From Posidoniimonas corsicana (GTDB lineage Bacteria; Planctomycetota; Planctomycetia; Pirellulales; Lacipirellulaceae), in NCBI RefSeq assembly GCF_007859765.1, contig NZ_SIHJ01000004.1, forward strand, positions 282,490 to 346,489: DNA of 64,000 bases. The letters are read 5' to 3'. This document shows, piece by piece, positions 1 through 64,000 of this stretch. Below the pieces are notes generated by a model that saw only the letters and a program-made list of their open reading frames with translations, searched no databases and was not told the origin of the DNA. Positions within the stretch are counted from its first letter, which is position 1; the number at the start of each line of letters is the position of its first letter. Both the position numbers and the translations under genes were made by a program.

Positions 1-218
1 AACGACACCCCACGATCGAGGACCACGTGGTGGTGTACGCCAACGCCACGATCCTGGGCGGGCGGACGGTGATCGGCGAGGGCTCGGTGATCGGCTCCAG
101 CGTGTGGCTGACCAAGAGCGTCGCCCCCAACACCACCGTCACGATGGAGGCCCCTAGCCTCCGCATCCGCAACGAGGACGCCGACGCCCTTAAGCCGGAG
201 GTGGGCTACCAGATCTAG
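1..218 (+). CDS. serine O-acetyltransferase, C-terminal part (5' end outside window)
   Basis: The reading frame enters the window at position 3 and ends at a stop codon at 216-218. The visible 71 residues hold left-handed beta-helix hexapeptide repeats. The stretch [19 protein letters not shown], followed by [10 protein letters not shown], is diagnostic of CysE/EpsC-type serine acetyltransferases, which make O-acetylserine from serine and acetyl-CoA for cysteine synthesis in the cytoplasm. The catalytic N-terminal helical part is outside the window, so completeness cannot be judged. A related hexapeptide acetyltransferase is the only serious alternative. About 150 bp separate it from the next gene on the same strand. 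Confidence 0.85.
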
Positions 219-369
219 CCCCGGGACCCGGCTGGCGCGGTCGCGCCGGTTGCGCGGACGCCGGGCCCTCTGGCGGTCGCGCAATGCCTAACAACAATTC
301 CCGATTCTCGCGGGTCCGTGTATCATATTGAGACGGGCCCCAGATTCCTCTTTTCGGTCGGGAACAGCG

Positions 370-2214
370 TTGTACGCGTACTTTACGGTCCTCAACGGCG
401 AGCAGGCGGGAGACAACCTGCCGCTGGACGCGGGCGTCGAAAACCTGGTCGGCCGTGGCGGCGACTGCCAGATCACGCTGCAGGACCGCATCTGCTCGCG
501 CATCCACGCACGGGTCCGCTTCGACCACGAGGCCTGGACCATCGCCGACGCCGAGAGCCGCAACGGCACCTTCGTCAACGGGCAGAAGGTCACCGAGGCC
601 ACGCTCGACGAGGGCCACACCGTCAAGATCGGCGCCACCGAGCTCGAGTTCCACCAGAGCGAAGAGCCGCTTACCGCCGAGGACGACGCCGCGCTGCTCA
701 CACAGACCATCGTGCAGGACATGGAGGTCACCGAGGGCGCCATCAACGAGGCGTCGCTCACCGGGCTGCCCAACGCTGAGCAGGTTAAGGAGCTGATGCT
801 GCTGTACCAGCTGTGCATCCGGCTGCTCGGCAGCGGCGACACCGACCAGGTGGTGCACACCGCGCTCGACCTGCTGCAGACCCGCACCAGCGCGTCGGTG
901 GTCGGCTTCCTGTGGCTCAACGAACAGGGCGAGCTGCGTCCCAAGATCGTGCTGCCAACCGACGCCGCCAACCGAGTTTCGCTCAGCCCGTCACTCACGG
1001 AGCTGGTTTCCAAGCAGGGGCACGCGGTGTGGGTCGCCAACCAGGGCGGGCCCGACGAGCGCGAGCAGCTTGAGCACTTTGCCGACGCCATTTGCGCGCC
1101 GCTCGTCAAACGCGGCGACGAGGGCCAACGCAGCACGCTTGGCGCAATCCACGTCTACCTCGAGGCGGGACGATTCCGCCAGTCCGACTTCGATTTCATC
1201 ATCTCGGTCGCCAACATCGTGGTCACCGCGCTCGCCCGCGCGATGCAGTACAACTCGATGCGGGTCGACTACGAGCGGCTGGTCAGCACCTCCCCCGGCT
1301 ACGACGAGCTGATCGGCGAGAGCGAGCCGATGCTCGCCCTCAAGTCCAAGATCAGCCGCGTGGCCCGCGCGGCCGGCTGCGTGCTGGTCCGCGGCGAGAG
1401 CGGCGCCGGCAAGGAGCTGGTCGCCCGCGCGATCCACCGCGCCAGCCCCCGCGCCGAGCGGCCGATGGTTTCGGTCAACTGCGCCGCGATCCCCGCCGAC
1501 CTGATGGAGAGCCAGCTCTTCGGCCACAAGGCCGGCTCGTTCACCGGCGCCGACCGCGACCACACCGGCTACTTTCAGCAGGCCGACCTCGGCACGCTGT
1601 TCCTCGACGAGGTCGGCGAGATGACCCTCGAGGGCCAGGCCAAGCTGCTCCGCGTGATGGAGGGCCACCCGTTCCTGCCGGTCGGCGCCACCGAGCCGGT
1701 CTCGGTCGACGTGCGGGTGGTGGCCGCCACCAACCAAGACCTGCAGGAGTACGTCCGCAAGGGGAAGTTCCGCGAGGACCTGTATTACCGGCTGAGCGTG
1801 TTCGAGCTGTACCTGCCGCCGCTCCGCGACCGCGGCGACGACATCGGCCGCCTAGTCGAGTTCTTCCTGGACCACTTCCGCAAGCAGCACGGCCGCCCCG
1901 GCCTCAAGCTCAGCGGCAAGGCGGTCCACCGGCTGCTGGACTACCGCTGGCCCGGCAACGTCCGCCAGCTCCGCAACGTGATCGACAGCGCCGTGGTCAT
2001 GGCCGAGGGCGACGAGATCCTCCCCGACGACCTGGCGCTCCGCGACTCCGGCCGCGAGGAGCTTGACACGCTGCAGATCGACCAGTGGGAGAAGAAGCTC
2101 ATCGTCGAGGCCCTCAAACGCTCCGGCGGCAACGTGCCCGACGCCGCCAAGCTGCTCGGCATCGGCCGCGCAACGCTGTACCGCAAGATCGAGCAGTACC
2201 ACATCGAGCGGTGA
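370..2214 (+). CDS. FHA-GAF-AAA+ sigma54-dependent transcriptional activator
   Basis: Domains in order: an FHA domain (about residues 1-95, with GRGGDCQITL and RNGTFVNG), a GAF-like sensor region (about 140-290), a sigma54-interacting AAA+ domain and a Fis-type helix-turn-helix at the C-terminus (AAKLLGIGRATLYRKI). Walker A is GESGAGKE near residue 341 and Walker B is LFLDEVGE. The sigma54-contact loop reads GSFTGA (residues 389-394) instead of the usual GAFTGA. FHA domains bind phosphothreonine peptides, so a Ser/Thr kinase input is likely. I chose TTG at 370 because GGGA lies a few bases upstream and the FHA strand begins at once. The frame stays open back to a TTG at 328. It stands alone, so its target genes are not shown by context. 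Confidence 0.88.
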   Translation: MYAYFTVLNGEQAGDNLPLDAGVENLVGRGGDCQITLQDRICSRIHARVRFDHEAWTIADAESRNGTFVNGQKVTEATLDEGHTVKIGATELEFHQSEEPLTAEDDAALLTQTIVQDMEVTEGAINEASLTGLPNAEQVKELMLLYQLCIRLLGSGDTDQVVHTALDLLQTRTSASVVGFLWLNEQGELRPKIVLPTDAANRVSLSPSLTELVSKQGHAVWVANQGGPDEREQLEHFADAICAPLVKRGDEGQRSTLGAIHVYLEAGRFRQSDFDFIISVANIVVTALARAMQYNSMRVDYERLVSTSPGYDELIGESEPMLALKSKISRVARAAGCVLVRGESGAGKELVARAIHRASPRAERPMVSVNCAAIPADLMESQLFGHKAGSFTGADRDHTGYFQQADLGTLFLDEVGEMTLEGQAKLLRVMEGHPFLPVGATEPVSVDVRVVAATNQDLQEYVRKGKFREDLYYRLSVFELYLPPLRDRGDDIGRLVEFFLDHFRKQHGRPGLKLSGKAVHRLLDYRWPGNVRQLRNVIDSAVVMAEGDEILPDDLALRDSGREELDTLQIDQWEKKLIVEALKRSGGNVPDAAKLLGIGRATLYRKIEQYHIER

Positions 2215-2234
2215 GCGTCGCTCCGCGGCCGCCC

Positions 2235-2774
2235 ATGCAACGGCTAAAGCAGAGTCTTGAACGGCGGCTGCCGATGCTCGGCGTCGGGGACGCGCCCCGC
2301 TGCCTGGGATGGCTTCTCGTGCTGTTTGGCTGCTACGCCGCCGCCGCGACCACTATTTACCTATCTTCGGGCCTCGGGCGGGTGGCCCCGCGGATCGATT
2401 CGGTGGCTGGCTTTATCGTACTCGCCGCCGGGTTCTTCGTGCTGCCGTCGCTGCTAGAAGAACTGCTGTGGCGTTGGACCCTGATCGCGCCTGACCGGCT
2501 GGGACGCATCAACCGGAGGTCGGCGGCCAGTGTGTTGGCGTCGAGTGTGGTCTTCACGGCCGCCCATCCCTTCGCGGCGTGGCTCTTCGTGCCGCACGCC
2601 AGGGAGGTCTTTCTGCGCCCGGCGTTTCTGGCGATCGTGTTCCTCCTGGGGCTGACCACGGGGGTGTCGTACGTCTGGTCCAAGTCAATCTGGCCGCCGG
2701 TCTTCATCCACTGGGTGACCGTGCTCGCTTGGAAGTTTCTACTCGGCGGACCGTTTGTGCTGCTGGGGGCATGA
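2235..2774 (+). CDS. CPBP-family intramembrane metalloprotease-like protein
   Basis: A 179-residue, strongly hydrophobic protein with several membrane segments. It carries CPBP (Abi/CAAX-protease-like) motif 1 as EELLWR and motif 2 as FTAAH, in the expected order. The third motif region reads FIHWVTVLAW: the histidine is kept but the usual Asn four residues on is not. Family members are membrane glutamate-type proteases or bacteriocin-immunity-like proteins; no substrate can be inferred here. The ATG at 2235 lies 20 bp after the upstream stop codon, so co-transcription with the FHA activator is possible. A longer frame reaching back into that gene is rejected as overlap. Confidence 0.75.
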   Translation: MQRLKQSLERRLPMLGVGDAPRCLGWLLVLFGCYAAAATTIYLSSGLGRVAPRIDSVAGFIVLAAGFFVLPSLLEELLWRWTLIAPDRLGRINRRSAASVLASSVVFTAAHPFAAWLFVPHAREVFLRPAFLAIVFLLGLTTGVSYVWSKSIWPPVFIHWVTVLAWKFLLGGPFVLLGA

Positions 2775-3394
2775 ACGGCAGAACGTCGGTATGCTTGGAC
2801 CCCCTCGCGGCCGTGTGGACCTTAATTGCGGAGTTCATGTGGTCACTCGGTGCAGCCGACTCGCAGCGGGGTACTTTTGTCCCTTCTGGCGCTATCGATC
2901 CTTAGGGACAAAAGTCGGCGCCCACCTCAAGCCCAAACGTCGGTTCTGCGCTTGTATAGCAGTGTGAACACTATTCGCGGCTCCGCCTGTCGATCGACTT
3001 TTGTCCCTCACTGCGCGCGATAGGGACAAAAGTCGGCCGCCTAACCCGTCGACACCTCCTTCATCAATTCGTTGCCGGCGCCCCGATCAGACGGTCCGCA
3101 CAGAAACCGCTAACACCCCCATTGGACCGCGCGGGGTGGCCGGTTTCTACCGAGAAATGGCGAGATTCTATTGGGCGAAAAGAGCGTTAGAGATGACCAC
3201 GCCTGAGAACCTCTTCGCCGAACCTTGGTGGTGGCGACTCCGTAGCAAACGTCGCCCCCGCAAACGTAGCCGCCTCCTCGGAGACCTGTTGCAACCAGGT
3301 TCCTGACTGGCAGGTAACCGTCGGAAGCTAATAGTCCCAACGTCGAATCCTCGAGGGCATTGTTATTCCGACTCAGAACACAAATCGCGTTGCG
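2775..3394. other. intergenic region carrying repeat element copy A
   Basis: No convincing coding sequence was found in these 620 bp. Short frames here have no recognisable domain and cross the hairpins described separately. The first 98 bp and the last 240 bp show no clear motif. Confidence 0.6.
2873..3155 (+). repeat. dispersed double-hairpin intergenic repeat, copy A
   Basis: Module 1: ACTTTTGTCCC at 2873-2883 pairs with AGGGACAAAAGT at 2904-2915 across a loop of about 20 nt. Module 2: CGACTTTTGTCCC at 2995-3007 pairs with AGGGACAAAAGTCG at 3022-3035. The tail at 3118-3155 contains ATTGGACCGCGC and GGTGGCCGGTTTCTA. In this copy the tail can itself fold: AGAAACCG (3102-3109) pairs with CGGTTTCT (3141-3148), and CACCCC (3114-3119) with GGGGTG (3133-3138). 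GCTTGTATAGCAG lies between the modules and recurs in copy B. The strand is arbitrary. No transposase is adjacent. Confidence 0.85.
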
Positions 3395-4378
3395 GTGGTC
3401 GCCTTCTTTCTTGCCAGCATGGCTATGGAATCTGCGCGGGGGGAAGAGCTCAAGCTCACCACCGGCATTTGCCTCTGGGCAGACAACGCGGTCTACCTGC
3501 AGGAGAAGAATCGGCCAAGTCTAGTCCTACTGTCGGAAAACGACAGGACGACGGTGCGGTCACGGTCAACGGGCCGCCCAGCTGACGCCGTCGAACTAGT
3601 CTATGCGATAGACGAGGTGTACTGCGGAGACGCCTCTTTCCTGGGACGACAGTTGCGGGTGCGGGCGTCGGAGCACTATCCACGCTTCACCAATCGCGTT
3701 GCCGGTCTGCCGGGCGCAGACGCGAGGGGAGTGGCTTTGGTCGCCGAGAGTTCTGGCCAGGTGCGCTGTGTGCCTTGCTTCTTCGCGGGCGCGTACCTCC
3801 CGATCTTTGAGGACGCGGTTCGCGATCCGATCCCGTTGGCCGATCGAGCGGATTTTGAAGATGCAGTTGGACTAGGCCGCCTGCTCCAGACCGTGGACCG
3901 ACGGCATCACGCCAATCAAGACCCGCGGCCGATCTGCCGGACCGCCCTACAGGATGACAACGAGCTGACCACCACCTGGGCAATCTCGCATCTCTGGCGG
4001 CTGGACGGGGACCGCGCCGCGGGCGACGTGATCGACGCGTTTCAGCACCCCGGGCAGTCCTTGTTCGTTCAAGTCGACTGCGACCGCAGGCTGATGGATT
4101 CGTCGCGAAGGGCAGCTTGGAGGTACTCAGCCGTCCGCAAGCTCCTCATCCCCAAGTGGCTTGCGACAGACGACATCTGGGCGTTCTCGTATGCGAGACG
4201 CTACTACCTGGAGTCGCTGCACAAGAACTGGGAGGAAGAGGGCTACGAGATGGAGGTTCTTACTCGACAGGTTGATGCTACCTATCGGCGAGCGGATCGC
4301 GGCATGCGTAATACGCTAGCAGAGATCTTTCCGGACGTGGTCGCGTTGGGACGTGAGATAGAACTTCCTGCAGAGTAG
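3395..4378 (+). CDS. hypothetical secreted protein
   Basis: Unrecognised 327-residue protein. The hydrophobic N-terminus (VAFFLASMAMESARGEE) looks like a short signal peptide. The rest is soluble, mixed alpha/beta in composition, with tryptophan- and arginine-rich stretches (AISHLWRLDGDRAAGDV near the middle) and no known catalytic motif. The helical middle could be HEAT-like, but this is only a guess from composition. The start is a GTG at 3395; no better in-frame start was seen upstream. GC content and codon bias are lower than in neighbouring genes, which could mean a young or lineage-specific gene. Confidence 0.65.
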   Translation: MVAFFLASMAMESARGEELKLTTGICLWADNAVYLQEKNRPSLVLLSENDRTTVRSRSTGRPADAVELVYAIDEVYCGDASFLGRQLRVRASEHYPRFTNRVAGLPGADARGVALVAESSGQVRCVPCFFAGAYLPIFEDAVRDPIPLADRADFEDAVGLGRLLQTVDRRHHANQDPRPICRTALQDDNELTTTWAISHLWRLDGDRAAGDVIDAFQHPGQSLFVQVDCDRRLMDSSRRAAWRYSAVRKLLIPKWLATDDIWAFSYARRYYLESLHKNWEEEGYEMEVLTRQVDATYRRADRGMRNTLAEIFPDVVALGREIELPAE

Positions 4379-4946
4379 TCGCAGAGAGGATGCCGCACTC
4401 CTAGAAGCCCTCACCAGGGCGGCGGCGCTGGCCTGGAAAAGTTGGCGCCAGAAGACGCAATAAGAAGGGCCGGGTTTCGCTTCCGGAGTGAAAACGTGCT
4501 CACAAACGCAACGTTCTTAGCGATGGTGCGCCGGCGGCACGGTCAGCCCACGATGTGGGAACCAGTGACGAGTCGCCTGCGACATCCCGCGACTTCACGA
4601 CCAGGCGGGCAGAACCAGACAAAAAAACACGCTCGCTTCGGTGTCGCCGTACGCGGTTGCGTTCGGAGGGTCCCGTAAGCGAGCGTGTGTATGCGGTCGG
4701 ACGCGAGTTGTTTTGAGACGTGGTACCCGCGAGCAGAGTTCCAGCAATCCTAATGCGTCCGCAATTTGTTGCGGGCGAACATGGCCGGCAATACAATGAA
4801 CCGGCCTCGTCCTTGGGACGTATTCTACCTGCGTCCCGATCCGCGAGACCGGCAAGTACCCGGCAAGTTTGACAGCGGTTTGCCGCGCCGCGCGGGTGGG
4901 CAAGCCGCGGCTAGACTGTCGTTCCAATCGACACCGAGGAATCGTC
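4379..4946. other. intergenic region with one long inverted repeat
   Basis: No supported gene in these 568 bp. Short frames such as 4442-4678 have no domain or credible ribosome binding site. The only structure seen is the inverted repeat at 4627-4690, described separately. Confidence 0.55.
4627..4690 (-). terminator. long-loop inverted repeat with T-tract, terminator-like on the minus strand
   Basis: ACACGCTCGCTT at about 4627-4638 is the perfect reverse complement of AAGCGAGCGTGT at about 4678-4689, with a loop near 40 nt. Read on the minus strand, the second arm is followed at once by seven T residues, as in an intrinsic terminator. No minus-strand gene ends here, so it may end an unrecognised small transcript or be a relic. 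Confidence 0.45.
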
Positions 4947-5699
4947 TTGGCAGAGACACTCGCGACGACCAACGGGACGATGGCCAATGGCACGGCGGCC
5001 GCTACCGGCCCGAACCGTCACCCCTCGCTGTCCGCCTCGCCTAAGATCCTCCGCGACCTGCGGCGCGCCCGGCGGATGACCCAGCTGGAACTCGCCGTGG
5101 CGGCCGGCGTCAGCGAGCGGACCGTCCGCTCCGCGGAAACCGGCGCCCAGGTGCGGATCGACTCGCTGGAGCAGATCGCCGAGGCGCTCGGCGCCGTGCT
5201 TAGCGATGTGGTCGCCGACGGGAACCAGCTGATCACCGCCCGCATCGGCAACCAACAGATCGACCGGATCCTTTCGGCGCTCAAGAGGTACGCCTACGAG
5301 ATGGACCTCGGCGGTTTCGCCGAGACGCTCGCCCGTGACGCCCAGATCGAGATTGTCGGCGACGGCATGATCCCGTTCACTGGAGCGTACCGCGGCATCG
5401 GGGGCGTGGAGCGGCTGCGGGACACGGCCATGACCACCCTCGACTTCATGGCGCCGACCGAGTTTAGCGACGTCCGCGCCGGGGGCGATTTTGTCATCCT
5501 CCGCGGCTTCGACCACCTCCGCTGCCGCGCGAACCGGCGGGAAGACCGGCTTTCTTGGCAGCACGTCTACGAGTTCCGCCACGGCCGCGTGGTCCGCATC
5601 GTCGAGACCTTTGACACCCTCAGGGCGTACCGCCTGTTCTGCGAGTCGAACGCCGAACGCACGGCCCGGATCGGGAGCATCAATGGGTCGGTCGACTAG
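4947..5699 (+). CDS. XRE-family regulator with C-terminal SnoaL/NTF2-like domain
   Basis: After a low-complexity N-terminus, a Cro/C1-type helix-turn-helix is clear (ILRDLRRARRMTQLELA, then GVSERTVRSAE) at about residues 30-90. A SnoaL/NTF2-like alpha+beta barrel follows (about 105-235: a helical start, a central IPFTGAYRGI strand, and HVYEFRHGRVVRIVETFDT at the end). Such barrels bind small molecules, so this is probably a ligand-responsive repressor. I chose TTG at 4947 because CGAGGA lies six bases upstream; ATG at 4980 is an alternative. The gene ends 17 bp inside the next gene, which implies translational coupling to the DUF1559 protein. Confidence 0.8.
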   Translation: MAETLATTNGTMANGTAAATGPNRHPSLSASPKILRDLRRARRMTQLELAVAAGVSERTVRSAETGAQVRIDSLEQIAEALGAVLSDVVADGNQLITARIGNQQIDRILSALKRYAYEMDLGGFAETLARDAQIEIVGDGMIPFTGAYRGIGGVERLRDTAMTTLDFMAPTEFSDVRAGGDFVILRGFDHLRCRANRREDRLSWQHVYEFRHGRVVRIVETFDTLRAYRLFCESNAERTARIGSINGSVD

Positions 5700-6675
5700 A
5701 CGCCAGACCGCTGGCTTCACGCTGGTCGAGCTGCTCGTGGTGATTGCGGTCATCGCGGTGCTGGTGGCGCTGCTGCTGCCCGCCGTGCAGGCCGCCCGCG
5801 AGGCCGCCCGCCGTTCCAGCTGCCTGAACCATCTGCGGCAGTTTGGCCTAGCGATGGCTAACTATGATTCTGCCCACCAGATCCTGCCGGCGGGCACGGT
5901 CGCGCAGTCGCCGTACGGCCCGTCCGATATCACCGCCAACGCCACGTCGGTGATGCTGCCGTACTTCGAGGAGCTGGCGCTGGCCGGCATGTTCGACCCG
6001 AGCAAGCCGTACTGGGAGCAGCCCGACGAGCTGATCCGCTCGCCGGTGGAGATCTTCTCGTGCCCCTCGGACGGGCACCAGCCGTTTGTCAGCGGCATCT
6101 TCGCCGAGCTGGGCCTGCCGATCGGCGACACCTTCGCCACCTGCGACTACGCGTACAACCACGGCGCCACCGACGCGTGGTGCGTGACGTTCACGTACCC
6201 CGAGGACGAGGTCGGCCCGTTCACCATCGGCCGGCAGTACCGGCTGGGGCAGGTGACCGACGGGCTGAGCAAGACCTTCGCCATGGGCGAGGCGGCCGGC
6301 GGCGAGCAGTGGGGCGTCTGCAACGGACGCGGCTGCACAACGCCCGACCCCGCGGCCGTGTCGGCGGCCTACCCGTGGATCATCGGCAACCTGTCGGCGG
6401 ACTTCATGCTGCCCGGGTTCCTGAGCACATCGAACTACGGCTGCACGCTGGAGCCGATCAACAAGCGGCCGGTCACCAACACGCTGCTGGTCACCGCGGG
6501 GATCACCAACTGCCAGAGCAGCCTTAACGGCGGCCCTCACGCGACGAGCAACTTCCGCAGCAGCCACCCGGGGGGCGCCTGCTTCTTGTTCCTCGACGGA
6601 TCCGTGCGGCTGCTCAGCGAGGCGATGGAACCGACCGCCTACCGAGCGCTATCGACGCTGGCCGGTGGGGAGTGA
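5683..6675 (+). CDS. DUF1559 pseudopilin-like protein (type II secretion G-like N-terminus)
   Basis: 330 residues. The N-terminus has the prepilin cleavage and methylation motif ([19 protein letters not shown]), then the planctomycete signature AVQAAREAARRSSC with NHLRQFGLAMANYDSAH. The C-terminus has the family hallmark SSHPGGACFLFLDGSVRLL. Family members are thought to be exported, pilin-like surface or periplasmic proteins, very numerous in Planctomycetes and of unproven role. The ATG at 5683 has GGGAG five bases upstream and overlaps the XRE-SnoaL gene by 17 bp. I infer that the two are co-expressed. Confidence 0.9.
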   Translation: MGRSTRRQTAGFTLVELLVVIAVIAVLVALLLPAVQAAREAARRSSCLNHLRQFGLAMANYDSAHQILPAGTVAQSPYGPSDITANATSVMLPYFEELALAGMFDPSKPYWEQPDELIRSPVEIFSCPSDGHQPFVSGIFAELGLPIGDTFATCDYAYNHGATDAWCVTFTYPEDEVGPFTIGRQYRLGQVTDGLSKTFAMGEAAGGEQWGVCNGRGCTTPDPAAVSAAYPWIIGNLSADFMLPGFLSTSNYGCTLEPINKRPVTNTLLVTAGITNCQSSLNGGPHATSNFRSSHPGGACFLFLDGSVRLLSEAMEPTAYRALSTLAGGE

Positions 6676-6733
6676 GCCGGCAGAACGCTGGCGCCGTCGC
6701 GGCTCGCGGCTCGCCGAGTGAAGCCGCGCGATC

Positions 6734-7867
6734 TCAGAACGAGTCGTCCTGAATGAGCTGCCCGTCTTGCGACGCCATCAGGCGCTCGAACGTGCGGAGG
6801 CCGTCCTCCTGGATCTGGCCCTCGTCGAAGTCGACCACTTTCGCCTCGATGCTGTCGACCATGAACCGTGCGCTGCCGTCGCACATCGCGACGTGCACGC
6901 CGCCGGGGTGGCGGCTGCGGAGCGTGGCCTGGCTGCTGAGGCTCGAGCCGAGCGCGCCCGGGTGCATGCACTCCTGGCGGTAGCCCTCCGACCCGTAGGC
7001 GTCGACCATCTGCTGGCCCTGCACCAGGTTGTCGGCGCCCACCTGGCAGGTGTTGGGGCCGCCGGCGGCGTCGTCGGTGGAGTGGCCCCACAGGCTGCTG
7101 GAACCGGCCCAGCCGAGCGCCCACACGCCCCGTGGGTCGAGGTCGACCAGGCCGATGCGGACCTCGCCCAGCAGCACGGTCTTGGACGTGCCGTCGGTAA
7201 TCTTCTTGAGGCTCAACGCCAGGTTGCAGCCCATCACGCCGCGGGTCCACTGCCGGTCGTCCCAGCGGTAGAGGTTCTCGAACGGCTGTTTCTTGAATGG
7301 GCGGGTGATGTAGTTGCCGGGGAACAGATGGTCGATAGACGAGTTGACCGCGTAGTTGCTGCGGGCCCAGTTGTCCGGTCCGCCCTCCAGCCGAAACGGC
7401 GTTTCGGAGCCGCTGTCGGACGGGCAGAGGTACGACTCGATGAGCGTGCCGCGGGGATCGCGGTTGATGTCGGCCGACAGCGGCTGCGTGAAGTCGAAGC
7501 GGTCGTGCAGCGGCTGCTCCTCCATGAACGGGAGGATGTCGACCAGCGCGGTGGTGGTCTGGTTGGGGTTCTTGCCCGGCGCGCCGCCGCCGACCACGGC
7601 CTGGTTCTTGCTGCCGTCGGGCAGTAAGAAGTTGAGCTCCATCGCGGCCGGGAACCGCTTGTAGGTGTCGTGGTAGTTGAGCGTGGCCAGCGAGATGTTC
7701 TTGGCGTTGGTCACGCAGGCCGCGCGGCGGGCCGCCTCGCGGGCCGACTGCACCGCCGGCAGCAGCAAAGCCACCAGCACGCCGATGATCGCGATCACCA
7801 CCAGCAGTTCAACTAGTGTGAAGGCCGAGGGCCAACGCGGGCGTCCGGCGGGCAATTGTGCGGGCAT
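6734..7867 (-). CDS. DUF1559 pseudopilin-like protein
   Basis: 377 residues with an N-terminal prepilin-like helix ([19 protein letters not shown]) and AVQSAREAARRAACVTNAKN. The family C-terminal motif is present (RSRHPGGVHVAMCDGSARFMVDS). It converges on the preceding DUF1559 gene, with 58 bp between stop codons. The lipoprotein at 7925-8389 is immediately upstream on the same strand. This pairing of a DUF1559 gene with a short transthyretin-like lipoprotein recurs in Planctomycetes and suggests joint function at the cell surface. Confidence 0.9.
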   Translation of the reverse strand: MPAQLPAGRPRWPSAFTLVELLVVIAIIGVLVALLLPAVQSAREAARRAACVTNAKNISLATLNYHDTYKRFPAAMELNFLLPDGSKNQAVVGGGAPGKNPNQTTTALVDILPFMEEQPLHDRFDFTQPLSADINRDPRGTLIESYLCPSDSGSETPFRLEGGPDNWARSNYAVNSSIDHLFPGNYITRPFKKQPFENLYRWDDRQWTRGVMGCNLALSLKKITDGTSKTVLLGEVRIGLVDLDPRGVWALGWAGSSSLWGHSTDDAAGGPNTCQVGADNLVQGQQMVDAYGSEGYRQECMHPGALGSSLSSQATLRSRHPGGVHVAMCDGSARFMVDSIEAKVVDFDEGQIQEDGLRTFERLMASQDGQLIQDDSF

Positions 7868-7924
7868 GATGGGGCTGCCTTCTCTCGGTTGGGCGACGCG
7901 TGCGTGCGCCCTGTCTTGACGGGG

Positions 7925-8389
7925 TTATGGTTTGGGGATGCGGAACTCGAACGGGCTGTCGCCCGATGAAACCTCGAGCGGCGTCGACGCGGCCGAGCCG
8001 TACCCCTTGGGGATCAGCGCCTGACCCGACGCCGGCGCGCCGGGCTGGGCGCCGGTGACCTGGACCAGCACCTTATGTCGGCCGCGCACAACGCCGTCCT
8101 GGTAGTCGTAGGTGGTGGGGGCGCCGAACTCGCCGCTGCTGACGTCCACCTCCACCAGCCCGGGCCGCGGGTGCTCCTTGGGGTTCACCGGCGGCTCCTG
8201 CGACTCGAACCGCAGCGTGATGCCTTCGGCCGGGATCAGCGAGCCGTCCTCGTAAGCGATGCTGCCCCGCACGGGCGTCACCCGGTAGGGGTGGCCGTCG
8301 CCGCAGCCCAGCATGGGGCCGAGCACGCAGCCCAACGCCAGCAGGGCCGCCGCCTGCGATCGATTTATCAAGGCTGTCCGAGTCAGCAC
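7925..8389 (-). CDS. small lipoprotein with carboxypeptidase-regulatory-like fold
   Basis: 154 residues with a lipoprotein signal: a hydrophobic stretch AALLALGCVLGPMLGC, then GDG, so the Cys of MLGC is the likely lipidation site. The mature part (VRGSIAYEDGSLIPAEGITLRFES, then GVVRGRHKVLVQV) matches the transthyretin/carboxypeptidase-regulatory-like sandwich found in planctomycete lipoproteins next to DUF1559 genes. It lies upstream of, and probably in operon with, the DUF1559 gene (57 bp gap). No enzyme function is expected. Confidence 0.78.
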   Translation of the reverse strand: MLTRTALINRSQAAALLALGCVLGPMLGCGDGHPYRVTPVRGSIAYEDGSLIPAEGITLRFESQEPPVNPKEHPRPGLVEVDVSSGEFGAPTTYDYQDGVVRGRHKVLVQVTGAQPGAPASGQALIPKGYGSAASTPLEVSSGDSPFEFRIPKP

Positions 8390-8433
8390 TCGCGATCCCT
8401 CGGGGCTTCTAGCGGGAGCAGAGCATGCGGGGG

Positions 8434-9369
8434 TTACTTCCGGAGTCGACGCCCGACCAGGCCTGTGGATAACAGGCCGGCCGCCAGCGCGAGGCCGGCC
8501 GGTTCCGGGGCCGCGGCGGCGGCCGACAGCCCGCCGCCAGCGCCGTAGTTGGTGCGCCAGACGTCGTAGTCGCCGGCGTCGATGACGCTATTGCCGTTGC
8601 CGTCGGCACGGAGGTCGGACGTGGAGTCCAGCGTATCACGCCACACGGTATAGTCGGCGGCGTCGATGGCGCCATCGCCGTTGTAGTCGCCAGCTACGCC
8701 ATCCGGCGTGATCACCCGCAGGTTGTCGAGGTAGGTGGTGGTGTCACCCAGGTCGAGGTTCTCTTGGCCGAACGGGATGAGGTACAGGTTGAACCAGTTG
8801 CCGGGCTCCGAAAGCTGGGTGACGATGTCGTTGATGGCCCGCATCTCGCCTTCGGACTCGATCTCTTGCGTCAGGTTGACCGAGAACTCATTCAGCCCTT
8901 CCGCTTCGGCGGTGAACGAGTATTGGTACTGGGTCCAGGGGAGGATCTGCGGCCCGTCGCCGACGCCGCCGAGGAACACAACGGCGATCTCGCGCCACGC
9001 GAAGTCCTGCGGCGTGAAGGCCTCGAAGCGCAGCTCCGTGCCGGCGCCGACGGCCGAGGCGAGGCCGGCCCCGCCGCCACCGGAGAGGAAGATCCAGGGC
9101 GAGTTGGGTTCCGCCTGCCAGCCCGACGGGTTGACCACCTTCAGCAGGCCCTCGCCCTCAAACGGCACCGGCTGGGTAAACTCTTCGGCGCCGACAATCG
9201 ACAGCGTGGTTCCCGCGTCGGTGGTCCAGTCGATGCCGAGATTAGAGGTGGTGGTGGTGTTCCAGTCGGCCAGGATGGTCTCGCCGGCCGGGGCAGTGGC
9301 CACGAGGCCGAGGCAGGTGACCCAAACACTGAGGAACGTAAGTTCCCGACGAGCGGTCGCGTGATTCAT
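8434..9369 (-). CDS. secreted PEP-CTERM protein with dockerin-like repeats
   Basis: 311 residues. There is an N-terminal signal peptide (ending near ATAPAG) and a beta-rich body rich in W, G and T that could be a carbohydrate-binding-like jelly roll. Two dockerin-like calcium loops follow (GDYNGDGAIDAADYTVWRDTL and DGNGNSVIDAGDYDVWRTNYG). The C-terminal sorting signal is PEPAGLALAAGLL followed by RRLRK. PEP-CTERM proteins are cut by an exosortase and anchored or exported. The dockerin-like motif WRxxYG near the C-terminus is common in planctomycete surface proteins. The ligand is unknown. Confidence 0.85.
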   Translation of the reverse strand: MNHATARRELTFLSVWVTCLGLVATAPAGETILADWNTTTTSNLGIDWTTDAGTTLSIVGAEEFTQPVPFEGEGLLKVVNPSGWQAEPNSPWIFLSGGGGAGLASAVGAGTELRFEAFTPQDFAWREIAVVFLGGVGDGPQILPWTQYQYSFTAEAEGLNEFSVNLTQEIESEGEMRAINDIVTQLSEPGNWFNLYLIPFGQENLDLGDTTTYLDNLRVITPDGVAGDYNGDGAIDAADYTVWRDTLDSTSDLRADGNGNSVIDAGDYDVWRTNYGAGGGLSAAAAAPEPAGLALAAGLLSTGLVGRRLRK

Positions 9370-10048
9370 CGTTGGTGCTCCGAGGAGGCGGTCGTCAGAG
9401 AACGCGGCGGGGCGCTGCTGTCCGACGTGAGGGGTTGAGTTGAGTGTGTGTGGCTTGTGGGTGATGGGTTTGCTGAGTTCCGCGGCCGCAAGTCGCCACG
9501 CTGCCCCGCGTGGCGGCCTGCGTCGCGGTGGGAGTTACCTTTCAAGCGGGGCCATAAAGATTGGATTCTGGTGATGTAGATCCGAGGGGCGACTAAGAAG
9601 GCTTGCACGGCTATGGCGACCCGACCGGGCGCGCAGAGAGGTAGCACGCAGTACGGAGTCGCCAAATCCGCGGAATCGCGGAGTCGAGCACAAGGAAGTA
9701 GAACAAGCAGGTATGCGCCAACTTCGTGACGCCCTGTGCGGTTCGGGGTAGCCCTGTTGGTCACACCTGCTTCTTGTAATGAGCCGATCGGGTCAGAATC
9801 TGACGCGCATTCGGTGCAAATCCTCAGCAAAACGGCAACTCGGTGGCCGTCGTGCAGACCGGTTCGGAGGGCTAACCGGACAGATTTCCATAGAAACCGG
9901 GCCCCCATTTCGGTCCAATTAGGATGCCAGAGGCGCTGATCGTGTCTGCGGATCGGTCCGAAGTCGCCGCCACAAAGCTTGACGGGGCGATCGGGCCGGT
10001 CGAAAACGGTTGGGCGGTGCTGGGGACAAGAATTAAAGGAGGAACGTC
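9370..10048. other. long intergenic region, no supported gene
   Basis: 679 bp between a minus-strand secreted protein and a plus-strand PQQ propeller, so it must hold two divergent promoters. Frames such as 9736-9939 (+) and 9366-10055 (-) lack domains and start signals. CCGGTTTCTA (minus strand, about 9891-9900) matches ten bases of the tail of the dispersed repeat, but no hairpin modules are nearby. No tRNA or riboswitch fold was recognised. Confidence 0.5.
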
Positions 10049-11314
10049 GTGGCAAGCAAGGTTAGCTGGGTGATGGTGCTGGCGTTCTCGACGCTGTGGG
10101 GCGTTGGGGACACATTTGGCGAAGATTGGCCGCGGTTCCGGGGGCCCAACGGCGCGGGCGCGGCGCCCAACGCCAGCATCCCGCTGAACTGGGCGCCAGA
10201 GAACACCCTCTGGCGGGTCGACCTGGGAGGGGTGGGCCACGGGTCGCCGGTGGTGCAGGACGATCGGCTGTACGTGGTGGCGGGCGAGCCCGAGTCGGCC
10301 GGCATCCGCCTGGAGTGCCGCGACGCGTTCACCGGCCGGCGGCTGTGGCAGTCGGCGCAGCCCGGCGCGCCGACTCACCTCCACGCGATGAACAGCTACG
10401 CGTCCGGCACGCCTGCGGTTGGCGGCGGCGTGGTGGCCATGAGCTGGGCCGACGCGAAGTCGTTCTACCTGGCCGCGTTCACCGTCGATGGCGAGGAGCT
10501 GTGGCGGAAGGAGTTGGGCGCGTACGACAGCCGGCACGGCTACTGCCGATCGCCGATCATTGAGGATGGCACAGTCTACCTGGCGAGCAACCAGAAGTCC
10601 GCCGCGTTTGTCCTGGCCGTCGACGCCCGCACCGGCGAGCAACGCTGGCGCCGCGAGCTCACACCCGGAACGGCCTCTTACGACACGCCGGTGGTGATCC
10701 CAACCGCCGCGGGCGGCCAAGCGTTGGTGGTGGGGAGCAGCGAGATCAGCATGGACGCCCTAGACCTCAAGTCGGGCGAGGTGGTCTGGACGGCCGCGGG
10801 GGTCTTCCCGCAGCGGTGCGTCGGCTCGCCGATCTACGCCGGCGGGATGGTGCTGGAGGCGAGCGGCAGCGGTGGCGGCGGCAAGCTGATGGTGGGCGTC
10901 CGCCCGCCCGGGCAGCCCGGCGGCGATCCCGAGGTGGCGCTGCAAATCACCAAGGCGGCGCCGTATGTGCCCACGCCGCTGGCGGTGGACGGCATGCTGA
11001 TCATGTGGCACGACCGCGGCACGGTAGGCGCGGTCGACCTGGCAAGCGGCGAGCAGCTCTGGCTTGAGCGGATCGGCGGCAACTTCTTCAGCTCGCCGGT
11101 GGACGCTGGCGGAGTGGTTTGGAACGTTTCGATGGACGGCGAGGCGGTGGCGTTGGCGGTCGATCGCAGCGGCTGCCGCGTGCTGGCCAAGAACGCCATC
11201 GGAGAAGGAACCGAGGCGACGCCCGCGGTTGTCGGCAACCGGATGTATGTTCGCACACAGAAGTCGCTGATGTGCATCGGCGCTCCCGCGGCGGCCGTCC
11301 TACCGTCACGGTAG
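10049..11314 (+). CDS. PQQ-like beta-propeller protein (WPxFRGPNG type)
   Basis: 421 residues with a signal peptide and then WPRFRGPNGAG, the hallmark opening of planctomycete secreted PQQ-repeat proteins. Several propeller blades are visible (SPVVQDDRLYVV, SPIIEDGTVYLAS, TPAVVGNRMYVRT), with GxxxW-type blade ends (TGRRLWQS, DGEELWRKE, TGEQRWRRE, SGEQLWLER). These proteins resemble BamB or quinoprotein dehydrogenase propellers, but no PQQ-binding catalytic residues can be assigned. The GTG start at 10049 has a near-perfect AAAGGAGG a few bases upstream. It is probably a single-gene unit; the next gene starts 22 bp downstream and may be co-transcribed. Confidence 0.85.
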   Translation: MASKVSWVMVLAFSTLWGVGDTFGEDWPRFRGPNGAGAAPNASIPLNWAPENTLWRVDLGGVGHGSPVVQDDRLYVVAGEPESAGIRLECRDAFTGRRLWQSAQPGAPTHLHAMNSYASGTPAVGGGVVAMSWADAKSFYLAAFTVDGEELWRKELGAYDSRHGYCRSPIIEDGTVYLASNQKSAAFVLAVDARTGEQRWRRELTPGTASYDTPVVIPTAAGGQALVVGSSEISMDALDLKSGEVVWTAAGVFPQRCVGSPIYAGGMVLEASGSGGGGKLMVGVRPPGQPGGDPEVALQITKAAPYVPTPLAVDGMLIMWHDRGTVGAVDLASGEQLWLERIGGNFFSSPVDAGGVVWNVSMDGEAVALAVDRSGCRVLAKNAIGEGTEATPAVVGNRMYVRTQKSLMCIGAPAAAVLPSR

Positions 11315-11336
11315 CGTTCCGGGGTATGCTAAGCGG

Positions 11337-12629
11337 ATGCCGCTTTCTAGCTACGACGACCGCCGCCGGTGGGAACGCCTGGACCGCGCCGCGCTGACGG
11401 CGCGGCAGCTTGAGAAACTCAACCCGCTGCTGGCCGAGCTCCGCGCCGCCGGCGGGTTCTACGCGGACAAGCTGGCAGAGGCGCCGGGCGAGGTGGCCAC
11501 GCTCGACGACCTCCGCCGGCTGCCTTATACGCACAAAGACGAGCTGCTGGCCGGCCCTCGCGGCGACGAGGCCGCCAACCGCACGTACCCGCTCGACCGC
11601 TACGTGCGGTTCCACCAGACGTCTGGTTCGCGCGGCCGTCCGCTGGCCGTGCGCGACACGGCCGAAGACTGGCAGTGGTGGATCGAGGGCTGGCAGTACG
11701 TGCTGGACGCGGCCGGCGTGACGGCCGCCGACCGCGCGCTCTTGGCGTTCTCGTTCGGGCCGTTCGTCGGGTTCTGGAGCGCGTTCGACGCGCTGGCCGC
11801 CCGCGGCGTGCTCACGATCCCCGGGGGCGGCATGGGGAGCCCCGCGCGGCTGGACCTGATCCAGCGGACGGGCGCCAACGTGCTGCTCTGCACGCCAAAC
11901 TACGCGATGCGATTGGCGGAGGTTGCGGCCGAGCAGCAGACGCGGCTTGCCAGTCTGGGCGTGGAGACGATCATCGTCGCCGGGGAACCCGGCGGCAGCC
12001 TCCCCGCGGTCCGCGATCGGATGGAGCAGGCGTGGGGCGCGCGGGTGCTGGACCACACCGGCGCCACCGAGGTCGGCCCGTGGGGCTACGGCGAGCAGGC
12101 CGGCCGCGAGCGGGAGGGCAGGGGCGTGTACGTCAACGAGAGCCAGTTCCTGGCGGAGTTCGTTTCTGTCGAAACGGGGGAACCCGCCGCCGAGGGCGAG
12201 CTGTCGCACCTTGTCCTGACCACGCTGGGGCGCGCCGGCGCGCCGGTTATCCGCTACCGCACGGGCGACTTGGTGCGGCCGGTCTGGAGCGGCGACGGCG
12301 AGAACCGGTTCGTGTTCCTCGACGGCGGCGTCGTGTCGCGGGCCGACGACATGATGGTTATCCGCGGCGTCAACGTGTTCCCCACGGCGATCGATCAGAT
12401 CGTGCGCGGCTTCCCGGAGGTCGTGGAGTACCGCATGACCGCCCGCCGCGCCGGCGAGATGGACGAGCTGGTCGTGGAGGTGGAGGACCGGCTGCAGGAC
12501 CCACGCCGCATCGCCCGCGAGCTCAGCCTGCGGCTGGGCCTTACGATCGAGGTCCGTCTAGCGCCGCCGGCGTCGCTGCCGCGGAGCGACGGCAAGGCCA
12601 AGCGGTTCGTCGACCTCCGCAACGAGTAA
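11337..12629 (+). CDS. phenylacetate-CoA ligase-like (PaaK family) AMP-forming enzyme
   Basis: 430 residues of the ANL (adenylate-forming) superfamily, closest to PaaK. The ATP-binding P-loop reads TSGSRGRPLAV (about residues 93-103). Other adenylation motifs are HTGATEVGPWGY, the YRTGDLV motif, and RADDMMVIRGVNVFP leading into the C-terminal lid. The lid ends LPRSDGKAKRF, which includes the catalytic lysine region. The enzyme should activate an aryl or other carboxylic acid as its CoA thioester. No phenylacetate-catabolism genes are adjacent, so the substrate is open. Confidence 0.85.
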   Translation: MPLSSYDDRRRWERLDRAALTARQLEKLNPLLAELRAAGGFYADKLAEAPGEVATLDDLRRLPYTHKDELLAGPRGDEAANRTYPLDRYVRFHQTSGSRGRPLAVRDTAEDWQWWIEGWQYVLDAAGVTAADRALLAFSFGPFVGFWSAFDALAARGVLTIPGGGMGSPARLDLIQRTGANVLLCTPNYAMRLAEVAAEQQTRLASLGVETIIVAGEPGGSLPAVRDRMEQAWGARVLDHTGATEVGPWGYGEQAGREREGRGVYVNESQFLAEFVSVETGEPAAEGELSHLVLTTLGRAGAPVIRYRTGDLVRPVWSGDGENRFVFLDGGVVSRADDMMVIRGVNVFPTAIDQIVRGFPEVVEYRMTARRAGEMDELVVEVEDRLQDPRRIARELSLRLGLTIEVRLAPPASLPRSDGKAKRFVDLRNE

Positions 12630-12673
12630 GCCACCGCACACTACCCCGCCTCGACCTGCGGACCGCCCGCCCT

Positions 12674-13453
12674 ATGATCTTTTCTTGGCTGAAGAAACGC
12701 TCGCGTCGCCGCATCGCCCAAGAGGGGCTCTCCGACGAGCTGCTGGAGCTCTTGCCGGCGGCGCTGTGGCAGTACGACTCGCTGGAGGACGAGGAGCAGC
12801 AGCGGCTCCGCCAGACCGCCGCCGTGGTGTTCCGAGAAAAGAACTGGGAGGGGTGCGGCGGCCTGGCGATGACCGACGAGATCCGGCTCACCATCGCCGC
12901 TCAGATCGCCCTGGTGACGCTTGGGTTCAAGGAGGAGTACTTCGACCGCGTTCTGTCGGTGTTGGTCTACCCGGACGCCTACCGCGCGCCGGAGGCCCAC
13001 TCACCGGGGGGCGGGGTGGTGGTGGAGCACGAGTCGGCGCGTCTCGGCGAGGCCTGGTACCGCGGCCCGGTGGTCCTCTCTTGGAGTGACGTGCAGCGCG
13101 CCGGCGAGGGCCGGAACATGGGCCGCAGCCTGGTGGCCCACGAGTTCGCGCACCAGCTTGATATGCTCAACGGCCGCAGCACCGATGGCGTCCCCCCGCT
13201 CAACGACTCGTCGGAAGCGGAGCGGTGGGTAGCGAACCTCGAGTCGGCCCTGGCCCGGCTCCGGCACGACTGCCGGCGTCGCAGCCACCCGGTGATGGAC
13301 TGCTACGGCGCCACCGACCGCAGCGAGTTCTTCGCCGTGGCCAGCGAGGTGTTCTTCCAGATGCCGCAGCGGCTGGTCGAGCGTGAACCAGAGCTGTATG
13401 AGTCGATGCGGGCATACTACGGGCAGGACCCCCAGAGGTGGGGGAGCGGTTGA
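12674..13453 (+). CDS. M90-family zinc-dependent peptidase (MtfA-like)
   Basis: 259 residues with the zinc-protease motif HEFAHQLDMLNG (HExxH) and the downstream family motif TDRSEFFAVASEVFF supplying the third ligand. The N-terminus MIFSWLKKRSRRR and the LVYPDAYRAP region are typical of MtfA/DUF980 proteins. In E. coli, MtfA binds the glucose-PTS repressor Mlc; whether that holds in Planctomycetes is unknown. The ATG at 12674 is 45 bp after the PaaK-like gene on the same strand. The reading frame is also open further upstream, but that extension overlaps the ligase gene and is rejected. Confidence 0.85.
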   Translation: MIFSWLKKRSRRRIAQEGLSDELLELLPAALWQYDSLEDEEQQRLRQTAAVVFREKNWEGCGGLAMTDEIRLTIAAQIALVTLGFKEEYFDRVLSVLVYPDAYRAPEAHSPGGGVVVEHESARLGEAWYRGPVVLSWSDVQRAGEGRNMGRSLVAHEFAHQLDMLNGRSTDGVPPLNDSSEAERWVANLESALARLRHDCRRRSHPVMDCYGATDRSEFFAVASEVFFQMPQRLVEREPELYESMRAYYGQDPQRWGSG

Positions 13454-13618
13454 GAGGGGTGTTGCGAAACCTGCGGGCTAGGTACGGAATCGCAAGGAGC
13501 AATTGGGTCGATTGAATTGCCAGTAACAGGCTGGCAGGGTGCGGTGAGCTACTTTTCAATACCGCGCGTCGCTCGATTTCGAATGTCGCGGTTTTCCGCC
13601 ACGCAGCAGCATTGGGCC

Positions 13619-15085
13619 ATGTCTCAGCAGACCACCGACCTCAACACCGACTTCGTGTCGCCGATCGCCGTCGGGTTCTCGCCGACCGCGAAACGCACGG
13701 TGAAGATGTCTGGACTCGTGGCGGCGCTGTCGTACTCGCTCGACATCACCGAGGGCCAGCCCCCTGGCCACGCGGCCCGGACCTGCCTGATCGGGATGCG
13801 TCTGGCCGAGCTGATCGGCCTCCCCGAAGCGGACCGCTCCGACCTGTTCTATGCGCTGCTCCTGAAGGACCTGGGGTGCAGCAGCAACGCGTCGAAGATG
13901 TGCTACCTGTTCGGCGCCGACGACCGGACCGTCAAACGCGACCTCAAGTCGGTCGACTGGCCGAAGATGTCCGAGAGCTTCAAGTTCCTGACCAAGCAGG
14001 TCGCGCCCGGCGGATCGCCGGTGCAGCGGGCGCTGAAGATCGCCGCGGTGATGCTGCAGGGTCCCAAGGGCGCGCAGCAGCTTGTTGAGACCCGTTGCGA
14101 ACGCGGCGCCGACATCGCGCGAAGCATGGGGTTCAGCGAGGGGGTCGCGCTGGCGATCCTGCACCTCGACGAACACTGGGACGGGCAGGGCCACCCGCAG
14201 GGGCGGCAGGGGCTCGAGATCTCGCCGCTGGCGCGGATCGCCGGGCTTGCGCAAACTTACGAGGTGTTCTTGTCGCAGCTGGGGCGTGACGCGGCCGACT
14301 CGATGGCGGTCGCACGGCGCGGCGGCTGGTTTGAGCCGGCGCTGGTCGACGCGCTCACCGGGCTTGCCGCGGACGACCGTCTGTGGATCGAACTCGCCTC
14401 AGCCACTCCGGACGAGGCCGTGGCTGTCTACGAGCCCGCCGACCGGGTGATGATGATCGACGAGGCGGGCATCGACCGCGTGGCCGAGGGGTTTGCACGG
14501 GTGGTCGACGCCAAGAGCCCGTGGACGTTTCGGCACTCGGACGAGGTCGCGAAGATCGCTGTTGGCATGGGCGAGCAGTTAGGTTTCACTGCTGTCGAGC
14601 TGCGCGCGCTCCGTCGAATGGCGCTGCTGCACGACCTCGGCAAGCTGGGCGTGTCGAACGCTGTGCTGGACAAGCCGGGCAAGCCCACCGACGACGAGTT
14701 CAGGCAGCTGCAGCAGCACCCACGATTCACGCACGACATACTAGCCCGCGCGGGGTGCTTCCAGGACCTGGCCCACGTTGCCGCCGCCCACCACGAGAAG
14801 CTGGACGGCCGTGGGTACCACCGCGGCATCCCCGCCGGTGAGCTGCCGATTGGCGCCCGCATGCTGTGCGTGGCAGACATGTACGAGGCGATGACCGCGT
14901 CACGGCCCTACCGCGACGGCATGCCGCAGGAGAAAGTGCTCGGCATCCTCGATGCGGAGGCGGGTACGCAGGTCTGCGCCGACTCGGTCGCCTCACTCAA
15001 GAGCTGGCTCGAAAGCAACCAGTTGGAGAGCCGGGTTGAAGATCAGATGCAGGCGATCGAGCAGTTGATGGTCGAGCTGGCTTAG
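13619..15085 (+). CDS. tandem HD-GYP domain protein (N-terminal copy degenerate)
   Basis: 488 residues. The C-terminal half is an HD-GYP c-di-GMP phosphodiesterase-type domain: HDLGKLGVSN (HD at about 338-339), the HH pair in AAHHEKLDGRGYH (about 390), then MLCVADMYEAMTASRPYR. The GYP proline is His (GYH). The N-terminal half looks like a second HD-GYP copy that has lost its metal site: KDLGCSSN (residue 83 onward) replaces HDxGK, and DEHWDGQGHPQG (about 184) replaces HHExxDGxGYP. It probably acts in second-messenger signalling. The ATG at 13619 gives a clean N-terminus (MSQQTTDLN); a longer frame begins at 13517. Confidence 0.83.
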   Translation: MSQQTTDLNTDFVSPIAVGFSPTAKRTVKMSGLVAALSYSLDITEGQPPGHAARTCLIGMRLAELIGLPEADRSDLFYALLLKDLGCSSNASKMCYLFGADDRTVKRDLKSVDWPKMSESFKFLTKQVAPGGSPVQRALKIAAVMLQGPKGAQQLVETRCERGADIARSMGFSEGVALAILHLDEHWDGQGHPQGRQGLEISPLARIAGLAQTYEVFLSQLGRDAADSMAVARRGGWFEPALVDALTGLAADDRLWIELASATPDEAVAVYEPADRVMMIDEAGIDRVAEGFARVVDAKSPWTFRHSDEVAKIAVGMGEQLGFTAVELRALRRMALLHDLGKLGVSNAVLDKPGKPTDDEFRQLQQHPRFTHDILARAGCFQDLAHVAAAHHEKLDGRGYHRGIPAGELPIGARMLCVADMYEAMTASRPYRDGMPQEKVLGILDAEAGTQVCADSVASLKSWLESNQLESRVEDQMQAIEQLMVELA

Positions 15086-15260
15086 GCGCCCGCCCGCAAA
15101 ACTTGCCAGAGGCGCCCCGTCGGCAATTGGTGGTTTCCCGTCATCGCTGACGGGAACGATTCTCGATGAGATAATCGGACCACGTTGTCATGTATTGGGC
15201 GTGGCGGCCGAAGGACTGGCCGGAAGTCGATGTGGTTCGAGAGCCCCCGGAGTCGCAAGG

Positions 15261-16220
15261 ATGCGGAACCTGTGGATTGCTATTATTGCCGCCGCCAGCC
15301 TGCTGGGCGCCAGAGCGGTGCCGGCGGACGACCTGTCGAGCCGCATTCAGCGTCTGCCTGACACGCAGGTAGCAGTCGACCCGTTGGTTGCTCCGGTCGC
15401 GTTCCTCTCGGAACAGTGCTGTGAACCTTCCTGCCGAGACGACTGGTCGCTGTTCGCCGGGCTGGAAGGTTCGAAGCAGCCGCAAGACTTCGGCGTGAAC
15501 GCCCATTTTGGCGCCCGCGTGGCGGTGAACTACGGTCGGCTGATCTCGAGCAACTCGGGTCTCGGCCTGCAGGTCGGCACGGCGGTGGTGGCCACGGACA
15601 ACGCGGTGCAGGTTGTGGAACGCGTCGAGGGCTCGAGCAGTCGGTTGCAGTCGTTCACTACGCTTGGCCTGTTCCAGCACACCGACTCTGGCGTGCACTG
15701 GACCATTGTCTACGACCTGCTCTGGCAGGACTCCTACGACGACTTCTTCCTTGGCCAGTGGCGTGGCGACCTGGGCTACGACCTCGGGTGCAGCGACCGC
15801 GCTGGCGTCATGGCGATGCTCCACGGGCATGGCGACGCCGGTTCGTTCGGAGCGGCGGGCGTCTACCTCAGGCCAATCAATCAGGCGAGCCTCTACTGGC
15901 GGCACACCTGGCCCACCGGGGGTTCGGTGCGTGGCTGGTTGGGGTTGGCGGACGGCCACGCCGAGGTCAACGCCGCGTTGGGCGATTGGCCACGTCGTGA
16001 CACGATGGTGGTGTTCGGGTCGGACTTCCGGGTTCCGCTGACGGACTTTCTCAGCCTGACCGGGCAGGCCAACTTTATCACGCCTGCCGACACCGGCACG
16101 GTGGACGCATTTCTTGGATTCGAATACTTCCCGGGCGGACGCTCGGCAGCAGGTCGGGCCGCTCGACCGCTGCTGCCCGTGGCGAGCAACGCAACCTTCT
16201 CGGTGGACATGTTCCGCTAG
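15261..16220 (+). CDS. secreted protein of DUF6666 type (planctomycete-specific)
   Basis: 319 residues with a signal peptide (LWIAIIAAASLLGARAVPA). The body holds an outer-membrane-like series of beta strands: WSLFAGLEGSKQPQDFGVNAHFGARVA, then repeated aromatic alternating strands ending VDAFLGFEYFPGG. This matches the DUF6666 family of Planctomycetes. I infer a surface or outer-membrane beta-barrel-like protein. The ATG at 15261 starts the signal peptide directly. Two small tandem hairpins follow it at 16260-16295. Confidence 0.72.
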   Translation: MRNLWIAIIAAASLLGARAVPADDLSSRIQRLPDTQVAVDPLVAPVAFLSEQCCEPSCRDDWSLFAGLEGSKQPQDFGVNAHFGARVAVNYGRLISSNSGLGLQVGTAVVATDNAVQVVERVEGSSSRLQSFTTLGLFQHTDSGVHWTIVYDLLWQDSYDDFFLGQWRGDLGYDLGCSDRAGVMAMLHGHGDAGSFGAAGVYLRPINQASLYWRHTWPTGGSVRGWLGLADGHAEVNAALGDWPRRDTMVVFGSDFRVPLTDFLSLTGQANFITPADTGTVDAFLGFEYFPGGRSAAGRAARPLLPVASNATFSVDMFR

Positions 16221-16259
16221 TCGACGGGGGCCGCGTGGCGGCGGGGTTGGGCGGAGCGG

Positions 16260-16295
16260 CGTCAGTACCTGACGAATTGGCTCCCGTTGCGGGAG
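16260..16295 (+). terminator. two tandem short hairpins after the DUF6666 gene
   Basis: CGTCAG-tac-CTGACG at 16260-16274 and CTCCCG-ttg-CGGGAG at 16281-16295 are both perfect stems with three-base loops. They lie 40 bp downstream of the stop codon. There is no strong T-tract, so intrinsic termination is a guess. A similar tandem pair occurs at 41961-41999. Confidence 0.4.
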
Positions 16296-16431
16296 AGGGT
16301 TCTGTCTTCGGCAGCGTCGCTCGACTAGAGTAGGGTGGTGTCTCAAGTGGGGCCGCATGCCGCGCGTTGTTGCGGTGGCGCCCCGCATACAGCGCGCCTG
16401 CCCAGACGACGCCCCTAGGAGCTCTCTACAA

Positions 16432-17691
16432 ATGTCCCGACGTTTCCGTGCGACCGGTCTTGCTGTTGCGTTCCTGCTGTTGTGCCCCGCTTCGCAAGCC
16501 TCGGACGCAATCCAGGTGGACGCGTTTGTGCCCGAGCCGATCCACGTCTCCGTGGACACGTTGCCCAAGCCGTTCGCCACCGAGAGCGCCCAGAAACGCC
16601 CCGACGTCAAACCGGTTCCCGAGTCTCCACGCCTGCAGGCGCCGGCTGGCTTCAAGGTCAACGAGTTTGCCAAACTGAAGGACGCCCGCTGGCTGGCGCT
16701 CACGCCCGATGGGGAAGTGCTTTGCGCCGCCTCGAAGAGCGACAAGATCGTGCTGCTCCGCGACGCCGACTCGGATGGCGTGGCCGAGGAGCAGATCACT
16801 GTGATCGACAAGGACCACGGCGCCAGGATGCCATTCGGGATGGCGTTCGCCGACGGCGCGCTGTTTGTTGGCAACACCGACGCGGTCCTGCGGTACGAGT
16901 TCAACGCCGACTCGCTTCCGCTGAGCGACCCGCAGAAGATCACCGACCTGCCGGGACGCGGCTACAACGAGCACTGGACCCGCAACGTGGTGGTCTCGCC
17001 GGAGGGCGACCGCTTGTTCGTCTCGGTCGGGTCGCGCACCAACGCCGACGTCGAAGAGCCGCCCCGCGCCAGTGTGCTGACCATGAACCTCGACGGCTCC
17101 GACCGCAGCCAGTACGCCACCGGACTCCGGAACCCGGTGGGGCTCGACTTCCACCCGCAGACCGGCCGGCTGTTCTCGACCATCAACGAACGCGACGGGC
17201 TGGGCGACAACCTGGTGCCGGACTACCTGACCGAGGTGGTCGAGGGCGAGTTCTATGGCTGGCCGTACGCGTACCTGAAGCCGGAGAACCTGGACCCGCG
17301 TCGGGTGCAGGACGGCAAGAGCGAGCGGCCGGAGCTCGCCGCCAAGACCCGCACGCCGGACCTGCTCTTCGAGTCGCATTCCGCGGCCCTCGGCCTCGCG
17401 TTCTACGACCAGCAGCAGTTTCCCGAGAAGTACCGCAACGGTGCGTTCGTCGCGCACCGCGGCTCCTGGAACCGCGACACCGGGGTTGGGTACAAGATCG
17501 TGTTTGTCCCATTCGATCAGAACGGCTCCCCCAAGGGTTACTACGAGGACTTTGTCCGAGGGTTCTTGACCAACCCCGAGGGGCCGGTCGCGTGGGCCCG
17601 CCCGGTGGGCGTCGTCGTGACCGCCGACGGCGGGCTACTTTTCACCGACGACGCTAACGGCCGGGTGTACCGCGTCACGTACGAGGAGTAG
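16432..17691 (+). CDS. PQQ-dependent sugar dehydrogenase / sorbosone dehydrogenase-like protein
   Basis: 419 residues with a signal peptide (AVAFLLLCPASQASDA). A six-bladed soluble glucose dehydrogenase/L-sorbosone dehydrogenase-type propeller follows: GFKVNEFAKLKDARWLALTPDG, then RDADSDGVAEEQ, NVVVSPEGDRLFVSVGS, GLRNPVGLDFHP, EGEFYGWPYAYL, and FVAHRGSWNR near the end. These secreted proteins oxidise sugars using PQQ, although many planctomycete members are uncharacterised. The ATG at 16432 starts just before the signal peptide. The next gene starts 3 bp after the stop codon, so the two form an operon. Confidence 0.85.
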   Translation: MSRRFRATGLAVAFLLLCPASQASDAIQVDAFVPEPIHVSVDTLPKPFATESAQKRPDVKPVPESPRLQAPAGFKVNEFAKLKDARWLALTPDGEVLCAASKSDKIVLLRDADSDGVAEEQITVIDKDHGARMPFGMAFADGALFVGNTDAVLRYEFNADSLPLSDPQKITDLPGRGYNEHWTRNVVVSPEGDRLFVSVGSRTNADVEEPPRASVLTMNLDGSDRSQYATGLRNPVGLDFHPQTGRLFSTINERDGLGDNLVPDYLTEVVEGEFYGWPYAYLKPENLDPRRVQDGKSERPELAAKTRTPDLLFESHSAALGLAFYDQQQFPEKYRNGAFVAHRGSWNRDTGVGYKIVFVPFDQNGSPKGYYEDFVRGFLTNPEGPVAWARPVGVVVTADGGLLFTDDANGRVYRVTYEE

Positions 17692-17694
17692 GGC

Positions 17695-18675
17695 ATGCCC
17701 GTGAGACGAGGGGCCGTCCCCCGCGGGTTCACGCTGGTAGAGCTCCTGGTGGTGATCGCCGTGATTGGGGCGCTGGTTGCTCTGCTATTGCCGGCGGTGC
17801 AGGCGGCCCGCGGCGCTGCGCGGCGGGCGTCGTGCGCGAACAACCTGAAGCAGGTCGGTTTGGCGATGCAGTCGTTCCACGGTTCGCGGCGGCATTTCCC
17901 GGCCGGCCGGGGCGCGCCGCTGCCGGAGATCTTTTCGGCCCACGCCCACCTGCTCGAGTACCTCGAGGACGGCGCCCTGTTCGCCACGATGGACCTCACC
18001 CAGGCGCCAACCACGTTTGGCATCGGCGGCGGCGTTGTGTTCAGCGGCGACGCCAACTACCAGGCGGCGACCACGCCGGTCGCGGCGTACGTCTGCCCGA
18101 GCGACCCCGCGGCGCCTCGCGTTCCCGGGACTGAGTTCGCCGCGACCAGCTACGCGGGCAACGCCGGCTCGGGCGGCGTTGACTACGGCAGCCTCACCGA
18201 CGCCGACGGCGTGTTCTACCTCGGCTCGCAGACCCGCATGCGGGACCTGACCGACGGCTCGTCACACACCGCCGCGTTCGCCGAACGCACCCTCGGACCC
18301 GGCGCCGCGCCGGCCGATCTGCCGACGCCTGCGGGACCTCAAACCGGCGAGTACATGCTGGAGCTCCCCGGCGGCGCCGACACAACCCCCGACGCCTGCT
18401 CGGCGGGCGGGGGCGAGTGGAACGGCGAACGCGGCGCCAAGTGGGTCTTGGGCAACTACGGCAACACGCTCTACAACCACGCGCTGGCGCCCAACTCGCC
18501 GGACTGGGACTGCATGAACGCCCGCCAGCAGAAGGGCCGCCTGGCCGCCCGCAGCCAGCACCCCGGCGGGGTCATGACGCTGCTGTGTGACGGGTCGGCA
18601 CGGTTCACCACGGACGCGGTAGAACCTGAGGTGTGGCGTTCCCTTGCAACCCGGGCCGGCGGCGAGCTGCCGTAG
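17695..18675 (+). CDS. DUF1559 pseudopilin-like protein
   Basis: 326 residues. The N-terminal motif [19 protein letters not shown] is followed by [25 protein letters not shown]. The C-terminal hallmark is [24 protein letters not shown]. It begins 3 bp after the sorbosone-dehydrogenase-like gene and is surely co-transcribed with it. I infer that the pilin-like protein and the secreted propeller act in the same envelope compartment. Confidence 0.9.
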
Positions 18676-18683
18676 CCCGCGGG

Positions 18684-19804
<1,121 letters not shown>

Positions 19805-19808
<4 letters not shown>

Positions 19809-20977
19809 GGCGTTGGCGGCTCGCCGAGGTAGCCGTTCAGCACCTCCCGCCAGCCCGGCTGGCTCGTGGTGCGGAGCAGCGACTGGTTGATGCGTTCCCG
19901 CAGCGGGCTGCCGTCCGGGATGGGGAACGCGTACTCCTGGGGCTCGAAGGTCACCGGCAGCACGTGCAGGCCGGGGGCGTCCGCCTGGTTGATCTGGTAG
20001 CGGAGTATGGGTTCATCATACACCACCGCGGCAACCCGCTCCTGCCGCAACGCGCCCAGCGCGTCGGCGGCGCCGCTAAACAATTCGGGCACGATGCCGC
20101 GGTTGCGGAGGTAGGATTCCGCGGTCGACCCCTCGACGGTCGCCACCCGCACGCTGGGCAAGTCGCCGGGTCCGGAGATCCCGGTCTTGAGCTGGGTCAC
20201 GGTGAGCACCGACGTCACCGAGGCGGTGAAGCTGGCGATGATGAACAAACCGGCGAACATCCACACCAGCCCGATCAGCCGGCCCGGCAGCGTCTTGGGC
20301 GCCTTGTCGCCGTAGCCGACGGTCGTCAGCGTGACGGCCGCCCACCACAGACCCGACCCGATGCCCCGTGCGGGGCCGCCGCCGAACTGTTCGGGGTTGC
20401 CGCGGCGTTCAAAGAAGTACACCGCCACAGCGCTGATCAGCAGCGCGGCGAGCAACGCCGCGACAACCTTCATGAACGTCGGCGAGATCACCGCCGACGC
20501 GATGCCCAGCCAGCCCTGGTCGCGCTGGTTGGCGCCCACGGCGATGCCCAAACCCGAGCTGTAGAAGGGGTGGGTGAAGTCCATCCGCAGCTCTCGCTCG
20601 TAGTTCAGCGTGATCGCGCCGGCCCCCATGTCGACTTTGCCCCGCTCGACCGCGTCGAGCAGTTCGTCCAGGCCCATCTCGCGGTAGTCGATCGTGACCT
20701 CCCTGCCCGCCGCGCGGATCTCGGCCTGCACCTCGCGCAGCAGGTCGACGCAGATGCCGGTCCACTCCCCCTGAGCGTTCTTCATCGAGAAGGGCGGGGC
20801 GTCGCGCACCGCCACGGCCACCGTCCGAGCCTCCGCGTTAGACTCCGCTTCTGTTTGATCCTGTGCGACGGCTGGCGTTGAGGTGGAGGCCAGCAAAGTC
20901 AGCAGCGCGGCAATGGCCCGCCCAGCATGCATCTGAGTTGCTACGGGCGATTTCGACGTGGGGGTTTCGATAGGCAT
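19805..20977 (-). CDS. prokaryotic ionotropic glutamate-receptor-like ligand-gated K+ channel (GluR0 type)
   Basis: 390 residues. Order: signal peptide; first half of a family-3 solute-binding domain (AVAVRDAPPFSMKNAQGEWTG, GLDELLDAVERGKVDMGAG, MDFTHPFYSSGLGIAV); membrane helix 1; a pore loop with the K+ selectivity filter TVGYGD (about residues 219-224); membrane helix 2 (LVWMFAGLFIIASFTASVTSVL); then the second binding half (VRVATVEGSTAESYLRNRG to AFPIPDGSPLRERIN). This split-binding-domain-around-a-pore layout is that of GluR0 channels. The ATG at 20977 has AAAGGAG upstream and is preferred over 21046. It overlaps corA by 4 bp. Confidence 0.9.
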
Positions 20978-21198
20978 CAGGCTCCTTTCGGGATGGCAGC
21001 AGACGGGCGTGCGCCCCTGATTGATACACGCGGCTGGCGCCAGCAATCAATGGGCCGCCGTTGCTAGCGTGCCGGCGCTGGTCGTCGCGCGACCAGGCGT
21101 GTGGCCGTCGTTCGATTGCAGTCGGCCAGCCCCGCACGCCGATGCAAGGAGGACACGGCGGTGTGCGCCGGCCGGAACCGCCGCAGAGGAGCGTCAGC

Positions 21199-21858
21199 AT
21201 GCAACGCGATTTCCTTTCGTCGCTCGACTCGGCCAACCAACCCCCCGCGGCGCGGTACTGCTCGCACTGCGGCGCGTCGGCGGAGAACAAGTTCTGCTCG
21301 AGCTGTGGTCAGCCCCTGGCCGCCAGTCCGGCGGCACCGGTCGGTGACTGGCGGCAGCTGATCTGCTTCGAGGAGGTCGTCCGCGCGCCCGAGGCCCGAG
21401 CCCGCATCCAGGCGGGCGCCGCCCGCAGCCGCAAGCGGCTCAGCGGCGAGGAGTTCCTGGCGATGGCGGGCTCGGTCATGTCGATCGGAGTGCCGTTGGA
21501 CAAGCTCGCAGGCGTGGTTCAGCCGCTGTACGCCTCGTGGGGCGTCAAGACCGGCAAGGAGCAGCGCCAGCGGGTGCACGCGCCGCCCGGCGAGACACTG
21601 GTTAGAGTACTTTGCTCGCTGGCCGAACGGGGGCAGGAGCTGCAGCAGGTTCAGCAGGCCGACGACGCCTGCACGCTGGTCGCAACGTTCCCGTCGGACC
21701 TGCTTGCGCTGGAGGGCAGGTTGCTGGTGACTGTCGAACGGGCGGCGGAGGGCAGCCAGGTCCTGGCGGCCACCAAGATCGAGGGTCAGGCGTTCGACTG
21801 GGGCAAGAGCCGCCGCGGGCTCGAGCGGCTGTTTACCGACCTGCAGCGGGCCGCGTAA
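21199..21858 (+). CDS. zinc-ribbon protein of unknown function
   Basis: 219 residues. A double CxxC zinc ribbon near the N-terminus (YCSHCGASAENK, then FCSSCGQPLA, about residues 19-38) is followed by an alpha/beta domain with no recognised motif. There is no signal peptide or membrane helix, so it is probably cytoplasmic. The ATG at 21199 has GAGGAG a short way upstream. It is divergent from the GluR0-like gene across a 221-bp promoter region and convergent with flhB, with repeat copy B in between. Confidence 0.65.
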   Translation: MQRDFLSSLDSANQPPAARYCSHCGASAENKFCSSCGQPLAASPAAPVGDWRQLICFEEVVRAPEARARIQAGAARSRKRLSGEEFLAMAGSVMSIGVPLDKLAGVVQPLYASWGVKTGKEQRQRVHAPPGETLVRVLCSLAERGQELQQVQQADDACTLVATFPSDLLALEGRLLVTVERAAEGSQVLAATKIEGQAFDWGKSRRGLERLFTDLQRAA

Positions 21859-22200
21859 CCGCGGTCCGGAGTTTTGTCCCGTTCTGGCGCATCGATTCTT
21901 AGGGACAAAAGTCGGCCCACGCGGCGCCGCTCCGATTCGTTTCGTGCTTGTATAGCAGGGTATTCAGTTCTCGTCGGTTCCGTGCTCGCCCGACTTTTGT
22001 CCCTCGGCAGGGCGGGATAGGGACAAAAGTCTCGGCTGCCCCCGCGCTTGCGCCCAGCTTTTCGGACGCGGCATGAACGCGCACCGCTTACGCAGCAACC
22101 CCTTCATTGGAACACACTGGGTGGCCGGTTTCGACAACAAACTGGGGGAGAAGCCGAGTCGATCGACCGGCAAGTCACCGACCCATGGCGGCCCGAGACC
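21859..22200. other. convergent intergenic region filled by repeat copy B
   Basis: 342 bp between the stop codons of the zinc-ribbon gene (+) and flhB (-). Apart from repeat copy B nothing else was recognised, and no gene is supported. Confidence 0.6.
21871..22133 (+). repeat. dispersed double-hairpin intergenic repeat, copy B
   Basis: Module 1: AGTTTTGTCCC (about 21870-21880) with AGGGACAAAAGT at 21901-21912; the upstream arm has one mismatch. Module 2: CGACTTTTGTCCCT at 21991-22004 with AGGGACAAAAGT at 22019-22030. The tail (ATTGG, then GGGTGGCCGGTTTCGAC) is at about 22106-22133. GCTTGTATAGCAG between the modules matches copy A. It begins 12 bp after the stop codon of the zinc-ribbon gene. 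Confidence 0.85.
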
Positions 22201-23286
22201 CTACGCCGCGCGCGGCGGCTTTGGCGGCTTCTTGCCCTTGAGCTGGTAGACGTAGGCCAGCACCTCGGCCACCGCCGCGTAGCTCTTGTCGGGCACGGGG
22301 TGGTTGATGCTGACCTCCTTGTAGAGCAGCTGCGCCAGCGGCTTCCGCTCGACGATCGGCACGTTGCTCTCCAACGCCAACCGACGGATCCGCTGGGCCA
22401 CTACGCCGGCGCCCTTGGCCACCACGATCGGGGCGGCCATCTTCTCCGCGTCGTACCGCAGGGCGACCGCCAACTCCGTCGGGTTGGTCACCACGACGTC
22501 CGCCTTCGGTACCTCCTGCCCCATCCGGTTGAGCGCCAGCTGTCGCTGCACCTGCCGCCGGCGGGCGATGACCTGCGGGTCGCCCTGCAGGTTCTTCATC
22601 TCTTCTTTGACCTCTTGGTGGGTCATCTTCAGGTCCTGCTCGTGCTTCCACTTCTGGAACGCGAAATCCGCCAGCGCGAGCACCAGCAACGCCACGCCGA
22701 CCCACAGCAGAGCCTGCACGGCGACCTCGCCGGTCAGCACCGCCAGACCGCCGATCGACAACGCGCCCGCATTAAGGATCTCTTCCGATCGCAGCACGAC
22801 CACCACGGCGCTCACCGCCGACACCACGGCCACTTTGAACAGCCCGAAGCCCAGCCGCATGAATCCCTGTAGCGAAACAATCCGCTTGAGCCCCTGCAGC
22901 AGGCTCAGCCGGGACAGGTCCGGCGCCAGCCGGTTGGGCACGAACAGCAGCCCGGTCTGGAATGCGCTGGCCGCCACCGCCGACAGCATCAGCAGGCCGA
23001 AGATGGGCAGCAGCGCCAACCCGACCGCCCCGCCGATCTCCACAAGCTGGTGCATCATGCCCTCGGGCGTCGACCGCAGGTGCCCAACGTCCCCGAGCTG
23101 GCGGCGGAGCATCCGCGCGGCGGTGTCGGCCACCCGTGGGCCCAGGCCGGTGAGGATCAGCGCGGCGGCGACCAACAAAGCCGCCGAGCCAAGGTCCTGG
23201 CTGTACGCGACCTGCCCCTTCTCCCGCGCCTGCTGGCGCCGGTGCGGGGTTGCGTCGTACGTTTTGTCGCCGGACTGTTCGGCCAT
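22201..23286 (-). CDS. flhB: flagellar export switch protein FlhB
   Basis: 361 residues, the normal size. FlhB is an inner-membrane component of the flagellar type III export gate and switches substrate specificity after autocleavage. The N-terminus EQSGDKTYDATPHRRQQAREKGQV is typical. Four membrane helices follow, then the cytoplasmic domain. The cleavage site reads NPTE (VVTNPTELAVALRY) rather than NPTH; the essential Asn-Pro is kept. It is the last gene of the flagellar locus; no flhA follows within the window. Confidence 0.95.
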   Translation of the reverse strand: MAEQSGDKTYDATPHRRQQAREKGQVAYSQDLGSAALLVAAALILTGLGPRVADTAARMLRRQLGDVGHLRSTPEGMMHQLVEIGGAVGLALLPIFGLLMLSAVAASAFQTGLLFVPNRLAPDLSRLSLLQGLKRIVSLQGFMRLGFGLFKVAVVSAVSAVVVVLRSEEILNAGALSIGGLAVLTGEVAVQALLWVGVALLVLALADFAFQKWKHEQDLKMTHQEVKEEMKNLQGDPQVIARRRQVQRQLALNRMGQEVPKADVVVTNPTELAVALRYDAEKMAAPIVVAKGAGVVAQRIRRLALESNVPIVERKPLAQLLYKEVSINHPVPDKSYAAVAEVLAYVYQLKGKKPPKPPRAA

Positions 23287-23368
23287 GCCTGGGGGCGGCG
23301 GTTAGGGGGCGAGACCCGATCGTCGCCGGGGCGTGCGCCCTCGATTCGTCCGGGCCTGTGACCGGGGG

Positions 23369-24205
23369 CTACCGCCCCGCGGCTGACGGGGGTTGGGTTG
23401 TGTCTGTATCGATAGGTTGCACGGTGTAGCTGAGGTTCACCAAGGCGTCTTCGAGCGGCTGCTGGAACGTCCACGCCACGCCGCCGATGGTGGCGAAGCA
23501 GAGCCCGAGGGTCAGCAGCGAGTTGACGCTGAAGCCGACCACGATCACGTTGATCTGCGGCAGCGTGCGGCTGATCAAACCCAGCACGATGGTCGCCAAC
23601 AGGAGCGAGATCATCAGCGGTGCCGCGGCCCGCAGCGCGAGCTCAAAGCTCTGGCTCAGCAGCGAGATCATCATGTCGGCGTAGTCCTCGCCCAGCGAGG
23701 CCCGACCGGGCGGCGCCCAGGTGAAGGTGTCGAGCAGCGCCTGAACCGCCATCCGCAGCCCGCCGATCGCGATGAACACGGCGAACGTCACGTAGTAGAA
23801 GAGTTGGCCGAACACCGACACGCTGGTGTCCAGGCCGGGGTCGAACAACTCGCCGATCGCCATGCCGGACATCTGCGCGACGATCTGCCCGGCCATCTGC
23901 ACGCCCGACAGGATCACCATCACGCCGAGCCCGAGCATCGCGCCCACGACCACCTCTAGCGCGATCATTTTGCCGAACAGCAGCAGGTTCATGCCGTCCG
24001 ACAGGATCGAGTTGCTGCTGGTCAGCGGCGCGCCGTGCGACGGCAGCACGAGCAGCGACAGCGCGACCGCCAGCAACGCCCGCACACGAATCGGGGCCGC
24101 CTGGGCGCCGAACAGCGGCGCCGTGCCCAACAACGCCCCCACCCGGGCCAGGATCAGCGCGAAGGCCGCGGTCTGGTTCAGTAGGTAGGGTTCGAGCCAG
24201 GGCAT
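23369..24205 (-). CDS. fliR: flagellar biosynthesis protein FliR
   Basis: 278 residues, strongly hydrophobic with about six membrane helices. It carries the FliR/SctT patterns ILARVGALLGTAPLFG near the N-terminus and the central LSGVQMAGQIVAQMSGMAIGELFDP. FliR forms the export gate core with FliP and FliQ. It lies between fliQ and flhB as usual, 27 bp from fliQ and 82 bp from flhB. Confidence 0.95.
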   Translation of the reverse strand: MPWLEPYLLNQTAAFALILARVGALLGTAPLFGAQAAPIRVRALLAVALSLLVLPSHGAPLTSSNSILSDGMNLLLFGKMIALEVVVGAMLGLGVMVILSGVQMAGQIVAQMSGMAIGELFDPGLDTSVSVFGQLFYYVTFAVFIAIGGLRMAVQALLDTFTWAPPGRASLGEDYADMMISLLSQSFELALRAAAPLMISLLLATIVLGLISRTLPQINVIVVGFSVNSLLTLGLCFATIGGVAWTFQQPLEDALVNLSYTVQPIDTDTTQPPSAAGR

Positions 24206-24232
24206 GGGCGGTGGGCGGCGCGCCGGCCCGCG

Positions 24233-24499
24233 TTACAGTCGTTCGGGGATGGAGGAGATCAGCCCGCCGGAGTACTCCATCAGACGGGTCAGCAGCCAGG
24301 GCAGCGTCATCGCCAGCGCCACGGCCATCGCCAGCAGCTTCGGCACGAACGCGACCGTCTGCTCCTGGATCTGCGTCAGCGCCTGCAGCAGCCCGATGAG
24401 CAGGCCGACCACCATGCCGGCCAGCAGCACCGGCGCCGCGACGATCGTGGTGACCAGCAGCGCCTCGCGGCCAAGGTCGATGGCTTGTTGGGGGTCCAT
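24233..24499 (-). CDS. fliQ: flagellar biosynthesis protein FliQ
   Basis: 88 residues, the standard length, with two membrane helices. The family motif LIGLLQALTQIQEQTVAFVPK is present. FliQ is a small export-gate subunit packed around FliP. It lies 14 bp after fliP. Confidence 0.96.
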   Translation of the reverse strand: MDPQQAIDLGREALLVTTIVAAPVLLAGMVVGLLIGLLQALTQIQEQTVAFVPKLLAMAVALAMTLPWLLTRLMEYSGGLISSIPERL

Positions 24500-24513
24500 G
24501 GCGGGCTACGGGG

Positions 24514-25458
24514 TCAGACCATCGAGAACAGTGTGAAGCTCTGCAGCAGCATCTCGATCACCAGCCGCCAGCCGTCCAGCAGCACAAACAGCAGCAGCTT
24601 GAACGGCAGCGAGATCAGCACTGGCGGCAGCATCAGCATGCCCATCGAGATCGTGACGCTGGCGACGATGATGTCGAGGATCACGAACGGCAGGTAGATC
24701 TGGAACCCGATCAGGAAGGCGGTCTTGAGTTCGCTCAGCATGAAAGCGGGGAGCAGCGCGGTGATCGGCACCAGCGTCTCGCCCTCCTTCACATCGTAGT
24801 AGGCGTAGGCCCGCATCTCTCCGGTGTCCGGGTCGATGCCGCCGTCCGGCTGGTGGCTGAGGAACAGGTAGACGTCGTCGTGGTTGCCGGTGTGCGAGAT
24901 CTGGTCCGCCATGAACACCCGCAACGGGTCGGTGGAACGCGTGAACGCTTCCTGCAGGTCGATCGTGCCCTCGCTGTAGGGCTTGATGCCCCGCTCGTAG
25001 CTCTCGGTCCAGACCGGCGTCATGATCAGGAGGGTGACGAACAACGCGATGGAGGTCAGCACCTGACTGGGCGGGAGCTGCTGTGTCCCCAGCGCCTGTC
25101 GCAGCAGCCCCAGCACGACGATGATCCGCACGAAGCTGGTGGTCATCAGCAGCACCGCGGGCGCGAGGCTCACCACGGTGAGCATCAGCATGATCTGCAG
25201 CGAAGAGCTCAGCCGTTCGCGGCTGGTCCACTCGGCCGGCCCGCCGATGCCTTGAACCGTCGACTCCGCCGCCGCGTCGAAGGTCCCCAGCGGTGAGATC
25301 GAGGTGGCGGTCGCGTCGGTGCTGGTCGTTGTCTGCGCGGCGGCCTCGGCCTGCGCGTACGCGGGCGCCCCCGAGAAGCCGACGAGCAACAGCAGCGCGA
25401 GAGCCGCTGCGGCGCCGCTTCGGCGGGCCCGCGGCGTGGATGGCTCGTTACCTTGCAC
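24514..25458 (-). CDS. fliP: flagellar biosynthesis protein FliP
   Basis: 314 residues, longer than the usual 245 because of an extended signal-peptide-bearing N-terminus (about 80 residues, ending near APAYAQ, rich in A and T). The core is classic: [57 protein letters not shown] and [24 protein letters not shown]. It starts 11 bp inside fliO, so the two are coupled. Confidence 0.96.
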
Positions 25459-26332
25459 CGCGGCCTCCGGGCGTTTTGGCGTAGGCGGCGGCGAGCTGCT
25501 GGCGGTCGATCAGCGGGGACTCGCCGCCGAGGAAGCCCGGCTCGGCCGGTTCGGTGGTCAGCTTCTCAAACACGTCTTGGAAGGCGGTGGTGGCGCTGTG
25601 CTCGCCGCCCTGTTCGCACAGGCCCAGCAGCCGGCTGACCTCAGCCGGGTCGGTGACCTCGGTGAGCGGCTTGGCCCCGTCCGGGGTGATATGCACCAGC
25701 ACCAGCTTCGATCCGACCTTCAGCAGGTGCGCGGTCTGTTTCCCGCCCAGCGCGATGCGGCCGACGACGCTCGCCACCTCTCCCGGCAGCAGCCGCTGCG
25801 ACTTTGGCGTGGCTCGCTTGAGCAGCGCCGCGGTGAGCAGGAACAGGCCGACCACCAGACCCAACGCGGCGGCCGACGTGACCGGGTCCAGCGGGAGGCT
25901 GTCCCAGCTGAAGCTCAGCAGCTGCGGCCGCTCGCCCGGTGCCCGCGGAGTGGCGGATTGTGAACGTGGCGCCAAACGCCGGGGGTCTTGAGGGACGCTG
26001 GTGGTGTGCGATTGGACGGCGGGCGGATCGACGATGGCGGACGCCGGTGCAGCCGCCTGCGCGACGAGTGGCGCTGGTAAGTCGGGCATTGGCGCCGGGG
26101 GCTCGGCTGGCTCGGTCGCTTGGATCGTTGGGGCGGTTTCCGCGGGGAGTTCCTCTTCCACCCCGACCACCGGTGGCGTCGGCTCCAGGAGGTGCGGCAG
26201 GCCTACTGGGCCGGCGGCCTTCTGCGGCGTGGCCCTGGGCGGCGACAGGTCCGGTCCTTGCGCCCAGCCGGCGGAAGCCAGCGCCAACGCGCCCAGCAGA
26301 GGGGCGGCCAGCAGTGGGCGGGCGGATTCCAT
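25448..26332 (-). CDS. fliO: FliO-like flagellar biosynthesis protein
   Basis: 294 residues from ATG at 26332. Signal peptide ([19 protein letters not shown]), a proline-rich periplasmic segment of about 130 residues, one membrane helix ([19 protein letters not shown]), then a cytoplasmic FliO domain with [25 protein letters not shown]. FliO aids FliP complex assembly. The proline-rich insertion makes it longer than usual. It lies between fliN and fliP and overlaps fliP by 11 bp. A longer frame begins at 26413. Confidence 0.85.
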
Positions 26333-26443
26333 GCGTGCACCTGCTCGGGGTGTCGATTCCGGACGGGAAGACGGTCGAGCAGGCTTATAGAAGACGCCGG
26401 GGGGGGCCGCCATAGCACTCGGCGGCCGCTAGCGTCACCGGTC

Positions 26444-27061
26444 CTAGGCGACGGCGCTGTCGCCCACCACCAGTTCGGTGACGCGCACGCAGAAGTTGTC
26501 GTTGAGCACCAGCACCTCGCCGCGGGCGATGAGGCGCCCGTTCACGAGCACGTCGACGGGGTCGCCGGCCAGCTTGTCCAGCGGCACCACGGCGCCGCTC
26601 TTGAGCCGCAGCACGTCCTCCAGGTGCATGTGGGTGCGGCCCAGCTCGATCTTCAGGTCGAGCTGCACGTCGCGCACCAGCTCGAGCGTGGCCGCCTCGG
26701 TCGAGGCGTGCGAGCCGCCCAGGTCGTCGAGGGCGAAGGGGCGCATCCCGGCGGGCAGCTCGGTAGAGGGGCTGTCGATCGACGCGATCGCCTCCTCCGC
26801 CTTGTTGAGCAGCAGCTCCACGTCCGACGCCATCGACGAAGCGCCGGACGACGCCGCAGCGGGCTGGCCGGGCGAGGGCGGCGGCGGCGAGGGCTCCGAC
26901 GAGGGCGCCTGCGAGATCAGCCGCTCGATCTCGCTCTGGTCGAGCGGGACCTCCTCCTCCTTGGGCTTGTCGTCCTTGGGGGGGGGCGCGGGCGCGCCGC
27001 CGGCCTTGGCCTGTGCTAGCAGGGCCTCGATCTCGTCCTGATTGATCTGGTCGTCGGCCAT
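26444..27061 (-). CDS. fliN: flagellar motor switch protein FliN with tandem FliM/FliY-type N-terminal peptides
   Basis: 205 residues, against about 130 for plain FliN. The C-terminal SpoA domain (about 130-200: VQLDLKIELGRTHMHLEDVL, PVDVLVNGRLIARGEVLVLNDNFCVRVTE) is typical FliN, part of the C-ring switch. The N-terminal 55 residues hold two copies of the FliM/FliY-type CheY-docking motif: QDEIEALLAQ (8-17) and DQSEIERLISQ (41-51), joined by a proline/lysine linker. A weaker third, SDVELLLNKA, is at 79-88. It sits directly after fliL (43 bp), where fliM would be expected. Confidence 0.92.
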   Translation of the reverse strand: MADDQINQDEIEALLAQAKAGGAPAPPPKDDKPKEEEVPLDQSEIERLISQAPSSEPSPPPPSPGQPAAASSGASSMASDVELLLNKAEEAIASIDSPSTELPAGMRPFALDDLGGSHASTEAATLELVRDVQLDLKIELGRTHMHLEDVLRLKSGAVVPLDKLAGDPVDVLVNGRLIARGEVLVLNDNFCVRVTELVVGDSAVA

Positions 27062-27104
27062 CGGGATTCCTTTCCCTGGGGGCGTGCTAGCGTTTCGGCG
27101 CCGC

Positions 27105-27665
27105 CTACCGCTGCACGAAGTTGAACCGGGTCAAGAACACCTCGCGGACCATCGGCTTGCCCAGCGCGCGGTTGGTTCTCTCTAAAATGCGGCGTTTGAT
27201 CAAGCCCAGCCCGCGGTCCGACAGCTCCGAGGGCTCGGCCGCCTGGATGGTCAGGTTGATCTGCTCACGCACGCGGTTCTTGTTGCTCTGGTAGAGCTCG
27301 TTGAATTCGTCCTGCTCGCTGGTCAGCACGGTGGCGACCACCTCCAGGTCGATGTTGACGGTCTTGTCCGCCTCCATATTGTAGCGGGTGATGCTGAACC
27401 CGCCGATCGACACCTCCACCACGTCACGCTCGGCGGGCGCGCCGCTGTCCTCGGAGTAGCTGGCCTCGTCCAGGTCGTCGAGCTCCTCACCGGTCTTGGC
27501 GAGGGCCAGGTCGTGGGCCAGCTTCTCGGTCGCCTCGGGCGAGGGGATGATGAACGACGCGGCCACGACCTGCACGATCACCAGGACGGACAGGATGGCG
27601 ACCGCCTTGACAACGGCCATCAGGCCGCCGCGGGACGGGGCGTCGGTTTCGGTTGGATTGGCCAT
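27105..27665 (-). CDS. fliL: flagellar basal-body protein FliL
   Basis: 186 residues: a short cytoplasmic N-terminus, one membrane helix (VVKAVAILSVLVIVQVVAASFII, about 17-39), and a periplasmic FliL domain ending in VREVFLTRFNFVQR. FliL surrounds the stator and modulates motor torque. It follows motB by 24 bp. Confidence 0.88.
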   Translation of the reverse strand: MANPTETDAPSRGGLMAVVKAVAILSVLVIVQVVAASFIIPSPEATEKLAHDLALAKTGEELDDLDEASYSEDSGAPAERDVVEVSIGGFSITRYNMEADKTVNIDLEVVATVLTSEQDEFNELYQSNKNRVREQINLTIQAAEPSELSDRGLGLIKRRILERTNRALGKPMVREVFLTRFNFVQR

Positions 27666-27689
27666 GGCGGGCCTCGCTCGTGTTGGGGT

Positions 27690-28397
27690 CTAAAGCGTCG
27701 GGTTGACCGCGATGGGCTCGTCCCACATCAGGACCTCCACCCTCGCGTTGCGTTTGCGGCTCTCTTCGTCCAGCCCGTTGTCCAGCGGCTCGGTGGCCGC
27801 GGCGGAGCTGACGCGGATGCGCTGCGGCTCGATGCCCTGCTGCAGCAAGTAGTTCATGGTCTGGTGGGCGCGGGAGTAGGCCAGGCCCCAGTGGTCGCCC
27901 TCGGTGGGCGGCTTCCGCGACGCGTGGCCGCGGATCTCCAGCCGCTGCGGCTTGCCCCGCACCTGGGCGGCGATCTGCCGGAGCTGCATCTTGGCCTCCT
28001 CGGAGAGCATGTCGGACAGCTCGTCGAAGAAGATAACGCCGCCGGATGTGGCGCTCTGGCCGGGGCGGATGGTCTGCACCTGGGGGCTCTCGCCCGAGAC
28101 CGCCTTGACCGGGTTGCCGCCGCGCATGATGTCCAGCCGCTTGGCCCGGCCCATCGACGCCAGCGACGACATCGTGGAGTTGCGCGGCGTGTTCTCGCCC
28201 GGCAGCACGTTGGACACCGTGGCCTCGTGGCCGAACTGGCGCCGCATCGACTCCAGCATCGCCTGGAACTTCTTCTCTTCTTTGATCTCGCTCATCGACA
28301 CCAGCATGATGAAGAACGTCAGGAGCAGCGACATCATGTCGCCGAACGTGACGACCCACTCGGGGATGCCGGGCGCTGGTTCTTCTTCGATGGCCAT
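27690..28397 (-). CDS. motB: flagellar stator protein MotB
   Basis: 235 residues. The N-terminal helix VVTFGDMMSLLLTFFIMLVSMSE contains the ion-binding Asp in the FGDMM context. An OmpA-like peptidoglycan-binding domain follows (LEIRGHASRKPP, SRAHQTMNYLLQQGI, RIRVSSAAATEP). MotB anchors the stator to the cell wall. Ion type (H+ or Na+) cannot be fixed from sequence alone. 13 bp separate it from motA. Confidence 0.93.
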   Translation of the reverse strand: MAIEEEPAPGIPEWVVTFGDMMSLLLTFFIMLVSMSEIKEEKKFQAMLESMRRQFGHEATVSNVLPGENTPRNSTMSSLASMGRAKRLDIMRGGNPVKAVSGESPQVQTIRPGQSATSGGVIFFDELSDMLSEEAKMQLRQIAAQVRGKPQRLEIRGHASRKPPTEGDHWGLAYSRAHQTMNYLLQQGIEPQRIRVSSAAATEPLDNGLDEESRKRNARVEVLMWDEPIAVNPTL

Positions 28398-28410
28398 GGT
28401 GCGGGTGGGG

Positions 28411-29184
28411 CTAGGCGGCTTCGTCGTCGGCGACCCGCAACTTGGGCGGGACGAACGTGTTGAGCTTCTGCTCGATGATGCGGGGGTTCTCTCCGGACTG
28501 GATCGCCATGATCCCCCGGAGGATGATTTCCATAGTCAGGAGCTCCTGCTTGTTGGTGAAGCCGAGTTTCTCCGCGAACGGCAGGAACACCACGTTGGAT
28601 GCGATGGCGCCGTACAGCGTGGTCAGCAGCGCGACCGCCATGCCGGCGCCGATCTTCGAGGGGTCGCTCATGTCGCCCAGCATGATGATCAGGCCCATCA
28701 GCGTGCCGATCATGCCGAACGCCGGCGCGAACCGGCCCATGCAGTCCAGCAGGCCCTTGCCGTCCCGGTGGCGGGTGGCCACCGCGTCGATCTCCGTCCG
28801 CATGATGTCCTCCATCACCTCCGGGCGGGCGCCGTCGACGGCCATCTGGATGCCCAGGATGATGAACGGGTGGTCGATCTCCTCCACCCGGCCCTCCAGC
28901 GCGAGCAGCCCGTCGCGGCGGGCGGTCTCGGCCAGGCTGACCAGCTGAGAGATCACCTCCGGGGTGGAGTGCAGCTTGTACAGCAGCACCTTGGAGGTCA
29001 CGCCGAAGACCGACAGAAAGTTCTTCAGCGGGTACGAGATCAGCGTGGCAGCGATCGCACCCCCGATCACCACCATGATCGAGGCGGGGTCGATAAACGC
29101 GCCGAAGCTGCCGCCACCAAGCACGATGGAGACCAGGATCAGCGCGATCGCGATCACGACGCCGGCGGCTGTTGCGATGTCCAT
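28411..29184 (-). CDS. motA: flagellar stator protein MotA
   Basis: 257 residues with four membrane helices. Family motifs: FIDPASIMVVIGGAIAATLI, ARRDGLLALEGRVEEIDHPFI (the cytoplasmic loop with charged residues that contact FliG), and FAPAFGMIGTLMGLIIMLG. It pairs with MotB to form the ion channel driving the motor. It follows flbD by 45 bp. Confidence 0.95.
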   Translation of the reverse strand: MDIATAAGVVIAIALILVSIVLGGGSFGAFIDPASIMVVIGGAIAATLISYPLKNFLSVFGVTSKVLLYKLHSTPEVISQLVSLAETARRDGLLALEGRVEEIDHPFIILGIQMAVDGARPEVMEDIMRTEIDAVATRHRDGKGLLDCMGRFAPAFGMIGTLMGLIIMLGDMSDPSKIGAGMAVALLTTLYGAIASNVVFLPFAEKLGFTNKQELLTMEIILRGIMAIQSGENPRIIEQKLNTFVPPKLRVADDEAA

Positions 29185-29229
29185 GTAAGCGGAAACAGGG
29201 CTAGTCGGTTAACGGTTTCGCTCTTGCGG

Positions 29230-29439
29230 TCACGGCTGGGCGGCGCGGCCGGGCGGGATCAGTAGTTTGCTCTGCTGGTACTCGACGGCCGCCCGCAGCA
29301 CCTCGTCGGGCGACTCGCCAACCACAATGTGGTCGCCGGTCGTGAGGGTCAGGATGGTGTCGGGGCACTTCTCGACGTACTTGATCAGCTCCGCGTTCAG
29401 GATGAACGGCTCGCCGTTCAGCCGCGTCAGCTTGATCAT
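29230..29439 (-). CDS. flbD: flagellar FlbD family protein
   Basis: 69 residues from ATG at 29439 (MIKLTRLNGEPFILN, DTILTLTTGDHIVVGES). The short FlbD/YlzI family is regularly found between flgE and motA. Its role is unclear; it is not the same as the Caulobacter NtrC-type FlbD. AAAGGGATG precedes the start. The longer frame to 29550 is rejected as it adds unconserved sequence. Confidence 0.9.
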   Translation of the reverse strand: MIKLTRLNGEPFILNAELIKYVEKCPDTILTLTTGDHIVVGESPDEVLRAAVEYQQSKLLIPPGRAAQP

Positions 29440-29458
29440 CGTTACATCCCTTTCATCC

Positions 29459-29511
29459 GGACCCCGCGCGACGGGCGCAGCCGTAACGCACGGCCCGGGC
29501 CCGGCGGGGTC
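29459..29511 (-). promoter_or_regulatory. long inverted repeat in the flgE-flbD gap
   Basis: GGACCCCGC at about 29459-29467 is the perfect reverse complement of GCGGGGTCC at about 29503-29511. The GC-rich loop can pair further. It sits in the only gap of 160 bp inside the late flagellar genes, 20 bp upstream of flbD. It could stabilise or attenuate the transcript; there is no T-tract. Confidence 0.4.
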
Positions 29512-29599
29512 CAGGCAACCGTAGCTCACGGCGCCGGGGCCCTGGGCCAATTACCGCGATTCTTGCCGCCGCCCAGCCGCCCCAAAGCCGCGTCTAACG

Positions 29600-32098
29600 C
29601 TACCTCCGCAGGGCCATCAGTTCGTCCAGCAGCTCCTGGGCGGCCGAGATAACCCGCGACCCACCGCGGTACTGCGTGGAGGCCAGGATCAGCTCGATCA
29701 GGTTCTGACCGATGTCGGTGTTGGACAGCTCCACGGCGCCGGAGGTCAGGTACCCGATGCCGTTTTCGCCCGGCCCGCCGTACTCGGGCGAACCAGAGTT
29801 GACGCCGACGTTGTACAGGCTGTCGCCCACCTGCTGCAGGCCGGAGGGGTTCACGAAACGTGCCATCTCCATCTGGCCGAGGTCGCGCTGCACGCCGTTG
29901 GAGAACTGCCCCTGGATGCGTCCGCTCTCGGTCACGATAAAGTCGGTGAGCACGCCAGGTGCGAAGCCGTCCTGGTTGGTCATGTTGAGCGAGCTGACCA
30001 GCTCGTTCTGGGCGTTGACCTCAACCAGCGAGTTCACGCCGCTGAAGTCCAGTTCGATGTCCACCGGCGAAAGCGAGGCGGTAATCTCACGCGGGATGCT
30101 GATCCGCGGCGTGTTGCCGGGCAGCAGCTCGCCGTTGCTGTCGAACACCAGGATGCCGTTGCCGACCTCGATCGGCTGCCGCCCGTTGGGGTCGGACGAG
30201 GCCTCGGCGGCGCCGCTGGTGGCGAACCAGCGGTACGTGGTGGTGTTGCCGGTGGTCTCCTCCAGCACGGTGGTGAGTTTGACCGGCAGCGGGGCGCCGA
30301 GGCTGTCGTAGACGATAAACTCGGTCGTCGTGCCGGGGCCGTTGGCCTGCTGCGACTGCGCGAACGACACGTCCACGTTTCGAGTCTCGTTGCTCCCATC
30401 GGGCGTGAGGCGGAAGGCGGTCAGCGGGATCTCCACCGCGTTCTCCTCGCCCATGTTGCTGATGATCTGGATCGACCCGTTGGAGATCGTGATGGACGGG
30501 GCGCCGTCGGGCAGGTCGTTGGTGGGGATGTCGCTCTCCGCCTGCAGGCCGAGCGAGTCGTACACAAAGTCGAGCCAGTCCTGCACGGTGGTGTCGGCCG
30601 TGATCTGCAGGCTCTTGGTGGCGAGGTCCGCGCCGCCGATCTCGCCGGTGAATTCCAGCGTACCCGGTTCAAAGATGCTCGACGTATAGTTCGTGCCCTC
30701 GCGGATCTGCAGGTTGGAGAGCAGCGTGCCGGAGTTGGCCAACGCCGAGCCGGCGCCGTTGAAGTCGAGCGCCGCCGCCGCCGCGAGCGTGCTGCTGGGC
30801 GTGTTGTCGGCGAAGGTCGTGGGCCCGGAGTTCCAGGGCTCGGTGAGCGACCCGACCAACCGGAAGTTGGACGACTGCCCGCTCAGGTTGCGGTAGATCC
30901 GCACCTGGTCGAAGTCGACGCCGTCGGACGTCGCGTCGGGGTCGCTGATGGCGCTCAGGTCGAGCCGGATGGTGTTGTCGTCGTCGGTGACGTTGATCGG
31001 GCCGATGCTGGTGGACGGACGGCTCTCGGCGCCGGTCACGCTGTTGAAGTAGGTGACGTAGTACGTGTACGTGCCGTCGTCGATGGCGCCGTTGTCTAGC
31101 GCGCTGTTGGTCTGCAGGGTGGCGTCGTCCACCGTGTCGGTCACCGGCGAGGCGGCGCCGGCCGCGACCGGTGCGCCGATCGCGTAGTAGTTGCCGTCGC
31201 TTGCCTCACGGTAGTACTCGACCTGCGTCCAGACCCCGCTGGCGGGAGTGGGGGCGTCGGACAGGTCCAGCTGGTTGCTGTCAGCGTCGCCGGTGTCCGC
31301 TACGTTTGTCGCGGTAAGGGTGAACGTGTTCGACGGGGCGCTGCGGTTGCCGTCCGCGTCGACGTACACCGCCCGGTAGTTGTAAGTCCCGTCGGGCAGG
31401 CCGGCGGAGGCCGCCACGCCGGTGAACCCGGTCGTCACGCCGGAGATCTCGGGCGCGTCCTCGGAGACCGTGGCGACCGCCTCCTGCGGGTAGTCCACGT
31501 CCGCGCGTCCGATCACCTCGGACTCGACGATCGCCGGCACCGAGCCGACTTCAGAGGCCGGGTTGAGCACGCCGGCGAAGACGGCGTTGTTGGTCTCCTG
31601 CGCAACGCGCTGGGCGCCGAGCGGGATGGTCAGCGGCACGCGGCGGTCGAACTGGATCTCGTACTCGTCGTTCGCCAGGTAGCCCAGCACCTTGTTGCCG
31701 GTCGAGGTGACCACCTCGTTGTTGGCGTTCAGCTTGAGCTGGCCGTTGCGGGTGTAGAGCTCCCGGCCGGTGGCGTCCTGCACGATCAGGAACCCGTCGC
31801 CCTGGATCGCCACGTCGAGCGGGTTGGAGCTGATCTCGATGGTGCCCTGCGTAAAGTCCGGCGAGATCTCGGCGACCTTCACGCCCAGGCCGATCTGGCG
31901 TGGGTTGGTGCCGCCGCGCGACTCGGTCGGCGCCGAGCCGATCGACTGCGTCTGCAGGAACTGGGTGGCGAACACGACGTTGGACTCCTTGAAGCCAACC
32001 GTGTTGCTGTTCGCCACGTTGTTGCCCACGACGTCGATCGTGGTCTCGGCGGCCTGCAGGCCGGTCAGAGCGGTGGTTAGTGCGGATTGAAGACCCAT
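29600..32098 (-). CDS. flgE: flagellar hook protein FlgE with large duplicated insert
   Basis: 832 residues, about twice the usual size. Hook hallmarks at both ends: ALTTALTGLQAAETTIDVVGNNVANSNTVGFKES at the N-terminus and GAVELSNTDIGQNLIELILASTQYRGGSRVISAAQELL at the C-terminus. Inside, residues about 235-435 are two tandem copies of a domain of about 100 residues: DGTYNYRAVYVDADGNRSAPS (236 onward) against DGTYTYYVTYFNSVTGAESRPS (341 onward), each followed by an LDLS block and an EYYRE/RIYRN strand. The pattern resembles fibronectin-III or related beta-sandwich folds and would be exposed on the hook surface. Seventy-six bp separate it from flgD. Confidence 0.93.
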   Translation of the reverse strand: MGLQSALTTALTGLQAAETTIDVVGNNVANSNTVGFKESNVVFATQFLQTQSIGSAPTESRGGTNPRQIGLGVKVAEISPDFTQGTIEISSNPLDVAIQGDGFLIVQDATGRELYTRNGQLKLNANNEVVTSTGNKVLGYLANDEYEIQFDRRVPLTIPLGAQRVAQETNNAVFAGVLNPASEVGSVPAIVESEVIGRADVDYPQEAVATVSEDAPEISGVTTGFTGVAASAGLPDGTYNYRAVYVDADGNRSAPSNTFTLTATNVADTGDADSNQLDLSDAPTPASGVWTQVEYYREASDGNYYAIGAPVAAGAASPVTDTVDDATLQTNSALDNGAIDDGTYTYYVTYFNSVTGAESRPSTSIGPINVTDDDNTIRLDLSAISDPDATSDGVDFDQVRIYRNLSGQSSNFRLVGSLTEPWNSGPTTFADNTPSSTLAAAAALDFNGAGSALANSGTLLSNLQIREGTNYTSSIFEPGTLEFTGEIGGADLATKSLQITADTTVQDWLDFVYDSLGLQAESDIPTNDLPDGAPSITISNGSIQIISNMGEENAVEIPLTAFRLTPDGSNETRNVDVSFAQSQQANGPGTTTEFIVYDSLGAPLPVKLTTVLEETTGNTTTYRWFATSGAAEASSDPNGRQPIEVGNGILVFDSNGELLPGNTPRISIPREITASLSPVDIELDFSGVNSLVEVNAQNELVSSLNMTNQDGFAPGVLTDFIVTESGRIQGQFSNGVQRDLGQMEMARFVNPSGLQQVGDSLYNVGVNSGSPEYGGPGENGIGYLTSGAVELSNTDIGQNLIELILASTQYRGGSRVISAAQELLDELMALRR

Positions 32099-32174
32099 GA
32101 CTCACTCCCTTGCTTGGTGGTACTGTTTGGCGGCGCCGCGGGGTCCCCTCCCACGGCGGTAGGTAGGCCGGTCG

Positions 32175-32930
32175 CTAGTCCGGCGGGTTGATCTCCGAGA
32201 TGTTCTTGAGCGAGACGCTCGCCTTGCGGGCGAAGTTTACGAGAATGGGCGACTCGGTCAGCGCAGAGCCGCTGCGGTTGGCGTCGCTGACGGTGTCCAG
32301 CATGTTGGCGGCCGTGCCGCGCAGCGAGCCGATCAGCCGGGACTCGCCCGAGCCGGACTTGTCGGTCCGGTAGATCCGTTTGTCGCCGGTGGTCTCCGGC
32401 AGGTTGTTGATCTGGATCGACCCCTTGAAATCGGAGAAGTTGGCAGTGTTGGCCGTCACCTGCACGCCGTACGTTGCGCCGTTGGGGCCGTCCCACACGA
32501 CGTCGTAGACGTACGAGCCAGAGGCCATGTCGCCCTCGGTCGCGGAGGCCTTGGTCTCGGTGTCGACAGCCAGGTCGAGCGTCGGCTGCCCGTCGGCGAT
32601 GGTCACGCGACGGACGTTGCCCGTGACCCGCTGCCCGTCGTCGGTCAGGGCCACGACATCGGCCCCGATCAGGTTCGTAGCGCTCGACACGTTCTGCCCC
32701 AGCAGCACGGCGTCGAGCGTCTGGGTGAGCTTGTCGGTGGCGCCCACCTCGCGGATCTGGCTGATCTGGGCGAGCAGCTCGTCGTTCTCCAGCGGGTTCA
32801 GCGGGTCCTGGTTCTGCAGCTCGGTGATCATAAGCTGCAGGAAGACGTTCAGGTCGATGTCGTTGAACGCGTCCTTGCCGGTCGACGAGGTCGCCGACCC
32901 CGCCCCGAGCGCGCTGCTGATTTGTGACAT
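32175..32930 (-). CDS. flgD: flagellar hook assembly (scaffolding) protein FlgD
   Basis: 251 residues. The N-terminal FlgD core is clear: FLQLMITELQNQDPLNPLENDELLAQISQIREV, then TLDAVLLGQNVSSATNLIGADV. The C-terminal part is longer than in E. coli and includes a beta domain with TYGVQVTANTA. FlgD caps the growing hook. The gene lies 12 bp after fliK. Confidence 0.94.
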   Translation of the reverse strand: MSQISSALGAGSATSSTGKDAFNDIDLNVFLQLMITELQNQDPLNPLENDELLAQISQIREVGATDKLTQTLDAVLLGQNVSSATNLIGADVVALTDDGQRVTGNVRRVTIADGQPTLDLAVDTETKASATEGDMASGSYVYDVVWDGPNGATYGVQVTANTANFSDFKGSIQINNLPETTGDKRIYRTDKSGSGESRLIGSLRGTAANMLDTVSDANRSGSALTESPILVNFARKASVSLKNISEINPPD

Positions 32931-32942
32931 GGGGTCGCCTCC

Positions 32943-34439
32943 TTAGGCAACGAGGTTGATCTGGTCGGGGCCCGCTGGCGCGCCGCCGGACGGCGCGGAG
33001 TCGCCGGGGGTTTCGGCCGCCGGCGCCGATTCGGCGCCGGGCAGCGCGTTGGCGCGCTGCGCCCGCTGCTCGTCGCGGCGTTTCTCGTTCTCGGTCCAGT
33101 CCTGCTGGCCGGCGCCGTCCCGCTGGACGTCAACGTCGAACTTCTCGATCCGGATGTCCATCTCCGCCAGCCGTTCCCGCAACGCCGGCAGGTTGTCCAG
33201 CAGCACGCTGCGGGCCGACGCGGTCTCGGTCTCGACCGAGGCGTGCATCGCGCCCTCCGCGCTCACCGACAGCTTGATCTGCACCGCGCCAAGCTCGGGC
33301 GGGCTGAGCCGCACCCGGACCTCGCCGCCGCGTTGATTGGCCGCTTCGAACGCCCGGCTAACCCGTCCGACGAATCGGGCCGGGTCGACCTGGGGCTGCG
33401 TCTCGCCGGGGGAGGGCTCGCTCGGCTTGGCGATCCCGAGCCGCGCCGATGAGAGCCGCTCCAGTGAACTGGGGCTCGTCGACGTGGCGCTGCTGCTCTC
33501 GGGCTTCGCTTCGGCGGTCGGAGCTGCGTCGGGGGCGATCTCGGGTTCTGGCGCCTCGGCCTCGGTGGGGGCGTCCGGCGTCTCGGCGTTCTCCTGGGCG
33601 GCGTTGGTCACGCGGTCGGCGTTCGACGCGGCGGGCCCTCGACGCTGATCTCCGTCGCGCGGCGAGTTGTCGTCCTCGGGAGGCGCGCTAGCGGGCGGGT
33701 CGGTCGTCGTCTCGCTGGAATTGCTTTCGGCGACCGGTTCGTTGGTCTGCTGTTGGTTCGATGTGGCGGTCAGCGCCGGCTGCGTGGCGCTGTCGTCGTC
33801 GGTCAGGGAGTCCTCACCGCCTTCGTCTGCAATCTGAGTCGCCGGCTCAGGCGAGGATTCACCTTCGGCCGCTTCCTGGCCATCGTCGGTCTCCCGATCT
33901 TCAGACCCTACTGCTGATGGCTGAGCGGTTTGGGCTTGGGCGGCAGCAACGCCCTCGTTCTTGGGAGTTGGCGCTTGCGGGTCGGTCTCGACTGGCTGCG
34001 TGGCGGCATTCGCCTCCGGCTCGGCGGTCGGCAGTTGCTCGTCGGTCTCGCCCTGCGGCGGGCTGTCGGAATCGCCAGCATCCGCCGTCTCGGTATCGCT
34101 TTCTGTCTCGGTTGGAATCTCCACGACTACCTGGTCCGACACTGCAGGCGGCTGAGGGGCGGCGTCGGCGCTAGCCTCCGTTTGTGGCTCGTCGCTAGAC
34201 GCGTCGTCCTGGTTGGCGTCGGCGTCGCGGCCCTCGACGTCGGCGGCAGCTTCCGGCTGCCCGGCTGGTTCGGCCGAGGCCGCCTCGGGCCGTTCGTCCG
34301 ATTTGGGCGCCGCCGCGTCCGGGCGGCGCTGGCCGGCCTCCGACAGCCGCTCGGCAAACGCGTCGCGGTCCTTCCGCGCGCCCGACGGCGCGGGCGGGGG
34401 GATCAGAGGCTGACCGGGATCGATCGAGATCTGTGTCAT
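32943..34439 (-). CDS. fliK: flagellar hook-length control protein FliK
   Basis: 498 residues from ATG at 34439. The first 350 are low-complexity, rich in A, E, P, T and S and probably disordered, as expected for a molecular ruler. The C-terminal Flg_hook domain (about 370-455) has GGEVRVRLSPPELGAVQIKLSV and LLDNLPALRERLAEMDIRIEKFDVDV. FliK sets hook length and triggers the FlhB switch. A longer hook protein and a long FliK would be consistent with each other. The frame extends to 34565 but would overlap the upstream gene. Confidence 0.9.
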   Translation of the reverse strand: MTQISIDPGQPLIPPPAPSGARKDRDAFAERLSEAGQRRPDAAAPKSDERPEAASAEPAGQPEAAADVEGRDADANQDDASSDEPQTEASADAAPQPPAVSDQVVVEIPTETESDTETADAGDSDSPPQGETDEQLPTAEPEANAATQPVETDPQAPTPKNEGVAAAQAQTAQPSAVGSEDRETDDGQEAAEGESSPEPATQIADEGGEDSLTDDDSATQPALTATSNQQQTNEPVAESNSSETTTDPPASAPPEDDNSPRDGDQRRGPAASNADRVTNAAQENAETPDAPTEAEAPEPEIAPDAAPTAEAKPESSSATSTSPSSLERLSSARLGIAKPSEPSPGETQPQVDPARFVGRVSRAFEAANQRGGEVRVRLSPPELGAVQIKLSVSAEGAMHASVETETASARSVLLDNLPALRERLAEMDIRIEKFDVDVQRDGAGQQDWTENEKRRDEQRAQRANALPGAESAPAAETPGDSAPSGGAPAGPDQINLVA

Positions 34440-34455
34440 GGCTTGGCGCCGAGGG

Positions 34456-35133
34456 CTACTTGGACTTGAGCTTGTTGAGTTCTTCCAACGCGTCCTGGAA
34501 GACCTCCTGTTGGGGGCCGCCGTTGAGCATCGACTGGATGATGGCGTGCAGCTCTTCCTGCTCACCCTCTTCAGTGAACCGCTGCAGGATCTTCTTCAGC
34601 TTGCCGGTGTTCATCGATCCAGTCAGCTTGATGACGTTGTTGACCCCGTCCTCCTCGGCGAGGATGCGTTTGAGCTCCTCCTTCGCCTGGTCGGGCTTCA
34701 TCAGCTCCAGGTTCTGCACCACCTTCAGCACACTCTGCTTGTTGGACAGCTCGCCCTCTTCCTCCAGCTGCTGCTCGAGTTTCGAGGCGATCTCGTCGAA
34801 GCGGGCTTTCTCTGTGATGAGCGCGTTGAGCGAGGCGTCGAAGTTCAGCTTGTTGCGTTTGAGCGCCTCGAGCTTGACCTCGTGGTTGCGTGCTAGGATC
34901 TGACGGCGCCACTCGACCTCTTCGGGAGAGGGCTCCTCCGAGGGGATCTCCTCGGTGGCCACCTCGGTCTCCTCGGCGATCCGGTCGATGTCGACGTCGT
35001 GCAGCAGGGCGACCACGCGGAACAGCTTCTCGTCGTCTACGCGGTTCGAGCTGTAGAGGTACGCCAGCCCCAGCGTGGCCGAGACCACCGTGGCGGTGCA
35101 GACGTAGCCGACTAGCGTCATCAACATTCTCAT
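34456..35133 (-). CDS. MotE-like coiled-coil membrane protein of the flagellar locus
   Basis: 225 residues: an N-terminal membrane helix (LVGYVCTATVVSATLGLAYLY), a long charged coiled coil (about 75-135), and a C-terminal MgtE-N-like helical repeat (MKPDQAKEELKRILAEE, MNTGKLKKILQRFTEEG). This layout matches MotE-type chaperones encoded between fliJ and fliK. It may stabilise a stator partner or export component. The start overlaps the fliJ stop as ATGA, so it is coupled to fliJ. Confidence 0.72.
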   Translation of the reverse strand: MRMLMTLVGYVCTATVVSATLGLAYLYSSNRVDDEKLFRVVALLHDVDIDRIAEETEVATEEIPSEEPSPEEVEWRRQILARNHEVKLEALKRNKLNFDASLNALITEKARFDEIASKLEQQLEEEGELSNKQSVLKVVQNLELMKPDQAKEELKRILAEEDGVNNVIKLTGSMNTGKLKKILQRFTEEGEQEELHAIIQSMLNGGPQQEVFQDALEELNKLKSK

Positions 35134-35603
35134 CTTGCATCACCTCCCGCGCCGCCCGCACTGCGGCCGGCGAGTGTCTGCAGCGCGACCTCGTCCATCA
35201 GCTTCGCGTCGGCACGCTGCTCACCGAGCCGGTGGGCGGTGCGTTGCCGCTCCTCGAGTTTGTCGAGCGTGCGCACCTCGCGGTCGGCGTCGGCCACCAG
35301 GTTGCGGCGGCGGTCGACCTCCTTCTCGACGAGCTTCAGCTTCTCGGCCAGGTCCTTCGACTGCGACTCCAGGATCAGCTCGTACCGCTGGTGCTCGACG
35401 ATGCGGTTGACGCTCAAATTCTGCTCCCGCGCCAGCTGCTGCTGCCGCGACCGCACCCCCGCGAGCTCGGCCAGCACCTTTCGCCGCTGCTCGGTGATGA
35501 CCTCCGCCGCGCGGTACGCGTCGGCGAGCTGACCGCGCAGCTCGTCACGCCGCGCCTCGCGGAGGCGCCGCACCGGTTCGAGTCGGAAGCGATAATTGGC
35601 CAT
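35130..35603 (-). CDS. fliJ: flagellar export protein FliJ
   Basis: 157 residues, almost wholly coiled coil. The N-terminus YRFRLEPVRRLREARRDEL is the FliJ signature. FliJ is the stalk of the FliI ATPase ring. It lies between fliI (14 bp) and the MotE-like gene. Confidence 0.88.
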   Translation of the reverse strand: MANYRFRLEPVRRLREARRDELRGQLADAYRAAEVITEQRRKVLAELAGVRSRQQQLAREQNLSVNRIVEHQRYELILESQSKDLAEKLKLVEKEVDRRRNLVADADREVRTLDKLEERQRTAHRLGEQRADAKLMDEVALQTLAGRSAGGAGGDAR

Positions 35604-35617
35604 GGTTGGCGGCTAGG

Positions 35618-37000
35618 TCAGGTGGGTTGGGGAGGCGTCATTGCGCTGGCAGCGGGCGACACGATGGGCGCGATCGGCGCCGCGGGCGGTCCGAGCGCGT
35701 TGGCCGCCTTGGCGCCCAGAGTGTTGAGCGCCTGGATCGTGGTTTCGAGCGTGCACTCCTCGCTGCGGGTCTGTCGCAGGAAGCCGTTGATCTCCTCGCG
35801 GAGCGCGAGCGCGGCGTCGACGGTCCGGTTGCTCCCCTTGCGGTAGGCGCCGATGGTGATCAGGTCCTCGTTCTCGCGGTAGGCGGCAAGCAGGCGTCGG
35901 ACCAGCAGGGCGGACTCCTGTTCGCGGGCGCCGGCGACCTCGCTCATCAACCGGCTGATGCTCTGCAGCAGGTCGATGGCCGGGTAGTGTCCCTCGCCGG
36001 CCAGTTTGCGCGACAGCCAGACGTGGCCGTCCAGCAGTCCCCGCATGGTGTCGGCGATCGGCTCGTTCTCGTCATCGCCCTCGACCAGCACCGAGTAGAA
36101 CGCGGTGATGCTGCCCGCGCTGGATCGGCCGGCACGCTCGACCAGCCGCGGCAGCAGGCTGAAGGTGGAGGGGGGGTAGCCGCGGCTGGTGGGTGGCTCG
36201 CCGGCCGCAAGGCCGATCTCGCGGTTGGCCATCGCGGTGCGCGTGACCGAGTCGACCAGCAGCAGCACGTCCTGGCCGCGGTCGCGGAACCACTCGGCGA
36301 TCGAGGTCGCCGCCGACGCGGCCTGCAGCCGCATCAGCGCCGGCTCGTTGCTGGTGGCGACCACCACCACGCTCCGCTTGAGCCCCTCGGGCCCGAGGTC
36401 CCGTTCAATGAAGTCGTTGACCTCGCGGCCACGCTCGCCGACCAGGCAGATCACGTTGACGTCGGCCGACGTGTTGCGCGCCATCATGCCCAGGAGCACG
36501 CTCTTGCCAACGCCGGACCCGGCGAAGATGCCCAGCCGCTGGCCGCGGCCGCAGGTCAGCATACCGTCGATCGAACGGACGCCCGTGGAAAGCGGCTGCT
36601 GGATCCGGGGCCGGTCGACTGGTCCCGGCGCGTCGCGCTCCAGCGGGGCCCGGTCGGTGAGGTACGGGTGAGGCTTGCCGTCGATGCACCGCGCGTGGGC
36701 GTTCACAACGCGGCCGAGGAGACCGGTGCCAACGCGGATGCGGCGGGCGGCCTGCTTGAGCCTGACGCGGCATCCGCGGCGCACGCCGGCGATGCTGCGC
36801 AGCGGGTACAGCACGGCGCCCGCGTCGGAGAACCCGACGACCTCGGCCTCGATCGCTTCGCCCGACGGCGCGTAGATCTCCGCCAGCGCTCCGATGGGCG
36901 CGGGGAAGTCGGCCGCCGTCGCGGTGAGGCCCACCACCTCCACGACGCTGCCGTTCAGCGCAGCGGGGGTGGCGTTCTGTAGTAGGTAGTCAAAGTCCAT
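35618..37000 (-). CDS. fliI: flagellum-specific ATPase FliI
   Basis: 460 residues from ATG at 37000. Walker A is GIFAGSGVGKSVLLGMM, with CLVGERGREVNDFIE, Walker B VLLLVDSVTRTA, and REIGLAAGEPPTSRGYPPSTFSLLPRLVERAG, all highly diagnostic. FliI powers substrate delivery to the flagellar export gate. The frame runs further to 37288 but that part overlaps fliH and is rejected. Confidence 0.96.
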   Translation of the reverse strand: MDFDYLLQNATPAALNGSVVEVVGLTATAADFPAPIGALAEIYAPSGEAIEAEVVGFSDAGAVLYPLRSIAGVRRGCRVRLKQAARRIRVGTGLLGRVVNAHARCIDGKPHPYLTDRAPLERDAPGPVDRPRIQQPLSTGVRSIDGMLTCGRGQRLGIFAGSGVGKSVLLGMMARNTSADVNVICLVGERGREVNDFIERDLGPEGLKRSVVVVATSNEPALMRLQAASAATSIAEWFRDRGQDVLLLVDSVTRTAMANREIGLAAGEPPTSRGYPPSTFSLLPRLVERAGRSSAGSITAFYSVLVEGDDENEPIADTMRGLLDGHVWLSRKLAGEGHYPAIDLLQSISRLMSEVAGAREQESALLVRRLLAAYRENEDLITIGAYRKGSNRTVDAALALREEINGFLRQTRSEECTLETTIQALNTLGAKAANALGPPAAPIAPIVSPAASAMTPPQPT

Positions 37001-37038
37001 GGGGACGGTCCATCGTCCTGCCGGTTGTTCGCCTGTGT

Positions 37039-37707
37039 TTAGCTGAGTTCTTCTGCGATGCGTTCGAGCTGGGATTCGAGCTGCATATCGATCGACCCGT
37101 AGCGGGTCTCGACCAGGCACCCACCGGGCCGCACCGCGTCGTCGCCGAGGATCCGGGTCTGTGCCAGACGGCCCAGGTCGCGGGCGACGTCTTCCGCCTT
37201 GGGGGCCAGGTGGGCGTGGTCGGCGGGGTTCAGCCGCACCGTGATCTCGCCGCCCGACGCGGCCATTGTCAACGCCTCGCGGACCCACTCGGCCGAGATC
37301 TCAGGCCGCTCCGTAAGCTCGCGGCGGATGAGCCGCTCGGCGATCTTCACCGCTAGCGCCAACGACGCCTGCTGCCAGTGGTCCAGCCACTGGCTCCGCG
37401 AAGCGTCGAGCTGCTCGACGATCCCGGCCAGCGCGGGGCGGAGGGTGTCGATCTGCTTGCCGACCATCTCCGCCAGCACCTGTTCGATAGCCTGCTCGGC
37501 GGCTTCGCGGCCGGCCTTCTCCGCGTTCCGACGCACCTGTTGAGCGTCGGCGTGCGCCTGCTGCACAATCTTGGCGGCCTCGTCGCGGACCTGCTGGACG
37601 TACTCGTCCGCGCGGTGCGACATGTCTTGGAAGTCGAACGCCACGCCTCGGACGGATGGCGCGTTCGATGGCGGTGCGTCTACGCCGCCGCGGATAATGC
37701 TTGCCAT
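37039..37707 (-). CDS. fliH: flagellar assembly protein FliH
   Basis: 222 residues. A coiled coil rich in A, E, Q and R (about 30-95) precedes a domain with LAVKIAERLIRREL and a C-terminus similar to the V/F-ATPase E/delta subunit (GGCLVETRYGSIDMQLESQLERI). FliH regulates FliI. The start overlaps the last base of fliG. Confidence 0.9.
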   Translation of the reverse strand: MASIIRGGVDAPPSNAPSVRGVAFDFQDMSHRADEYVQQVRDEAAKIVQQAHADAQQVRRNAEKAGREAAEQAIEQVLAEMVGKQIDTLRPALAGIVEQLDASRSQWLDHWQQASLALAVKIAERLIRRELTERPEISAEWVREALTMAASGGEITVRLNPADHAHLAPKAEDVARDLGRLAQTRILGDDAVRPGGCLVETRYGSIDMQLESQLERIAEELS

Positions 37708-38795
37708 CAGGCGGCCCTCCTCGGCTGGGCGACCCGTTCCGCGGCGGCCTCGCCGACCGCACGCTGCGCGTGGGCGACATCGCTCAGCCGCACCGGCCCA
37801 AGCCGATTGATGCTCTGCTCCAACGCCCGCATCTGCTTCGTCGTCGTGATCTCGCGTAGCCGCGCCAAGAGCTGATCGCTGGCGCCGAACAACGCCACCA
37901 GCAGCGTGCCGCGGTCGACGCGGGCGAACACCGCCGCCAGCTCGGCGCCGCTGAGCTTCTCTACCTCAGTAAAGGGCAGGGCGGGGCGGGGCGCCGGCTT
38001 GGGTGGCGGCGTGGGCCGTCGCGGCAGCTCGATGGTTGCAGGCGTTGGCCGCTCGGCGGGCTTTGGCGCCGGGGGCTCGGCGGGCTTTAGTTCGGGCCAG
38101 CGGGCGGCGAGCTGATCGGCGAGCCGGCCGCGTGCCGCCGCCGGCGACGCATCGAGGATCGCCTGCAGCGTGGCCCGGCGGTCGTCTCTCCGTCGGCGGT
38201 CCTGCGTGTGCTGCGCGATCCAGGACTCCAGCTCGGCGGCGATCACATCGAGGCTGTCGGGGTCGATGTCGCCCATCTCCGAAAGCCGGTTGACCGCGCG
38301 GTCCTGCAGATCCTCCGGCAGGCGGCTGAGCACGTCCGCCGCGCGGCCGGGCGGCAGGCAAGAGAGCACCACGGCGATGGTGGAGGGCTGCTCGAGCTTC
38401 AGGTAGGCGAGCAACGCTTCAGGGTCCGCCTGGCTCAGTGCGCCCAGTCGCGGCGCGGGCGCCGTGACGCTGGCCATGATTTCGGTGGGAGCCGACGCGG
38501 CCGCTGGCGGCTCGTAGCCGCCGCTGAACAGCACATCGACGCCGGCTTCGGAATCTGGCGGCTCCGCTGTCTGTGGGGGTGCATCAGAGAAACGCTGGCC
38601 GCGGAGCTCGGCCGCGATCTGCAGCCGCTCCTCATCGCTGACGGCGTCGAGCTCGCGCACCGCCTGGCGGACCGCCTTCGCCTCGGCGGGCGAGAGCCTT
38701 GCCAGCAACGCCGCGACAGATTCCGCGTCGAGGCTGCGGACCAGGACCGCGGCTTTGCGGATCGTGGATTCGGATTGAAGGGTCGCGGTCGCCAT
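37707..38795 (-). CDS. fliG: flagellar motor switch protein FliG with proline-rich linker
   Basis: 362 residues. The N-terminal domain has RKAAVLVRSLDAESVAALLARL. The middle domain has LKLEQPSTIAVVLSCLPPGRAADVLSRLP, with EQPSTIA in place of EHPQTIA. After it comes a proline-rich linker (about 236-271), then the C-terminal torque domain ending NRLGPVRLSDVAHAQRAV. FliG forms the rotor part of the C-ring and meets MotA. Aligning on GPVR, the positions of the E. coli acidic pair D288/D289 are Q327 and S328 here. The pair may be missing or shifted. Confidence 0.93.
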   Translation of the reverse strand: MATATLQSESTIRKAAVLVRSLDAESVAALLARLSPAEAKAVRQAVRELDAVSDEERLQIAAELRGQRFSDAPPQTAEPPDSEAGVDVLFSGGYEPPAAASAPTEIMASVTAPAPRLGALSQADPEALLAYLKLEQPSTIAVVLSCLPPGRAADVLSRLPEDLQDRAVNRLSEMGDIDPDSLDVIAAELESWIAQHTQDRRRRDDRRATLQAILDASPAAARGRLADQLAARWPELKPAEPPAPKPAERPTPATIELPRRPTPPPKPAPRPALPFTEVEKLSGAELAAVFARVDRGTLLVALFGASDQLLARLREITTTKQMRALEQSINRLGPVRLSDVAHAQRAVGEAAAERVAQPRRAA

Positions 38796-38844
38796 GGTTG
38801 TTCGCGTGCTTGTGCGGTTCTCTGCGGTGGCTCACGGGCGTGGG

Positions 38845-40500
38845 CTAGCTCGCGTTGCTGATCCAGTTGCTGAGGATGGCGGCTGCGGCGTCTGGGTCCT
38901 CGCGGACCATTTCTGCCAGGTCATCCTTGACGGGGTCCGGCTTCTTTAGGCGGAGCTTGGGACGCGAGTCGTCGTCCGCGGCTGGCTCCATTCCTCCGCC
39001 TGCTTTCTCCGAATCCGGCTTGAGCTGCAGAGCGGCGGCGCCGGCGGGTCCGGCCTTCGACCCGCCCCGGACCATCGACCGCAGCATCACCAGACTGAAC
39101 GCGGCCAGCCCCAGCATGGCGAGCGAGTTGCCATACTCGCCGAGCCAGAACAGGCCCTGGCTGGCCATTGATGGCTTCTCGATCTCGCGCTGCGGCAGGG
39201 TGTCGTAGACCACTACCTTTACCTGCGAGAACTCGTCCTTGCCGGCGGCCAGCTCGGTCATGAGCGGCTCGACCGAGGTCTTGATATCGTCGATAATCTG
39301 TTTCTGGAGCAGGTTCACCTGCTCGCGGTCGACCAGCTCGGGCTCCTTGCCCTCCTCGGCCAGCTTGTTCTTCTTCCAGATCCCGATGATGAACTCGCGG
39401 GGGATCTCGATGCTCGCCCACATCGACTTGGGGACCAGACCGGCGCTGACGGTCGCGACGCGGCGGTCGTACGTGTGGGAGGTAGTCTCGGTCTTGGTGA
39501 CGCTTGTCTCGGAGGAGTTGTTGCGAGCCGGCGCCTGCTCTCGGGTGCCGCGGCTGGGGCCTTGAGCGAACCCGCCCGGGGGGGCGCCGCCATCGGTGTT
39601 GGCCTGCTTGCTCGTCTCGGACACCTCCGACTCGTGGATCGTCGCGGGCGGTCCTTCGGGGCTGGTGGCGAGGGACTCCTCGGACAGCTTCTCGTCCAGT
39701 TCCACCTTAATCTGCACCCGGGCGCCGGGGATGTAGCCCAGCAGCCGCTCGACCTGACGCTTCTTGGCCAGCTCCAGCCGCGCCTGCTCGCGGAGGTACG
39801 GGGTGCTGAAGTCGTCGGGCGAGATATCGGTGTTGCTTGCGACGTCGTCGCCATTGAGGTTGTTGACCACAACGTCCTCGGGCTTCATGCTGGCGAACGC
39901 GCCGGCCACCATGTTTTGAAGGCTCCGCGCACGGCGGCTGTCGATGTACTCGCCGGCCTTCGGCTGCACGTTGACCGTGGCGGTGGCGATTGTCTTGTGC
40001 CGCAGGCCGCGGATGTCCTTCTCGTCGTACATCACGGTGGCGTCTTCGATCCATGCAATCTTGCTGATCGTCATGGAGAGGGTGCGGGCGTGGGCCGCCT
40101 TGACCTGGTGCTGCTGTTGAACGCTGGAGCTGAAGGGGCTGAGGTTCTCCACCGCCTTCTCGAGCACGCTGCTGACGTCCTTCGGCTGGGCGTCCGCGGC
40201 GCCGATCGCGGCCAGATACTCGTGCTTCTTCGACCTCGGCACCTTGACCATGTTCCCGACGATGTCGTAGTCGGAGAGGCCCGCGTCGGACAACGCGGTG
40301 GCGATGTCGATCAGTTCCTGCCGGGTGAGCGGCTCGCCGCCGTACAGGTACTCGTCCGGGCCTGAGGTCGACTGCTTGAACAAGAACCCGATGCTGACCA
40401 CCACTACCGCCAGCAGCGCGCCGGTGGTGAGCCGGGCGCCGGGGGTCATGCTCGCGAACAGGTCGCGGAGCTGGTCGATGTACTTGTTCAGGAAGTCCAT
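38845..40500 (-). CDS. fliF: flagellar MS-ring protein FliF
   Basis: 551 residues. Two membrane helices (about 24-42, TTGALLAVVVVSIGFLF, and about 453-472, SLAMLGLAAFSLVMLRSM) flank the periplasmic ring-building region (GGEPLTRQELIDIATALSDAGL, RARSLQNMVAGAFASMKPEDVVV). The C-terminus binds FliG (AEMVREDPDAAAAILSNWI). FliF builds the MS ring that nucleates the motor. Order flgB-flgC-fliE-fliF-fliG is the standard one. Confidence 0.96.
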   Translation of the reverse strand: MDFLNKYIDQLRDLFASMTPGARLTTGALLAVVVVSIGFLFKQSTSGPDEYLYGGEPLTRQELIDIATALSDAGLSDYDIVGNMVKVPRSKKHEYLAAIGAADAQPKDVSSVLEKAVENLSPFSSSVQQQHQVKAAHARTLSMTISKIAWIEDATVMYDEKDIRGLRHKTIATATVNVQPKAGEYIDSRRARSLQNMVAGAFASMKPEDVVVNNLNGDDVASNTDISPDDFSTPYLREQARLELAKKRQVERLLGYIPGARVQIKVELDEKLSEESLATSPEGPPATIHESEVSETSKQANTDGGAPPGGFAQGPSRGTREQAPARNNSSETSVTKTETTSHTYDRRVATVSAGLVPKSMWASIEIPREFIIGIWKKNKLAEEGKEPELVDREQVNLLQKQIIDDIKTSVEPLMTELAAGKDEFSQVKVVVYDTLPQREIEKPSMASQGLFWLGEYGNSLAMLGLAAFSLVMLRSMVRGGSKAGPAGAAALQLKPDSEKAGGGMEPAADDDSRPKLRLKKPDPVKDDLAEMVREDPDAAAAILSNWISNAS

Positions 40501-40552
40501 GGGCGGCTGCTAGGGTAGGTTCGGTCGACAGCGAGGGGGGCGGCGTGGTCGG

Positions 40553-40852
40553 CTAGATCCGGATGTCTTTGATCTCTTGGTAGACCTCCATCGCCTTGTT
40601 CCGCATCTGCATCGTGAGGCGGAACGCCAGGTCGGCCTTCTGGACGGCCGTCAGCACCTCGGCCGGGTTGATGTCCCCGCCGGTGAACAGGGTCTCGACC
40701 GCCTGGTCGGCCTGCGTCTGCATCGAGTTGACCTGCTGGATCGAGTCGACCAGCATCCCCTTGAACGCGCCGCCGTCGGCCCCCTTGGGCGACTGCAACG
40801 CGGGGTGCGTGAGGTTGGTCGGCTGGAATCCGCCGGCGGTGATGGCGTTCAT
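40553..40852 (-). CDS. fliE: flagellar hook-basal body complex protein FliE
   Basis: 99 residues, the normal length. FliE motifs: FKGMLVDSIQQVNSMQTQADQAVE and EVLTAVQKADLAFRLTMQMRNKAMEVYQEI. It joins the MS ring to the rod and docks onto the export gate. It lies between flgC (32 bp) and fliF (52 bp). Confidence 0.95.
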   Translation of the reverse strand: MNAITAGGFQPTNLTHPALQSPKGADGGAFKGMLVDSIQQVNSMQTQADQAVETLFTGGDINPAEVLTAVQKADLAFRLTMQMRNKAMEVYQEIKDIRI

Positions 40853-40884
40853 GGCTTGCTAGCCCTGGGGGGAGCCTGGGGAAC

Positions 40885-41295
40885 CTAGGCGATGATCCGG
40901 AGCGTCTGGGCGCCCAGGTCCTTGGTGATTTCGATCACGCCGATGTTGGCCTCGTATGCACGGGTGGCCTCGAGGGCGTCGACGAACTCGGTGGTCATGT
41001 CCACGTTGGGGTACGCGACGTAGCCGTTGGGGCCCGCGTCGGGGTGGCCGGGCTGGTACTTCATGTTGGGCGGCTCGTCCGACAGGTCGACGCTCGCCAC
41101 CCGCACGCCGGCGCCGCCGCCCGACGTGGTGAGCGACGTGTCGGTCTGGAATGTCACGTACCGCGGGCGGTAGGCCTCGGCCTCGCCGAACTCGTTCCGC
41201 GTGGTCGACATGTTGGCCAGGTTCGACGAGATGGCGTTGAGCCGCGTCCGCTGGGCGACCAGGCCGCTCGTGCTGACGTCGAAGGCGTTGAACAT
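40885..41295 (-). CDS. flgC: flagellar basal-body rod protein FlgC
   Basis: 136 residues. The N-terminus FNAFDVSTSGLVAQRTRLNAISSNLANMSTTRNE and the C-terminus VDMTTEFVDALEATRAYEANIGVIEI are rod-protein hallmarks. It is a proximal rod subunit, 47 bp after flgB. Confidence 0.95.
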   Translation of the reverse strand: MFNAFDVSTSGLVAQRTRLNAISSNLANMSTTRNEFGEAEAYRPRYVTFQTDTSLTTSGGGAGVRVASVDLSDEPPNMKYQPGHPDAGPNGYVAYPNVDMTTEFVDALEATRAYEANIGVIEITKDLGAQTLRIIA

Positions 41296-41342
41296 GGGAC
41301 GTGCGTTGGGGTTGGGGGTGGTGACTCGGCGGCCGGGCTACG

Positions 41343-41777
41343 CTACACCTGCCGCTCGCTGATGGCCGCCCGGAGCTGCCGGAACTGGCTGTTCATCAGG
41401 TTGACCGCTAGGTTGTGCTGCGCGTGGTTCTTGCTGATCTCGGCGATCTGGTGTTCGAGGCTGACGTCGACGCCGTCGTGACGGAGGATGCCTTTGAGCG
41501 AGTCCTCCACCTTGGCGAAGGCGTCGTAGTTGGTGGTAGACGCGGCCCCGGTCGCGCCGGACGCCGCGGACTGCCCGGGGCTGGCCGGCCGTCGGCTCTC
41601 CTCGATCGCCTGCTTGAGGTTTTCTTGGAACAACTCCGGAGACAAGTCGCGGGTCTTATAGCCGGGCGTGTCAAGGTTCGCAATATTGCCCGCCAACACG
41701 CCGTGGCGTGCTTGCGCGAAGTTCACCACCTGCTCGAGCACCGGCAGCGTGGACGAGTTGAAGATGTTGGCGGCCAT
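41343..41777 (-). CDS. flgB: flagellar basal-body rod protein FlgB
   Basis: 144 residues from ATG at 41777. VLAGNIANLDTPGYKTRDL and the C-terminal NHAQHNLAVNLMNSQFRQLRAAI are diagnostic. It is the first gene of the structural flagellar operon. A sigma54-type promoter candidate lies 70-85 bp upstream. The frame extends to 41846 but the added residues are unconserved. Confidence 0.95.
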   Translation of the reverse strand: MAANIFNSSTLPVLEQVVNFAQARHGVLAGNIANLDTPGYKTRDLSPELFQENLKQAIEESRRPASPGQSAASGATGAASTTNYDAFAKVEDSLKGILRHDGVDVSLEHQIAEISKNHAQHNLAVNLMNSQFRQLRAAISERQV

Positions 41778-41847
41778 AGCGGTGTGACGCTTCGGGTAGG
41801 GGGTGGGGACGTGGTTCGGGCAGCGACCTCGCCCCCCGGCGATCAAA

Positions 41848-41862
41848 GCAAGCGGCGCGCCA
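41848..41862 (-). promoter_or_regulatory. sigma54-type -24/-12 promoter candidate for the flgB operon
   Basis: Minus strand: TGGCGCGCCGCTTGC. The invariant GG and GC are separated by ten bases, the spacing required for sigma54, and the sequence matches the consensus TGGCAC-N5-TTGC except at one core position. Transcription would start near 41836, about 60 bp before flgB. The NtrC-type activator gene directly upstream supports the assignment. Confidence 0.65.
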
Positions 41863-41960
41863 TCGCACGGGCGCGGGCCGCCTTTCGTTTCGCAAGTCGT
41901 GGCGGTTTCACCAGATCGCCACGCCGCGCGTATTGTCCGTCTCTTCCCGGGCCGGGTGCT

Positions 41961-41999
41961 GTCGGCAGAACCTGCCGACGGTGCCGGCAGGATCTGCCG
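41961..41999 (-). terminator. two tandem short hairpins between the regulator gene and flgB
   Basis: GTCGGCAG-aac-CTGCCGAC (41961-41979) and CGGCAG-gat-CTGCCG (41985-41999) are perfect stems with three-base loops, near-copies of each other. They begin 10 bp after the regulator stop codon, so termination between the regulatory and structural transcription units is likely. Confidence 0.5.
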
Positions 42000-42008
42000 C
42001 TGGTCGCG

Positions 42009-43409
42009 CTACGCCGACCGGGCGAGTTGTTTCTCACCGGGCGGAACGCCGTAGTCACGCAGCTTCCCGCTGAGCGTGCGCACACCGATGCCGAGGGCCG
42101 CCGCTGTCCGCGCGCGGTGCCCGTCGTTGCGTCCCAGTGTCGCCAGGATCACCTCGCGTTCGACCTCGGCGAGCGTTCTATCTGAGGCAAGCGTTTTGTC
42201 TGCGGTGGGCGTTGTGGGCGATGGGGGCGATGGGGCCTGCTCGGCCACCGGACCCAGCCACGGGCGGATAAGGTCCGCGCAGATGTCGTCCGACTCGGAG
42301 AGCACGCACGCTCGGGTGATGATGTTCTGCAGCTCACGCACGTTGCCTGGCCAGTGGTACGTCATCAGCAGGTCACGCGTGGGGTCGGAGAGTCGCCGGT
42401 CGCGTCCGAGCCGGGCCGCCGCCTGTGCGGCGAAGTGCTCGGCGAGCAGCAGCACGTCCTCGCCGCGGTCGCGGAGCGGGGGCGCGGTGATTGGAACCAC
42501 CGCCAGTCGGTAGTACAGGTCCTCACGGAAGCGGCGCGCCCGGACCTCTTCCTCTAGTCGCCTGTTGGTGGCGGCGATCACCCGAGCGTCGAGCGGCGTG
42601 GCCTCGCTGGAGCCGACCTTCTCGAACATCCGTTCCTGCAGCACCCGCAGCAGCTTGGCCTGCAGGTGGGGGCGGATCTCGGTGACCTCGTCCAGCAGGA
42701 TGGTGCCTCCGCGGGCCGCCTCGAAGCGGCCCACCCGGTCTGCGTCCGCACCGGTGAACGCGCCCTTGCGGTGCCCAAACAGCTCGCTCTCCGCGAGCTG
42801 TTCCGACAGCACCGGGCAATTGACGCCCACCATCGGCCCGTCCGCCCGCCGGCTGAGCGAGTGCATGGTCTGGGCGATCAGTTCCTTGCCGACGCCGCTC
42901 TCTCCACAGACTAAGACGGTCTCGTCGGTGGGGGCGATCAGCGCGATCTGGTCGAGCAGCCGGCGCATGGCGGGGCTCTCGCCCAGGATCCGCGGAGCAG
43001 CGTCGCCCACGTCGGCGATGGCGCGCCGCTTGGCGGCCCGTGCGACGCTGGCCTCCAGCCGGTCCACGTCGAACGGCTTCTCCAGGTAGTCGAACGCCCC
43101 AACCCGCATCGCGTCGACCGCCGTCTGCACGCTGGCGTGGGCGGTGATCATCAGCACCTGGCACGCGTGCCCGCGGCGGCCGATCTCCTCGATGAACTCC
43201 AGGCCGTTCATGCCGGGCATCTGCAGGTCGGTCACCACAACGTCCGGCTCGCGGTCACGCATGTGGGCGAGCGCCTCGACGGCGCTGGCGCACTGCTCGA
43301 CCGCGTAGCCGGCGCAGGACAGCACGTCCGCCACCGAGCGTCGGGCCGCGGCGTGGTCGTCCACGACCAGGACCTTCGCGGTTGGGGTAGTTGGCGTCGG
43401 GTCGCTCAC
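42009..43409 (-). CDS. NtrC-type sigma54-dependent response regulator of the flagellar locus
   Basis: 466 residues: a receiver (KVLVVDDHAAARR; phospho-acceptor Asp in VVVTDLQMPGMNG; EKPF Lys), an AAA+ sigma54 domain (GESGVGKE, intact GAFTGA, TILLDEVTE, YHWPGNVRELQN) and a Fis-type HTH (RARTAAALGIGVRTLSGKL). The start is GTG at 43409; its last bases form GTGA with the stop of the histidine kinase, so the pair is translationally coupled. By position it is the likely FleR/FlgR-type activator of flgB and later genes. Confidence 0.93.
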   Translation of the reverse strand: MSDPTPTTPTAKVLVVDDHAAARRSVADVLSCAGYAVEQCASAVEALAHMRDREPDVVVTDLQMPGMNGLEFIEEIGRRGHACQVLMITAHASVQTAVDAMRVGAFDYLEKPFDVDRLEASVARAAKRRAIADVGDAAPRILGESPAMRRLLDQIALIAPTDETVLVCGESGVGKELIAQTMHSLSRRADGPMVGVNCPVLSEQLAESELFGHRKGAFTGADADRVGRFEAARGGTILLDEVTEIRPHLQAKLLRVLQERMFEKVGSSEATPLDARVIAATNRRLEEEVRARRFREDLYYRLAVVPITAPPLRDRGEDVLLLAEHFAAQAAARLGRDRRLSDPTRDLLMTYHWPGNVRELQNIITRACVLSESDDICADLIRPWLGPVAEQAPSPPSPTTPTADKTLASDRTLAEVEREVILATLGRNDGHRARTAAALGIGVRTLSGKLRDYGVPPGEKQLARSA

Positions 43410-44305
43410 GCGGCGGCCTCCATGGCGCGGCGGGGGATCTTCAGCGTGAAGGCGGCGCCGCCTTCTGGGCAGTTGATCGCGGTGACCTTGCCGCCGTGCG
43501 ACTCCGCCACGTGGAACACCACGGACAGGCCCAGGCCGGTGCCCTTGTCCTTGGTGGTGTAGAACGGCTCGAAAAGTCGGCGTTTCTGCTCGGCGGTCAG
43601 GCCCGGTCCGCTGTCGGCGACTTCCAGCTCGAACTGGGCGACGCCGTCGTAGCCGGTGACGACCAGCTCGCCGCCGTCGGGCATGACGTCCATCGCGTTG
43701 AGCACCAGGTTGAGCACAGCGCGGCGGATCATCTCGCGGTCGGCCGTCAGCACCGTGTTGGGCGGCACGTCGATGTCGACGTCGATGCCCTGCGCCTCGA
43801 GCTGCGGCGCCATCGATTCGCAGACCTCTTCGACGAGCGAGCAGACCAGGAAGCTGTGCCATTGCGGCTGACGGTGGGCGGTGAAGCTGAGTAAATCGTT
43901 CACGGTAGCATCCAGGGCGGTGAACCCTGCCTCAACGTGAGAAAGGATGTCCAGGCTCTCCGGCTGATCCGAGAGCCGCCTCCGCAACAAACTCAGGTAG
44001 AGATTGACCGGCACCAGGTTGTTGCGGACCTCGTGCGCGACGTGCGACGCCATCTGACCGAGGTCGGCCAGGCGGTTTTTCCTCGCGAGTTCTTGGTTCT
44101 TGATCTCCAGCTCGTTGCTGAGCCGTGCCACCTCGGTCTGCAGCACCGCGTGCGTCTGCTCCAGACGCAGGGTGGCGTCGTTCCAGGCGGCCAGCAGGCC
44201 GGCGATGTCATCGGCGCCGGGGGCTTCCTCGGGGGGCTCGGCGCCCACCACACGCAGCCGGGGCCGCGGCGGTTCGTAGGTCTGGTTTTGCTGGGCCGGC
44301 TGCAT
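43406..44305 (-). CDS. soluble sensor histidine kinase of the flagellar locus
   Basis: 299 residues with no membrane helix, so the signal is internal. A coiled coil (about 45-78) precedes the H box (LGQMASHVAHEVRNNLVPV); the ATPase part has NLVLNAMDVMPDGG, ADSGPGL and KGTGLGLSVV. It resembles FlgS/FleS kinases that sense flagellar export-gate assembly. It is coupled to the regulator by GTGA overlap and lies 4 bp after the FlgN-like gene. Confidence 0.9.
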   Translation of the reverse strand: MQPAQQNQTYEPPRPRLRVVGAEPPEEAPGADDIAGLLAAWNDATLRLEQTHAVLQTEVARLSNELEIKNQELARKNRLADLGQMASHVAHEVRNNLVPVNLYLSLLRRRLSDQPESLDILSHVEAGFTALDATVNDLLSFTAHRQPQWHSFLVCSLVEEVCESMAPQLEAQGIDVDIDVPPNTVLTADREMIRRAVLNLVLNAMDVMPDGGELVVTGYDGVAQFELEVADSGPGLTAEQKRRLFEPFYTTKDKGTGLGLSVVFHVAESHGGKVTAINCPEGGAAFTLKIPRRAMEAAA

Positions 44306-44309
44306 GGGG

Positions 44310-44801
44310 CTAGCTTCCTGTTGATAGGTCGATGCTCTCGGCGGGCGGGCCCTGGTCGAGCGGGACCGGCGCCGCGCCGCGGCGTGCCTGCCGTCCGTAC
44401 GCGCCGGCCGCCTGGTGCGCCGAGTGCGCGGTTCTCAGCTGCCGCGCGACCTGGTCTCGCTGGGCGGCGATCGCTTGTTCGTGGGTCCGCTCCATCTGCA
44501 CCACCGCGTCGAGGAGCCGGGCGCACTCGGCGGCGTCCGCCGCCGCCGCCGCGCGGTGCTCGGCGGTCGGCCACGGCCGGGCGTCCGGGTCCTGCTCGCG
44601 GAAGGGCGCCAGCGCACGCTCGGTCTGCTGCAGGGCGGTCAGCAGGGTCTGCTTGGCGCCCAGCAGCTTGAGCAGCAGCGTGGCGTCGCCCCCACCCACC
44701 AGTTCGCCCTGGCGGACGCCGATCTGGTGCAGCTGCGTCAGCACCTGCCGCTTCTGGCGGAGGAGCTCGGCGAGTTGTTCGGTGGTGGCGGCGGTTGTCA
44801 T
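44310..44801 (-). CDS. FlgN-like flagellar export chaperone
   Basis: 163 residues from ATG at 44801, nearly all helical (EQLAELLRQKRQVLTQLHQIGVRQGELV, LLLKLLGAKQTLLTALQQTERAL, EHEQAIA-like stretches). Length, helix pattern and locus fit FlgN, the chaperone of the hook-filament junction proteins FlgK and FlgL. flgK and flgL are not in this window. The C-terminus is alanine- and proline-rich. The assignment is by architecture rather than a strict motif. Confidence 0.65.
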   Translation of the reverse strand: MTTAATTEQLAELLRQKRQVLTQLHQIGVRQGELVGGGDATLLLKLLGAKQTLLTALQQTERALAPFREQDPDARPWPTAEHRAAAAADAAECARLLDAVVQMERTHEQAIAAQRDQVARQLRTAHSAHQAAGAYGRQARRGAAPVPLDQGPPAESIDLSTGS

Positions 44802-44820
44802 GAACGGGGCCTGGCGGGTG

Positions 44821-47376
44821 TCACCAGGTCTGCATCTCGTTGAGCATTGCGTCCCACTCGTTGCGGGACAGGTTGGTCGTGGTGGCGAAGTCGGTGTCGC
44901 GGGGCATCTGGTCAAGCAGGCCGATCGCCCGCACGATCTGGCCACGGGCCTTGATCGGGTCGTCCAGTCGGCGCCAGCACTGGGAGATCTGAACCAGCAC
45001 CTCGAGGATGATTGGCTCGTCCTGGAACTGTGCGGACAGGTCCGAGTACGCCTGCACGGCGGCGGTCAGGTGTTCCTTGGCCTTGGCCTGGTGTGCGGCG
45101 GTGATCTCGGCCTTGCCGTCGTTGGCGGTGCGGGCGGCCTCGTCCTGCTCCAGAACACCGAGCTGGAACAGCACTGTGCCCTTAAACATGTAGCAGTTGC
45201 GGATCATCGCCCGTTCGACGGTGCTCCAGTTGGACTGCAGGGCGATCTCGCGTCGCACCCGCTCGTAGTACTCCAACGCGGCGCCCAGGTCGTCGTTGAT
45301 GTCGTTGTAGTTGCGTTCGCGTTCGTTGACGGTCTTGGCCTCGGCGTAGCGCTTGAGTGGGGCGTCGGCCGCGTAGCGGTAGGCCTCGGCCACGAGGTAC
45401 TGGGCGAGCCGCGTCTGCGGGTTGTCGGGGTACCGAAGGATTGCTTCTTCTAGGTGCTCGATCGCCTCGGCGTACTGCTGCTGCGAGTGGAGCAGCCGGC
45501 CTAGCTCGAACTTGGAGTCACGCCACTCGGGGCTCTGCGGCGCGAGCGTGCTGCCGATCAGGTTCTGATTGAGCAGCACGCGGGCGCGGTCGGCTTCGTT
45601 CACGTCCCGGTAGGCGCGGGCGCACTCGAGCCGGGCGGCGTACACGGCCGCGTCCTGGGAGTGGAACTCGATGCACTCGTTGAAGGCGTCGATCGCGCCG
45701 GCCGGTTTGTCCAACGCGAGCAGCGTCTGCCCAAGCCGCAGCAGCGCGAGCGCGTTCCGCTGCTGGGGTTCGTTCTTGAGGTAGTGCCGGATCACGCGGA
45801 GGGCGCTGGTGTAGCTCTGCCCGTTGAAGTACGCCTCGCTGGCCTCCCACATGTGCTGGGTGTACCGCTTGTCGGCGAAGCGGCTGTCGGCCAGCAGCTC
45901 GTAGTTCACGCCCGCTTCGCGGAACTTGGCGCGTCCCTCGTCGCGGAGCTCTTCGGCGGCCCAGGGCTCCTGGTCGGCCCTGGCCAGCAGCCGCTCGCCC
46001 CATGCGGCGTATGTGTGGGCCTTGAGTTCAAGCTGCTGGTTGCGGCTGAAGACAGGGTACATCCGCTCGACGATCTCGGCCGCCGCGTGGTGCTTGTCCT
46101 GCGCAACGAAGCCCGAATGCGCAGCGAGCAGCAGTGCGCGCAGCTGGGACAGCGGGAGCAGCTCGCTGCGGTAGCTGATGGGGTCGTTGATGGAGTCCAT
46201 GGCCACTCGGTACTTCTGCACGGCCAGCTCGTCTTCGTTGAGGGCCTGGTACATCTCGCCCTCGGCGACCGCGGCGGCGACGCCCTCCGGCTCCTGGCCG
46301 TGGGTCTGCTGGACCTCGTCGAGCAGCGCCAGCGCCTCGTTCGTCTTGCCCTGCAGCCTGCGTAGCTGGGCGCGGAGCAGCTGGTTGGCGCCGCGGCGGG
46401 TGGCGAGCTTGTCCGCCTGCCAGGCCTGGTCCAGGAGCCGCTCGGCGTTGTCTACCAGTTCATCGACCCCCTGCGGCTGTTGACCGGTTCCGGCCGCTTG
46501 CTCGAGTTGCTTCACCACGATCTGCGCCTCGACCAGCAGCCTGCGGGCCGGGCCTTCGGCGGGGTCGGACTGTTCGAGGGCTTGGACGGCTTCTTCAAAC
46601 CGGCCGGCCGCCGATAGGGAGAGCGCCTTGAGGACGATCGCCTGCGACCGCTCCGGCTCTTTCAGTTCGGTGGTGGCCAGCGCCCGGTCCAGGTGCCGCA
46701 GCACCAGGTCGTAGATCGGCTGCTCCGAGTAGAAGTGCGCCTCGGCGACCAGGCGGTGCATGTCCTCCACGCGTTCAGGATTGGCGGCCAACGCCTCCTC
46801 GAGCACGGCCACGCCCTTCTTCAGCTGGTTGCTGCGGATCAGCGATTTGCCCAGCAGGTACTGGCCCTCGTGCTCGCGGCCGGGCGGGAAGCCTGCTTCG
46901 CGGGCCTTGGTCAGGTAGCCGGCAGCCAGCAGGTAGCCGCGGCGGCGGTGCTCGGGCGAGAACTCGGTCGCCGAGCGGGCCGCCTTGACGGCGCCCAGCA
47001 CGAACAACGGCCCGCCGACCTCGTTGGGGTCGAGGTTGCCGTTGGCCTGGATCTGCAGCACCAGGTCCTCGGCGTACTCCAACTCTCCGTCGTCCAGAGC
47101 CTTCAGGGCCCGCTCGACCGTGGCGGCCTGGTAAGGCGCGGCCATATCGGCCAGCACCAGCCAGCCGGCCATCGTCGCGGCCGCGGTGACGCCCAGCAGC
47201 CCGCCCACGATGAGCGTCCGCTTGGGGTGCTCCTTGGCCCAGTCGCGCAGCCGCTGCATCCGCCCGGCTGCGGGCGGCGCGTCGGCGTCGGATTGGTTGG
47301 GGGCGGTGTCGGCCACGGGCGGTGATGACTTGAGCATTTCTTGGAGAAAGATCCGCGCGGCTTGTACAAGACCCAT
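44821..47376 (-). CDS. membrane-anchored TPR-repeat protein heading the flagellar locus
   Basis: 851 residues from ATG at 47376. A cytoplasmic segment of about 55 residues (with LRDWAKEHPKRTL) precedes one membrane helix (LIVGGLLGVTAAATMAGWLVLA), and the rest is an extended array of TPR-like helix pairs (AEDLVLQIQANGNLDP, KKGVAVLEEALAANPE, AEAIEHLEEAILRYPDNPQ). Orientation is N-in, so the TPR array is periplasmic. Nineteen bp separate it from the FlgN-like gene. It may be an assembly or envelope scaffold specific to this group; its function is unknown. It is divergent from lptF/G. Confidence 0.75.
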   Translation of the reverse strand: MGLVQAARIFLQEMLKSSPPVADTAPNQSDADAPPAAGRMQRLRDWAKEHPKRTLIVGGLLGVTAAATMAGWLVLADMAAPYQAATVERALKALDDGELEYAEDLVLQIQANGNLDPNEVGGPLFVLGAVKAARSATEFSPEHRRRGYLLAAGYLTKAREAGFPPGREHEGQYLLGKSLIRSNQLKKGVAVLEEALAANPERVEDMHRLVAEAHFYSEQPIYDLVLRHLDRALATTELKEPERSQAIVLKALSLSAAGRFEEAVQALEQSDPAEGPARRLLVEAQIVVKQLEQAAGTGQQPQGVDELVDNAERLLDQAWQADKLATRRGANQLLRAQLRRLQGKTNEALALLDEVQQTHGQEPEGVAAAVAEGEMYQALNEDELAVQKYRVAMDSINDPISYRSELLPLSQLRALLLAAHSGFVAQDKHHAAAEIVERMYPVFSRNQQLELKAHTYAAWGERLLARADQEPWAAEELRDEGRAKFREAGVNYELLADSRFADKRYTQHMWEASEAYFNGQSYTSALRVIRHYLKNEPQQRNALALLRLGQTLLALDKPAGAIDAFNECIEFHSQDAAVYAARLECARAYRDVNEADRARVLLNQNLIGSTLAPQSPEWRDSKFELGRLLHSQQQYAEAIEHLEEAILRYPDNPQTRLAQYLVAEAYRYAADAPLKRYAEAKTVNERERNYNDINDDLGAALEYYERVRREIALQSNWSTVERAMIRNCYMFKGTVLFQLGVLEQDEAARTANDGKAEITAAHQAKAKEHLTAAVQAYSDLSAQFQDEPIILEVLVQISQCWRRLDDPIKARGQIVRAIGLLDQMPRDTDFATTTNLSRNEWDAMLNEMQTW

Positions 47377-47522
47377 CGTTGGGCTGTCAATGCGCGTTGC
47401 CCGCCGGCCGCCGCGGCCTGGCCGCAGTGCTAGCGGCGCTCGATTGTCGTTCACGCGGCGCGGCGCGGCTGCTAGACTCTCCGGCCACGCCCTCGACACC
47501 TAATTGCCCCACCGCCCGCCCC

Positions 47523-48770
47523 GTGCGTATCCTCACTCGCTACGTGCTGCTCGATCTGGTGCAGGTCTTCCTGGTCACGCTGATCGGGATGACCACGCTG
47601 GTGTTCGTGGCGCTCGTCGGCAAGGAGGCGATCGACCGGGGCATGGGCCTGGGCCCGATCGTCAGGCTCGCCCCGTACATCCTGCCGCAGGCGATGCAGT
47701 TTGCGGTCCCCGGCGCCCTGCTGCTGGCCACCACCAACGTGTTCGGCCGCCTTTCCGCATTCAACGAGCTGGTGGCGGTCAAGTCGATGGGCATCTCGCC
47801 GTGGGCGATAGCATGGCCGACCATCGTGTTCGCCGGCGCGGTGAGCCTGGCGGCCGTCGCGCTGAACGACATCGCCGTTTCCTGGGGCCGGCTGGGTGTG
47901 GAGCGGGTGTTCCTCGACTCGCTGGAGGAAGTCATCTACGGCAAGCTCCGCGTCGACCGCGCGTATACCGACCGCAAACTCAGCATCACCGTGCAGCGGG
48001 TGGAGGGGAAGAAGCTGATCCGGCCGGACGTCTCGCTGCAGGACTCGGGCGATGGCCAGGCTTGGAACGTCACCGCCGACTGGGCCGAGATCGGCTCGCA
48101 GCCCGGCAGCCGGCAGATGGTGATCCGGTTCTTCAACGCGATGGTGGACGGCCCGACCCGTGTGGCGTACCCCGAGACCTTCGAGCTGGCGGTAGACCTG
48201 GGCGCGTTGTTCGGGGCGGACAAGTCGAATCGCCGCATCTCGACTTACGCGCTGGCGGAGATCGGTCCGGCCATCTACAAGACCGAGGCCGATATCGAGC
48301 AAATCAACAACGACATGTCCGCCCGGGCGGCCTACGCGATGCTGACCGGCGAGTTCGAGCAGGTCTCTAAGGCGTCGTGGGACGCGCGGAACCAGGACCT
48401 GGCAGCCGCGAGGTTTGACCTCAACCGCCTGCATGTCGAACCTTACCGGCGTTGGGCGGGCGGGTTCTCGTGCCTGGCGTTCGCGATGGTGGGCGTGCCG
48501 GTCGCGATGATCATGCGGAAAAGCGACTTCTTGGCGAGCTTCTTCGTCTGCTTCGCCCCGATCCTGATTGTCTACTACCCGCTGCTGATGGTCAGCGTCG
48601 ACCAGGCCAAGGGGGGCAAGTTCCCGCCACAGGCCGTGTGGGCCGGCAACCTGGTGCTGCTGGCGTGCGGCGCGTTGCTGATGCGGTCGGTCATCTACGA
48701 CCGCGACCGGATGATCTCGGCAATGGGGTCGGCGCTGATCAGCTGGGTCCCCAGGTTGGCCAAGAACTAG
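47523..48770 (+). CDS. LptF/LptG-family permease
   Basis: 415 residues. RILTRYVLLDLVQVFLVTLIGMTTLVF begins the first helix; the LptF/G signature PYILPQAMQFAVPGALLLATTNVFGRLSAFNELVAVKSMGIS is intact, followed by a periplasmic beta-jellyroll and three C-terminal helices. These permeases extract lipopolysaccharide or related lipids toward the outer membrane. It starts at GTG 47523. Only one copy is here; no lptB or partner is adjacent. Confidence 0.88.
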   Translation: MRILTRYVLLDLVQVFLVTLIGMTTLVFVALVGKEAIDRGMGLGPIVRLAPYILPQAMQFAVPGALLLATTNVFGRLSAFNELVAVKSMGISPWAIAWPTIVFAGAVSLAAVALNDIAVSWGRLGVERVFLDSLEEVIYGKLRVDRAYTDRKLSITVQRVEGKKLIRPDVSLQDSGDGQAWNVTADWAEIGSQPGSRQMVIRFFNAMVDGPTRVAYPETFELAVDLGALFGADKSNRRISTYALAEIGPAIYKTEADIEQINNDMSARAAYAMLTGEFEQVSKASWDARNQDLAAARFDLNRLHVEPYRRWAGGFSCLAFAMVGVPVAMIMRKSDFLASFFVCFAPILIVYYPLLMVSVDQAKGGKFPPQAVWAGNLVLLACGALLMRSVIYDRDRMISAMGSALISWVPRLAKN

Positions 48771-48979
48771 CGTGGGCTGTGTGCCGGCCCGCGAGCTAGC
48801 ACCCCAGCGCAGCGATTCGACGCAATCTGAGCGCAAGGCGAGATCTTCGGCGATTCTGTGCTTGTAACTTTTTCAGGGCACTTGCTACACTGCCCGCCAG
48901 CGCGGGGAGGCTTCATGGAAGAAGCCCGCCGCAACGCTTCTCTACCAAGCGACGAAGCCGCGACAAGGAGGTCGCCAGC

Positions 48980-50665
48980 GTGCTCACACACCTGCCTATC
49001 CGGGATAAGCTCCGCGTCGGCCTCGGCCTGTTGGCGGTCAGCACGCTCACGCTGTTTATCGCCGCGATCTACGGCCTGTACGCGTACCGCGGCCTGGTCA
49101 AGACGCTCAGCGCCCGGTCTACCGAGCTGCCGCTCGCCAACGAGCTCAGTCATCACGTCGGCGACCTCCGGGTGGTGCTCGCCAAAGCGCGGGAACGCAT
49201 CGCGGCTATCGACCGGGATAAGAAAAACGAGTCGAACCTGCTGGCCGCCAACGAGACGGATGAGATCTTCAACCCGGCCGAGGACATCTACCTGCTGTCC
49301 CAGGCGGGCGACGACCCGTGGGACCTGAAGATGCTGCGCGAGGAGTACCGCAGCAAGTTCGAACAGATCCAGGACAAGCTGGCCGAGTACAGCGAGCAGC
49401 TCGACGAGAACCGTCGACACGAGAGCACCGGCATCAGCGACGACCGCCTTGAACGGGAGACATTGACCCGAGTCAACACGATACTGGCGAAGATCCGCAG
49501 CGAGCAGCAGGACGACCAGCTGATGTTCGACGAGCTGAGCGACGACTCCGCCCAGCTCGACCAGCTCGAGGAGTCGGTCGAGTCGCTCCGTGCGCTTGTG
49601 GCCGAGCTGCCCAGCCACCTGCACCAGCGGCTGCACAAGCTGGCGGGCGAGGTCCGCACGCAGTACCACGTGGCGATCCCGCTGGCGTGGGTCACCGCTA
49701 TCTTCGTGGCGGTTCTGATGGTGATGTCGATCCAGGTGTTCCGCCACACGGTGGCGCGGCCGCTGCACCAGCTGGTTGAGGGCGCCCGTGAAGTCGGAGC
49801 CGGCAACCTGGAGTACCGGGTGTCGCTCGCCACGACCGACGAGATGGGCGAGCTGGCCGACGCCATGAACGCCATGACCGCGCAGTTCAAGGAAACCCGC
49901 GACGACCTCGACCGCCAGGTGCAGCAACGCACCCGCGAGGTGGTCCGCAGCGAGCAGCTGGCGAGCGTCGGCTTCCTGGCGGCCGGCGTCGCGCACGAGA
50001 TCAACAACCCGCTGGCGTCGATCGCGATGTGCAGCGAGTCGCTCGAGGGGCGGCTGGCCGAGTTCCTGAACCCCGACGAGACCGGCGGGCCTGAGTGGGA
50101 CGTCGTCCGCAGCTACCTCGAGATGATCGGGCGCGAGGCGTTCCGCTGCAAGCAGATCACCGAGAAGCTGCTCGACTTCTCGCAGACCGGCGACTCCCAG
50201 CGGCACGCCACCGAGATGCGCGAGCTGGTTGCCGGCGTCATCGAGATGGTCCAGCACCTGGGCAAGTACCACAACAAGCACGTGCTGCTGCAGGAGGGCC
50301 CGCCCGTGGTCGCGGACGTCAACCCGCAGGAGATGAAGCAGGTGATCCTCAACCTCGTGACCAATGGGCTCGACAGCCTCGACCCCGGCGGCCGCGTCAC
50401 GGTGGGCGTCGAGCCGCACGCCGGCGGGGCGCGCGTGGTCGTGACCGACGACGGCTGCGGGATGAGCGACGAGGTCATCAAGCACCTGTTCGAGCCGTTC
50501 TTCACCCGCCGCCGGAGCGGGCAGGGGACCGGCCTGGGGCTGTCGATCACCTACCGCATCGTCGAGGAGCACGGCGGCAAGATCGAGGCCGCCAGCGACG
50601 GCCCCGGCGCCGGCAGCAAGTTCACCGTTACGCTCCCCCGCGAACCGATGTCCGCGGCCGCTTAA
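48980..50665 (+). CDS. HAMP-domain membrane sensor histidine kinase
   Basis: 561 residues. Two membrane helices (about 14-36 and 233-254) flank a periplasmic, mostly helical, charged sensor region. A HAMP domain follows ([23 protein letters not shown]), then HisKA ([19 protein letters not shown]) and HATPase ([30 protein letters not shown]). The GTG start is preceded by AAGGAGG. It is followed by an NtrC-type regulator 55 bp downstream, so they form a two-component pair, probably for an envelope signal. Confidence 0.93.
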
Positions 50666-50720
50666 GGCCGACGCGCTAAACCTGAGTCACCAACCGACCG
50701 AAACGATACACGCCAGCACA

Positions 50721-52103
<1,383 letters not shown>

Positions 52104-52109
52104 TCCGCT

Positions 52110-53240
52110 CTAGCCGCCCGTCAGCACCGACCACAGCACGCCGGCCGCCACGGCCGAGCCGATCACGCCCGCCACGTTGGGCGCCATGGCGTGCATCAGC
52201 AGGAAGTTGTGCGGGTCCTCTTTCTGGCCGACCATCTGCACCACCCGGGCCGAGTCCGGCACCGCCGACACGCCGGCGGCGCCGACCAGCGGGTTGATCT
52301 TGTGGGTCAGGAACAGGTTCATGAACTTGGCGAACAGCACGCCGCTGGCCGTGGCGATCGCGAACGACAACGCCCCCAGCCCGAAGATCTGCAGCGACTG
52401 CTCGGTCAGGAAGTTCTGCGCCTTGGTGCTAGCGCCGACCGAGAAGCCCAGCAGGATTGTGACGATGTCGATCATTGCGGTGCGGGCCGTGTTGGCCAGC
52501 CGCTCGGTGACCGTGCTCTCCTTCAGCAGGTTGCCGAGGAACAGCATGCCGATCAGCACCAGCGCGCCCGGCGCGATGAACGTGCAGATCAGGAACGCCG
52601 CGATCGGGAAGATGATCCGCTCCCGCTTCGACACGTGCCGCGGCGCCTTCATCCGGATCAGCCGCTCCTGGCGGGTGGTCAGCAGCTTCATGATCGGCGG
52701 CTGGATCACCGGCACCAGCGCCATGTAGCTGTACGCGGCGATCGCGATCGCGCCCAGCAGCTCGGGCGCGAGCTTGGCCGCCAGGAAGATGGCGGTCGGG
52801 CCGTCGGCGCCGCCGATGATGCCGATCGCGCCGGACTGCTCCGGGGAGAACCCCAGCCACATGGCGCCCAGCAGCGTCAGGAAGATGCCCATCTGCGCCG
52901 CCGCGCCCAGCAGCACCAGCTTGGGGTTGGACAGCATGGTGGAGAAGTCGGTCATCGCGCCGATGCCCAGGAAGATCAGCGGCGGGAAGATGCCCTGGCT
53001 CACGCCAAAGTAGATGTAGCTCAGCACGCTGCCCTCGTCGTACACGCTCAGGCCCATGCTCGGGTCCGACGGCACGTTGCCGACGATCGCGCCGAAGCCG
53101 ATCGGCAATAGCAGCAGCGGTTCGTAGTCCTTGATGATCGCCAGCGCGATGAACACCAGGCCGATCAGGATCATCACCGCGTTGCCGAACGTAAGCTGGG
53201 CGAACGCGGTGGTCTCGAGGAACTTGTAGAGGATCTCCAC
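52110..53240 (-). CDS. Na+-translocating decarboxylase beta subunit
   Basis: 376 residues with about ten membrane helices. GIGAMTDFSTMLSNPKLVLLGAAAQMGIF, SGAIGIIGGADGPTAIFLAAKL and TAFIAPGALVLIG-like stretches are signatures of the OadB/GcdB/MmdB family, which couples carboxybiotin decarboxylation to Na+ export. The DGPT motif is the ion and carboxybiotin site. The GTG start follows the gamma subunit stop by one base. The biotin-bearing alpha subunit is not in the window, so the acid substrate (oxaloacetate, methylmalonyl-CoA or glutaconyl-CoA) is undetermined. Confidence 0.93.
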   Translation of the reverse strand: MEILYKFLETTAFAQLTFGNAVMILIGLVFIALAIIKDYEPLLLLPIGFGAIVGNVPSDPSMGLSVYDEGSVLSYIYFGVSQGIFPPLIFLGIGAMTDFSTMLSNPKLVLLGAAAQMGIFLTLLGAMWLGFSPEQSGAIGIIGGADGPTAIFLAAKLAPELLGAIAIAAYSYMALVPVIQPPIMKLLTTRQERLIRMKAPRHVSKRERIIFPIAAFLICTFIAPGALVLIGMLFLGNLLKESTVTERLANTARTAMIDIVTILLGFSVGASTKAQNFLTEQSLQIFGLGALSFAIATASGVLFAKFMNLFLTHKINPLVGAAGVSAVPDSARVVQMVGQKEDPHNFLLMHAMAPNVAGVIGSAVAAGVLWSVLTGG

Positions 53241-53241
53241 G

Positions 53242-53553
53242 TTACGGCTTCCCTCCCTGCGAGCGGGAGTGGACGGCGAAGCCGATCGCCGCGATGACGG
53301 CGCCGTCGTCCGCGGCCGACGCGGGGGCGGAGGCGGGCGCCGACGGCGCAGCGCCGTGGTGGTGCCCCGCCGACTCGGGGAACCACGGCTCGATTGCCGC
53401 CAGCACCTTGGGCAGAGCCGCGATAAACAGCGTGATCGCCGTTAGCGCGACAAACACGATCAGCATGCCTGTGATCGAGATCGCCAGCCCGTTGCCGTCG
53501 GCAACGCCTTGCCAGCCGCTCGACTGAGCCAGTATCGGAAGCAGCAGAGTCAT
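53242..53553 (-). CDS. Na+-pump decarboxylase gamma subunit (OadG family)
   Basis: 103 residues: one membrane helix (ISITGMLIVFVALTAITLFIAALP, about 25-49), then a linker with HHHG and alanine/proline repeats, ending AVIAAIGFAVHSRSQGGKP. The layout is that of OadG, which stabilises the alpha-beta complex. It lies 1 bp upstream of the beta subunit and 122 bp downstream of birA. Confidence 0.85.
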   Translation of the reverse strand: MTLLLPILAQSSGWQGVADGNGLAISITGMLIVFVALTAITLFIAALPKVLAAIEPWFPESAGHHHGAAPSAPASAPASAADDGAVIAAIGFAVHSRSQGGKP

Positions 53554-53675
53554 TCAGTCAGCCTGTGCAGAAGGGGTGAGCGGGGGCGTCGGCCGGTCGG
53601 GCCTGGGTCCCCGGAGCCCCTAGGATAGTGGGAGCGCCTGCTTCTTTGAATCCGCCCCGGGGCCCGCGGCTGCGG

Positions 53676-54464
53676 TCACTCGAACCACTCCACCACGCCG
53701 CCGTAGCAGGCCCGGTCGCCCCCGGGCTGCTCGATCAAGAGCGCGCCGTCCTCGGCGATGCCCCGGCAGACCCCCTCGACCACCTCGGCCGGCAGGGCCA
53801 GCCGCACCCGGCGTCCGTCCAGCAGCGACCACGCCCGCCACAGGCCGGCCAGCTGTGGGTCGCCCGCCAGCAGCATTGCCAGGCACGCGTCGAACTGCCG
53901 CAGGCAGTCGATCAGCACGCCTGTCAGGTCCAGCGGCCCGCCGGCGGCGTCCGCCAGGCTGACCGCCCGCTGCTGGACCTCCGGCGGGGCGTCGGCAAAG
54001 CGGTTATTCACGTTGATCCCCACGCCCACCACGAACCGGCCAACCGCCACGCCGGGCGACTCGATCAGGATCCCGGCCGCCTTCCGCCCGTTGAGGTAGA
54101 CATCGTTGGGCCACTTGAGCCGCGTCTCGCCCGTCGGGACCGACTGCTCCACCGCCTGACAGATCGCCAGCCCGGCGGCCAGCGACAGCCGCGGCGTGTG
54201 CTCGGTCGGCAGCGGCAGCCGCGGCGTGATCAGCGAGAATGTCAGCGCCCCTTCGCCGGCCCACCAACGGTTTTCCCCGCGTCCCTTGCCGCGGAGCTGG
54301 CGGCTGGTGAGCACCAGTTCCGAGGTGTCGTCCGGGATCTGAGCCGCCCGGGCGAGCGCAACTTCGTTAGTAGAATCGGTTTCCGGCAGGTAATGGACGT
54401 GCCCAACGGTGGTCCGATCCAGCACCTGAGGCAGGTCGAGCGTGTTCTGCGCGGCGTCCGGCAT
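53676..54464 (-). CDS. birA: biotin-[biotin carboxyl carrier protein] ligase
   Basis: 262 residues. The catalytic core is complete: TDSTNEVAL, the ATP/biotin loop TSRQLRGKGRGENRWW with the conserved GRG, LTFSLITP, LKWPNDVYLNGRKAAGILIE, and VGIGINV-like VVGVGINVNN. No N-terminal DNA-binding domain, so it is a group I ligase and not a repressor. It would biotinylate the decarboxylase alpha subunit or acetyl-CoA carboxylase. Divergent from the secreted gene at 54607. Confidence 0.92.
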   Translation of the reverse strand: MPDAAQNTLDLPQVLDRTTVGHVHYLPETDSTNEVALARAAQIPDDTSELVLTSRQLRGKGRGENRWWAGEGALTFSLITPRLPLPTEHTPRLSLAAGLAICQAVEQSVPTGETRLKWPNDVYLNGRKAAGILIESPGVAVGRFVVGVGINVNNRFADAPPEVQQRAVSLADAAGGPLDLTGVLIDCLRQFDACLAMLLAGDPQLAGLWRAWSLLDGRRVRLALPAEVVEGVCRGIAEDGALLIEQPGGDRACYGGVVEWFE

Positions 54465-54606
54465 GCCGCGGATGGTAGCCCACCGGCCAGCGGGCGCCTA
54501 CGCCCGCGACTCCCCGCGGTGGGGGGCGATTTGCCCTAACCGGCAAAGGCGACCTACAATACGGGACGCACCCACCGCCGGAATTGCCCGTAAAACGAGG
54601 CCAATC

Positions 54607-55476
54607 ATGCTGTTTACCCGCTCCCCGCTCCCCCGCCTGCTGCTGCTGGGCGCTGTTCTCTTTGCGTTCGCGTCGGAGGCCGACGCCCAGCGCTTCTACC
54701 GCCGCCGCGCCCGGATGATGGCCGCACCCGCGTACGGGGTTGGCGTGAGCCCGAGCGGCGGTGTGTCGGTCCGCACGCCGTACTATTCCTTCGAGCGGCG
54801 CCCGGGCTACTACCCCGGCTCGTTCTACGGCCGCTACGGCTGGCCCGGGTTCTCGGTCCGCGTGCAGGGCACGACGTCCCCGCGCGTGCAGGGGCCGGCG
54901 ACTCCCACTCCCGCCGGCGAGTACGACCCCGCGCCGCGCGACGATCAGTACGCGCCCACGCCCACCGAGAGCTACAACCTGGCGCCGGTGTACGAGCCCA
55001 CCGTGGCCCGCCCCGACGCCGGCAGCCAGCTCAACACCGCCTACGACGCGCTGATCAACAAGCTCGACGAGTTTGACGGCGGCGCCGGCTGGCAGAAGTA
55101 CTTCGCCCTCACGCCCGCCGAGCTCGCCGACCCGGCCAAGACCGGCAAGGTGCTCCGCCGGATGGATTCGGTCGCCGCCGACCCGCAGTTCGCGGCGGTC
55201 GCTGACCTCGAGGAGTTCCGTCAACTGCACGCCGTGATGCAGGCGGCCACCGCCGAAGCGAGCGCCCCGCGGCGGCCCTCGCTCGGACCCCCGCCGACAA
55301 CCGAGCCCGAGCAGGTCGAGGCGATCCCCGTGCCCCGCTCGACCGGCGACAGCGGCCCCCCGCCCGAGCCGCGGCCTTCGGCCGGCGGGTCCTCGTCCGA
55401 CGGGTTCGACGCGCCGTCGCTGCTAGAAACCGGCCCCCGCACCGGTGGCGAGCGCTCGGTTCTGAAGGACGAGTAG
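54607..55476 (+). CDS. hypothetical secreted protein rich in Y, R, P and T
   Basis: 289 residues with a signal peptide (LLLLGAVLFAFASEADAQ). The mature N-terminus is Arg/Tyr-rich (FYRRRARMM, YYPGSFYGRYGWPGF). A small helical region of about 85 residues (QLNTAYDALINKLDEFD, WQKYFALTPAELADPAK) is followed by a disordered acidic, proline-rich tail. The family is not recognised; planctomycete secreted proteins of this composition are common. Repeat copy C begins 14 bp after its stop codon. Confidence 0.7.
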   Translation: MLFTRSPLPRLLLLGAVLFAFASEADAQRFYRRRARMMAAPAYGVGVSPSGGVSVRTPYYSFERRPGYYPGSFYGRYGWPGFSVRVQGTTSPRVQGPATPTPAGEYDPAPRDDQYAPTPTESYNLAPVYEPTVARPDAGSQLNTAYDALINKLDEFDGGAGWQKYFALTPAELADPAKTGKVLRRMDSVAADPQFAAVADLEEFRQLHAVMQAATAEASAPRRPSLGPPPTTEPEQVEAIPVPRSTGDSGPPPEPRPSAGGSSSDGFDAPSLLETGPRTGGERSVLKDE

Positions 55477-55490
55477 CGTAGAACCAGCCG

Positions 55491-55726
55491 CGACTTTTGT
55501 CCCCAAATACGAACACGATTCTTAGGGACAAAAGTCGCCCCGGATCTCATGCCCGCGATTCTACAACCCCTTGTTGTAACAGGGCTTGGAGATACTGGCC
55601 GGTTGCAACTCAACCGAATTTTGTCCTCTGCTATGCGCCGATAGGGACAAAAGTCGCCGACCCGTGGGCGGCCTGAAAGCTCACCAAGCAGTCCCATTGG
55701 ACCGCGCAGGGTGGCCGGTTTCTAGC
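55491..55726 (+). repeat. dispersed double-hairpin intergenic repeat, copy C
   Basis: Module 1: CGACTTTTGTCCC at 55491-55503 with AGGGACAAAAGTCG at 55524-55537. Module 2: GAATTTTGTCCT (55616-55627), with substitutions, against AGGGACAAAAGTCG at 55643-55656. The tail (ATTGGACCGCGC, then GGGTGGCCGGTTTCTA) lies at about 55695-55724. It fills most of the 295-bp gap between the convergent stop codons of the gene at 54607 and the DUF1559 gene at 55772; nothing else was recognised there. Confidence 0.85.
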
Positions 55727-55771
55727 GAAAAGCCTCGGCATTAGGGACTCTGTGCCCGGCCTAACGGCTTC

Positions 55772-56818
55772 TCACTCGCTGGCGGGTAGGCCGCCGTCAG
55801 AGCGGCCGAACAGGGCGACAAGCGACTGGAAGTCGGTCGAGTCGGCCAGCAGCCGCACCGAGCCATCGGCCAACGCCACGTTGGCGCCGCCGGGGTGCAG
55901 CGCGTACACGCCGGTCGCGTTCGAGTGATTCACACCCACGCCGTGGCCGTTGATGGACCACGCGAACGAGTTGCTGGCCGACCAGCCAACCTGGCCGGGG
56001 TAGTCGGCGTTGGGGTTGTCTTTGGTGATGTGAGGCTTGCCGTGCAGGAACTCCACCGGCTTGCCGCCCCGCTCGACCACGGCCAGCGTGTGCGACAGCC
56101 CGTCGGTGACATCGCGGAAGCGGCCGCGGCGGTACCGCAGCAGCCTCGTGCCGGAGGTGGTGGGGGTCTCGAACGCGGGCCAGCCCCACACGCCCCACCG
56201 CACGAACTGTGTGGACTCGGCGTCGGCATCCTCTGGCAGCGGGTCGGGCAGCACCTGGATGCCGGCCATCGCGTCGTAGTCCGCCCGAACGACGTGGTAA
56301 CGGTCGTCGTCGGAAAGGTCCTCCCACGCGACGCCGAGCCGATCGTGCTTGCGTCCCCAGCCCAGCCGGGCAGGCGAGCCGCCGGAGGGGCAGACAAAGC
56401 TGGGCACGGCCGACTGGGCCACCTCGGCGTTGGCGGCCGACGTGGCCAGCGACTGCCAGTCGATCTTGTCGTGCAGCGGCGCCTCGTCCAGGTGCGGCAG
56501 CAGCGGCGTCCGCCACGAGTGCAGGTGGAACAGGTCCCACTCCCGCAGCGGGTAGGGCAGGCTGGTCCCGACGTACAGCGAGGGCAGGGCCCCCTCGGCG
56601 GCGTGCACGGCCTGCACTGCCTGGATGGTCTGGCGGAGGTTGTTCTTGCACTGCGTCTGCCGCACCGACTCGCGGCTGGCCTGGATCGCCGGCAGCAGCA
56701 GCGCCGCGAGCATCGCGATCAGCCCGAGCACCACCAGCAGCTCGAGCAGCGTAACGCCCTCCGGACCGCTGGCGGGCGGGGCGGTCAAGCGGCGGTGGGG
56801 TGCGTTGGGTTGGTGCAT
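55772..56818 (-). CDS. DUF1559 pseudopilin-like protein (variant N-terminus)
   Basis: 348 residues. The prepilin helix reads GVTLLELLVVLGLIAMLA, with TLLE in place of FTLVE. AIQASRESVRQTQCKNNLRQ follows and the C-terminal family motif is LHPGGANVALADGSVRLLA. It is more divergent than the other three copies in the window. It converges on the gene at 54607 across repeat copy C. Confidence 0.88.
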   Translation of the reverse strand: MHQPNAPHRRLTAPPASGPEGVTLLELLVVLGLIAMLAALLLPAIQASRESVRQTQCKNNLRQTIQAVQAVHAAEGALPSLYVGTSLPYPLREWDLFHLHSWRTPLLPHLDEAPLHDKIDWQSLATSAANAEVAQSAVPSFVCPSGGSPARLGWGRKHDRLGVAWEDLSDDDRYHVVRADYDAMAGIQVLPDPLPEDADAESTQFVRWGVWGWPAFETPTTSGTRLLRYRRGRFRDVTDGLSHTLAVVERGGKPVEFLHGKPHITKDNPNADYPGQVGWSASNSFAWSINGHGVGVNHSNATGVYALHPGGANVALADGSVRLLADSTDFQSLVALFGRSDGGLPASE

Positions 56819-56914
56819 CGGCCACGGTCCGTTTGCTCCTTAGACGCGCGCAGTTAACGGATCACGCGGAGGTTCTCTGAAGTCGGCAAGATTGGCCAGC
56901 GTCCAACGCGGAGG

Positions 56915-58711
56915 CTACCGATTGGCTGTGGGCTGTTTCCTTCGAAACGTGGCCGACAAGGCGAGCCCCGTCAAAGTTGCGACAGCTGCCATCACAACCG
57001 CCGGGCCCGACTGCCCGTACAACCCAGCGCCAACGGCGAACAACGCGGCGTAGATCGCCGCGGTCCCTAGCGCCATCCGCAGCAGCCCGAGCGGGATGGA
57101 GTCTTGCGGGTACGTCGTGATCGGGCTGCCCTGCTGCTCGGCCCGTGTGTAGACCGACCGCCAGCCGGGGCCGCGGGGGTGGACCAGCCGGCAGAACGAA
57201 AGCAGCGTGGCCTCGGGCTCTGGACGCGTGAGGAGCGTGGCCGCCAGCCAGATGAGCGTCGTAGCGCCGACGCTCAGCCCCAGCACCTGCCAGTCTTCCA
57301 GCCCGAAGTCAACAAACTGGAACAACGCCGCCACCGCCACCGACGCGATCATCGCCACGATCTCGCTCACCGCGTTGATCCGCCACCAGTACCACCGCAG
57401 CACAAACACCAGGCCCGTGCCCGCGCCGACGCTCAGCAGCAGGTCGAACCCCTGCTTGGCGGTCTGCAGGTAGAGCGCCAGCCCGCTGGAGAGCAGCATG
57501 ATCGCCACCGTCGCGACGCGGCCCACCAGCACCAACTGGGCGTCGGTCGCCCGATTGCCCAGCAGCGGCTTGTAGAAGTCGTTCGTGATGTACGACGACC
57601 CCCAGTTCAATTGCGTCGAGATGGTCGACACGTAGGCCGACAGCAGCGACGCCAGGATCAGACCCCGCCAGCCGGCGGGCGCGCTGGTCAGCATGGCGGG
57701 GTAGGCCAGGTCGTGCCCCAGCTTCGACTCGCCGAGCTGCGGGAACGCCCGCTCCAGGTCCGCCAGCTCCGGGTACACCACCAGCGACGCCAGCGCCACC
57801 AGGATCCACGGCCAGGGCCGCAGAGCGTAGTGGGCCACGTTGAACAGCATCACCGCGCCCAGCGCGTTGTCCTCGTCCTTGGCGGCCAGCATCCGCTGGG
57901 CCAGGTAGCCGCCGCCGCCCGGCTCGGCGCTCGGGTACCACACGCTCCACCACTGCACCAGCAGCGGCATCAGCAGCACCGTCATCAGGAAGTTTCGCGA
58001 CTCGGTGGTGCTCCAGTCCCAGCCGGGCAGCATCGCCTGCTTGGCGGCCACCGCCGGGTGGTCGAGCAGGCCCGCCAGCCCGCCGACCTCCGGACGCTGG
58101 ACCGCGAAGTACGCGGCCGCGACCGAGCCGGCCATCGCCACGCCGAACAGCAGGCAGTCGGTCCACACCACCGCCCGCAGCCCGCCCAGCGTGCTCAGCA
58201 CCAGCGCCGTCAGCCCGCCGCACAGCAGCACGGCGGCGGGCGACAGCCCGAGCATCACGTGCCCGATCTTGATCGCCGCGACCGACACCACCGCCATCAC
58301 GATCACGTTGAACACCACGCCCAGGTACGCCGCGCGGAACATCCGCAGCAGGCGGGCCGGCTCGCCGTGGTAGCGGAGCTCGTAGAACTCCAGGTCGGTC
58401 GTGACGCCGGTGCGGCGCCACATCCGCGCGAACAGGAACACCGTGAGCATCCCGGTCAGCAGGAACGCCCACCAGACCCAGTTGCCCGCCACGCCGTGGG
58501 TGCGGACCAGCTCGGTGACCAGGCCGGGCGTGTCGGCGGCGAACGTGGTGGCGACCAGCGACACCCCGAGCAGCCACCCCGACATGCCGCGGCCCGACAG
58601 GAAGTACTCGGCCGGGTTGTCCCCGGCGCGGCGGCTGGACCACAGGCCGACCAGCACGCTGACCGCGATCACCGCGGCGATGATGGCGAGGTCGATGAAC
58701 TCCAGCTGCAT
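56915..58711 (-). CDS. sodium:solute symporter (SSS family)
   Basis: 598 residues with about 14 membrane helices. The SSS signature is clear: VLVGLWSSRRAGDNPAEYFLSGRGMSGWLLGVSLVATTFAADTP and later LASLLSAYVSTISTQLNWGSSYITNDFY, where the Na+ site lies. The substrate is unknown. The ATG at 58711 starts just before the first helix; the upstream extension to 58864 is arginine-rich shadow sequence. Confidence 0.92.
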   Translation of the reverse strand: MQLEFIDLAIIAAVIAVSVLVGLWSSRRAGDNPAEYFLSGRGMSGWLLGVSLVATTFAADTPGLVTELVRTHGVAGNWVWWAFLLTGMLTVFLFARMWRRTGVTTDLEFYELRYHGEPARLLRMFRAAYLGVVFNVIVMAVVSVAAIKIGHVMLGLSPAAVLLCGGLTALVLSTLGGLRAVVWTDCLLFGVAMAGSVAAAYFAVQRPEVGGLAGLLDHPAVAAKQAMLPGWDWSTTESRNFLMTVLLMPLLVQWWSVWYPSAEPGGGGYLAQRMLAAKDEDNALGAVMLFNVAHYALRPWPWILVALASLVVYPELADLERAFPQLGESKLGHDLAYPAMLTSAPAGWRGLILASLLSAYVSTISTQLNWGSSYITNDFYKPLLGNRATDAQLVLVGRVATVAIMLLSSGLALYLQTAKQGFDLLLSVGAGTGLVFVLRWYWWRINAVSEIVAMIASVAVAALFQFVDFGLEDWQVLGLSVGATTLIWLAATLLTRPEPEATLLSFCRLVHPRGPGWRSVYTRAEQQGSPITTYPQDSIPLGLLRMALGTAAIYAALFAVGAGLYGQSGPAVVMAAVATLTGLALSATFRRKQPTANR

Positions 58712-58823
58712 GGCGGTTCCTGCGGGGCGTCGGGCGATGACGCCTGCGGCGCCGCGGGCATTGTAGGGCGCCGGCGGCCGGGTTGCACGGCGGGAACCGC
58801 GTGGCGGCCCAGCACGCAGCGAC

Positions 58824-59783
58824 TCAGTCCGTCGGGCGCTCGATCTCCAGCCCCGCCGGCGCAACCACGTCGAGCGCCACGAAGGTAGTCCGCCACTGCC
58901 ACGGCGTAGGGCTCAGCGGCCGTTCTTCCCAGCCGAGCTGATCGGCGAGTTGGTGCACGGCCGGCGGGACGCCGATCATCGTGAACTCCTCGTAACCGCG
59001 GAGCACGCACCGCGTCTTGGCGGGCAGCGCGATCCGCCCGCGACGCAGGTTGTGGTCCTCCACGTAGGAGCAGCTCACCACAACCGACACCGGCTCCGCC
59101 AGGCGTTGGCCGTTGACGTTGTCGACCAGCAGCGTGTTCGACTCGACCTTGCCGCCGGTGACCAGGACGCCTTCGATCGTCAGCGGGTAGCCGAGCGGCG
59201 CCCCTAGCTGACCGCGTGGCGCCGACCTGCGGGGGCCGGCCCCGGCGGGTTCGCTGGGCGCCGGTTGAAGCCGATCGTGCTCGCCCTCGCCGAGGTTGAT
59301 CTGAAAGGTAGTGAGCCGCCCAAGCACGTCTTGGTCCAACCGGCCGCCACGGGACAATCGGCAGAAGAGCTGCTTGCCGGTCCCGGCGGGGTGGCGTTCG
59401 GACAGGTCGGTGACCCAGTAGGGCTCGCGCAGCGACTGTGGCATCATCGCTTGGTTGACGACGCTGTCATCCTGCACACTTATCTGAAGCCTGAATCCGA
59501 CGTGCGTTGGCCCCACCGCTTCGTGCGGCTGCTCTGAGACTTCACCCGTCATTGATCGCCCGTAGACCGTGAACTTCCGAGTTCGGTAGTCCACCACCAG
59601 CGTGCTGGGGTAGTGCTGCGGGTACTCAAACCGGAGCTCGTCCGCCAGGTCCGGGAACGCGGCGCGGAAGTCCTCTTCAACCCGCTGCAACAAGCTGTCA
59701 GCCTGCGTGGCGGTGTCCTCAGCGTGGGCCGCCAGAGCGCCGATCGCGAAGAATACCGCGGTCACGAGTGAGAAGGCCTTCAT
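58824..59783 (-). CDS. hypothetical secreted protein
   Basis: 319 residues. A signal peptide (AFSLVTAVFFAIGALAAHA) precedes a soluble region with no known motif; an insertion rich in P, G and R occurs near the middle (PAGAGPRRSAPRGQLGAP). A hairpin-forming 9-bp inverted repeat lies directly upstream of its start. No neighbour suggests a role. Confidence 0.65.
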   Translation of the reverse strand: MKAFSLVTAVFFAIGALAAHAEDTATQADSLLQRVEEDFRAAFPDLADELRFEYPQHYPSTLVVDYRTRKFTVYGRSMTGEVSEQPHEAVGPTHVGFRLQISVQDDSVVNQAMMPQSLREPYWVTDLSERHPAGTGKQLFCRLSRGGRLDQDVLGRLTTFQINLGEGEHDRLQPAPSEPAGAGPRRSAPRGQLGAPLGYPLTIEGVLVTGGKVESNTLLVDNVNGQRLAEPVSVVVSCSYVEDHNLRRGRIALPAKTRCVLRGYEEFTMIGVPPAVHQLADQLGWEERPLSPTPWQWRTTFVALDVVAPAGLEIERPTD

Positions 59784-59790
59784 AGACCAC

Positions 59791-59864
59791 CGATTGGGAT
59801 GAATTGGGGGAACTGCAGACGGTTCTGGTTTCGACGCGGTACGCTACGAAAAGGTTCCCAATCG
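59791..59864 (-). promoter_or_regulatory. inverted repeat upstream of the secreted protein gene
   Basis: CGATTGGGA (59791-59799) and TCCCAATCG (59856-59864) are perfect reverse complements separated by 56 bp. The first arm is 8 bp before the start codon at 59783, so it could be a leader hairpin or paired operator. Confidence 0.3.
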
Positions 59865-59930
59865 TGGGACGACCCTCCGCGTCGTGGCGTGCGAGCAGGC
59901 CGCCGGTTGAGACCCAACGGCGGGCCAGGC

Positions 59931-60608
59931 TCAACGGCGTGCCGCCAGCCAGCCGTGGATCATGCCCGCCTGGAAGAACTGGCAGGGCGAGTCGAACCCG
60001 CCGGCCTCGATCAGACCGGCGACTCCGGTGGGCGGCAGCACGGCGACCGCGTTGTTGTACGCGTCCCGCAGGCCGGCGAGCTGCTCCTCGTTCATGCCCG
60101 CCCACCGCATCGCCTGCATCCAGTGGGCCAGCAGCTGCTCGCCGGCGGCAGACTCTTCGGCCGCCAGGTCCGCCGTCGCGAGCCGTGCGCCGGGGCGGAG
60201 CCGCGCGGCGATTGCGCTGAAGAAGCCGGTCCGCTGCTGCGGGTCGAGCATGAACTGCGACACCAGGATCGACGTGGCCGCGTCGAAGGGTTCGCCGGGC
60301 GGCAGCGAGTCGAGGTAGCCGGTGTGGAATTCGCAGCGGTCCGCCACGCCGCTCTCTTCCGCCTTGCGGCGGCAGACCTCCAGCATCGGCCCCGACGGGT
60401 CGACCGCCGTGAATCGCCAGCCGGGGAACCGCGCGGCGAGCGCCAGCAGGTCCGCCCCGGTCCCCGCGCCGACGCACAGCACGCGGGCGCCGGCCGGCAG
60501 GTCGGCCAGCTCCGCGCTGATCAAGAGGTGCAACGCGTCCACCAACGGCCGCAGCGCGGCGAAGCGGTTGTCGTAGTCGGCGGCGTGGGTCTTGTCGAAC
60601 GCGGCCAT
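59931..60608 (-). CDS. class I SAM-dependent methyltransferase
   Basis: 225 residues from ATG at 60608. The SAM-binding motif I is VLCVGAGTGADLLALA, followed by acidic VDPSG (motif II) and DAATSILVSQFM (motif IV). The substrate cannot be inferred; no partner gene is nearby. A start at 60614 is also possible. Confidence 0.85.
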   Translation of the reverse strand: MAAFDKTHAADYDNRFAALRPLVDALHLLISAELADLPAGARVLCVGAGTGADLLALAARFPGWRFTAVDPSGPMLEVCRRKAEESGVADRCEFHTGYLDSLPPGEPFDAATSILVSQFMLDPQQRTGFFSAIAARLRPGARLATADLAAEESAAGEQLLAHWMQAMRWAGMNEEQLAGLRDAYNNAVAVLPPTGVAGLIEAGGFDSPCQFFQAGMIHGWLAARR

Positions 60609-60720
60609 TATCACCCGCTAGGCTAGTGAGATGAATACTGGGGGAAGTCGGTTACGCCGGTGCGGCGATCGCTCTCGGATACGCCACTACTAGGCGGGGA
60701 GAGCTTCGGTCTGCCACGTT

Positions 60721-61482
60721 TCAGTGGACTATTCGGCAGTCAGGGTGCGCGCTCTTGAAACGAGACAGCGACTCTTGCGAGAGGTCCGCACCGATCACAA
60801 TGAGTTCTTGTATGTGAGGAAGACCCGCTAGTTGATCGAGCCCCTGATCCGAAATGTTGGGCGAATCGAGGTCAAGCACAAGCAGCTTCTGGGCCTCGGC
60901 ACACTCGGCGAGGTAGCTCGCCCCTGCGTCGTCGAGGTTCGAGATGCGGAGCTCTTTCATGTCGCCGACGAGTGGCCAATATTCCACGGCAAACACCTTC
61001 CCGTAGGGCTGCAGCATGCTCTGAACCATTGCTCGCCGGCCTTCTACCCATTGTGACTGACGGTACGCAAACGCGGAGCCCCCGACGACGACGCACAGCA
61101 CCGTTGTGGTCGCTAGCAGGGTGCGAAGGGTGTAGCGACCACACGTCTGCCGCGGCGGCGCGAGCGGCGCGGCGAGGGGGATGTACAGGAGGTAACCGAG
61201 TGAGCCCCAACCAAACGGCGCGAACCGCCTCCAAAACCCGGAAGCATAGTTGGACGCCCAGGCGGGAAACTGCTCTTCAAAGAAGATCAAGCCAACCGAC
61301 AGCCAAGCTCCGACAACGGCAATCAACAGCGGGAGCGAGGCGTTGGAGAGCGTCGTGCCGAGCGATGTGAAGTAGCACGCGTGGTACTGCCGCGCGAGCT
61401 GCCGCCAGAATGGCCACCCGGCGAGCTTGCTCGATAGGAGCGTCGGCTCTTCGGCGGGGTTGCTCTTGCTGAGGTCTGGCAT
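60721..61482 (-). CDS. membrane protein with C-terminal leucine-rich-repeat-like segment
   Basis: 253 residues. Several N-terminal membrane segments (ASLPLLIAVVGAWLSVGLIFF, LGYLLYIPLAAPLA, LLATTTVLCVVVGGSAFAY) precede a region with LRR-like spacing (MKELRISNLDDAGASYL, KLLVLDLDSPNISDQGLDQLAGLPHIQELIVIGADLS). This kind of membrane-LRR protein is common in Planctomycetes. Function unknown; unlike its GC-rich neighbours it has a more relaxed codon use. Confidence 0.65.
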   Translation of the reverse strand: MPDLSKSNPAEEPTLLSSKLAGWPFWRQLARQYHACYFTSLGTTLSNASLPLLIAVVGAWLSVGLIFFEEQFPAWASNYASGFWRRFAPFGWGSLGYLLYIPLAAPLAPPRQTCGRYTLRTLLATTTVLCVVVGGSAFAYRQSQWVEGRRAMVQSMLQPYGKVFAVEYWPLVGDMKELRISNLDDAGASYLAECAEAQKLLVLDLDSPNISDQGLDQLAGLPHIQELIVIGADLSQESLSRFKSAHPDCRIVH

Positions 61483-61609
61483 CGGCGTCGCAGATTCTCT
61501 GCCCCAGCGAGGTGGACACGCTCCAATGTACCGAGGGTTCTCCCCATCGTCACGTTGGTTCTCCCGGCTCGGAGAGCTGGGGGTACGTTCGGGCGCCGTT
61601 TGGCGGAGG

Positions 61610-61640
61610 TGACTTCGATCTCAGCAAAGCTAGCCACTTC
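61610..61640 (-). pseudogene. short remnant matching the 3' end of mtnC
   Basis: Positions 61618-61638 repeat 21 bases of the mtnC 3' end (62211-62231) exactly. Read on the minus strand both encode EVASFAEI in the same relative frame. The flanks have diverged, so it is either a relic of a duplicated mtnC end or a coincidence of recombination. Confidence 0.45.
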
Positions 61641-61721
61641 GGGTCTTGTCCACGCCGGAGGCGGCCTGGTGAGTTTAATGGGCTGAATAACGATAAACGC
61701 CCCGTAAGAACCCAACGTTAT

Positions 61722-62165
61722 TCACCAGCCAGGGGCGATTCCCGCCAGCCGCACTACCAGAGCAAACAGGAAACAGGCGCAGAAAAAAAGGGCGCCTATT
61801 ACCGTACCTTTTAGCTGCCGCGGATCGGCTTGGTAGCGGTGAGCACGCGGTTGCGATCGCAGTCGGCCTCTCAATCTTGAGCGCGAGATCGACGACAGCG
61901 ACCACCTGCGTAAGCAGTCCGCCAGCAGGAGCGTCAGCGACATGACTCCGAGCAGAAGGAAGCCGATCCCCAGGGCCGTGGCGCCGATCTCATCCATGTT
62001 CCACTGCCCATCGAACAATGATCCGGCCGTGGCGAGTAGGATCGATCCGCCAATCGAAAGTCCCAACGCGGTGCTGGCGGCGTAGTAGCTCCGCAAGGTG
62101 GCGTGCAGCGGACGCAGACTGTTGGCGCGAGAGAAGGACTTGCCGACCTGCTGACGGTGATTCAC
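61722..62165 (-). CDS. small membrane protein of unknown function
   Basis: 147 residues with three likely membrane segments (ALGLSIGGSILLATAGSLF, TALGIGFLLLGVMSLTLLLADCL, GTVIGALFFCACFLFALVVRLAGI) and a basic loop (RSRLRGRLRSQPRAHR) between the second and third. It starts 5 bp after the mtnC stop codon and may be co-transcribed, but no family is recognised. Confidence 0.6.
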   Translation of the reverse strand: MNHRQQVGKSFSRANSLRPLHATLRSYYAASTALGLSIGGSILLATAGSLFDGQWNMDEIGATALGIGFLLLGVMSLTLLLADCLRRWSLSSISRSRLRGRLRSQPRAHRYQADPRQLKGTVIGALFFCACFLFALVVRLAGIAPGW

Positions 62166-62170
62166 CAGGG

Positions 62171-62914
62171 CTAGCTGCTAGGGTTCTTAAAGTCGATCAG
62201 GATCTCAGCAAAGCTAGCCACCTCCGTGTGCCCGTGCCCCGGCTCGACGGGCGCGTTGTCGGGACGAATCAACAGGCCCGTCTGCATGCCCGCTTCGCGG
62301 GCGGCGTCGAGTTCGGCGGTGATGTCGCTCAGGAACAGGATCGACGCGGGCGGCAGGCGCCAGTCGGCGGCGATGGCCGCGTAGCTGGCGGCCTCGCGTT
62401 TGGGGCCGGTGGTGGTGTCGTAGTGGCCGGAGAACAGCGGCAGCAGGTCGCCCTGCTGGGTGTGGCCGAAGAACAGCTGCTGCGCCTGGATGCTGCCGGA
62501 GGAGTAGATCCGCAGGTCGGCGCCGGCGGCCCGCCACCGATCGAGCGCGGGCGGCACGTCGGGGTACACGTGAGCGACCATCTCGCCGGACTCGAAGCCG
62601 CTCTTCCAGATCAGGCCCTGCAGCTGCTTGAGGCCGGTCGCCTTTTGGTCGGCGTCCATCAGGCGGGTGGCTTCCTCCTCAACCAGGTCGCGCGGGGCGC
62701 GGTCCTCGGCGTCGGCCCATGCGGCCAGCGACGGCTGGCCTGCGTCGCCGGCGACTTGCTCGCAGGCGGCCTGGCAAGAGGGGTCGTCCCACGACTGCTG
62801 GAGGTAGGCGGCCAGCTCGCGCCGCGCGAAGGGGAACATCACGTCGTACACGAACTTGACGGACGAGGTGGTCCCCTCGACGTCCAGCAGCACGCCCTGC
62901 GCTTCGACCTGCAT
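62171..62914 (-). CDS. mtnC: enolase-phosphatase E1 (acireductone synthase)
   Basis: 247 residues of the HAD superfamily. Motif I is LLDVEGTTSSVKFV, with the DxExTT form specific to MtnC; motif II is YSSGSIQAQQLFF; motif IV has LFLSDITAELDAA. It converts 2,3-diketo-5-methylthiopentyl-1-phosphate to acireductone in methionine salvage. Its ATG shares a base with the mtnD stop codon (TGATG), so it is coupled to mtnD. Confidence 0.94.
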   Translation of the reverse strand: MQVEAQGVLLDVEGTTSSVKFVYDVMFPFARRELAAYLQQSWDDPSCQAACEQVAGDAGQPSLAAWADAEDRAPRDLVEEEATRLMDADQKATGLKQLQGLIWKSGFESGEMVAHVYPDVPPALDRWRAAGADLRIYSSGSIQAQQLFFGHTQQGDLLPLFSGHYDTTTGPKREAASYAAIAADWRLPPASILFLSDITAELDAAREAGMQTGLLIRPDNAPVEPGHGHTEVASFAEILIDFKNPSS

Positions 62915-63513
62915 CACAGCTCCACCGCACCTTTGAGGCCCTCGGCCTTGGGCAGGTAGCTGCCGCCCCAGCAGACCGGCTGGTGCTTGGTGTGCACGCC
63001 GTCGGCGATGTACTCGGGCGTCCAGCCGCTGGGGTCCTGGAACAGGCGGATGCAGCGGATCTGGCGGTTGTCGCACAGGTGGAACCAGTGCTTGGTGCCG
63101 GCCGGCACGTTGATCAGGTCGCCGGTGGTGACCTCCACCGAGAACACCGGGCCGTCGACGCCGTTGATTGCGGCGTCCGGGCTGATCCAGAACACGCCGC
63201 GGCCGGCCACCGTGAACCGCACCTCGTCCTCGCTGTGGGTGTGCTCCTTGTCGAACTTGGCGAGCATGGCGTCCAGGTTCGGCGTGTCGGGCTTCACGTT
63301 GATCACGTCGGCCGTGACGAAGCCGCCCCGCTCGCTCAGCCGGTCGATCTCCGGCTGGTACTCGGCCAGGATCTCTTCGTCGGTCGGCGAGTCGCCCAGG
63401 CGGCCCTCGACGTCCCACTTCTCGTACCAGATGCCGAACGGCGCGAGGAACTCGCGGATGGCGTCGGGGTCCTCAATGCGGCGGTTGTCGTCCGAGACGG
63501 TTACGGTCGCCAT
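62914..63513 (-). CDS. mtnD: acireductone dioxygenase
   Basis: 199 residues, a cupin. The metal-binding set is visible: FDKEHTHSEDEVRF (His-His-Glu) and GTKHWFHL (His). It produces the 2-keto acid precursor of methionine (Fe form) or the off-pathway product (Ni form). It is slightly longer than average through its C-terminus. Coupled to mtnC. Confidence 0.94.
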   Translation of the reverse strand: MATVTVSDDNRRIEDPDAIREFLAPFGIWYEKWDVEGRLGDSPTDEEILAEYQPEIDRLSERGGFVTADVINVKPDTPNLDAMLAKFDKEHTHSEDEVRFTVAGRGVFWISPDAAINGVDGPVFSVEVTTGDLINVPAGTKHWFHLCDNRQIRCIRLFQDPSGWTPEYIADGVHTKHQPVCWGGSYLPKAEGLKGAVEL

Positions 63514-63535
63514 GTTAGTGAGCCTTCCGGTTGGT

Positions 63536-63726
63536 GAAATAGGGGGACAGGCACGCTGGGATCGGTCCGATGAGAGGGTCGGGCTTTCCCGGTTGCGAGC
63601 CAGTCCCCAATTTCACGGGCGCCTTGCTGGTTGATCGTAGTCCCCGGCTCTGCCGGGGGATGAACGTGCTGGTTGACTTGCTGTTGCGCGATCCCCCGGC
63701 GGAGCCGGGGGCTACGGGTTAGTGCT
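63536..63726. repeat. REP-like palindromes between mtnB and mtnD
   Basis: Two nested inverted repeats in a 227-bp gap. First, TGAAATAGGGGGAC (about 63536-63549) against GTCCCCAATTTCA (about 63606-63618), imperfect. Second, a 24-bp imperfect inverted repeat (TAGTCCCCGGCTCTGCC, about 63637, against GGCGGAGCCGGGGGCTA, about 63715), each arm itself palindromic. GGGGACAGGCAC-like cores are typical of REP elements mobilised by RAYT transposases; no transposase is here. Confidence 0.55.
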
Positions 63727-63740
63727 CCGCTTGCAAGCGG

Positions 63741-64000
63741 CTAGGCCAGGCTCAGCTTGCGGAGCTCGCACTCCATGAGGAACTCGAACACCTCGATGTG
63801 GCGGCGGGCCTCGGCGATGTCGGCGCCCCAGGCGTACAGGCCGTGCTTGCGGATCAGGAAGCCGTGCTGCAGCGGGTGGTCGGCGTCGTTCAGCCGTTCC
63901 TCGACCTTCAACGCGAGCGACGGGATGTCCTGCGTGTTCTCGAAGATGGGGGTCAGCTCGGTCGCCTGGTGGGTGCTGTGCCCCGACAGGCCCTTGAGCA
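63741..64000 (-). CDS. mtnB: methylthioribulose-1-phosphate dehydratase, C-terminal part (5' end outside window)
   Basis: The minus-strand frame runs from the window edge to TAG at 63741-63743. Its 85 residues (LKGLSGHSTHQATELTPIFENTQDIPSLA, then GFLIRKHGLYAWGADIAEARRHIEVFEFLMECEL) match the C-terminal half of class II aldolase-like MtnB, including a His of the zinc site in HGLYAWG. It dehydrates 5-methylthioribulose-1-phosphate, the step before MtnC. Order mtnB-mtnD-mtnC suggests one salvage operon interrupted by repeats. Confidence 0.88.
   Translation of the reverse strand, partial: LKGLSGHSTHQATELTPIFENTQDIPSLALKVEERLNDADHPLQHGFLIRKHGLYAWGADIAEARRHIEVFEFLMECELRKLSLA

Follow-up and report, generated by a model that had tools for sequence, protein, structure and literature searches.

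When one arrangement of two unlike palindromes and a separate tail occurs three times within 64 kb of a planctomycete genome, the question arises as to what kind of sequence it is: a repeat that multiplies within the genome, a set of sites bound by a protein of the host, or an RNA. The window, by which we mean the whole 64,000-nucleotide stretch of Posidoniimonas corsicana DNA that was analysed, is considered here together with the whole source genome (G000, 6.77 Mb), that of a sister species (G001) and those of further relatives, with L-numbers standing for individual loci.

Three copies in the window

Each of the three copies in the window runs from palindrome A through palindrome B to a tail at a varying distance. 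The initial annotation had placed them at 2873, 21871 and 55491, and all three are borne out, with first arms that we read as starting at 2873, 21870 and 55493. The 12-mer AGGGACAAAAGT is intact in every downstream arm in the window (6/6 exact), as had been described. Allowing up to two mismatches, it is found 11 times in the window compared with 1.62 expected, and 0 of 100 shuffles reach 11. The tail ATTGGACCGCGCNGGGTGGC, sought with up to three mismatches, lies at 3121, 22106 and 55696 in the window with 0.05 expected, so that the tail reported to follow both hairpins is present in 3/3 copies. The features are as follows.

2872..2916, + strand: copy 1 palindrome A, left arm 2873-2884, right arm 2904-2915
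2906..3006, + strand: copy 1 101-bp core, GGACAAAAGTC ... GACTTTTGTCC, 93 bp start to start
2996..3034, + strand: copy 1 palindrome B, left arm 2997-3008, right arm 3022-3033
3121..3165, + strand: copy 1 tail, ATTGGACCGCGCGGGGTGGCCGGTTTCTAC...GAAA, right limit approximate
21869..21913, + strand: copy 2 palindrome A, left arm 21870-21881 (2 mismatches), right arm 21901-21912
21992..22031, + strand: copy 2 palindrome B, left arm 21993-22004, right arm 22019-22030
22106..22150, + strand: copy 2 tail, ATTGGAACACACTGGGTGGCCGGTTTCGAC, right limit approximate
55492..55536, + strand: copy 3 palindrome A, left arm 55493-55504, right arm 55524-55535
55616..55655, + strand: copy 3 palindrome B, left arm diverged (about 55616), right arm 55643-55654
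55696..55740, + strand: copy 3 tail, ATTGGACCGCGCAGGGTGGCCGGTTTCTAG, right limit approximate

Folded as single-stranded DNA, palindromes A and B give z-scores of -5.7 and -6.0 in copy 1, -3.0 and -5.7 in copy 2, and -6.7 and -2.5 in copy 3, while the tail of copy 1 folds no better than its shuffles (z 0.6).

Copy number and anatomy in the source genome

Searches of the genome and of related planctomycetes yield more copies in both, many of them in G000, where AGGGACAAAAGT occurs exactly 130 times (reversed control 0) and the tail 89 times (control 0). A fuzzy scan of loci scored 59 A-B units in G000 and 44 in G001, counts that include two G000 places (L056, L088) and one G001 place (L124) scored in both orientations. 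The distance from the right arm of A to the right arm of B is 119 bp in 34/59 units of G000 and 31/44 of G001, and it stays within 117-121 bp in 102/103 units of the two species despite a strongly diverged interior; the hairpin pair about 120 bp apart that was noticed in the window therefore holds genome-wide. When up to four mismatches are allowed against a species consensus of 17 bases, a tail is found 3' of 51/59 G000 units, at 46-197 bp from B, and of 22/44 G001 units. The whole unit measures about 300-450 bp, and little is conserved upstream of palindrome A. Pairwise difference among the G000 units is about 36%, and there is thus no sign that copying surged recently.

A dispersed element with two modules and a tail, as initially proposed, thus finds backing in the numbers counted across the genome and in the related versions that other genera carry. 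That the two hairpins are distinct modules also stands. The invariant ending ascribed to each does not, since the triplet before the 12-mer varies across G000: in a set of 121 distinct contexts, reversed left arms among them, the first module has CTT 38 times and TTT 16 times, and the second GAT 17, AAT 9 and CAT 8 times. Besides the 12-mer type, G000 contains two further arm subfamilies. The extrapolation to hundreds of copies per genome is unsupported as stated; 130 12-mers and 59 units, taken with the two other subfamilies, give a total of about a hundred or more, below "hundreds". In the third subfamily there are two left arms (TTTTGTCC N6 TTTTGTCC), as seen at L331, L333, L335, L337, L349, L351 and partly L357, all in G000, and its tail is a G000-specific one that it has in common with type 1.

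The units are intergenic. Gene overlap of more than 30 bases is absent from 58/59 units in G000 and 44/44 in G001, with gene calls checked by codon-phase pattern (290/291 sense-like). Upstream genes run with and against the unit direction in the ratios 31:27 (G000) and 24:19 (G001), and downstream genes in the ratios 26:28 and 20:22. This absence of a gene-direction bias argues against terminators, promoters or 3'-UTR elements as a general role, and no fixed position of the units relative to promoters or gene ends was seen.

A paired core with compensating changes

Across the subfamilies the stable feature is an inverted pair formed by the right arm of A and the left arm of B, GGACAAAAnnC ... 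GnnTTTTGTCC. This pair, 93 bp apart, is a more general conserved pair than the two 12-mers on which attention had rested. In a scan covering spacings of 75-104 bp, the start-to-start distance is 93 bp in 48/85 cores of G000 (92-94 bp in 74/85) and in 42/73 cores of G001, with other spacings in these two genomes mostly at 91-95 bp; among other genomes, it is 92-95 bp in 6/6 cores of G026 and 93-94 bp in 3/3 of G021. The nnn of the core arms is GTC/GAC in type 1, CCC/GGG in type 2 and CTC/GGG or CTC/GAG in type 3. Other genera carry CTC/GGG or CTC/GAG like type 3, and the arms of G026 read GGGCAAAA/TTTTGCCC. The nnn changes of the two core arms compensate each other.

Pairing was counted in an alignment of 79 cores, obtained from 137 suitable ones by choosing 89 (with type 1 thinned) and dropping 10 by eye; a comparison of unoriented cores was used for its outer-stem result only. 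Pairing reaches 90.0% in the outer stem, where five of the 13 pairs have changed on both sides (at one pair GC 44, CG 28 and other 6). When the partner is slid by one to three columns, pairing over the whole structure falls from 76.6% to at most 48.4%. Both the covariation score and the cells altered on both sides lie above all 500 shuffles, whereas the number of pairs with change on both sides does not (13 against 11.7 in shuffles, 82/500 being equally high), nor does the number of pair types (79/500 equally high). The central helix is only 54.8% paired and amounts to a weak central inverted motif.

Compensating changes of this kind in the outer stem, together with the z of -4.2 for the copy 1 core (folded as DNA), are what would be expected of a multi-copy structured RNA gene or of an RNA element at 3' ends. 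We nevertheless consider such an RNA very unlikely. The poorly paired central helix speaks against it, and the interval between A and B folds with a mean z of -0.03 to -0.52, like the upstream control (-0.28, -0.47), while RNAalifold finds almost no structure there. Visual inspection had convincingly suggested small hairpins in this interval (GAGCC..GGCTC, ACGCT..AGTGT), which folding did not uphold. In Rfam the window has 0 matches at the gathering score, and the four matches from six loci (E 0.22-0.77) all fall below it. Moreover, the weak conservation upstream of A, the lack of any promoter- or terminator-like site in a search of the 700 bases around copy 1 and the missing gene-direction bias all count against an RNA. 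In a type 1 unit all four arms are one sequence, and the arms vary jointly between subfamilies. From this likeness and joint change we infer that the arms would serve as a common recognised site rather than as independent RNA stems.

Distribution among relatives and in other collections

The exact 12-mer occurs 69 times in G001 (control 1) and at most twice per genome in the other 57 relatives. G001 has the layout of G000 with a consensus of its own. A sequence-only profile built from 77 units (R1; matches at E of 0.1 or below) finds at least 48 units in each of G000 and G001, and diverged versions in 17/34 further genomes of the same family. Eight of these have five or more units (G026 43, G016 25, G021 23, G032 14, G013 8, G005 6, G028 6 and G017 5), and the other 17/34 have no match to the profile. 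Searching 23 genomes from the other families of the order with this profile returned one single marginal match only. The family carrying the element is probably Lacipirellulaceae. Among 27 loci inspected in relatives the arms differ in sequence and the layout is recognisable by eye in most, with a few doubtful cases such as L190 and L191.

No match in plasmids or viral contigs accounts for the copies. Against plasmids, copy 1 hits one record only, with a 42-base piece at E 0.3; in viral contigs the 22-base palindrome has 0 matches and the core pattern one stretch, and in the genome contigs collection the palindrome pattern has 0 matches, both of these being collections from which near relatives of the window may be excluded. 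The core pattern recurs in 55 stretches of the genome contigs, many of them single and probably due to chance (Chitinophaga, lactobacilli). Ten of the 55 belong to Planctomycetota bacterium OFTM39, where, with 15/55 stretches inspected, a recognisable tail is absent. The OFTM39 repeat uses the same arm words in another arrangement, with an extra inner TTTTGTCC and GGACAAAA, at the following loci.

OFTM39 loci: L363, L369, L372, L373, L376, L377, L381, L402, L405, L406

Shared and unshared sites in two sister species

The genes flanking the G000 units were located in G001 by joined protein probes. A G001 unit lies on the same side of the orthologous neighbour at 19/46 sites (18 by scan and L166 read by hand) and is absent at 27/46; the 46 leave out L104 and window copy 3, both paired with G001 earlier. 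L055, L098 and L169 were rejected as shared sites because in G001 the element does not lie on the side of the orthologous gene where it would be expected, and at L052, among the 27 unshared, only a tail-like piece remains. Orientation agrees at 16/16 of the shared sites that could be oriented. By 12-mer or profile, eleven of the G001 units at shared sites belong to type 1; seven have CCC-type arms, and the remaining one is L056/L286. At L034/L275 the flank and the arm variant TTCTGTCC are common to both species, with arm ends GAC..GTC in one and GGG..CCC in the other, while at L167/L297, an example of presence against absence, the matching flanks are 398 bp apart as compared with 17 bp. Flanks could be paired at 11 sites, and there no target-site duplication or exact junction is readable where G001 lacks the unit.

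Shared-site copies are hardly more alike than other cross-species pairs. In the eight comparable pairs (of 11) identity is 0.56-0.70, with a mean of 0.61, and the same G000 units match all G001 units with an identity of 0.55-0.61, a mean exceeded by 5/8 of the shared pairs. The shared-site partner ranks first of 46 in one of the eight pairs, and for 8/8 of these units a closer paralogue is found within G000 (0.63-0.82). Tails behave similarly: CCGG-type tails follow 50/58 units in G000 and 0/43 in G001, and CTCT-type tails 0/58 and 18/43. Either the copies have been made alike in place, or sites have been re-used, or the variable positions are saturated along with a co-evolving factor.

A rival explanation is that the units are functional DNA sites of the host, their arms being bound at fixed spacing by an architectural or partition-like protein with which the sites co-evolve. 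Several observations would suit such sites: spacing is strict although the interior has diverged, the arms within a unit change together across subfamilies, and the interior folds no better than the upstream control. The retention of 19/46 sites, in one orientation wherever it could be read, would also fit a host function, and the concerted change could reflect co-evolution with a host DNA-binding protein, without movement. Even so, we regard host sites as rather unlikely, given that 27/46 sites are unshared, that half of the other same-family genomes lack a profile match, that the units are not set at a constant place with respect to promoters or gene ends, and that the distance from B to the tail varies although the tail is conserved.

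Transposases and known repeat families

A link to a RAYT, which had been suggested as a check on the window copies, was looked for and not found. Matches to PF01797 in G000 fall at five loci, and only at L181 does a copy, a diverged one, lie beside the gene, with another repeat closer. The L181 gene was assigned to class 3 TnpA_Y1 by motifs, with scores below or near the family cut-offs. One diverged unit with a G000-type tail lies directly upstream of it and none downstream in the locus, and the gene is bracketed by a different inverted repeat, CCCGACGCGTAAGCGAGGG. Quentin et al. 2018 (PMC6006769) describe class 3 TnpA_Y1 in Planctomycetes with high-copy flanking structures, which have a CnGA foot and number about 600 in Solibacter. 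The present element is like these in host phylum and in high copy number. The consensus of B has CCGA before CTTTTGTCC, which may correspond to the CnGA foot, but the GA of CCGA pairs within the stem.

It is on these grounds, the CCGA start of B and the unit beside L181, that the copies might be taken for REP-like repeats of a Y1/HUH transposase, whether RAYT or class 3 TnpA_Y1. We consider this unlikely. Among the 59 loci listed around Y1/HUH genes in the relatives and G000, the profile search finds units in two, one of which is the L181 place; with L181 itself bracketed by another repeat, the Y1 lead is not supported. When ten class-3-like loci were scanned for long hairpins, half carried other ones, which bracket the gene at L244, L247 and L250 and lie singly beside it at L249 and L270; the remaining five have no nearby hairpin. 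The G001 Y1 gene in L157 likewise sits amid other repeats. RAYT and class 3 TnpA are accordingly not supported as the cognate enzyme by the locus scans. Several Y1/HUH genes are flanked by other long inverted repeats (L181 at about 1356-1975, L244, L247, L249, L250, L270, and L157 at 3300-4560), which are perhaps these genes' own REP-like elements.

Other known systems offer partial likenesses. In Tn3-type res sites a recombinase has several inverted 12-bp sites, set at fixed distances within about 120 bp. The inverted 12-bp sites and the fixed spacing are shared with the present element, while lengths and sequence are different and the units here are dispersed in dozens. BOX, ERIC and Correia-type sequences are modular intergenic repeats of 100-300 bp. 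We know of no fixed 93/119-bp palindrome pair in BOX, RU/ERIC or Correia-type repeats, which belong to other phyla and have other sequences. What the element has in common with them is its modular, intergenic nature (for RU, PMC2759123). The nearest comparison is with REPINs and REPs served by RAYTs, which form persisting, non-coding, palindromic intergenic populations with a lineage-specific consensus (PMC3116915, PMC8049555, PMC3733652). REPs are 20-40 bp long with a GTAG or CGTC tag (PMC3733652), whereas the units here span about 300-450 bp and have two unlike palindromes at fixed spacing plus a tail. Neither GTAG nor CGTC is present at the hairpin foot, where A and B start C(C/G)GACTTTTGTCC in consensus, and the one occurrence of GTAG is in the G000 tail when this is reverse-complemented, as GTAGAAACC.

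A size of about 300-450 bp, an intergenic location and palindromic parts would also suit an ordinary MITE of a known DDE insertion sequence. This we hold to be highly improbable, as the left end (palindrome A) and the tail are different sequences and not mutual inverted repeats of the kind that terminate a MITE, and a comparison of 290 flanking genes showed no transposase-like group among the 14 largest. An insertion sequence with the end AGCTCTGTAGAAATCTTATCG lies against or inside the arms at L039, L048, L066, L098, L099 and L100 in G000, and several contigs end within it; Pfam has no match for 38 residues taken from its first open frame. IS elements elsewhere likewise insert at REPs (PMC1525189). 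That no named family matches is not contradicted by the Rfam search or by the open-licence literature on planctomycete and Lacipirellulaceae repeats, in which a description of this element was not found. The family is real and multi-copy and is absent from the sources searched.

A proposed replicator with a putative enzyme of its own

Taken together, the element family is old, non-coding and multi-copy, is most like a population of the REPIN/MITE type and was matched to no family tested. Our preferred explanation, to which we would give about an even chance, is a REPIN/MITE-like replicator that multiplies within genomes and is served by a putative enzyme recognising the palindromic arms. It is supported by the fixed anatomy, the dozens of intergenic copies and the presence or absence of units between sister species, and also by the species-wide similarity of arms and tails even at shared sites and the compensating changes in paired arms. 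Counting against it are that a candidate enzyme was not found and that a junction or target-site duplication was not read, and likewise the wide divergence of units within G000 and the two pairing measures that stayed within the range of the shuffles.

The putative enzyme, presumably encoded elsewhere in the genome, would recognise the palindromic arms together with the tail, either as inverted sites in duplex DNA or as hairpins on exposed single strands. It would move or copy the unit, or convert old copies to the current pattern. Drift of the recognised sequence within a lineage would oblige every copy to follow or decay, and species- and subfamily-specific arm types (GTC/GAC, CCC/GGG, CTC/GAG) would result. 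Every species seems to hold its copies to one private pattern, as if they were copied or maintained by an enzyme. More tentatively, and as a possibility that we would rather doubt, the two-palindrome 101-bp core with its tail may represent a new class of replicator, neither REP/RAYT nor MITE, rewritten in place by the putative enzyme so that ancestry at shared sites is erased. If the replicator reading is true, a planctomycete family maintains a repeat system of long standing, served by a DNA-processing enzyme of its own that is yet to be discovered, and would provide a clear bacterial case of concerted evolution at dispersed sites. With an arm and tail pattern particular to each species, a co-varying gene can be sought by presence or absence and by specificity.

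Strand skew beside the units

When all units are set in one orientation, the sequence upstream of A is rich in C over about 2 kb in G000 and up to 2.75 kb in G001. Negative skew is found upstream of 41/55 type 1 and 21/24 type 2/3 units in G000 (downstream 32/55 and 11/24), and upstream of 39/44 and 16/19 in G001 (downstream 23/44 and 11/19); in other genera it is seen at 6/9 upstream and 7/9 downstream. The upstream skew is independent of gene direction. Orientation by replication strand was considered and rejected: the local bias, though real, shows no agreement with large-scale skew (25 against 23, from a weak estimate drawn solely from loci centred on elements), and it is therefore not used as evidence for single-strand transposition. 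A local orientation preference at insertion and a lasting strand asymmetry would both fit the upstream skew, which at the matching G001 places, set at the gene edge, is seen in 20/25 without a unit and, less clearly, in 13/20 with one.
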